A stretch of 33,745 nucleotides of DNA from Chromatiaceae bacterium (GTDB lineage: Bacteria > Pseudomonadota > Gammaproteobacteria > Chromatiales > Chromatiaceae): contig JALWWO010000024.1 in NCBI GenBank assembly GCA_027078745.1, positions 1 through 33,745 on the forward strand, given 5' to 3'. Positions 1 through 33,745 of this stretch are shown piece by piece. The number at the start of each line of letters is the position of its first letter. The stretch's first letter is position 1. The notes beneath the pieces are model-generated. The model was not told the DNA's origin. It saw only the letters and a program-made list of their open reading frames with translations, and did not search any database. Both the position numbers and the translations under genes were made by a program.

Positions 1-695
1 TGGAAGTGGATGATCTGGTCTTGGAACAGCTCAGCTCCAGCTATGCAGTGTTGACTGAGGATGAGAAAGAGCTCGGGGTCTGTCTGGTGGACATCGGGGG
101 CGGCACCACGGATATCGCAGTGTTCACCGACGGGGCTATTCGGCACACCGCGGTGATTCCCATCGCCGGGGATCAGGTGACCAACGATATCGCCGTGGCC
201 CTGCGCACCCCTACCCAGTATGCGGAAAAGATCAAGGTAGAACAGGCCTGTGCCCTCGCCAAGTTGGCCAAGCAAGAAACCATCGAGGTGCCCAGCATCG
301 GCGAGCGTCCGCCCAGGCATCTCTCCCGACAGAAGCTCGCAGAGGTGGTGGAACCCCGCTATGAAGAACTGCTCGCCCTGGTGCAATTGGAACTGCGGCG
401 GAGCGGCTTCGAAGACATGGTAGCGGGTGGGGTAGTTTTGACCGGCGGCAGCGCGAAGATGGAAGGGTTGATGGAGTTGGCGGAATCCGTCTTCCAGATG
501 CCGGTCCGCCTGGGATTGCCCCAGTCTGTCACCGGCATCGAAGAAATTTTGCAGGATCCTATTTATGCGACTGGTGTAGGATTACTAATTTATGCGCAGC
601 AAAACCGGTTTCTCAGTCATGCCCTACCCAGAGAAGCGCGGGGACTTCGGGCGGTTTGGGCACGGATGCGGAACTGGTTCCAGGGGAATTTTTAA
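1..695 (+). CDS. ftsA: Cell division protein FtsA, C-terminal part (5' end outside window)
   Basis: FtsA is the actin-like ATPase that tethers FtsZ to the inner membrane and recruits later divisome proteins. The reading frame is open from the window edge (first full codon at base 3), so only about the last 230 residues are seen. Visible actin-fold motifs are the phosphate-2 loop DIGGGTTDIAVF and the adenosine motif GGVVLTGGSAKMEG. The end, around RAVWARMRNWFQGNF, is the expected amphipathic membrane-targeting helix. It lies 76 bases upstream of ftsZ in the same direction, the normal order at the end of the division cluster. Nothing abnormal is seen in the visible part. Confidence 0.96.
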   Translation, partial: EVDDLVLEQLSSSYAVLTEDEKELGVCLVDIGGGTTDIAVFTDGAIRHTAVIPIAGDQVTNDIAVALRTPTQYAEKIKVEQACALAKLAKQETIEVPSIGERPPRHLSRQKLAEVVEPRYEELLALVQLELRRSGFEDMVAGGVVLTGGSAKMEGLMELAESVFQMPVRLGLPQSVTGIEEILQDPIYATGVGLLIYAQQNRFLSHALPREARGLRAVWARMRNWFQGNF

Positions 696-771
696 TCCGG
701 TTTCATACCGGGCAGGGGGCCCGGATGACGAGGGGGGTTGGAAACCCAAAGGTGAGAGGTGAAGAGAGATC

Positions 772-1953
772 ATGTTTGAACTGATGGATACCCATAGTCA
801 AAGCGCAGTCATCAAGGTCATCGGTGTCGGAGGCGGCGGGAGCAACGCGGTCAATCACATGGTGGAGGAATCCATCGAGGGGGTGGAATTCATCTGCGCC
901 AACACGGACGCCCAGGCCCTGCGGAATTCTAAGGTGAAGACCAATCTCCAATTGGGGGCCAGCGTCACCAAGGGGTTAGGGGCTGGTGCCAATCCCGATG
1001 TGGGCAGGCAGTCCGCAGAGGAGGATCGGGACCGCATCCGAGATGCCTTGGAAGGGGCAGACATGGTCTTCATCACCGCTGGCATGGGGGGTGGTACCGG
1101 CACCGGCGCAGCGCCCGTGGTGGCTGAGGTGGCCAAGGAGCTGGGCATTCTCACCGTCGCTGTGGTAACCAAACCCTTCCCCTTCGAGGGGAGACGGCGC
1201 ATGAAGATCGCGGAAGAAGGGATCAAGGCGCTGAGCGCCCATGTGGATTCCCTCATCACCATCCCCAATGAAAAATTGCTGGAAGTATTGGGGCGGGAGA
1301 TGAGTTTGCTCGATGCGTTCAAGTGCGCCAACGATGTATTGCTCAATGCCACCCAGGGCATTGCGGAGCTGATCACTCGACCCGGACTTATCAATGTGGA
1401 TTTTGCCGATGTGAAAACCGTGATGTTGGGCATGGGCCAGGCCATGATGGGCATCGGCTCCGCAACCGGGGAGAACCGCGCGCGGGAAGCGGCGGAAGCA
1501 GCCATCAAGAGCCCCTTGCTGGAGGACATTGATCTCACGGGTGCCCGAGGGATTTTGGTCAACATCACTGGCGGCATGAACCTCTCCATCGGCGAGTTCA
1601 ACGAGGTGGGCGAGACGGTGCGGGATTATGCAGATGAAGAGGCCAACGTGGTCATCGGCATGGTCATCGATCCCGACCTGGAAGAAGAACTGCGGGTTAC
1701 TGTGGTGGCCACCGGTCTCGGTGGGGGTCAGCAGGCGCACAAGGGCAAGGTCGCTGCCGGAGAGGAAATGGCTGTTCGGTTGGTAGCTAACGACCGGAAA
1801 GAACCCACAGTGCCGGATTACAGCGGCATGGATCGGCCGGCAGTGTATCGGAATAAGTCCAGGCGTTTTGCCTCCACCGTAGCAACGCCCACTGTGCCGG
1901 AGACCGATGACTATCTGGACATTCCCGCCTTCCTGCGTCAGAAATCGGATTGA
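772..1953 (+). CDS. ftsZ: Cell division GTPase FtsZ
   Basis: FtsZ is the tubulin homologue that polymerises into the Z-ring at midcell. The 393-residue length is typical. Visible motifs are the N-terminal nucleotide loop [13 protein letters not shown], the tubulin signature [11 protein letters not shown] and, after a variable linker, the conserved C-terminal peptide LDIPAFLRQ that binds FtsA and ZipA. The ATG at 772 follows a purine-rich ribosome site (ggtgagaggtgaagagag). It sits directly after ftsA. The next gene is grxD only 27 bases on, not lpxC, which is the commoner gammaproteobacterial neighbour. Several long antisense frames across this gene are shadows of its codon bias. Confidence 0.99.
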
Positions 1954-1980
1954 TCAGCAAGCGGTTTGGGAGCGCCTCGG

Positions 1981-2328
1981 ATGGACGTATTGGAACGAAT
2001 TGACCAGCAGGTGAAGAACAATCCAGTCCTGATCTTCATGAAGGGCACGCCCCAGTTCCCCCAGTGCGGCTTTTCCTCGCGGGCAGCGGCCGCTCTAGCG
2101 GATTGCGGCTTGCCGTTCACTGCTGTCAATGTGCTGGCGGATCCGGAGATTTTCGAACAGCTACCCCGCTATGCGGATTGGCCCACCTTCCCCCAGATCT
2201 ACATCGATGGGGAACTGGTGGGGGGCTGTGACATCGTTCTGGAACTCCATGCTCGGGGCGAGCTCAAGGCGATGATGGAAGCGGCCATCGCCAAGGCGGA
2301 GAAGAAGGCCGCTGATCAATCTTCATAA
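1981..2328 (+). CDS. grxD: Monothiol glutaredoxin, Grx4/GrxD type
   Basis: Small monothiol glutaredoxin of 115 residues. Members of this family bind a glutathione-ligated [2Fe-2S] cluster, often with BolA partners, and help deliver or sense iron-sulfur clusters in the cytoplasm. The diagnostic active site CGFS is present (cysteine near residue 29), followed by the family motifs WPTFPQIYIDGELVGGCDI, which hold the glutathione-binding TVP-like turn and the GG dipeptide. I chose ATG 1981 because a GGGAG site lies about 9 bases upstream. An in-frame TTG at 1966 would add five residues but has no better signal. It follows ftsZ so closely that co-transcription is likely. Confidence 0.95.
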   Translation: MDVLERIDQQVKNNPVLIFMKGTPQFPQCGFSSRAAAALADCGLPFTAVNVLADPEIFEQLPRYADWPTFPQIYIDGELVGGCDIVLELHARGELKAMMEAAIAKAEKKAADQSS

Positions 2329-2337
2329 GCTGACCAG

Positions 2338-2370
2338 AGGTGCTGTTTCTCCGAAACAGCGCCTGTTTCT
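2338..2370 (+). terminator. Strong hairpin after grxD, probable terminator or leader hairpin
   Basis: A 12-bp stem (2338-2349 with 2353-2364, one T-G pair, 3-base loop TCC) lies 10 bases after the grxD stop. It is followed by GTTTCT, a weak T tract. It fits an intrinsic terminator closing ftsA-ftsZ-grxD. Because it also lies 36 bases before the next start codon, a leader structure of the PilJ-like gene is the alternative. Confidence 0.55.
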
Positions 2371-2399
2371 GCAATCCGCAAACCACGGAGAGAACTGCT

Positions 2400-3251
2400 A
2401 TGAACATGCGATTTTGGAAATCCGGTGCAACCGCTCTGTTGCTCTTTCTGCTCGGACTCAGCTTCAGCGTGCAGGCGGCGGACATGGGCAGGGTCATCAA
2501 TCTGGCGGGCAAGCAACGGATGCTCACCCAAAAGATGAGCAAGGAAGCCTTGCTCGTGGCGAAGGGCATCGATGCGGACGCGAACAAAGCGAACCTCAAG
2601 GGGACCGTCGCCCTCTTCGACAAGACCTTGAAAGGCCTCAAAGACGGCGATGCAGACCTAGGACTACCCAGAACAGAAGATCCCGCCATCCGCGCTCAAT
2701 TGGACAAGGTGCAGAAGCTCTGGGACGGGCTGAAGCCTGCTATGGAAAGCGTTCTGGCTGGCGATACAAGCGCATCTGTGTTGAACACCATCGCAGCCAA
2801 GAACTTGCCCCTGCTCAAGGAGATGAACCAGGCGGTGAAGATGTACGAGAAGGCGGCGGGTTCCACCCTGGCGCCGGAGGTAGCTAGAACCATCAATCTA
2901 GCGGGCAAGCAGCGGATGCTCACCCAGAAAATGACCAAGGAATTGCTGCTCATCGCCAACGGCATCGATGTAGCGGCAAACAAGGCCCACCTCAAGGGGA
3001 CCGTCGCCCTCTTCGACAAGACGTTGAAGGGATTAGTGAACGGTGATGCGGATCTTGGATTGCCTAAGACAGAAGATCCCGCCATCCTCGCTCAGTTGGG
3101 CAAGGTGCAGGAACTCTGGGATGCCTATAAGCCCATCGTGGCCAGCGCCGACACCTCGGAAGCTGCCCTGAGAAAGGCGGCAAAATTGAACCTTCCCCTG
3201 CTCAAAGAGATGAACAAGGCCGTGGGCATGTATGCGGCGGCGGCGAAATAA
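2400..3251 (+). CDS. Exported protein with two tandem PilJ-type sensor domains
   Basis: A 283-residue secreted or periplasmic protein built from two copies of the PilJ N-terminal (type IV pili chemotaxis transducer N-term) domain. The start ATG 2400 follows GGAGAG, and the first 25 residues form a signal peptide ending near SVQAAD. Each half opens with the family signature INLAGKQRMLTQKM, near residues 32 and 164, which resembles the P-box of nitrate sensors such as NarX. The repeat period is 132 residues. Unlike PilJ or NarX there is no transmembrane signalling segment, HAMP or output domain, so it should act as a free periplasmic ligand binder or partner protein. No neighbouring chemotaxis gene is present. 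Ligand unknown; nitrate or nitrite is only a guess from the family. Confidence 0.85.
   Translation: MNMRFWKSGATALLLFLLGLSFSVQAADMGRVINLAGKQRMLTQKMSKEALLVAKGIDADANKANLKGTVALFDKTLKGLKDGDADLGLPRTEDPAIRAQLDKVQKLWDGLKPAMESVLAGDTSASVLNTIAAKNLPLLKEMNQAVKMYEKAAGSTLAPEVARTINLAGKQRMLTQKMTKELLLIANGIDVAANKAHLKGTVALFDKTLKGLVNGDADLGLPKTEDPAILAQLGKVQELWDAYKPIVASADTSEAALRKAAKLNLPLLKEMNKAVGMYAAAAK
2593..3022 (+). repeat. Internal gene duplication, 396-bp period with a 34-bp exact repeat
   Basis: Bases 2593-2626 and 2989-3022 are identical over 34 bases and lie exactly 396 bases (132 codons) apart inside the PilJ-like gene. The two copies of the INLAGKQRM motif keep the same spacing with only scattered synonymous changes. 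This is a domain duplication that is recent or kept similar by gene conversion. Confidence 0.95.
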
Positions 3252-3286
3252 CTCGGAGGGATTTTCCCGCGTCCGTGACTGACCGC

Positions 3287-3318
3287 ACCGCGAATCCGGT
3301 TCGGGTTCGCGGTTCTTT
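3287..3318 (+). terminator. Intrinsic terminator after the PilJ-like gene
   Basis: An 11-bp stem (3287-3297 with 3303-3313; outer part ACCGCGAA/TTCGCGGT, one T-G pair, 5-base loop) begins 35 bases after the stop and is followed by TCTTTG. Its position and shape fit a Rho-independent terminator for the preceding gene. Confidence 0.7.
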
Positions 3319-3338
3319 GTGCCGCTAGGTGGAAGAAA

Positions 3339-3766
3339 ATGTTTCCCAGCTTATCCAACCTGCCTTTTCCTGGTCCCTTGGGACTACCGCTCAAGCTGAT
3401 TGTGCGCTGCACAGCGCCGTGCTCACTCGGATGCTGAACCTGTTGTTCGCACCAGAGCTGCGGGAAGGCGAACTGGATTTTCTGGAAGGAAAAATCTGTC
3501 TGATCCGGGTGTCCGACCTGGGCATTGCCTATTATCTCAGCCTGCGAGCGGGGCAGCTCGTTGCCGCACCTGCTCAATCCTTCGATCTGAGCATCGAAGA
3601 GCGCGTCTTTTTCCTGTTAGCCACGCTGCGAGAGGATGCGGACACCCTGTTCTTCAACCGTCGCCTGCGCCTCGGGGGCAACACGGAACTTGGGCTAGCG
3701 ATCAAGAATTTCCTGGATGCGCTGGAACTGGAAGGCCGTTTGGGTTTTCTGATGAAATTCCCATAG
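3339..3766 (+). pseudogene. ubiT: ubiT, ubiquinone accessory factor (SCP2 fold), frameshifted
   Basis: UbiT is an SCP2-type lipid-binding protein that works with UbiU and UbiV in oxygen-independent ubiquinone synthesis. The body of the family is clear from about 3410 onwards: GELDFLEGK, IRVSDLGIAYYLSL, REDADTLFFNRRLRLGGNTELGLAIKNFLDALE. The N-terminus lies in another frame. ATG 3339 has a good site (AGGTGGA, 3327-3333) and encodes NLPFPGPLGLPLKLI, the usual UbiT opening, but that frame stops at once after GC. Reading shifts near 3400-3407, where one missing base would join LKLI to ALHSAVLTRMLNLLF. An open frame from GTG 3329 exists, but its first 25 residues do not look like the family and its start lies inside the ribosome site. 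Either a real null mutation or a sequence error. Confidence 0.8.
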
Positions 3767-4036
3767 CTGAAGGCACATCGCCCCGGTGAAGGGGCTTAAT
3801 TGGCGGATTCCGCCGTCACTGCTGATCTGAATCGGCGCCGGTGCTGTGCGCTGGCTTGTCAATTCAAATCATCGATACTTTTCTATGGATTTCCCTTTTT
3901 CCATTGATTTCTGCTGGATAGAAACCTCATTGTTATTCTATATGAAAACTTTCCTACAAACAGGTTTTTTTCAGGATTAATAAGCGTTTTGGGTAGAAAA
4001 ATAATTTAGGTATAGGTAGCCGAAAGGAGGCGATAA
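3767..4036. other. Intergenic stretch, turning AT-rich
   Basis: No gene is seen. The first 90 bases keep the local composition and include a short GGCGG-ATT-CCGCC hairpin (3800-3812) without a T run. From about 3860 the sequence becomes AT-rich with many T and A runs. A promoter for the methyltransferase remnant is expected here, but I find no convincing -35/-10 pair. Confidence 0.5.
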
Positions 4037-4150
4037 ATGTCAGCGTCAAGAAAATTTGCTAAGTGGTTTTCAAATTACGATAACCCAAAATCTCCTGCAT
4101 CGAGATTACGGAAGAAACGTATTGCTCCATTGTTAAATATGGTTGAATCG

Positions 4151-4204
4151 ATTTATAAGAATAAGGGTTCCGTTAGTATTTATAAGAATAAGGGTTCCGT
4201 TAGT
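4151..4204 (+). repeat. Perfect 27-bp tandem duplication
   Basis: Bases 4151-4177 are repeated exactly at 4178-4204. The unit encodes nine residues (IYKNKGSVS) and keeps the frame. It looks like a fresh replication-slippage event in the methyltransferase remnant. Confidence 0.97.
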
Positions 4205-4650
4205 ATCATAGATCTCGGCGGAACAGAAAAATACTGGAGGATTATCCCAAGTCAATACCTAAAGGAATACAATGCGCACGTCACAATCGTCAATCTTCCT
4301 GGGAGTGGATTACCAAGAAGTAATGAAGAATTTAGTTTCATTGAGAGTGATGCCTGCAATCTCACTTAATTTTCTGACTATTCATTCGATATAGCACACT
4401 CTAATTCCGTGGTTGAACATGTTGGCGATTGGAGCCGAATGGTGAAATTTTCTAACGAAATCAGACGAGTAGCAAAATATTACTTCGTTCAAACGCCTAA
4501 TTATTGGTTTCCAATAGAACCTCATTGTATGACCCCATTTTTTCATTGGCTTCCTAAGCCAATTAGAGTATGGTTGGTTTTACGCTTCAATTTAGGAAAT
4601 TGGCGAAAGGCAGATTCGATAGAGGAAGCAATGCATATCGTCGAGAGTGC

Positions 4651-4690
4651 TCATCTTCTGGATAAAAAAATCATCTTCTGGATAAAAAAT
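4651..4690 (+). repeat. 20-bp tandem duplication (19 of 20 identical)
   Basis: Bases 4651-4670 (tcatcttctggataaaaaaa) recur at 4671-4690 with only the last base different. Because 20 is not a multiple of three, the insertion alters the reading frame. The A run is seven long in the first copy and six in the second. Confidence 0.95.
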
Positions 4691-4787
4691 GTTTCAGATA
4701 TTGTTCCCAGATTCAACCATTTTTACGGAACGGTATTTTTTATTTCCAAAATCATTAATTGCCATAAAGGATGGAGAAGATATATAA

Positions 4788-4832
4788 CGAGATCTTGATT
4801 AACAGAATACAATCTTAAGTCTCGATTTTTTT
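4788..4832 (+). terminator. Intrinsic terminator of the methyltransferase remnant
   Basis: Immediately after the original stop (TAA 4785-4787) an imperfect stem pairs CGAGA and CTTGATT (4788-4800) with AATC, AAG and TCTCG (4811-4824), with small bulges. A seven-T run follows at 4826-4832. Its abutment to the stop in the shifted frame supports that frame as the original gene end. Confidence 0.75.
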
Positions 4833-4946
4833 CACTTGATATCACGATTTTATAACATGGAGTAATAATGCGAATTAAGTTTACTATAATCGGATAAACA
4901 GCAAACTGGACAGCGTTTACCAAACCCCATTATTCTTAACTCTTCT

Positions 4947-5849
4947 CTAGTACTGCCCCACCTGCGCCCCATCCAGCACCATGCTTGCGCTGCCGTGCCA
5001 ATACCCATCGCAGGGTCCCACGGGCATACATTTCCGAAGCGGTGCCTCCGCTTCTTCCGGTGTTCGTTCTCCCTGCATCACCATCCGAAACTGTTCCAGG
5101 ATGGTTTCCATATGGCGGGATTGGGGGCTGATGCGCAGCACGGACAGGCCGAGGGCCTGAAGCTGGGGCATGGCGTGGATGAGGTTAAGGGTTTGGGCGG
5201 ATTGGGTCTGGATGCCGTTGAGGGCTAAGAAGCGGGTCTGATCCTGGGCGGATAGGGTTAAGCCGTCGGGATAATCCAAGCAGCGATACTGGCAATCATC
5301 CTTGGGCAGATTGTGAGCCCGAGCGGTGAAGCAGCGGGCGGAATAGGCGAGGGGCATCCGGCCCCAGACGAACACCTCGGTTTCCACGCCAGCAGGACAT
5401 TGGGCTTGCATCTGGGCGGGAGTTTCGGCGGAGAGTTCCAGGGGAAAGACCCAGCGTTGCAAACCCTCTTGGGCGAGGCGGGCTAAGGTGCGCGGGTTGT
5501 AGATGTTGATGCTATGGCCCGCGATGAAGGATCGCCCCGCCAAGCGCTGAATCGCTCCCACATCATTGGCTTCCACCGGAAATTCCGTCTGTGTACAGAT
5601 GCGGCGCAGGCGCTGAAGCTCCGATTCCGATTCCAGCAAGGCCAGGGTGGAAAGCACCACTTCCTTGCCCGCATCCCGCAGCTTTCTCGCCAGGGCCAGC
5701 CAGTCTTCCCAGCGCATCAGATTGCGCTTGGAACAGACGGTTTCCCCCAGATAGATGATATCCACCGGCGCACGGGCCATGCGGTCGTAGCAGGCAAGGA
5801 CGGTTTCTTTGGGCCAGTAGTACAGCAGCGGACCGAGGGAAAGTTTCAT
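4947..5849 (-). CDS. ubiV: Oxygen-independent ubiquinone hydroxylation factor UbiV (U32 family)
   Basis: UbiV forms a heterodimer with UbiU; both carry [4Fe-4S] clusters and hydroxylate the ubiquinone ring without oxygen, using prephenate as oxygen donor. This 300-residue protein is full length and intact. The four cluster cysteines are where expected from E. coli UbiV: C39 in GETVCSKRN, then the C-x12-C-x3-C cluster beginning in [11 protein letters not shown] and ending in DDCQYRC. It is read after ubiU with only 5 bases between the ubiU stop and its ATG, so the two form an operon. Its obligate partner ubiU and the lipid factor ubiT are both damaged here, so the protein may be an orphan or have another role. 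Confidence 0.95.
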
Positions 5850-5855
5850 GTCATT

Positions 5856-6351
5856 TTATTGCCAAGGACGGGAATAGGCCCCCAAGGTGGTCTGGGTTCC
5901 TTCGGATACCTTATGCAGGGCCGCCAGCCAATCCGAACGGGGTTGATAGCGGGCGGGGTCTCGGGCGCAGGCATCCAGAGCCGCCCGCCAAACCTGGGTG
6001 ACCTGGGCCACATAGGCGGGGCTGCGCTGCCGCCCTTCGATCTTGATGGCAACAACGCCCGCTTGCTGGAGCTGGGGCAGGATGGCCAAGGTGTTGAGGC
6101 TGGTAGGTTCTTCGATGGCGTGATAGGTGTTGCCACCGACGCAGAAGCGCCTGTTGAGGGCGAGGAATACCCGCATCCCCCCGTGCTTTGGCATAGGCTA
6201 AGCCCTGTCCCATCTTGGCAGCGGTGAAGTTGAGACCAGCGAAATGGCGGGCGTTGGTCTCATCCCGAAATCCCAGATAGACCGCATCCGCGCCTTGATC
6301 CACCGCTGCCTTGAGGCTGGGAAGATTGCCTGCCGGACAAACCAATTCCAT
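5856..6351 (-). pseudogene. ubiU: ubiU with central deletion and G-run frameshift
   Basis: Both ends of UbiU are obvious. The start at 6351 gives MELVCPAGNLPSLKAAVD, then DETNARHFAGLNF; the far end gives YHAIEEPTSLNTL, IKIEGRQRSPAYV and SEGTQTTLGAYSRPWQ. The locus would encode about 165 residues, whereas the family has about 330. After MRVFLALN the sequence jumps straight to RRFCVGGNTYHA, so roughly 165 central residues are missing, including the region holding the four cluster cysteines (C169, C176, C193 and C232 in E. coli). A run of six G (6177-6182 on the plus strand as C) also shifts the frame: five would restore ARGMRVFLALN. Two independent lesions argue for a true pseudogene, although a bad assembly join cannot be excluded. 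Confidence 0.88.
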
Positions 6352-6471
6352 GATCGATTGTCTCTGGGGGAAAGCCATGGGCGAAGACTATAGCAGATTC
6401 GGCGGATATGGTTCCGCAGGACCGCAAGCCGTTGCTACAATTCACTCTTTTGGCAAGATGGGGAGAAAGGG

Positions 6472-8097
6472 ATGACCTTCTGGGACTGGGCACTGATCGT
6501 GGTCTATATCGTTTCCATGATTGGCTTCAGCATCTACCTCAGCCGCGGCCAAAACAACCAAGCGGATTACTACCTCGGGGGCCGGAATCTCCCCTGGTGG
6601 GCGGTGGGCATCTCCACCATGGCCACCCAGACTTCTGCAGTGAGCTTCATTTCCATCCCCGCCTTCGTCGCCCTGAAGCCGGAAGGCGGGCTGACTTGGC
6701 TGCAATACGAACTAGCAGTGCCTCTAGCGATGATTCTGGTAGCCATGCTCATGTTGCCCTTCTTCCGGCATCTGGAACTCATCAGCGTGTATAGCTACCT
6801 GGAAATGCGCTTCGGGGCGAAAGCCCGCACCCTGGTGAGCGCGGTTTTCCTGCTAAGCCGCGGTCTGGGCAGCGGTGTGGGTCTTTATGCAAGCGCCATC
6901 GTGCTCACAGTGATCCTGGGCATTCCCATCTGGGCAACCATCCTCATCATGGGGATTTCCACCCTGATCTATGACACCATCGGCGGCATGAAAGCAGTGG
7001 TCTATTCTGACGTAATTCAGAGTCTCATTCTGCTAATCGGGCTCTTTCTGTGCATCTATTTCGCCCTCAAGATGGTGGGAGGTACGGATGCCATTCTGGA
7101 AACTGTGGATGCAGCTCGCTGGCATGCCCTGAATCTCACCACCGGGTTGGGCGATGGGGCAGACAGCCCCTTCTGGGGTTTCTTGGTGGGCGGTCTGTTC
7201 CTGTACATGGCTTATTATGGTTCCGATCAAAGCCAGGTACAGCGGGAACTGTCCGCCACGTCCATTCAAGATACCCGCCGCTCTCTCTACTTCAACGGCT
7301 TTGCCCGATTTCCTCTGACCCTGCTCTACGTGACCATGGGGCTGGCCTTGGCGGCCGCCTATTCCGTATCCACCCAGTTATCTCCGGTAGTAACCATCGA
7401 AAATCTGGATCATCTGGTCCCTGTGTTCATCCTGGTCCATCTGCCCGATGGCGTGCGGGGACTGTTGGTAGCGGCTCTGCTGGCAGCCTCCATGTCCAGC
7501 CTGGATTCCGCCCTGAATTCTCTGTCTGCCGCGACCATGCGGGACTTTATCGAGCGGGGTCGGCAGCTCAGCGAGCGCCAAAGCCTTATCTGGGGTAAGG
7601 TAACCACCGTGGTTTGGGGGTTGGCCATCACTGGGTTTGCCTTTGTGGTGGGCGGGATTTCAGACACGGTAGTAGAAAGCATCAACAAGATTGGGTCCGC
7701 TTTTTATGGGCCCATCCTCGCCGCCTTTCTCGTCGGTTTGCTCTCCCGCACGGCTACGGGGACGGGTGTTATCTGGGGTGTAGTCGCCGGTGTGGGCTTT
7801 AATCTGGTGCTCTGGATCGGATTTCCCGATCTCTTCTGGATGTGGTGGAATTGCTTCGGGTTGATTGTGGCAGTGCTGGTCACCCTGATGGTCAGCCGCT
7901 TCAGTGCCCCCTGCCCAGCGGAGTGCATCCGCCGTTATACGCTCCCGGGCAGCGGTTTTCTGGCCCGAGAAAAGCTCTGGCAACCCGCCTACACTTATTT
8001 GTTACTCTGGTTTTTTCTATTGCTCGCCCTGTTGTTCGGGCTGAACTGGTTTGCGGAATCCCTGTTTGAACTGGAAGGCCCGGTGCCGAATATCTAA
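6472..8097 (+). CDS. Sodium:solute symporter (SSS/SLC5 family)
   Basis: A 541-residue inner-membrane protein with about 13 hydrophobic spans, the size and pattern of the SSS family that couples Na+ entry to uptake of small solutes. Recognisable family stretches are YYLGGRNLPWWAVGISTMATQTSAV near residue 34, YDTIGGMKAVVYSDVIQ near 171 and AALLAASMSSLDSALNSLSA near 337, the last containing the Na2-site serines. The ATG follows GGGGAGAAAGGG. The substrate cannot be told from the sequence; relatives carry sugars, carboxylates, sialic acid or inositol. It is divergent from ubiU with 120 bases between the starts. The next gene starts 21 bases downstream, so read-through into the FHA set is possible. 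Confidence 0.92.
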   Translation: MTFWDWALIVVYIVSMIGFSIYLSRGQNNQADYYLGGRNLPWWAVGISTMATQTSAVSFISIPAFVALKPEGGLTWLQYELAVPLAMILVAMLMLPFFRHLELISVYSYLEMRFGAKARTLVSAVFLLSRGLGSGVGLYASAIVLTVILGIPIWATILIMGISTLIYDTIGGMKAVVYSDVIQSLILLIGLFLCIYFALKMVGGTDAILETVDAARWHALNLTTGLGDGADSPFWGFLVGGLFLYMAYYGSDQSQVQRELSATSIQDTRRSLYFNGFARFPLTLLYVTMGLALAAAYSVSTQLSPVVTIENLDHLVPVFILVHLPDGVRGLLVAALLAASMSSLDSALNSLSAATMRDFIERGRQLSERQSLIWGKVTTVVWGLAITGFAFVVGGISDTVVESINKIGSAFYGPILAAFLVGLLSRTATGTGVIWGVVAGVGFNLVLWIGFPDLFWMWWNCFGLIVAVLVTLMVSRFSAPCPAECIRRYTLPGSGFLAREKLWQPAYTYLLLWFFLLLALLFGLNWFAESLFELEGPVPNI

Positions 8098-8118
8098 AAC
8101 TTTCTCAGGAGCAATGCG

Positions 8119-8832
8119 ATGGGCTATTTGCGCGTTTATCTGGGCAATGAGCTGCAAGAACAATTTGATCTCGATCGCATGGAGCGATTGACCATCGGGC
8201 GGGCGAAGGATAATGACCTGGTCATTCCCGATGCCAAGGTTTCCGCACATCACGCGGTGATCTTCCGAGAAGGCAAGCATTATTTTGTACAGGATCTGGG
8301 CAGTACGAACGGGGTATTTCTCAACAATCAGCGGGTTCAGCGGGCCAAGCTGAAGTACTGGGATGAAGTGCAGATCTACGACCGGATTCTCAAGTTCATG
8401 GCGCTGTCCGCGCCTCAGGAAGGGGAAACCCCGAAGAGCCAGATCCAAGCAGAGGGTGTGCAGGCTTCGAAAACCCAAGCGATCGAACTCTCGGAGGCGG
8501 AACGCCAAGCCCTGCTCAAGCGGCAACAAAAGGTAGCTTTTCTGGTCTTCCAGCGGGGCACGAAGGAAAAGACCTTTTTCTTCGAAGATCGCATCGCGGT
8601 CACCATCGGTCGATCCAGGGATAACGATATCCGCACTAAGGGATGGTTTGCCCCAGAGGTTGCCGCCCGCATCGAGCGCACTCGGAAAGGCTTCTTTCTG
8701 GTGCCCAAGCCCCGAGGGAAGGTATTTCGCAACGGTAATCCGGTGGACAAACGCACGAAAATCCAAGACGGAGATGAAATCCAAGTGCGAAATCTCGCCT
8801 TTCGGTTCTGCTATCGGGTGCGGGCAGATTGA
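8119..8832 (+). CDS. Protein with two FHA domains
   Basis: A 237-residue soluble protein with two forkhead-associated folds. FHA-1 (residues about 5-95) has every canonical phosphothreonine-binding feature: TIGRAKDNDLVIPD, SAHHAVI and DLGSTNGVFLNN. FHA-2 (about 135-235) keeps TIGRSRDNDI and FRNGNPV, but the serine-xx-histidine segment is replaced by FAPEVAARI, so it probably no longer reads phosphothreonine. The linker is charged. The ATG follows AGGAGC. It lies 6 bases before the SpoIIM-like gene, suggesting it recruits a phosphorylated partner to that membrane complex. No Ser/Thr kinase gene is present in the window. Confidence 0.9.
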   Translation: MGYLRVYLGNELQEQFDLDRMERLTIGRAKDNDLVIPDAKVSAHHAVIFREGKHYFVQDLGSTNGVFLNNQRVQRAKLKYWDEVQIYDRILKFMALSAPQEGETPKSQIQAEGVQASKTQAIELSEAERQALLKRQQKVAFLVFQRGTKEKTFFFEDRIAVTIGRSRDNDIRTKGWFAPEVAARIERTRKGFFLVPKPRGKVFRNGNPVDKRTKIQDGDEIQVRNLAFRFCYRVRAD

Positions 8833-8838
8833 TTCTCC

Positions 8839-9804
8839 ATGATCCCCCAATCCCAATTTGAGCGGGAACAGGCGGCGCTGTGGCGCGCCTACAGGAATGC
8901 CCTGGATGTCCTAGAAAGGTCAGGTCGGGCAGGCAAGCTGCACAGTTTTCCCCGCCAATTCCAGCGCATCTGCACCCATTACGCCCTCGCCCGCAGCCGA
9001 GGCTATAGCCCGGGGCTGGTGGAGGCCCTGAGTGATCTAGTGCAGCGGGGGTATCGCCAGCTCTACCGCAAGCGGATCCCTTGGCTAGCGACTACCCTTG
9101 ATTTCTTGCGCGGGGAATTCCCCCGGACTCTGCGACGGCATCGCAACCTCTTTTATCTCTCCGCCGCCCTGTTGTTCGGCCCCCTGCTGGCCATGGGTTG
9201 GGCGACCTATGAGAATGGAACACTCGTCTACAGCCTGTTGGAAGCAGACCAGGTGGCGGAGCTGGAAAGCATGTACGATCCCGCCAACCGCGAGCCAGGA
9301 CGCCCTCGGGAAGCGGATACAGATTTCGCCCAATTTGGTTTTTACATCCTGAACAATGTGCGCATTGCTTTTCAACTGTTCGCCGGCGGGCTGTTTCTGG
9401 GGCTGGGCAGTCTGTTTTTCCTGAGCTTCAACGGGCTGGTGTTCGGGGCGGTGGCCGGATATTTGACCCAGCTGGGCTATGGGGAAAGTTTTTGGACCTT
9501 TGTGAGTAGCCATGCCCCGCTGGAACTCACGGCGATCCTCATCGCAGGCACAGCAGGTCTGTTGCTCGCCCGGGCGCTGCTGGCACCGGGTCGCCGCCGC
9601 AGGCTGCACGCCCTGCAGGCCAATGCGCGGGAAGGAGTGAAGCTGATCGTTGGTGCCATGGTCATGCTGATCTTAGCCGCCCTCATCGAGGCCTTTTGGT
9701 CGGGTTCCCCCCTGCCCAAGGCATTGAAACTGGGATTTGGTCTGCTGTGGTGGGTGCTGCTCCTGCTGTATTTCAGCCGCGCGGGCCGCCCGGATGAAGG
9801 TTGA
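8839..9804 (+). CDS. SpoIIM-like (DUF95) membrane protein
   Basis: A 321-residue inner-membrane protein of the stage II sporulation protein M family, which is widespread in non-sporulating bacteria. The N-terminal 100 residues are soluble and basic. Hydrophobic segments follow around residues 108-125, 170-205, 225-250 and 270-310. The central FGFYILNNVRIAFQLFAGG and the GLVFGAVAGYLTQLGYG segment are typical of the family. Function is not known for these proteins outside spores; they usually travel with RDD, DUF4129, MoxR ATPase and DUF58 genes. Here it is flanked by the FHA protein (6 bases before) and the DUF4129 gene, whose likely start overlaps its end by 11 bases. Confidence 0.88.
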   Translation: MIPQSQFEREQAALWRAYRNALDVLERSGRAGKLHSFPRQFQRICTHYALARSRGYSPGLVEALSDLVQRGYRQLYRKRIPWLATTLDFLRGEFPRTLRRHRNLFYLSAALLFGPLLAMGWATYENGTLVYSLLEADQVAELESMYDPANREPGRPREADTDFAQFGFYILNNVRIAFQLFAGGLFLGLGSLFFLSFNGLVFGAVAGYLTQLGYGESFWTFVSSHAPLELTAILIAGTAGLLLARALLAPGRRRRLHALQANAREGVKLIVGAMVMLILAALIEAFWSGSPLPKALKLGFGLLWWVLLLLYFSRAGRPDEG

Positions 9805-11233
9805 AGCCCTGCGCATCAATCTGCGCCCTCGCTCCCCCTGGGAAGCGGTGGATTTAGGATTCGCCTTGGCCCGCCACTGGTTCCTACCGCTCTGGAGCCT
9901 GTGGTTGCTCAGCGCCTTCCCCTTGGGCTTGTTGCTCTGGCTCTGGCAGGAGCCTGGCCCCTGGCTGTTCTCGATCTGGTGGGGCAAGCCCCTCTATGAA
10001 GCACCCCTGCTCTACTGGCTGAGCCGGAAGATCTTCGGCGAATCCCTGAATTTGAAAGCACTCTGGCGGGAGAAAAAGCGGATCTTTCCCCTCGCACTGC
10101 TTCCCAATCTGCTCTGGCGAAGGTTGGTCTTGCAACGGCCCCTGCAATTCGCGCTGATCCAGCTGGAAGGATTGCGCGGGAAAGCGCGACAACAGCGCCA
10201 GCAGGTCTTAGGCGGCAGTGGCGGCACCTTGGGTTGGCTGACGATCCTCTGCGCCCATCTGGAATTCATCCTCTTTCTTTCCGCCCTATTCGTCCTCTAC
10301 AGCCTGATTCCAGAGGAATTGGAATTCCGCTTCCAGGGTTTTTGGGCTGATCAGGGGGATTGGCTCACACCCTGGTTCTATTGGTCTGCCATGAGTCTAA
10401 TCGCCCCTTTCTATGTGAGCGCGGGTTTTACCCTTTATCTGCACCGTCGAGGAGAATTAGAAGCCTGGGATCTGGACCTGCGATTCCGCCAGGCCCAGCG
10501 GAAATCGCTGCGGGGACGCGCAGCCATCTATCTCGGCCTGTCTTTAATGCTGAGCAATCTTTTTCCCCAGCCTGCACAGGCCTCAGCGCTCACCCCAGAA
10601 CAGGCTAAACGAGAAATCCGAGCCGTGCTCGCTCAGGAAGCGTTCCATCGGGTCCGAGAGATCCAAACCTGGGTTTATCGGCCAGCTCAGGTGAGGAAAG
10701 AAGAATCCTGGGATTTGAGTTGGTTGCAGCAGCTGAGACAGCGCTTCGAACCCTGGGGTAAGGGGCTGGCCCTCTTCTTCAAATGGGTGCTGATCCTGGG
10801 GGCTGCCTGGTTCCTCGCTCGCTTGATCTCGCACAGACTGAGCTGGGAAGCCTCCTATCAAAAAAAGGAGGCTTGGAATCAGAGCACTTCTCGAGTGCAC
10901 TGCAGAAAGCGCCCTGCATTGCCTGCAGAGGTCCCGCAAGCGGTGCGCAACTACTTGACCGAGGGCAATTTGCGCGCTGCCCTAGGATTGCTCTACGCAG
11001 CGAGCCTGCAAGCAGCCCAAGAGCGCTATGGCCTGTCTCTCTCCCCTGGCACCACGGAAGGCGAATATCTCGCCGCCCTTGCCCAAAAAAACCTTTCTCC
11101 CGAAGTGCAGGCGCTGATGAAGCGTTTGGTCGTGAGCTGGCAGCAACTGGCTTATGGTCATTATCCGCCGGAGGCTGTGGAAATAGATCCTTTGTTCCAG
11201 GATTGGCAACGCTGGTGGGCGGAACAAGCCTAG
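9794..11233 (+). CDS. DUF4129 domain membrane protein
   Basis: A 479-residue membrane protein if started at ATG 9794, which overlaps the end of the SpoIIM-like gene. An earlier in-frame ATG at 9737 would add a cysteine-rich stretch that reads like the neighbouring frame. Hydrophobic spans are seen near residues 28-50, 155-180, 205-225 and 335-355. A signal-like span ending QPAQASALTPEQA near residue 265 suggests the following segment is periplasmic. The last 80 residues (AALGLLYAASLQAAQERYG...TEGEYLAALAQ) fit the DUF4129 domain, seen in transglutaminase-linked and MoxR-linked clusters. Function unknown. Its TAG stop shares the palindrome CTAG with the stop of the convergent phosphatase gene. 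Confidence 0.82.
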   Translation: MKVEALRINLRPRSPWEAVDLGFALARHWFLPLWSLWLLSAFPLGLLLWLWQEPGPWLFSIWWGKPLYEAPLLYWLSRKIFGESLNLKALWREKKRIFPLALLPNLLWRRLVLQRPLQFALIQLEGLRGKARQQRQQVLGGSGGTLGWLTILCAHLEFILFLSALFVLYSLIPEELEFRFQGFWADQGDWLTPWFYWSAMSLIAPFYVSAGFTLYLHRRGELEAWDLDLRFRQAQRKSLRGRAAIYLGLSLMLSNLFPQPAQASALTPEQAKREIRAVLAQEAFHRVREIQTWVYRPAQVRKEESWDLSWLQQLRQRFEPWGKGLALFFKWVLILGAAWFLARLISHRLSWEASYQKKEAWNQSTSRVHCRKRPALPAEVPQAVRNYLTEGNLRAALGLLYAASLQAAQERYGLSLSPGTTEGEYLAALAQKNLSPEVQALMKRLVVSWQQLAYGHYPPEAVEIDPLFQDWQRWWAEQA

Positions 11234-13491
11234 TGTCTGCGCAGAAACAGCATCGCTATATCATCGGATTGTCCCGCCTGGGAAAAAGACTGAACCGAGG
11301 CCAGGATACCCGCGATCAGGTCGGTAGCGTTCCGTTGGGCGAGGATTTTTAGTCGGGCTTCCAAGCGTTCGGTGCCATAGAGCCGTCGTCCGCCGTCCAT
11401 GGCCTCGGTGATGCCGTCTGTATAAAGAAATAGCCCTTCTCCAGGTCCCAGCGTGCAAGACTGGGTGCAGTAGCTCACCCCTTCGAACACCCCCAGAGCT
11501 GGCCCCGATGCCCGCGGCAGCGGGGACGGCTCCTCTCGGAGCCGATAGGGCGGATTGTGGCCCGCATTAGCATAGGTCAAGGTGCCGGTCTCCCGATGGA
11601 AGATGCCTAAAAATAGGGTGAGGAACATGCATTGGTCGTTTTCCTGGGAAAGGACAGCGTTGACGCGCTCCAGGATTTCATGAGGAGGCAAGCCCTGTTG
11701 CGCAGTGGCGCGCAGCAGCGTTTTCGCCATCGCCATGAAGAGGGCGGCAGGAACACCTTTATCGGATACATCTCCGATCAGGAGACAGAGTCGATCCGCA
11801 TCGATGGGAAAGCAATCGTATAGATCGCCCCCCACTTCCTTAGCGGGAAGCAATTGTGCGTAGAGGTCCACAGCAAAGCGTTGGGCAAAGGGGGCAAAAT
11901 TCTGTGGCAACATACTGCACTGGATCTTGCGCGCGGTTTCCAGAGATTCTTGGATGCGATGTTTTTCCAGCGTTTCCAAAGCCATGGAAAGGCTTTGGGT
12001 GAGGAGTCGCAGCAAATCTTCATCCAGGTCATCCAGCTTCCGGGTGCCGTTGAGGGCGAACAGGTTCTCGGGCAGGGCGGGATAGGGAAAGAATGCGATG
12101 CACTGCCGATTTCGGACAAAGGCGCCCCCTCGGACAATGGCTTGGGGCAGGGGAGCTTGGGTGGGAGCGGATGCCCGAAGCTGGGCTGCATCCCAACTTC
12201 CTGGATCGCCTCCATAATGGAAGCGTTCCACCTGGATGAGGGGCTGATCCAGAAAGATCACCCGGCGCAAGATATGAACCAATTGATCTCCCATCGAGGG
12301 CATCCCGTCCGATCTCCATATGAGACGGAGGGAATCTATGATATCTCGCAGTCCCCGTTGGGCGCGCTTGCGCCTGCGGATGTTCATCAACAGGATCAGA
12401 ATGAAGGCGAGCAAGCCCAAGATCAGGGTGATGACAGACCAAATCAGTTTTTTATAGCGGTAGTAAAAAGTTTCCGGCTCATTGATCAGCAGACTGCCTT
12501 CCGGCAACCGATCGATAGCGATGTCAAATCGTTTGAGCTGTTGATAATCGAATAGATAACGGTTCGGGCTGTGCATGACGATGGGAATATCTTCCGCGTT
12601 CTCTCCCTGAAGGATGCGGCGGGCTAGGGCAGCGGCCATCTGTCCCTGGTCATAGGCACTTTTCATAAAGCCCCCCAGGACACCTTTTCCAAGCATATAG
12701 TCCGATGGACCATAGAGAGGGGCCCGCGCCCGTCGGGCGATCTCAGGGATCGATTCCCAGGGGCTGAAATGTGCGCCCGTGCCATCCTGAAAGAAACTCA
12801 AGTAAAAAATTGCGTCTTCTTCGCCCAGCTCACTGACCACATGGAGCACAGATCCCAGGGGAAGATCGACCAGATAATGGAACTGAAAACGAGCTGTATA
12901 GGTCGCTGCTGCTCGTGCGAATGCCTTGCGGAGCATGCGCCCGGTGGTCAAATTATCGGAAATCACATAAATCCGTTTCACCTCCGGTTGCAAGCGAGCG
13001 ATCAGATCCAGGTTCTTGCGGAAATCTGCTGCCTCATTGACGCCGGTAACCTGCGCCATCCCCTGGATCATCGCTGGGGTGAAATCGTTGATACCACAGA
13101 ATACGATGGGCGTATGGGGAAAGAGCGGTTTCCCCTCGTCTCGCAGAAAATTCAGCGCGTCATTATCCGTGGCAATGATGACATCGAAATGAATGCCCTG
13201 ATATTTATTTGCATAGAGCGCCCGCAGCAAGGAGAAATGGTGCGCTGTATCGATAAACTTGGTATCCATAAATTCCATCTGCAGGATTACCCAGGGTTCT
13301 TGGGAAAAGGCATCGCGAATCGCTTGCACCTCCTGTCTTGTCCAATCATAGTTGAGATTGTATGAATTCAGCACGAGTAGATGATAATCTCGATCAGCCC
13401 GGCGCTCCGAGAGAATTTGGGCAGACGATGTCTTTAGAACGAGACAGAGTGCCCAAAATGTATGGATCGCTTGCCGAAAAAAGGCACGCAT
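11230..13491 (-). CDS. Membrane PP2C-type (SpoIIE/RsbU) phosphatase with ABC-binding-like sensor
   Basis: A 753-residue membrane phosphatase. Residues 1-25 are a signal sequence. Residues about 33-330 resemble the ABC_sub_bind periplasmic binding fold (LLVLNSYNLNYDWT, FDVIIATDNDALNFLR, PIVFCGIND). A transmembrane span lies near 347-370 (IWSVITLILGLLAFILILLM), then a basic stretch and a GAF-like linker of about 140 residues. The SpoIIE-type serine phosphatase occupies about 510-753 with all metal-site motifs: AKEVGGDLYDCF, IGDVSDKGVPAALFM, YANAGHNPPY, FLYTDGITEAMD and the final SDDIAMLFL. It should dephosphorylate an anti-sigma-factor antagonist or similar STAS protein in response to a periplasmic ligand. 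None is encoded nearby. It is the last gene of a three-gene operon; its ATG overlaps the previous stop (TGATG). Confidence 0.9.
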   Translation of the reverse strand: MRAFFRQAIHTFWALCLVLKTSSAQILSERRADRDYHLLVLNSYNLNYDWTRQEVQAIRDAFSQEPWVILQMEFMDTKFIDTAHHFSLLRALYANKYQGIHFDVIIATDNDALNFLRDEGKPLFPHTPIVFCGINDFTPAMIQGMAQVTGVNEAADFRKNLDLIARLQPEVKRIYVISDNLTTGRMLRKAFARAAATYTARFQFHYLVDLPLGSVLHVVSELGEEDAIFYLSFFQDGTGAHFSPWESIPEIARRARAPLYGPSDYMLGKGVLGGFMKSAYDQGQMAAALARRILQGENAEDIPIVMHSPNRYLFDYQQLKRFDIAIDRLPEGSLLINEPETFYYRYKKLIWSVITLILGLLAFILILLMNIRRRKRAQRGLRDIIDSLRLIWRSDGMPSMGDQLVHILRRVIFLDQPLIQVERFHYGGDPGSWDAAQLRASAPTQAPLPQAIVRGGAFVRNRQCIAFFPYPALPENLFALNGTRKLDDLDEDLLRLLTQSLSMALETLEKHRIQESLETARKIQCSMLPQNFAPFAQRFAVDLYAQLLPAKEVGGDLYDCFPIDADRLCLLIGDVSDKGVPAALFMAMAKTLLRATAQQGLPPHEILERVNAVLSQENDQCMFLTLFLGIFHRETGTLTYANAGHNPPYRLREEPSPLPRASGPALGVFEGVSYCTQSCTLGPGEGLFLYTDGITEAMDGGRRLYGTERLEARLKILAQRNATDLIAGILASVQSFSQAGQSDDIAMLFLRRH

Positions 13492-14057
13492 CAGTTATTG
13501 GGCAGAATTGACATAGGACGGGACAGGATATCCACATCTCTTCCGATGCTACCCACTGCGCCGCTCAGATCGATGAGTTTTCGATCCATTTCCATCAAGT
13601 GCTGTCCCATGGTGTGCATTCGATGTTGAATTCGGTCCATGGTTTCGGAAACCTTGACCAGATTGCCCCGCATGGTTGCCATATGTTCCCCCATGGCATC
13701 GACGGAACCATAGATCGCTGGCATGGGAGCGATGAATCCATCCATCTGTTGGACGGAATCACTGAGGGCATGCATGTTCTGGGTAACATCACTGAAATCT
13801 ACCCGCATGCTCTGCATGTCTTCTGCCATGGTTACCATATAGCGGGTGATGTGGTCCATGCGAGCAGTGAACGTAGCGACCAAAGCCAGCAAGGCAATCA
13901 TCATCACCATCATGCCGATCATGGCATAGCGGATGAGGTGATTGAGTTGATTGGAATTGTGCACCAGGTTGTGCCAATGAATGAAGAGCAAATCTTCATG
14001 AAGGTCCATGAGGTGGTTCGCCAGCCGTTCGGCCTCTTCGCGCTGTCTGGGAGTCAT
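13491..14057 (-). CDS. Methionine-rich single-span coiled-coil protein, copy B
   Basis: A 188-residue protein with a short cytoplasmic-looking N-terminus, one membrane span near residues 45-65 (MIGMMVMMIALLALVATF) and a long helical tail. I count 24 methionines in 188 residues. Directly after the span they fall at positions 67, 74, 77, 81 and 84, the 7 and 3/4 spacing of a coiled-coil core. It shares with the upstream gene the pattern MRxDFxxV(T/S)Q and SVxQM, so the two are paralogues. I do not recognise a named family. The layout (membrane anchor plus helical stalk, co-translated with a sensor phosphatase) suggests a structural or signalling partner of that phosphatase. Confidence 0.8.
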   Translation of the reverse strand: MTPRQREEAERLANHLMDLHEDLLFIHWHNLVHNSNQLNHLIRYAMIGMMVMMIALLALVATFTARMDHITRYMVTMAEDMQSMRVDFSDVTQNMHALSDSVQQMDGFIAPMPAIYGSVDAMGEHMATMRGNLVKVSETMDRIQHRMHTMGQHLMEMDRKLIDLSGAVGSIGRDVDILSRPMSILPNN

Positions 14058-14060
14058 GGC

Positions 14061-14657
14061 TTACCATCCGATGAAAGGCATCATGCGCAGGGGACTGCTC
14101 ATCGTATTGACCTCCTTTTGCATGCGAAATACGTGCAGATTCACCACCCCAAAAGCCTGGTTCATCTGAGCCATATTGATTTCCATGGCAGCGAGAATCT
14201 GATCGATGGTGACCACATGTGGGGTGATGCCCTGGTTCATGGCAACTGCCATCACATCGAAATCTTCCCGCATTCGGAAGAGGCGCCTTTCCATCGGGGG
14301 AATGACGGCGATATGCTGGCGCATCTGGGCCACAGAACCTTCGATGGTCCGTATGAGTTGGGAGACTTCGTCGAAATCTCGGCGCATGGTGCTTACCTGT
14401 ACTTGCATCTGTTCCATGCGCTCGGTGATCGTGCCCATGGCCCCTACCAGCGTCCAGATTAGATAAAACACGGGTAGGCTCAGTACCATCACTATGAATA
14501 GGGAAGTGCGCGCGACCCAGAAGGTTCGCCGAATATCCTGCACGCGGCGATAGTCGATCTCTTCTTCTCGGGCGACAGAAGCGCGCAGGCGGTCTTGGAT
14601 GATGCGAAAGATCAGCAGGGTGGGATCTTCTTCGGAGGCTGGGGTTTGCACGGTCAT
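14061..14657 (-). CDS. Methionine-rich single-span coiled-coil protein, copy A
   Basis: A 198-residue paralogue of the next gene in the operon, 3 bases upstream of it. It has an acidic/basic N-terminal helix of about 45 residues, one membrane span near 50-73 (LFIVMVLSLPVFYLIWTL) and a helical tail with 18 methionines in total. Core methionines follow the same phase after the span (74, 81, 84, 91). MRRDFDEVSQ aligns with MRVDFSDVTQ of copy B. The ATG has an AAGGAA site. It is the first gene of the phosphatase operon. Family unknown; superficially it resembles the stalk of chemoreceptors, but it lacks HAMP and signalling tips. Confidence 0.8.
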   Translation of the reverse strand: MTVQTPASEEDPTLLIFRIIQDRLRASVAREEEIDYRRVQDIRRTFWVARTSLFIVMVLSLPVFYLIWTLVGAMGTITERMEQMQVQVSTMRRDFDEVSQLIRTIEGSVAQMRQHIAVIPPMERRLFRMREDFDVMAVAMNQGITPHVVTIDQILAAMEINMAQMNQAFGVVNLHVFRMQKEVNTMSSPLRMMPFIGW

Positions 14658-14706
14658 CCGTTTCCTTGTAAGTAGTGGGATGGATGCGCTTCAGTGCTCG
14701 GAACCT

Positions 14707-14730
14707 CCCCCTGGTATGGATTTCAGGGGG
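14707..14730. other. Hairpin in the leader of the coiled-coil/phosphatase operon
   Basis: A 7-bp inverted repeat, CCCCCTG and CAGGGGG, with a 10-base loop lies about 50 bases upstream of the first start codon of the operon. No T run follows on either strand, so it is not a normal terminator. It could be an operator-like palindrome or an mRNA leader hairpin. The surrounding 133-base gap (14658-14790) holds no other clear signal. Confidence 0.4.
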
Positions 14731-14790
14731 GGCGATTGTCGAACCGGTGGGGCCAAACGAGCAGCCCTGCACGATCCTTTATCTACCCCA

Positions 14791-15405
14791 TCAAGCGAAT
14801 ACTATCCAAGTGGTCGCAATGTATTTGATACCGGATTCCACGCGAACGGCGCGATGCTCGTGCGTCCAGAACGGCGGGAACAGTACCAGCATGCCCTGCT
14901 GGGGTCGGATGCGCACGTGCTGATAGCGGAATTGGGTCTCTCCACCAGGGCCGGGCAGGTCATTCAGATACCAAAGAGCCACGAGCTGGCGTTGGCTGAA
15001 TTCATGGCTACCGCCGTCAATGTGCCAATGGTAGAACTCCCCGGGTAAATAGCGTTGGACCTGATAGCCCAGATCCTTGAAGGGACCCTTGAAATAGGGG
15101 AATGCTTCCCGAAACTCCCCCAAAGCCTGGCGCAAGGATTGGAAGAAGACCCGATCTACATCCCGCCATTCCGGTCGGTTGCTGACCACGAGATCTGTAG
15201 TGCGCTTGATGCGGGAATCCCGGGTCCGGGTCTGACCGATGCGGCCTGCATATTGATGTTCGGGATGCGCTTCAAAACGGGCGATGACTTCCTCGCAGAA
15301 CAGGGGAGGCAGCGCATGCGGGCGGGTGAAGATAAAGCTACCCGGTTTGATCTCCCGCAAGGTGGAAAGCGGGAGACGCTCGGATTCTTCAACAGGGGGC
15401 AGCAT
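14791..15405 (-). CDS. 2OG-Fe(II) oxygenase, prolyl-4-hydroxylase-like
   Basis: A 204-residue non-haem iron dioxygenase of the PKHD/prolyl-4-hydroxylase type, which uses 2-oxoglutarate and oxygen to hydroxylate a protein or small substrate. The iron triad is visible as H-x-D in YHWHIDGGSHEF (near residue 127) and the distal histidine in FWTHEHRAVRV. The 2OG-binding basic residue is the lysine of ESGIKYIATTW. The double-stranded beta-helix core runs from about 100 to 200. ATG 15405 follows AGAAGG at good distance. It lies 16 bases after the DUF3127 gene, so the two are likely co-transcribed. The substrate is unknown. Confidence 0.9.
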   Translation of the reverse strand: MLPPVEESERLPLSTLREIKPGSFIFTRPHALPPLFCEEVIARFEAHPEHQYAGRIGQTRTRDSRIKRTTDLVVSNRPEWRDVDRVFFQSLRQALGEFREAFPYFKGPFKDLGYQVQRYLPGEFYHWHIDGGSHEFSQRQLVALWYLNDLPGPGGETQFRYQHVRIRPQQGMLVLFPPFWTHEHRAVRVESGIKYIATTWIVFA

Positions 15406-15421
15406 GAATCGACCTTCTGAT

Positions 15422-15763
15422 TTAGAAGGGGATATCGTCGTCTAGATCTTGGGAAGCCATAGGGCCAGATCCCACCTCTTGCAGAGGCACGTGTTGGACA
15501 TGGGGCCGGGTGACGCGCCAGGCCTTCACATCCGTGTACCAGCGCCCGTTGTATTCTCGGCTTTCCAGATCGATATTCACGGTCAGTTCCTCCCCTTCCC
15601 GAATGGCGAACTGATCGATGCGATTTCCCCAGACTGTGAAGCAAACTTTTTTGGGATAGTTACCGGGGAGCTCCAAAACATAGGATTGTCTCCGCCAAGG
15701 GCCTCGGGCAGATTCCCCGGACTGTTCCGGCAGGACTTGAATGATCTTACCGCTGATTTCCAT
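15422..15763 (-). CDS. DUF3127 OB-fold protein with SSB-like C-terminal tip
   Basis: A 113-residue protein of the DUF3127 family (MEISGKIIQVLPEQSG at the start, then YPKKVCFTVWGNRIDQF and SREYNGRWYTDVKAW), predicted to fold as an OB domain like single-stranded DNA-binding protein. After a flexible linker it ends DLDDDIPF, the acidic-hydrophobic tip through which SSB recruits repair and replication proteins. Nucleic-acid binding is therefore plausible but inferred. From memory the family is commonest in Bacteroidetes, so this copy may be transferred. It starts just downstream of the DUF4426 terminator and precedes the hydroxylase gene by 16 bases; its ribosome site is weak. Confidence 0.85.
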   Translation of the reverse strand: MEISGKIIQVLPEQSGESARGPWRRQSYVLELPGNYPKKVCFTVWGNRIDQFAIREGEELTVNIDLESREYNGRWYTDVKAWRVTRPHVQHVPLQEVGSGPMASQDLDDDIPF

Positions 15764-15785
15764 GAGCTTCGGAACGCCTCTTCAT

Positions 15786-15814
15786 GAAAGGACCTCCGGC
15801 AAGCCGAAGGTCCT
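15786..15814 (-). terminator. Intrinsic terminator after the DUF4426 gene
   Basis: On the minus strand an 11-bp stem (AGGACCTTCGG with CCGGAGGTCCT, one T-G pair, loop CTTG) lies 7 bases after the DUF4426 stop and is followed by TTTCAT. The T run is short. It would separate the long housekeeping operon upstream from the DUF3127/hydroxylase pair. Confidence 0.65.
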
Positions 15815-15821
15815 GAGCTGT

Positions 15822-16277
15822 TTATTGTACGGCGGAAAAGAATTGCTGATCCATCTGAATCTGAATAGGCGATCTCCTGCCCTGAGGGGTTACCTGAATA
15901 ACGAAGTGCAGGGTCTGACCCTCGTGCACGGGGAATTCGCCGATATAGTACAGGGCGCCTGCGTCTCGAATCTCTCGCATGGCCAAGGGAATTTGCTGGC
16001 CTGTGAGGGTTAAGATCTTCGCAGAAACGCGGGCAGGAACTGAGGTTCCTGTGGTGCCGGGCGATTCCTTGATGACGCTCACGTTGAGCAAACCGCGATT
16101 GCTGCTCCGCTGAATCCGATAAGCTTTCGCCACCTGCGGTGCCAAGGTGTCCGTGGTGAAGGCATTGTGATATACGGTGTAGCCGTCCACATGGGTGCTG
16201 TTCTCTGCAACTGCTTGGGTAGCTGCGGCGAAGCAGGCGAGTACACCTAAGCTGATGAGCAAAGTACGTCTTTTCAT
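15822..16277 (-). CDS. DUF4426 exported protein
   Basis: A 151-residue periplasmic protein. The ATG is preceded by GGAGGAAA, and the first 25 residues form a signal peptide cut near AVAENST. The mature part matches my recollection of the DUF4426 family (YTVYHNAFTTDTLAPQVAKAY near the start, LNVSV in the middle). In pseudomonads this gene sits in the metX/metW, yggT, proC and rdgB neighbourhood, and the same housekeeping genes lie just upstream here. Its function is unknown. It follows the first dynamin-like gene by 41 bases and ends in a clear hairpin. Confidence 0.85.
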   Translation of the reverse strand: MKRRTLLISLGVLACFAAATQAVAENSTHVDGYTVYHNAFTTDTLAPQVAKAYRIQRSSNRGLLNVSVIKESPGTTGTSVPARVSAKILTLTGQQIPLAMREIRDAGALYYIGEFPVHEGQTLHFVIQVTPQGRRSPIQIQMDQQFFSAVQ

Positions 16278-16318
16278 GGAATTTTCCTCCAGTGGTATTG
16301 GGTCCCGCCAGCGCAGAT

Positions 16319-18331
16319 TCAGCTCGATGCGCTGAGCGTCTGTGTGCGCGCTGCACTTGAAGCAGTTTTGGGAGATTTCCGCTCCTTCAGGGGATTATAG
16401 CGAAGGGCGTTGTTGATATTGCGCAAGGCGGTGAGCTGCTTTGCAGTCTCCACATACTGTTTGTTTGCTTCATCGATGCGCTCTTGGAGATTGTCCTTCG
16501 ATCGGTTGATGCGTTCCAGATTCTCCACCCGCAATGCGATATTACGCTTGTTCTCTTCAATCTGATCGATGATGGGCTGCAAGGAAAGTCGCATGGATCG
16601 TTCGAAATCTGCTCGGAAGCTATCGAACAAGGCGTTGAACCGTTCCACAAGATCCCTGTAATGGTCGATCACCACTGCTTTCGGCAGGAGAAACACCCGA
16701 GGCCGCTTGTAAAACAGGCGGGCCGCTCTCTGAATCTGCTCGGCTTCTGCCACGAAAGCAGCAGTGGAAAATACCTCCGGCGGCGAGAGGTTAAACCCGA
16801 GTTCCCGATCAAAACGGCGATAGGTTCGCAACAGCAGTCTGCGCACGCGCTCGCTCTCATGGATGAGTTTCTGCACCGCGCGTCCCAGCTCGTCGAACAG
16901 CTGTTTCATATGTCCTAACAGGGCAGACGTACTCCAAGCGTGTTCTAGTTCCTGTTGATTTTCCTCTAAGAGCTGATCGATCAGTTCCTTATTCAGGCTC
17001 TGGCGCATGATCTCTGTCTCTGCCAACAGCTTCTCCCGACTAGCCTGAAACAGGGAAATACTCTTCAAATACAGATCCTTATCTGCTTGAATCCGGTGAA
17101 GCAGATGTTCCAATACATCCGCGCTCTTTTTGCGCATCTCCTCCAACTCGGCGAGCTGAGATTCGATGTTCTGAATGCGCTGGGTGATGCGTTGCCGGCT
17201 GCGATTGACCAACTGTCCGATTTCCACGTCCAATACGTTGGAAAGCTGCTGGTATCGCTCTTCTAGGATCTGCCTGGAGATCCGATGCTCCAGCTCGCTG
17301 AGCTGACTCTTGGCCAACAGTAAGTCGTCCTCGTTCACCTTGGCTTGGAAGCCCATTCGAGCGGAAACCGCCGCAATTCGGTCCTCCTGGACTACCAAAG
17401 TGTTGGCGATGTACGTGATCTGGCGCTGAACCTCCGGTTCCTCTGCTTTGGGGTTCTGGGGCTGATCCCAGAGCAGATCGCTCTTGTTGAGCACGATCAG
17501 CGTTTTATCCCAACTCCTTTCCAACCGATGGGAGAGATAACGCCAGATCTCTCGGTCGTTAGCGCTCACCGCTGTGTCCGCTGCGAGCAGAAAGAGCAGG
17601 GCTTGGGATTTGGGCAACAGATCGGCGAGCAGCTCCGGTTCACTGGCCAACCCCTGAAGATCGGGCACGCTGATCAAACTGAGCCCTTGTTTGAACAGGG
17701 GATGGGGAAAACTCATGATGGCATAGCGCCATTTCATGACGCTCACTTTGCCCAGATTGGACCCCTCTCGATTCGCTTCCTCTAGAAGCCCGAGTCGCTT
17801 TGCTTCCCCAAGGGAAATGCTCTTCTGCTTGCGGATTTCTGAAAGCGTGGAGACCAGCTGTGCGAGGTCTTGCGTCTGTAGCGGATAATGCACCCAATAT
17901 TTCGGGTCCTTCTTCAAGGCTGCGATGGAAAGATTCTGGGTGCGGCTCTCAATGGGTAGCAGTCGGAGATAGGATTCATTGCGCCGCTCGTCCCAGAGGA
18001 TTTCTAGAGGACAGCGAGCAGAATGTTTCCCACTTTCCTGACTCGCAGTGAGCAAGGGTTCCTGGTAATCGGCAAAAAAAAGAGCGTCGATGAGGACCGA
18101 TTTTCCCCGACCAGGTTCCCCTAAAACTGCGATGCGCAGGCGGTGTTCCTGCAGAGCGCTGAGGGTACGGCGAATATGTGCCCGATTTTCCTCATTCAAT
18201 TCCCCCTGAATGCCGAGCCAACCTTCCAATTCTCGGACAGAACGAGCCACCCGTGATTTCCATTGGCGGTAATCCGAGAGATAATCTTGGATAATGTGGG
18301 TCTGCATGTGGCGAGGTACCGAGGACACCAT
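16319..18331 (-). CDS. Dynamin-like large GTPase, soluble type
   Basis: A protein of about 670 residues with an N-terminal GTPase of the dynamin/bacterial dynamin-like superfamily. G1 is GEPGRGKS near residue 71, G3 is DLQG within SVPDLQGLAS, and G4 is NKSD in LIVLNKSDLLW. Long charged helices from about 370 to 480 (QRIQNIESQLAELEEMRKK) and from 560 onward form the stalk-like part. I see no convincing transmembrane span, so any membrane contact must be peripheral. The start is uncertain: ATG 18331 is chosen, TTG 18337 and ATG 18307 are alternatives. It lies about 100 bases after yggU and before DUF4426. Its cellular job is unknown; relatives remodel membranes. Confidence 0.82.
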   Translation of the reverse strand: MVSSVPRHMQTHIIQDYLSDYRQWKSRVARSVRELEGWLGIQGELNEENRAHIRRTLSALQEHRLRIAVLGEPGRGKSVLIDALFFADYQEPLLTASQESGKHSARCPLEILWDERRNESYLRLLPIESRTQNLSIAALKKDPKYWVHYPLQTQDLAQLVSTLSEIRKQKSISLGEAKRLGLLEEANREGSNLGKVSVMKWRYAIMSFPHPLFKQGLSLISVPDLQGLASEPELLADLLPKSQALLFLLAADTAVSANDREIWRYLSHRLERSWDKTLIVLNKSDLLWDQPQNPKAEEPEVQRQITYIANTLVVQEDRIAAVSARMGFQAKVNEDDLLLAKSQLSELEHRISRQILEERYQQLSNVLDVEIGQLVNRSRQRITQRIQNIESQLAELEEMRKKSADVLEHLLHRIQADKDLYLKSISLFQASREKLLAETEIMRQSLNKELIDQLLEENQQELEHAWSTSALLGHMKQLFDELGRAVQKLIHESERVRRLLLRTYRRFDRELGFNLSPPEVFSTAAFVAEAEQIQRAARLFYKRPRVFLLPKAVVIDHYRDLVERFNALFDSFRADFERSMRLSLQPIIDQIEENKRNIALRVENLERINRSKDNLQERIDEANKQYVETAKQLTALRNINNALRYNPLKERKSPKTASSAARTQTLSASS

Positions 18332-18437
18332 TCTCAAGGCAAGTATACCTGAGCTATCCTACTTCCACAGCGCATTCCTTGGGGTTTTTATCGCCTGAAT
18401 CGAAGTACGACAGCCTTCCGCAGATCGGATCGGGCTG

Positions 18438-18734
18438 TTAGCTGAGGCAGACGGGCAATCGCTTCGGGCGATGGATGCGCACCCGCTTGATGCGGCTTCG
18501 CTCGCCGCTGAGGATCCGGATCGCAGATTGAGACACGCCGAACTGCTCTGCCAGAAACCGCCGGAGGTGAGCGTTGGCCTTGCCTTCCACCGGCGGCGCC
18601 GTGATGCGGACCTTCAAAACCTCCCCTGCAGGGGCTTCTAGGGCATCCCGCTTTGCCCGAGGCAATACCCGCAATTGCAAGTGGAGATCGTCCCCTTCCC
18701 AATGCCAGCCCTGCGCTTTGACATTCGGTTCCAT
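18438..18734 (-). CDS. yggU: YggU/DUF167 family protein
   Basis: A 98-residue member of the DUF167 family. Recognisable family parts are LQLRVLPRAKRDAL, VRITAPPVEGKANAHL and IRILSGERSRIKRVRI. The function is unknown, but the gene is commonly attached to yggT. Its ATG overlaps the yggT stop by one base (TAATG), so the chosen start is well supported. A longer in-frame extension upstream would run inside yggT and is ignored. Confidence 0.93.
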   Translation of the reverse strand: MEPNVKAQGWHWEGDDLHLQLRVLPRAKRDALEAPAGEVLKVRITAPPVEGKANAHLRRFLAEQFGVSQSAIRILSGERSRIKRVRIHRPKRLPVCLS

Positions 18735-19309
18735 TAAAACGGGCTGCCTGTGAGCCATTTCAAGGGCGGCAACAGGAGCATTTCCAGGAGGATGAGGCCC
18801 ACCATGACCAGCATGGGGGAGAGATCTAACCCGCCTACGGGAGGCAGCATGCGCTGGGCAGGTCGCATCAAAGGTGCTGTGAGATCCTGAAGGAAACGAG
18901 CGAGGGGGTGATAGGGATCTGGATTGACCCAACTCAGGATCGCTTGGATCAACACTGCGCCGAGAAACAGCGTGAGCACCTGCCCGAACAAGGCAGGCAA
19001 TGACCAGAGCAATGCGCCCCAGGCTTGGCTACCCAGTCCCACCAACAGCCCGATGAGAAAGAGTTCCAAGCTCTTCAGCCCCCAGGCGAGCACGAGAGAG
19101 GCCCAGTCTAAACCGCCGATGCCGGGCAGAAATCGGCGCAAGGGGCGCAGCGGCGGTGCCGTGAGACGGACGACGAATTGAGAGAGGGGATTATAGAAAT
19201 CCGCCCGCACCCATTGAAGGAAGAAGCGGAGCAACACCAGCGTTCCATATAGACCCAAAAAGATCTGGATGAGGAAGATCAAGGGGTTAGTAAAATATTC
19301 CGAGCTCAT
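18734..19309 (-). CDS. yggT: YggT family inner-membrane protein
   Basis: A 191-residue inner-membrane protein made of two YggT repeats, each with a pair of hydrophobic helices and the conserved motif DFYNPLSQFVVRLTAPPLRPLRR (first copy, near residue 36) or DPYHPLARFLQDLTAPLMRP (second copy, near 131). The family is linked to osmotic tolerance and, in plastids, to cytochrome assembly; its bacterial role is unsettled. Its ATG overlaps the proC stop by four bases and its stop overlaps the yggU start, placing it firmly in the operon. Confidence 0.95.
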   Translation of the reverse strand: MSSEYFTNPLIFLIQIFLGLYGTLVLLRFFLQWVRADFYNPLSQFVVRLTAPPLRPLRRFLPGIGGLDWASLVLAWGLKSLELFLIGLLVGLGSQAWGALLWSLPALFGQVLTLFLGAVLIQAILSWVNPDPYHPLARFLQDLTAPLMRPAQRMLPPVGGLDLSPMLVMVGLILLEMLLLPPLKWLTGSPF

Positions 19310-20136
19310 GCATCTTCCCCGAGCAATTGGGAGAGTTCTTGAGAACGGCGGTGCGCTGCCTGCACGGCCTGCAGGACGAGCGGCTCAAAGCCCCCGGCTT
19401 GAAACACTTCGAGGGCCTGTTCCGTGGTACCTCCGGGCGAAGTTACCTGGGCGCGCAAGGTCTCGGGCGATCCCTCGCTTTCCACCGCCATGCGGGCAGC
19501 GCCCAAGGCGGTCTGAATGCTGAGCAGTCGGGCATTTTCCTCATCCAGACCCAGGGCCACCGCTGCTTTTTCCAGGGCCTCCATGAGCAAGAAGAAATAG
19601 GCGGGACCGCTGCCGGAGACGGCGGTGGCCACGTCCAGAAGGCCTTCCTCCGGTACCCAGCGGGTCAATCCGCCGGCTCGGAGAATGGTTTCCGCCAGAT
19701 TGCGCTGGTCCGGCGTAACTTCGGGAGAAGCGTGCAACACGATGGCCCCCGCCTGAATCATTGCGGGTGTGTTGGGCATGGCCCGCACCAAGGGCCGCGC
19801 ATCGTCCAACCAGTGCTGAAGATCCCGTTCTCGAATCCCCGCCATGATGGAGATGGTCAGGGGGGCAGGCTTTGGGGACGCCTGCCCCAGGGCTCGGCAA
19901 ACGCTTTTCGCCACCTGGGGCTTGACGCAGAGGAGCACCACTTCCGCCCGACGCTGGGCTTCTTCATTCTCTGCTAAGGCACAGATGCCATATCGCTCTG
20001 CCAAAAAACGGCGCTTTTCCCCATCGGGTTCGCTCACGATTAGATGGGCGGGATCATAGCCATCTTGAATCAAGCCCCCGATGAGGCTGCTGGCCATGTT
20101 GCCACCACCGATAAAGGCAAGGGTCGCTGTTGTCAT
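19306..20136 (-). CDS. proC: Pyrroline-5-carboxylate reductase
   Basis: Catalyses the last step of proline synthesis, NAD(P)H-dependent reduction of pyrroline-5-carboxylate. It has 276 residues, as is usual. The Rossmann loop is GGGNMASSLIGGL at residue 10; the family motifs AMPNTPAMIQAGA (near 118), AVSGSGPAYFFLLMEAL (near 169) and TSPGGTTEQAL (near 231) are all present. It lies 18 bases after yggS, the usual pairing, and overlaps yggT. Confidence 0.98.
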   Translation of the reverse strand: MTTATLAFIGGGNMASSLIGGLIQDGYDPAHLIVSEPDGEKRRFLAERYGICALAENEEAQRRAEVVLLCVKPQVAKSVCRALGQASPKPAPLTISIMAGIRERDLQHWLDDARPLVRAMPNTPAMIQAGAIVLHASPEVTPDQRNLAETILRAGGLTRWVPEEGLLDVATAVSGSGPAYFFLLMEALEKAAVALGLDEENARLLSIQTALGAARMAVESEGSPETLRAQVTSPGGTTEQALEVFQAGGFEPLVLQAVQAAHRRSQELSQLLGEDA

Positions 20137-20154
20137 CTATCTATCCTGACGAAA

Positions 20155-20856
20155 TTAAGAAGGACGCTTGCCGAAGATCGCTGTACCCACCCGCACCCAG
20201 GTTGCGCCCTCGGCAATCGCTGCTTCCAGATCGGCGGACATGCCCATGGAAAGCTCTGGCAATGGGCAGCAGGGTTTGGAAACCCGATCCCGCAGTTGCC
20301 GCAGCGCTTGGAAGGGTTTGCGCTGCGCTGCTTCTCCTTGGGCCGGTGGAGGCAGGGTCATGAGCCCCATCACCCGAAGGTTCGGCAGTTCCCGACAGGC
20401 TGCGATGAAATCCGCCACCGCTTCCGGTGGAATACCTGCCTTGGTAACTTCGCCGCTCAGATTCACCTGAATGAAGACGCGCAGCGGATCGAGATGAACC
20501 GGCCGCTGCTGGGACAGACGTTCGGCATGACGCAGATCCGCGAGCCCGTGGACCCAATGGAAACGGGTGGCGATCTCCTGGGTCTTGTTGCGCTGAATGC
20601 GCCCGATAAAATGCCATTCCAAGGGGAGATGCTCCAAAGCCGTCATCTTGACCAGAGCTTCCTGCACATAGCTCTCCCCGAAGCTTCCCTGCCCTGCTTC
20701 CCAAGCCGCTCGAATCTTCTGAATGGACTGCCGCTTGCTGACCGCGACCAGGCGCACACTGCCCGGCGCTCGACCGAACCGCTGTTCCGCCAAACGGATG
20801 CGGCCGTAAACGCTCGCCAGATTTGCCCGCACGACCAGGGGATCTCCGCCCATCAC
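20155..20856 (-). CDS. yggS: PLP homeostasis protein YggS
   Basis: A 233-residue PLP-binding TIM-barrel protein (PLPBP family) with no known enzymatic reaction; it keeps vitamin B6 and amino/keto acid pools balanced. The PLP lysine lies in [48 protein letters not shown] and [26 protein letters not shown] are the family signatures, complete to the end. Its start overlaps the rdgB stop by four bases. Confidence 0.97.
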
Positions 20857-21458
20857 TTCTGCTCCCGCAGATAGGCGATGAGTTTCCGCAGCGCCTGCCC
20901 CCGATGGCTCAGGCGGTTCTTGGTTTCAGGATCGAGTTCTGCCGCACTGCATCGCTCAGAGGGCACGAAGAAGACGGGATCGTAACCGAAACCGTTCTGT
21001 CCGCGGGGGGCCCTGAGAATGGCACCTTCCCAGGTGCCCTGGCAGATGACCGGCGTGGGATCCGCTGCATGGCGCAGATAAACCATGACACATTGGAAAC
21101 GGGCGGTGCGAGCTTCTGAGGGGAGCCCTTTCAAAGCGGCGAGGAGTTTGCGGAGGTTTTCCTCATCGGAAGCGCCCACACCGGCGAAGCGGGCGGAGAA
21201 GATGCCAGGAGCGCCCTTCAGGGCATCCACCTCTAGGCCGGAATCGTCCGCGATGGCGGGCAGACCGCTATAAGCAGCTGCTTGGCGCGCCTTGAGGATG
21301 GCGTTCTCCACAAAGGTTTTGCCCGTTTCCTCGATCTCGGGTACTTGGAAGTCTCCCTGAGGGCGAATCCGAATTCCTTCTTCGGCGAGCAAGCTTTCGA
21401 TCTCCTGCCGTTTCCCCGGGTTGTTACTCGCCAGTACAATAGTCTTTTGTTCCTTCAT
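20853..21458 (-). CDS. rdgB: XTP/dITP pyrophosphatase (Ham1/RdgB)
   Basis: Hydrolyses non-canonical purine triphosphates (dITP, XTP) to monophosphates, keeping deaminated bases out of DNA and RNA. The 201 residues are typical. Motifs: [16 protein letters not shown] near residue 9, [22 protein letters not shown] near 69 with the metal-binding aspartates, and [10 protein letters not shown] near 157. It lies 2 bases after rph, a pairing widely seen in bacteria. Confidence 0.97.
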
Positions 21459-21460
21459 GC

Positions 21461-22156
21461 TCAGGTTGCTCTTTGCGCCGCTAGGATCTGTTGAATACCC
21501 GTTTCCGCCAGAGTTAAGAGCTGATCCAACGCTCTCCGGCTGAAGGACTGCTGCTCCGCCGTGCCCTGAATCTCGATGAAATGGCCCTGTTCATCCATGA
21601 CCACATTCATATCGGTCTGGGCCTTGCAGTCCTCCGCATAATCCAGATCGAGAACCGCCGCGCCCTGCACGAGTCCCACGGAAACCGCAGCGATCTGATG
21701 TTTCAGGGGATTTTCAGCGGTTTCCAGCTGGGCCAAGGCGTCCCGCAAGGCGAGCCATGCCCCGCTGATGGCTGCGGTGCGGGTGCCCCCGTCCGCCTGC
21801 AGCACATCGCAGTCCAGAATCAGGGTGTGTTCCCCCAGCGCGGAGAGATCCACCGCCGCCCGCAGAGAGCGCCCGATAAGCCGCTGAATTTCCAACGTTC
21901 GCCCCCCCTGCTTGCCCCGCACAGCCTCTCGGGGGCTGCGTTCGCCAGTGGCGCGGGGCAACATGCCGTATTCCGCCGTGATCCAACCCTGGCCCTGACC
22001 TCGGAGAAAGGGGGGCACACCTGCTTCGATGGTCGCGGTGCATAGGACTTTAGTGTTCCCGAACACCGCTAACACGGAGCCTTCCGGCGGATCGGTAAAC
22101 CCTCGGAGGAAGCGGATGGGGCGCAGCTGATCGGGGCGGCGTTGAGAAGGTCGCAT
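21461..22156 (-). CDS. rph: Ribonuclease PH
   Basis: A phosphate-dependent 3'-5' exoribonuclease that trims tRNA 3' ends as a hexamer. It has 231 residues from ATG 22156 ([14 protein letters not shown]), preceded by AGGGTGAGG. A GTG at 22165 overlapping the nadA stop would add three residues and is less likely. Motifs: [22 protein letters not shown] (substrate/phosphate region), [32 protein letters not shown] and the final third [20 protein letters not shown] with the metal-binding aspartates. Complete; no truncation as in laboratory E. coli K-12. Confidence 0.97.
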
Positions 22157-22161
22157 GTCCC

Positions 22162-23223
22162 TCACCCTTTGGCGGGTCTGCCGATGCCCCGTGCCCGCGC
22201 GAAATCCAACATGCGCTGGATGGGCACCACTGCTTTTTCGCGGATCTCCGGCGGGATTTGAACCTCTTGATCTTGTCGGATCAAGACCTGTTCCAAACTC
22301 TGCAAGGCGTTCATGCCCATCCAGGGACAGTTGGCACAGCTCTCACAGGTGGCCCCCTCGCCGGCGGTAGGGGCTGCGATGAGGGTTTTGTCCGGTGCGA
22401 GCTGGCGCATCTTCCAGAAAATGCCCTCATCCGTGGCTACGATGAACTTCCGCTGGGGCAGCTCGGCCACTGCTTTGATGAGCTGGGTGGTGGAACCCAC
22501 CACATCTGCCTGATCGATGACTTCCTTCGGGGATTCGGGATGTACCAGGACCGCCGCATCGGGATGGAGCCGCCGGAGCCGTTCGAGGGCAAAGCCCTTG
22601 AATTCTTCATGGACCACGCAGGCCCCAGGCCATAGCAACATCTCCGCGCCGGTCATGCGTTCGATGTAATGGCCGAGATGTTTGTCCGGCGCCCAGAGAA
22701 TCTTTTCTCCCTGGTCCCGCAGGTATTCCACGATGGGCAGGGCGATGCTGGAAGTCACCACCCAATCAGCGCGTGCCTTGACCGCTGCGGAAGTATTGGC
22801 ATAGACCACCACCTTGTGATCCGGATATTGGTCGCAGAACTGAGAGAAGAGCCCCGCAGGACAGCTTTCATCCAGGGAACAGGTAGCATCCAGGTTCGGC
22901 ATGAGCACCCGCTTTTCCGGATTGAGGATCTTTGCGGTCTCCCCCATGAAGCGCACTCCGCAGACCACTAACAGACTCGCATCGCTCTCGGTGCCGAAGC
23001 GGGCCATTTCCAGAGAATCCGCCACAATGCCGCCGGTCTCCTCTGCCAAGGCCTGGAGTTCCCCATCGGTGTAATAATGGGCCACCAAGACCGCATCCAA
23101 GGCTTGGAGATGCGCCTGGATGCGGGCTTTCAGGGCTTCTTTCTCTCCCTCCGAGAGACTGGGCCATTGGGGATGGGGCGGGGGTTTGATGGTGGGAACA
23201 GGGGGAGCGGAAAGGATGGTCAT
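22162..23223 (-). CDS. nadA: Quinolinate synthase NadA
   Basis: Condenses iminoaspartate with dihydroxyacetone phosphate to quinolinate in de novo NAD synthesis, using an oxygen-sensitive [4Fe-4S] cluster. It has 353 residues. Cluster cysteines are visible in [15 protein letters not shown] (near residue 108), [14 protein letters not shown] (near 133) and the C-terminal [15 protein letters not shown] (near 293). VAHYYTD, the usual substrate segment near the N-terminus, is present. Its ATG overlaps the end of the second dynamin-like gene by four bases, an unusual coupling of NAD synthesis to a membrane GTPase. Confidence 0.97.
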
Positions 23224-24710
23224 CGGATTACTTCCTGATCAGCGGAACTGCGGAGGGGTTCTTGGTTCTGGACCTCGCCGGAAGGGTTGGTGAAGCGATC
23301 GTTCAGAACCTGCACATAATGGTTGGCCGCCTCCCGTACCTGGGCCAGTCGGCGTCGAGCGCTGCGATGCCAGCCCAGGGGATTGCTGCGGAAGAGGCTG
23401 TGCCAAGGGTGGGTATTCTGCAAGAAGGCGTTCAGGAGATCTCCCCGTACGGATAATCGCTCGGCTTCCTTGCGCAGGCGGGGCAGCAGGGTGCGGGCGG
23501 CGAGTTTCCGCAGACCGAAATGCAGACCCATCCAGGCTAGGGCGAGCGCTATCCAGAGCCCCATGGGGGCAAAGGGAATTTGCGCGAGGGATTCGAACCA
23601 GGGTGCTTGATAATACCCATCCCGCCAATGCCCGGCCCGCAGGCTCCAAACTAGAAAGGCGATGCCTCCCCCTCCCAAAAGCAAGGTTTCCATCCAGAGG
23701 GTGCGCCGCCGCCATCGGCGGATCGCCCGCTGGAGGAAGGGCAGAATCTGTTCCTGAATCTCCCGCGCGTGTTTCTCCAAAGCGCCGATGATGCGATAGG
23801 CTCGTTCTACTTCCACTTGATGCATGCGCCCGTGGATCTCTGAAAGATCTTGATCTCGCCGGCGCTCAAATCGAAGTCGTTTGGCTTCCTCTTCGATGGG
23901 AACAGCGACTTCCGGATTGTAGATGGTGTAAAACCGTCCGGCCGTCAAGCCTTCTTCTGCTAAGGCTCGCTGCCAGGCAGCGACTACATCCTCGGGATTA
24001 TCCTCTCGGGCTGTGGTGTCCATCTGGTTGAGGATATAGAGGAACTTTCCTGCATCCGGCCGATGGATTGTATCCGCCACCAGATGCTTAAGGGTGTCAC
24101 GCATGGCACCGGGCTCCGGATGCCGTGCGTCGAAAAAGACCAAAACTAGGTCGGACAAGTCGATGATATGATCCGTGATGCGCAAGGTGGCGGTGCGCTG
24201 GGCATCGGCATCGAACCCCGGCGAATCGATGAGGATCTTGCCCCGCAACTTTTCACTGGAACAGGTTTTGAGCTGGAGATAGGCATCGATGCGCTCCCCT
24301 TCTCCCTGGGCCACCTGCTCAATCTCTCGGGAGATTCGGTAAAAAGGGAAACGGGGGTCAGAATCCAAAGCAATGCCCGGGAGCACATGTCCGGACTGCT
24401 CTCGGCTGTAGCAGATGACGGTGAACTTATCGTCCACCGCCTGATTGCCGCTGCGCTGGATCTTTTCCCCTAGGAAATGATTGATGAAGGTGGATTTACC
24501 TGCGGAAAAAGTACCCAGAATGGAAATCAGGGGCCACCAGGAAATCTGCGTGGCATAAGAAGCCTCTCGGCTGAGCAAGCCCATGCCCTGAGCGACCTGA
24601 TCCAAGGTTCGGAAACTCTGTACTGCCTGGAGCAGGACAGGATTCTCCTGCGCGAGATGGGTCTCAAGCTGCTTCAGCCGTTGTTCGATCGGATGAGTCG
24701 CTTGGCGCAA
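23220..24710 (-). CDS. Dynamin-like GTPase with membrane segments
   Basis: A large GTPase of about 496 residues. G1 is GTFSAGKST near residue 66, G3 is DSPGF in [13 protein letters not shown], and G4 is NQMD in YILNQMDTT. Two hydrophobic segments follow near residues 338-357 ([16 protein letters not shown]) and 378-398 ([16 protein letters not shown]), so it is probably membrane-anchored, unlike the other dynamin-like gene in the window. Start choice: TTG 24710 has GGAG about 7 bases upstream. The frame runs on to TTG 24821, but the extra 37 residues are not family-like. It heads the long minus-strand operon and overlaps nadA. Function unknown; membrane remodelling or membrane stress response is inferred from the superfamily. 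Confidence 0.85.
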
Positions 24711-24840
24711 AACAGGAACTCCGAAAAGGGAAAAGTGGCGGCAAATGGTATACCGAATTGCTGATGGGGCGGTAGCCCAACAGCCCTGGTTTGGGCATCC
24801 ATTAGAAGGCTGATTTGTCAATGATATTTCTGGGAATCAG

Positions 24841-24868
24841 TTGAAATCTGGACGTTGATTCGTAATAA
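24841..24868 (+). promoter_or_regulatory. Possible sigma-70 promoter of the RND operon
   Basis: TTGAAA at 24841-24846 and TAATAA at 24863-24868 are 16 bases apart, inside an AT-rich pocket between the divergent dynamin-like and adaptor genes. A leader of about 110 bases would follow. This rests on pattern only. No clear repressor palindrome of a TetR-like regulator is seen and no regulator gene is adjacent. Confidence 0.35.
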
Positions 24869-24983
24869 TAAGTTATTCTTCTAGCCATAGAAATTTTTTA
24901 TGAGCTTCGATTGAAGCTGCACGTGTTTCCCGCAGCACAGGGGCGACTATCCCATTCCAGACCCGCTTATGGAGATTCTAGTT

Positions 24984-26108
24984 ATGCGCAAATGGTTGAT
25001 GGCGATCCTATGGTTGGGCGCCAATGCGGTTGCGGCGGCACCTGAAGTGTTCGTAGTCAAGCAGGCGGAAGGCACGCCTACCGTGTCCGTGGGGGGTACA
25101 GTGATTCCCTATAAGGAAGTCACCTTGGCTGCCCAGCTACCCGGTCGGGTGAAGTTCCTGGCGGGTATCGAAGGGGATGCATTCAAAAAAGGGGATCTGC
25201 TGGTCGCCATCGATGATCGGGAACTCTTAGCAAAGCGTCGGGCGTTGCTCGCTCAGATCGCTGCCGCCGATGCCCAGCTGCGCAATGCAAGCATGCAGTT
25301 TAACCGGGAAATTTTCTCTCCCCGCTCCCGCAGCGCCATGGGCGGCATGGGGATACCCAACCTCTTCGATCAGATGTTCACCCGACCGTTTGAAAGCTTC
25401 GTGGGAGAACGCTCTCAGGGAGTAGAGCGCTCCGCAGACCTCTATTCTTCCGGTACTCAGATCGAACAGGCGCGCAGCGCCATCCTGCGCCTCCAAGCAG
25501 AATTGCAAGCGTTGGATTCCAAGCTGCGGGATGCGCGGAGCATCGCCCCCTTCGATGGGGTGATCGTGCGGAAATTCGTGGAAGTGGGGGATACGGTGCA
25601 GCCAGGGCAGCCGTTGTTGAACTATGCGGATGTGGAATATCTTCAGGTGGAAGTAGATGTGCCCGCGAGGCTGCGCCCCGGCTTGCGGGAGGGCATGATG
25701 ATTCATGCGGAGCTGGATGTGAACCATCGTCGCGTGCCGGTGCGAGTCGCTCAAATCTTCCCCATGGCCGATCCCCAGCGGCATACGGTCAAAGTGAAGT
25801 TCGATCTACCCCAGGGGGTTTCTGAACCTGGCATGTATGCAAAGGTGTTGGTACCAGATTTCAATGCACCTGCCCGCGCCAATCCCGTCATTCCTGCCTC
25901 AGCGATCCGCTATAACGGAAGCCTGCCTGCTGTGTACGTGTTGGATGAACAGGATCGTCCCCAATTGCGTTTGATTCGAGTAGGAGAAGCCCTTCCGGGC
26001 GGATTGACCACGGTGTTGAGCGGCCTGCGCCCAGGGGAACGGATCCTCGCTGATCCGCCAGCAGGCGTGACTGCGAACTGGTCCACACAGAGCAAACCGC
26101 AGCACTGA
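24984..26108 (+). CDS. RND efflux periplasmic adaptor (membrane fusion protein)
   Basis: Periplasmic adaptor of a tripartite RND pump, linking the inner-membrane permease to an outer-membrane channel. From ATG 24984 (GGAG 9 bases upstream) it has 374 residues; ATG 24969 overlaps that site and is less likely. A signal peptide ends near AVAAAPEV. The biotinyl-lipoyl halves are KEVTLAAQLPGRVKFL with KGDLLVAIDDRELL, and IAPFDGVIVRKFVEVGDTVQPGQPLL. The helical hairpin between them holds an odd Met/Gly/Phe-rich stretch (AMGGMGIPNLFDQMFTRPFE, near residue 116). Beta-barrel and membrane-proximal parts follow. The permease starts 73 bases on. No outer-membrane factor gene is in the window. Confidence 0.92.
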   Translation: MRKWLMAILWLGANAVAAAPEVFVVKQAEGTPTVSVGGTVIPYKEVTLAAQLPGRVKFLAGIEGDAFKKGDLLVAIDDRELLAKRRALLAQIAAADAQLRNASMQFNREIFSPRSRSAMGGMGIPNLFDQMFTRPFESFVGERSQGVERSADLYSSGTQIEQARSAILRLQAELQALDSKLRDARSIAPFDGVIVRKFVEVGDTVQPGQPLLNYADVEYLQVEVDVPARLRPGLREGMMIHAELDVNHRRVPVRVAQIFPMADPQRHTVKVKFDLPQGVSEPGMYAKVLVPDFNAPARANPVIPASAIRYNGSLPAVYVLDEQDRPQLRLIRVGEALPGGLTTVLSGLRPGERILADPPAGVTANWSTQSKPQH

Positions 26109-26181
26109 ACGCTAGGATTCATCTCTTTCAACCACGGAGGCAGGCGCGTTCTTCGCACGGGTTAGTGCGCCTGAAAATCTG

Positions 26182-29100
26182 ATGAGTCATGACGAGATCC
26201 AGAAGGGAAATCATCCATCCGGCGGGCTAGAGGAATGCAAACAGCCCCCAGCGGTACCAGAAGAATCCTCTTCTCGAGGTATCTCGGGAGCTTCCGAGCA
26301 CACGGATGAACATCTAGGTATCGCAGGCCGCACGGCGCGGTTTTTCATCCGTTCGCCCCTCTCCCCTCTGTTCTATATTTCCATGCTTCTGATGGGGCTA
26401 TTGGGGTTATTGCTCACCCCTCGCCAGGAAGATCCCCAGATTTCTGTGCCCATGATCGACATCATGGTGCAGTACCCGGGTGCTTCCGCACAGCAGGTTT
26501 CCAACCTCGCTATTCAGCCCTTGGAACGCATCATGAGCGAGATTCCTGGGGTCAAGCACGTGTACTCCGCTGCCCAGCGGAACATGGGCATCGTCACCAT
26601 CGAATTCGAAGTAGGGGAGCAGATGGGGCCTTCCCTGGTGAAGGTGAACGACAAGCTCGCCTCCAACATGGACAAAATTCCGCCCGGGGTCATGCCGCCT
26701 TTGGTGAAATCCAAGGGCATCGACGACGTACCCATCGTCACCCTGACCCTTTGGTCCAAGGATTTGGATGAAGACGGCTTGCCAGATGTGGATGATGGCC
26801 AACTGCGTCTCCTGGCGCAGGATGTGTTGCAGGCCCTCAAAGCAGTCAAGGACACGGGCAATGCCTTTATCGTGGGGGGGCGTCGGGAACAAGTAACTGT
26901 AGATGTGTATCCGGAACGTCTCGCCGGCTACGGCATCAGCCTGGATCAGGTAGCCCAGACGATCAAGACCGCCAATGCGGAGGCGCCGGCCGGTGGGTTG
27001 GAAACCAGCGGTAGTCATTTTTCCGTCATCACGGGTTCCTTTTTGCGCAGTGCGGACGAGATCAGCCGTTTGGTGGTGGGTACCCATCGGAACGTGCCCG
27101 TCTATGTGCACGATGTGGCTCGGGTCAGTCAGGGGCCAGAAGATGCCAAGCAGCTGGTCGCTTATTACACCGGCCAATCCGCGCCGGAAGGCCTGAAGGC
27201 AGACGGGGTGCCTGCGGTCACCATCGCTATCGCCAAAAAGGAGTTGACCAACGGGGTCACAGTCGCCAACGCCATCATTGAGCGAGTGGAAGAACTCAAG
27301 GGCGAACGGATTCCTAACAATGTGGAAGTGAGCGTCACTCGTAACTACGGGGAAACCGCAGATGACAAGGTCAGCGAGTTGATCTTCAAACTCTTCGTGG
27401 CCACGGGCTGGGTATTCCTGCTCGTGTGGCTCGCATTCCGAGCCCTGCGACCGGCCATTGTGGTCATGCTCGTCATCCCTGTGGTTCTACTCATGACCAT
27501 CTTCGTGGCTTGGATTACGGATTACACTATCGACCGCGTGAGTCTGTTCGCGCTGATTTTCTCCATCGGCATCCTGGTGGACGATGCCATCGTCGTGGTG
27601 GAAAACATCTATCGGCGCTGGCTGGAAGAAGGGCGTACCGACGAGGAAACCGCCGTGGATGCGGTGGCAGAAGTGGGGAATCCGACGATCCTGGCCACCT
27701 TCACTGTTATCGCCGCCCTACTGCCCATGGGCTTCGTGAGCGGCATGATGGGGCCCTACATGGAACCCATCCCCGCCCTGGGTTCCGTGGCCATGCTCAT
27801 CTCTCTCTTCGCAGCCTTTGTCTTCACCCCCTATCTGGCCATTTCCAAATGGCTACGGCCCACCATGCACTACTTGGAGACGGCGGAGAAGCGAGAGATC
27901 GAGGGATCGGAAAGGCTGGAAAAACTCTTCCGGCGCATCCTCACTCCCCTCATTGAGAGCCGCACCAAGCGCTTGCTCTTCCGACTGGTGCTCTGGGGCA
28001 CCTTCCTGTTCACCTGTGCCTTCTTCTACCTCAAATGGGTGCCGGTGAAGATGTTGCCCCTGGATAACAAGCCGGAATACTCGGTGGTGATCGACATGCC
28101 CGAGGGTACTGCCTTGCCCGTGACCGCAAACCTCGCCCATCGGATGGCGGAGAAATTGCGCGCCGAGCAGCCGGAGATCACCGCCATTCAGCTCTACGCG
28201 GGCACTGCACGCCCCTTCGATTTCAACGGCATGGTGCGCCATTATTACCTCCGCCGCGAGCCCTGGCAGGGGGAATTGCAGGTGCAGTTATTGCACAAGA
28301 GCAAGCGGGAGCGAAGCAGCCATGAGTTAGCCGTCCAGGCCCGTCAACTGCTGAAAAAGATGATCGAAGGCACCGGCGCTAAGATCACAGTGGTGGAGAT
28401 GCCTCCGGGACCGCCGGTGTTGCAATCTGTGGTGGCGGAGATCCACGGGCCCTCCCCTGAGGTCCGGCGGCAGTTCGCGCGGGACATGACCAAGATCTTC
28501 GAAGAAGCCCCCAACGCCCGCGATGTGGATAACTATCTGCGGGATGCCTTCGACTACTGGCGCTTCGAGGTGGATACGGAAAAGGCGGTGCGGCGTGGGA
28601 TCTCTGTGGATGCCATCAATCGAAACCTGGCCATGGCCCTTGGGGGAGCGGAACTGGGCGATGTGAAGCAGCTTGCCGGTCATGAACCGGTGAAGATCGT
28701 CCTCCAAGTTCCCCTATCCGAGCGCTCGGAAATCGAACGGCTGGGCGATCTACCCATTCAATCGCCGGCGGGTTATACGATTCCTTTGCGGGAGCTGGGC
28801 GTTTTCCAAAAGATTCCGGAGGAAGACATTATCTATCGCAAGGATCTGCGGGCGGTGGAATATGTGGTCGCAGACGTGGGGGGCGATCTGGCCGCACCCA
28901 TCTATGTCATGCTGGAAGTACACGATATCTTGGAAAAGACCGGCTATCGCGCTCCCGATGGGGTGGTGCCTCAAGCCTATTGGACCCAGGCCCCACCGAC
29001 GGATCGACAGTCCGCTTGGGAATGGTCCGGTGAGTGGACAGTTACCTATGAGACCTTCCGAGATATGGGCGGTGCCTTCATGGTCGCTCTGGTGTTGATC

Positions 29101-30246
29101 TATATTCTAGTGGTCTGGGAGTTCGGGAATTTCCGCATTCCCCTGGTCATCATGGCCCCCATCCCTTTAACCCTGTTGGGCATCATCCCCGCCCATTTCA
29201 TCATGTTTGAACTGGACTTGGGGGGGGAATTCACCGCTACTTCCATGATCGGTTGGATCGCGCTGGCAGGCATCATCGTGCGCAACTCGATCCTGCTGGT
29301 GGATTTCTCTATCCATGAGGTGCAAAAGGGGGTTTCCGTAGCGGAGTCGGTGATCCGCGCCTGTAAGACGCGTACTCGGCCCATCGTCATCACCGCCTTG
29401 GCCTTGGTGGCAGGCTCCAGCGTCATCTTCACAGATCCCATCTTCCAAGGCATGGCGATCTCTCTGGCCTCCGGCGTGCTGGTGTCTACCGTGCTGACCC
29501 TGGTGGTCATTCCTCTGGGCTGTGTGGCTGCGAGCAAAGACATGTGCGAAGTCGCCGCTGCTACAGCACCTCCAGGTGTCACTGTGCCCTGCGTGGCCGA
29601 GTTTGAGAGCAGCGAAGCAGAGGCGGAACGGGCAGCGCAGGAAAAGAAGGGGAAGCAGGCGGCACCCGCTCGCAAGGGCATCCTCGGGCGGATCTGGGGT
29701 TGGTTCATCGAGGCTTTGGCCCTGGTCTTCTACCTGATCCGGGGCATTTTCCTGCTGCTCTTCAGCCTGCTGAAGGGACTGTTCCCTTCGAAAAAAAGGA
29801 ATCCACCACCTGATGGCGGAACATCCGGTGGTTCCGGTGGAACCCCCCCCTCGACCGGCAGCGCTGGCGGAGCCGCGCCGCCCGCAAGCAGTGGATCTGC
29901 AACAGGTGCTTCCGATGCTAATCAGGGAGAATCCGGGCGCAGTGCCGGGACGACGCATGGATCTGGGGATTCTTCTACAGAGACTTCCCGATCGCAGCCT
30001 GCGGCCTCCCTTCAGCAGGCGGAACACGCTTCAACCCCTGCTGCGACCCAGGGGCCGACCGCGTCTGCATCCCCCCCAGCCGGAGAGACGGGAGAAAGCG
30101 AGAAACAAGCTGCGGAAAAGCGCACACCGAGCGGCAAAAAGCCCGCGGCGAAAAAGGCCACCGCAGCCAAGATGGCGCCGGTACAGAAAAAAGCGCCTCG
30201 CCGAGGCATTCGCCTCAAAGCGGATGAAGGGACGGAGTTCGAATAG
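26182..30246 (+). CDS. RND efflux permease with long C-terminal extension
   Basis: Proton-driven inner-membrane export pump of the AcrB/HAE type, 1354 residues versus roughly 1000-1100 normally. Residues 1-50 are a hydrophilic N-terminal extension. TM1 follows (PLFYISMLLMGLLGLLL), then the porter domain (IDIMVQYPGASAQQVSNLAI). The TM4 relay GILVDDAIVVVENIYRRW lies near 463 with both aspartates. The second half ends its normal fold at VLTLVVIPLGCVAASKDM near 1112. Then come a charged linker, an extra hydrophobic stretch (near 1170-1200, WGWFIEALALVFYLIRGIFL), a Gly/Ser/Thr/Pro-rich region and a Lys/Ala tail (KKPAAKKATAAK). The substrate cannot be told. The ATG has a poor ribosome site, so coupling to the adaptor mRNA may matter. 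Confidence 0.92.
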   Translation: MSHDEIQKGNHPSGGLEECKQPPAVPEESSSRGISGASEHTDEHLGIAGRTARFFIRSPLSPLFYISMLLMGLLGLLLTPRQEDPQISVPMIDIMVQYPGASAQQVSNLAIQPLERIMSEIPGVKHVYSAAQRNMGIVTIEFEVGEQMGPSLVKVNDKLASNMDKIPPGVMPPLVKSKGIDDVPIVTLTLWSKDLDEDGLPDVDDGQLRLLAQDVLQALKAVKDTGNAFIVGGRREQVTVDVYPERLAGYGISLDQVAQTIKTANAEAPAGGLETSGSHFSVITGSFLRSADEISRLVVGTHRNVPVYVHDVARVSQGPEDAKQLVAYYTGQSAPEGLKADGVPAVTIAIAKKELTNGVTVANAIIERVEELKGERIPNNVEVSVTRNYGETADDKVSELIFKLFVATGWVFLLVWLAFRALRPAIVVMLVIPVVLLMTIFVAWITDYTIDRVSLFALIFSIGILVDDAIVVVENIYRRWLEEGRTDEETAVDAVAEVGNPTILATFTVIAALLPMGFVSGMMGPYMEPIPALGSVAMLISLFAAFVFTPYLAISKWLRPTMHYLETAEKREIEGSERLEKLFRRILTPLIESRTKRLLFRLVLWGTFLFTCAFFYLKWVPVKMLPLDNKPEYSVVIDMPEGTALPVTANLAHRMAEKLRAEQPEITAIQLYAGTARPFDFNGMVRHYYLRREPWQGELQVQLLHKSKRERSSHELAVQARQLLKKMIEGTGAKITVVEMPPGPPVLQSVVAEIHGPSPEVRRQFARDMTKIFEEAPNARDVDNYLRDAFDYWRFEVDTEKAVRRGISVDAINRNLAMALGGAELGDVKQLAGHEPVKIVLQVPLSERSEIERLGDLPIQSPAGYTIPLRELGVFQKIPEEDIIYRKDLRAVEYVVADVGGDLAAPIYVMLEVHDILEKTGYRAPDGVVPQAYWTQAPPTDRQSAWEWSGEWTVTYETFRDMGGAFMVALVLIYILVVWEFGNFRIPLVIMAPIPLTLLGIIPAHFIMFELDLGGEFTATSMIGWIALAGIIVRNSILLVDFSIHEVQKGVSVAESVIRACKTRTRPIVITALALVAGSSVIFTDPIFQGMAISLASGVLVSTVLTLVVIPLGCVAASKDMCEVAAATAPPGVTVPCVAEFESSEAEAERAAQEKKGKQAAPARKGILGRIWGWFIEALALVFYLIRGIFLLLFSLLKGLFPSKKRNPPPDGGTSGGSGGTPPSTGSAGGAAPPASSGSATGASDANQGESGRSAGTTHGSGDSSTETSRSQPAASLQQAEHASTPAATQGPTASASPPAGETGESEKQAAEKRTPSGKKPAAKKATAAKMAPVQKKAPRRGIRLKADEGTEFE

Positions 30247-30334
30247 AGATTGATCGGCTCCCCAATGATTCGATACGCCCGAATTCCCTTGTGGGAACCT
30301 CAAGGGGGATGCGCGAGTACCATCCTGAGGCCTT

Positions 30335-30889
30335 ATGAAACTTGCCCTGTTGGTCCTTCTTCTCTGCGTGTCCCCCTTCGCCCAGCCTAGCAACGAATTT
30401 CCTTATCCTTCAGCATCCTTCTATCCCGCTCCCCAGAACCCTTCCTCAGAGATGCCTACCCCCGAAGGGGGACGGCTCTGGGTCCCCGCACCGCCTCTGG
30501 AAACCCCCTCGATCCCCTATGGTGCGGCACCCCCACCTAAGTTTGGCAGCCTGTACGAGCAGCTTCGTACTCCGAGCGGTTCCAACCAGACCGAACGGCC
30601 CAGCTGGGCCAGTCCGCCCTATGATTGGCAAGAACCGGAAACCCAGTTTTTTGAAGGCTATCGTTTCCGGAGGTTGGAAAGAGATCGGGAAGCTGATGAG
30701 GGCATCTGGTATCAAGGCTATCGGTTCCGCCCCTTGACAGAACGGGAACGGGCTCGCATGCGAGCGCAACCTGGCTGGCGGCCTTGGGAAGAACGACCTC
30801 AGCGGCAGCGACGGCTTCCTTCGCTTCGTCCAGAAGAAGGCTCTCTTCCTGGGCAGGAAGATTGGTTTCAGCGCTATTTTGGTCGATAG
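30335..30889 (+). CDS. Small exported protein with duplicated YRFR motif
   Basis: A 184-residue protein whose ATG follows TGAGG. A short signal peptide (MKLALLVLLLCVSPFAQ) is followed by a Pro/Ser-rich region without regular structure (about residues 20-90), then two copies of a charged motif, FFEGYRFRRLERDREAD and WYQGYRFRPLTERERARM, near residues 105 and 125. It ends aromatic (DWFQRYFGR). I do not recognise a named family. It lies 88 bases after the RND permease and could be co-transcribed; a periplasmic or surface location is inferred from the signal peptide. Confidence 0.75.
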   Translation: MKLALLVLLLCVSPFAQPSNEFPYPSASFYPAPQNPSSEMPTPEGGRLWVPAPPLETPSIPYGAAPPPKFGSLYEQLRTPSGSNQTERPSWASPPYDWQEPETQFFEGYRFRRLERDREADEGIWYQGYRFRPLTERERARMRAQPGWRPWEERPQRQRRLPSLRPEEGSLPGQEDWFQRYFGR

Positions 30890-31227
30890 TCCTTTTGAAC
30901 TGCTGGATCGGCAGCATCTCGGACAGGGCGCGCTTTCCGGGGAAATCATGCTTATATTCAATCGCTCATCCATCTTGATGCGGAAAAGGCGGAAGCATTT
31001 GACTTCACAAAGGTTATTATCCCCTGGCTGCTCAGCTTGCAGACATCGCAGACCGTTTCCACGACTCTGCTTCTATCGATGAAGAAAAGAAAGCGGGAGA
31101 AGAAGGGGCCAAAGGAAGCGGATGAGGGGGAACTGCATGTGCCGTCTTCAAACTGCCGGATGACTGAACGAGGCTAGCTTGCGAGTTGTCATCGTCCTGT
31201 TTTCCCTGCTCGGGTAAATTCGAGGGC
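30890..31227. other. 338-base gap, possible remnant coding sequence
   Basis: No intact gene is convincing. Two plus-strand frames carry protein-like stretches that would have to be joined by a shift near 30945: one reads FELLDRQHLGQGALSGEIM (from about 30894), another HLDAEKAEAFDFTKVIIPWL (from about 30972) and stops at the TAG near 31175. I cannot assign either to a family. The stretch may be a decayed gene end or chance. Confidence 0.3.
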
Positions 31228-32598
<1,371 letters not shown>

Positions 32599-33720
32599 CT
32601 ACGCCAATACGACGATCAGCCCTGTAACCGGCTCACCGTATTCCATGCGTAAGAATCGGGATTCCAGTGCCCGCACCTGCCAACCGGTCTCTGCTGCTAT
32701 CTGACGCACTCCCTCGGGTGCATGCACATAGCGCCCGCTGTCGCTGAGCTGATAGGCTGGGCCTGTCCCCTGCTCCAAGGTGAAACAAAAGCAGCCCCCG
32801 GCCTTGAGCAATCGACGCGCCGGTTGCAGGACGGGCTTCAGATCACCGAAATAGATGAGGGCATCGCAGGAAACGATCAGATCAAAGCGATCCCTCGAAG
32901 TTTCCAACCAAGCGCTGATCTCCGCACAGTCCAGCCGGTCATAGATGCCCCGTTCCCGCGCCAAATCGAGCATCTGGGGGGAGAGATCCACACCCATCAG
33001 CCGCTGGCATCGGGAGCGGATCTCCAGACCGGCGAGCCCCGTGCCGCAGCCCAGATCCAGGGCTTCCAGATCTTCCCGATCTCCCAGCCATCTCCGAACC
33101 TGTTCCCTGAGGTGCTTGGGGGCCTGATAGTCCAATTCCTCCAGCATGTTGGATTCATAGAAGGAAGCAAATCGGGCGTAGAGATGCCGGATGGCGTCTT
33201 CCGGTGCCCTTGCCGGTGATTGGCCCTTCAGGGCGGTCAGCAGATGGCGCACTTCCCCATCTTCCGGCCGCAGCGCGAGATAGCGTTCATAAGCATCGCG
33301 CGCGACTGCCCGACGGCCGAGGATGCGGGCGAGTTCCCCCAGCAATCCCCAATGATCCGCTTCCTCTGGCTCATGCTCCGCAAGCTGATATTGGCAGATG
33401 TAAGCAGCTTCTATGCGGCCCGAAGCGCGCAGTTGCTGGATCAGGGTTCGGGGATCTTCGGTAGGCACAGTGCCCGCTTCCTCGCATAACAGGCCCTGGG
33501 CCAGTCCCTGCGCGATGCACTGTCGCACGGCATTTTCCGGTAACAAGGAACCGAGCAACTGACAGAGGTCCTTTTCCGAGCGCGCTCCATCGCAGAGTTC
33601 CAGGAGGAGGGAGGCGCTGGCGTTGAGGCGGTGAATTCGATCCGTTTCCGGATCATAGGCGCTGATCCCCGTCTGGTTTGGGCAGAAGAACAAACGGGGA
33701 TTGGGCCTGGGATTGCCCAT
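32599..33720 (-). CDS. PqqD-like/TPR/methyltransferase fusion protein
   Basis: A 373-residue protein from ATG 33720 (AAGGG 9 bases upstream). Three parts are visible. Residues 1-80 look like a PqqD-type winged helix (YDPETDRIHRLNASASLLLELCDGARS, then the end of the domain at LLCEEAG), the fold used as RiPP recognition element. Residues about 88-165 form helical TPR-like repeats (LIQQLRASGRIEAAYICQYQLAEHEPEEADHW). Residues 175-373 are a class I SAM methyltransferase with motif I LDLGCGTGLAGLEI near 219, GVDLSPQMLDLARERG, and FDLIVSCDALIYFGDL. The substrate is unknown. No RiPP precursor or radical SAM gene is seen in the window. It is likely co-transcribed with dapB. Confidence 0.82.
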   Translation of the reverse strand: MGNPRPNPRLFFCPNQTGISAYDPETDRIHRLNASASLLLELCDGARSEKDLCQLLGSLLPENAVRQCIAQGLAQGLLCEEAGTVPTEDPRTLIQQLRASGRIEAAYICQYQLAEHEPEEADHWGLLGELARILGRRAVARDAYERYLALRPEDGEVRHLLTALKGQSPARAPEDAIRHLYARFASFYESNMLEELDYQAPKHLREQVRRWLGDREDLEALDLGCGTGLAGLEIRSRCQRLMGVDLSPQMLDLARERGIYDRLDCAEISAWLETSRDRFDLIVSCDALIYFGDLKPVLQPARRLLKAGGCFCFTLEQGTGPAYQLSDSGRYVHAPEGVRQIAAETGWQVRALESRFLRMEYGEPVTGLIVVLA

Positions 33721-33745
33721 CAACGGGAACCCTTGCCCCCCTTGC

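Follow-up and report, generated by a model that had tools for sequence, protein, structure and literature searches.

Three adjacent minus-strand genes in a 33,745-nucleotide stretch of a Chromatiaceae genome (the window, here always that whole stretch) encode two Met-rich coiled-coil membrane proteins, CC1 and CC2, and a membrane phosphatase of the SpoIIE/RsbU type. Phosphatases of this class dephosphorylate STAS proteins that a kinase has phosphorylated, and the locus raises the question of what such an enzyme has to do with a coiled-coil pair. A preliminary description took the trio for a unit of its own, in which the pair might serve as the stalk or the direct target of the phosphatase sensor. 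The reading favoured here, to which we give somewhat better than even chances, is that the trio is left over from a rearranged partner-switching locus of the Chromatiaceae, the purple sulfur bacteria and their relatives, a locus in which CC1 and CC2 stand on the output side.

Gene layout in the window

The three open reading frames, their 3-base spacing between CC1 and CC2 and the TGATG overlap were recovered as first described; all three genes lie on the minus strand:

14061-14657, minus strand: CC1, single-span membrane protein with a Met-rich heptad tail, 198 aa (open reading frame; orthologues 57% and 46% identical)
13491-14057, minus strand: CC2, single-span Met-rich coiled-coil paralogue, 188 aa (open reading frame; orthologues 66% and 52% identical)
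13489-13493, minus strand: TGATG, stop of CC2 and start of the phosphatase gene overlapping by one base (sequence)
11230-13491, minus strand: membrane sensor phosphatase, 753 aa (open reading frame; eight orthologues 43-54% identical)

Orthologues of CC1 and CC2 that are 46-66% identical and occur in two other genera show that the frames are genuine genes. Promoter and terminator scans gave signals no more frequent than in shuffles. The surroundings, named by eye, comprise FHA, SpoIIM-like and DUF4129-like genes (8119-11233, plus strand), which run towards the phosphatase gene and share 4 bases with its end; a same-strand 2OG-Fe(II)-oxygenase-like gene (14791-15405, minus) 133 bases upstream of CC1; two genes of dynamin-like or GTPase-like appearance (16319-18337 and 23220-24821, both minus); and an RND-type pump gene (26182-30246, plus), whose 1354-aa product ends in a long low-complexity tail rich in Ser, Pro, Ala and Gly.

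Domains of the phosphatase

Both domains attributed to the phosphatase from the outset score above their Pfam cut-offs: PF07228 (SpoIIE) at residues 565-752 (E 2e-52, 178.4 bits against a cut-off of 25) and PF04392 (ABC_sub_bind) at residues 94-326 (E 6.6e-13). An AlphaFold2 model built from a nine-row alignment has a mean pLDDT of 73.3 and a pTM of 0.38, which makes it interpretable per domain only. The following parts are delineated:

12484-13386, minus strand: periplasmic-binding-protein-like sensor domain, residues about 36-336 (Pfam PF04392, model and Foldseek)
12379-12453, minus strand: transmembrane helix, residues about 347-371 (model helix 347-393; membrane part placed by eye)
12031-12294, minus strand: cytoplasmic alpha/beta domain, GAF-like by eye, residues about 400-487 (model; sub-threshold Pfam match to DUF3369 only)
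11911-12030, minus strand: alpha-helical linker, residues 488-527 (model; ten-residue blocks with pLDDT 54-84)
11236-11871, minus strand: SpoIIE/RsbU-type PP2C catalytic domain (Pfam, model and Foldseek)

Foldseek searches with parts of the model returned the phosphatases RssB, SiaA, SpoIIE and Rv1364c as well as binding proteins including 3lft and 6hnj, and the sensor domain matches 3lft both in sequence (E 5.3e-4 with a nine-row profile) and in fold. Four aspartates, D556, D574, D692 and D744, which we take to be the metal-binding residues of the PP2C class, are invariant across the nine orthologues. With PF07228 above its cut-off, these residues kept and a helical linker modelled ahead of the PP2C domain, the enzyme is assigned by sequence and model to the SpoIIE/RsbU class. 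The other two PF07228 matches in the window genome reach 29 and 21 bits, against 182. Elsewhere in that genome a PppA-like phosphatase adjoins a TagF-like gene, as judged by eye (G000:C10; L002 1450-2903), a gene pair known from type VI secretion regulation.

The coiled-coil proteins

Three features of the coiled-coil genes are delineated:

14439-14501, minus strand: hydrophobic (transmembrane) segment of CC1, residues 53-73 (hydropathy; six K/R before it against three after)
13863-13925, minus strand: hydrophobic (transmembrane) segment of CC2, residues 45-65 (hydropathy)
14061-14102, minus strand: C-terminal motif of CC1, residues 186-198 plus stop (mean pairwise identity 0.81 in nine orthologues; the best conserved part)

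The proposal that CC1 and CC2 are paralogous single-span proteins is borne out by 23% identity (E 1.3e-5 in a sequence search) and by one strong hydrophobic segment apiece. An hhalign comparison of three-row profiles gives a probability of 98.8 over 148 columns, a kind of score that coiled coils inflate; as far as such similarity can tell, the two are diverged paralogues. Met content is 9.1% in CC1 and 12.8% in CC2. The tails, of 125 and 123 residues, compare with 107-131 among 25 family members, in which Met and hydrophobic residues of the tail recur every 7, 14 and 21 residues and no protein has more than one Cys. Across nine orthologues, mean pairwise identity is 0.66-0.75 in the span, 0.80-0.81 in the C-terminal 13-16 residues and 0.50-0.61 in the rest of the tails. 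A structure model of CC1 places helices at residues 12-116, 119-141 and 148-186, with low confidence in the tail. A topology with the N-terminus inside and the tail in the periplasm is predicted because Lys and Arg are biased towards the stretch before the span: 19 of the 25 members have more of them in the 25 residues before it than in the 25 after, the CC2 of the window being an exception (one before, three after).

No curated family takes in CC1 or CC2 above its cut-off; the best matches by E-value, both of them for CC2, stand at 26.0 bits against 34.6 in Pfam and 19.3 against 200 in NCBIfam. Kinship with ZorA, DotF or DUF948 was ruled out by scores far below the cut-offs. As to Zorya ZorA, in which a tail follows a MotA/ExbB-like membrane part, the coiled-coil proteins have a single strong hydrophobic segment, and the ZorA2 match (E 0.008) covers residues 63-148 of CC2, that is, the tail only. 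A PDB search with the coiled-coil profile returned 60 sequences up to E 0.01, generic coiled coils, several of them trimers, and was judged uninformative.

Co-occurrence of the phosphatase and the CC2 subtype

Whether the pair belongs with the phosphatase at all was addressed in 210 genomes of the window's family, which are related to one another, include three that supplied the queries, and were searched with both profiles. A full-length phosphatase orthologue is present in 9 of the 210 (at least 905 bits, the next match 321), as is the CC2 subtype (at least 209.9 bits, next 67), and seven genomes have both, against 0.39 expected (Fisher p 3.9e-10). Counted by genus, five have both, with seven for each among 61 (p 7e-5). 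Without the three query genomes the figures are four in common and six each among 207 (p 3e-6), and without the genera of the query genomes two in common and four each among 58 (p 0.02). Within a single genus, g16, represented by eight genomes among the matches listed, three carry both and five neither (p 0.018). These counts support a link between the coiled-coil pair and the phosphatase beyond chance.

Exceptions occur on both sides. The phosphatase is found without CC1 and CC2 in two of its nine genomes, G464 (76% complete) and G567, and the CC2 subtype without the window-type phosphatase in two of nine, G414 and G440, the latter having a different phosphatase. A phosphatase found mostly without the coiled-coil genes, named at the start as evidence against an association, is only in part what this family presents, and the wider coiled-coil family is for its part mostly without the phosphatase. 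The check for covariation, also suggested at the start, gave a weak correlation of the phosphatase and CC1/CC2 distance matrices (Mantel 0.58-0.60, p 0.06-0.07, with no species-tree control).

Locus organisation in relatives

In G483, G501 and G462 the phosphatase gene is followed by a DASS permease, a second binding protein (SBP2, ABC_sub_bind-like), a sulfotransferase, an RsbW-like kinase, a divergent STAS gene, CC1 and CC2; G004 has the same order except that a gene judged FadL-like by eye separates STAS from CC1. Pfam matches in G004 exceed the cut-off for PF00939, PF13469, PF13581 and PF01740, and PF04392 falls just under it (25.5 bits against 25.9). Kinase and STAS are linked to the phosphatase in all four of these relatives and unlinked in the window genome. 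The trio had been put forward as a three-gene unit, a notion that the comparison does not support: phosphatase and coiled-coil genes are directly adjacent only in the window genome, one of the seven with both, and the four relatives have eight or nine genes. With contiguity so limited, the trio as a fixed gene set is ruled out; what the preliminary description had picked up is a genuine phosphatase-coiled-coil association, caught in its least typical arrangement.

Two neighbourhoods recur. A STAS gene lies beside CC1, or one gene away, in seven of the nine CC2-subtype genomes, and a DASS permease directly follows the phosphatase in eight of the nine phosphatase genomes (with one ORF between them in G567), the exception being the window genome, where SBP2 also found no match except the sensor of the phosphatase itself. 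Elsewhere the loci are dispersed over contigs or incomplete. In G018 a short contig holds STAS with CC1/CC2, the phosphatase is on a third contig, and pieces of the kinase are found at two contig ends, that of the STAS/CC contig and that of another contig. In G497 one contig carries the phosphatase with the beginning of the DASS gene, a second has the end of DASS, SBP2, the sulfotransferase, the kinase, then a 584-aa ORF and STAS, and CC1/CC2 are on a third; both contigs bearing switch genes end within the DASS gene. G414 has STAS and CC1/CC2, with no full-length phosphatase orthologue. The relatives also carry other SpoIIE-type phosphatases, and their STAS protein may therefore serve more than one of them.

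The wider coiled-coil family

Sequence comparison places CC1 and CC2 in an unnamed, widespread tandem family, of which they would be a specialised copy. Of 194 genomes in the window's family, 179 have members by a 25-row profile (E<=1e-6), mostly without the window-type phosphatase, which is present in 9 of 210; at class level the profile finds members in 75 of 369 (E<=1e-12). G008 carries coiled-coil pairs and has no match at all to the phosphatase. The 43 mapped loci comprise 35 tandem pairs, each with both genes on one strand, and eight single copies. The window genome has further copies, a pair on contig C18 and a single gene on C2; the former, a second tandem Met-rich pair (G000:C18:361253-362327; L204 7251-8373), lies beside an ion-permease-like gene (by eye).

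No gene cluster neighbours the family in more than seven of the 43 mapped loci. The largest, of seven loci with ATP-binding proteins, seems to have been joined by single linkage through a widespread domain, and a cluster of Cache-like proteins looks in part like an artefact of the same kind, its L218 member being a GAF/PAS cyclase one ORF away. Other clusters, of three or four loci each, include GGDEF-EAL proteins. These proteins (Pfam) lie near single-copy genes in G000:C2 (L245 1908-4500) and L067 and near pairs in L213 and L214, and may represent another connection of the family to signalling.

Such ubiquity, together with the lack of a common neighbour and the separation of CC1/CC2 from the switch genes in G497, is what might be expected if CC1 and CC2 were just another copy of a common family that acts independently in the envelope, and had nothing but DNA or regulation in common with the switch genes. 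The CC2 subtype, however, is limited to few genomes and tracks the switch genes, even within genus g16, and we consider this explanation unlikely while granting it an appreciable chance.

Sensor side or output side

If the pair does belong to the switch, its side remains to be assigned, and G440 is the informative genome. There CC1, CC2, STAS and the kinase are accompanied, on the kinase strand, by genes for an Asp/Glu racemase, an SDF symporter, an SBP_bac_3 protein and a phosphatase of the SpoIIE type. This phosphatase lacks an ABC_sub_bind match and has a sensor that is Cache-like, with a dCache_1 score (E 6.8e-7, 29.5 bits) below the cut-off of 45. Comparison with the other loci suggests that input genes, that is, an ABC_sub_bind or Cache-like sensor and a DASS or SDF transporter, are exchanged around a constant core. 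Because in this one genome kinase, STAS, CC1 and CC2 are kept while sensor and transporter differ, and from gene order, we infer that CC1 and CC2 belong to the output side; the idea that they form a sensor stalk fits poorly with such a locus.

The competing view makes CC1 and CC2 sensory accessories, periplasmic rods that contact the binding-protein domain of the phosphatase and set its activity, with the trio as a sensor complex. The TGATG overlap in the window, suggestive of translational coupling, fits it, as do three of the 43 loci in which the gene for a Cache-like membrane protein is immediately next to a generic pair or overlaps it (L066 3266-6531, L069 6101-8339 and L221 3684-7203; dCache_1 scores of 33.0-39.8 bits fall short of the cut-off of 45, and L069 passes MCP-like_PDC_1). 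Against it, the sensor class changes in G440 while CC1/CC2 do not, CC1 lies beside STAS in seven of nine genomes (one gene off in G004), and the window genome alone has the phosphatase and coiled-coil genes adjacent; we regard a sensor complex as distinctly unlikely. The L066 Cache-like protein looks by eye fused to a nucleotide cyclase, a domain absent from its Pfam matches at E<=1e-6.

Kinase and STAS of the window genome

Partner switching involves a kinase and a STAS protein besides the phosphatase. The earlier statement that no STAS protein is encoded here holds for the window's contig, C23, on which a whole-genome STAS search placed none; it does not extend to the genome, which has an RsbV-like gene on C19, nor to the relatives, with their STAS near CC1. 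On C19 an RsbW-like kinase (144 aa) adjoins this free RsbV-like STAS protein (109 aa), the pair lying between tuf-like and mnmE-like genes (by eye). The kinase scores 69.6 bits, and the other seven HATPase_c_2 matches fall in frames of at least 374 aa at no more than 31.9 bits. Of the other two STAS matches, one is a frame of 613 aa whose size suggests a SulP-like protein; the other is mlaB-like and, by eye, flanked by mla-like and murA-like genes. STAS S52/S53 is invariant in eight sequences. Two partner-switching components are thus present in the window genome, a kinase of the HATPase_c_2 type and a STAS protein that keeps the conserved Ser residues. As there is a single RsbW-like kinase, a single free RsbV-like STAS protein and a single high-scoring PF07228 match, one phosphatase, one kinase and one STAS protein are available to each other. 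In the window genome STAS is 32-35% and the kinase 28-32% identical to the proteins encoded in the loci, and the highest-scoring match to this STAS protein across 204 genomes shares 50% identity with it; by these values the C19 pair appears too diverged to be called orthologous to the locus versions.

It is very improbable that the window phosphatase has left partner switching and that CC1 or CC2 is itself its phosphoprotein target, since, for all that just the phosphatase and coiled-coil genes remain together and SBP2 is unmatched there, the genome keeps an adjacent kinase-STAS pair, the catalytic Asp residues are intact and enzymes of the SpoIIE class act on STAS proteins, as SiaA does on SiaC (PMC7647112).

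Proposed mechanism

On the favoured reading, that of a rearranged partner-switching remnant, the membrane phosphatase would read a periplasmic signal through its substrate-binding-protein-like domain and pass it along the membrane helix and the helical linker to the PP2C domain, probably in a dimer. That domain would remove from the STAS Ser the phosphate put there by the RsbW-like kinase. Both steps have precedents: linker-mediated dimerisation has been proposed to couple exchangeable sensors to such phosphatases (PMC12143880), and SiaA/SiaB/SiaC is a worked case of a PP2C-type phosphatase in a partner switch (PMC7647112). CC1 and CC2 would be anchored in the inner membrane by their span, with a short cytoplasmic N-terminus, a heptad rod of ~125 residues that is probably periplasmic, and a conserved C-terminal motif, and the state of STAS and kinase would set their membrane assembly, directly or through expression.

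It is tempting to generalise further, in a form that we hold tentatively and with considerable doubt: the output of the partner switch may be a pair of inner-membrane coiled-coil rods reaching into or across the periplasm, not a sigma factor or cyclase, while sensor phosphatases and transporters would be interchangeable on the input side. CC1/CC2 would then be the branch under signalling control within an unnamed tandem family that is widespread in Gammaproteobacteria. If true, this would widen the list of outputs under STAS/kinase partner switches. The tie between an uncharacterised coiled-coil family and a known kind of signalling switch offers a testable entry to coiled-coil function.

Comparison with known systems

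In the open-licence literature searched, no described system of such composition was found, in agreement with the preliminary description. The modelled PP2C part of the window phosphatase resembles the SiaA PP2C structure 6k4e; unlike SiaA, the enzyme has an ABC_sub_bind sensor, and it reaches 36.5 bits with the NCBIfam SiaA model NF038263, against a cut-off of 700. More broadly, the SiaABC(D) system of Pseudomonas aeruginosa likewise joins a PP2C-like phosphatase, a kinase and a phosphorylated target in a partner switch (PMC7647112), whereas the loci of the relatives add a permease, a second binding protein, a sulfotransferase and CC1/CC2, and no diguanylate cyclase like that of SiaABCD stood out when the locus maps were inspected by eye.

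The RsbU/RsbW/RsbV system of Bacillus offers a second parallel, its PPM phosphatase having a helical linker (PMC12143880). Shared with RsbW/RsbV are the HATPase_c_2 kinase and the conserved Ser of the STAS protein. The sensor here differs in being membrane-bound and periplasmic, two membrane coiled-coil proteins are added, and inspection of the loci by eye revealed no sigma factor. Binding proteins of PF04392 (3lft, an L-Trp complex by its title) are like the sensor domain in sequence and fold; in the window this domain is joined to a membrane phosphatase. Generic coiled-coil models (DUF1664, DUF948, IcmG/DotF and ZorA) have the heptad coiled coil in common with CC1 and CC2, in part after a membrane span; their scores lie below curated cut-offs or, for ZorA2, at E 0.008, and on this evidence they are not relatives of the pair. 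Set against these systems, the phosphatase is of a known class and stands in an unusual locus, together with an undescribed membrane coiled-coil pair.
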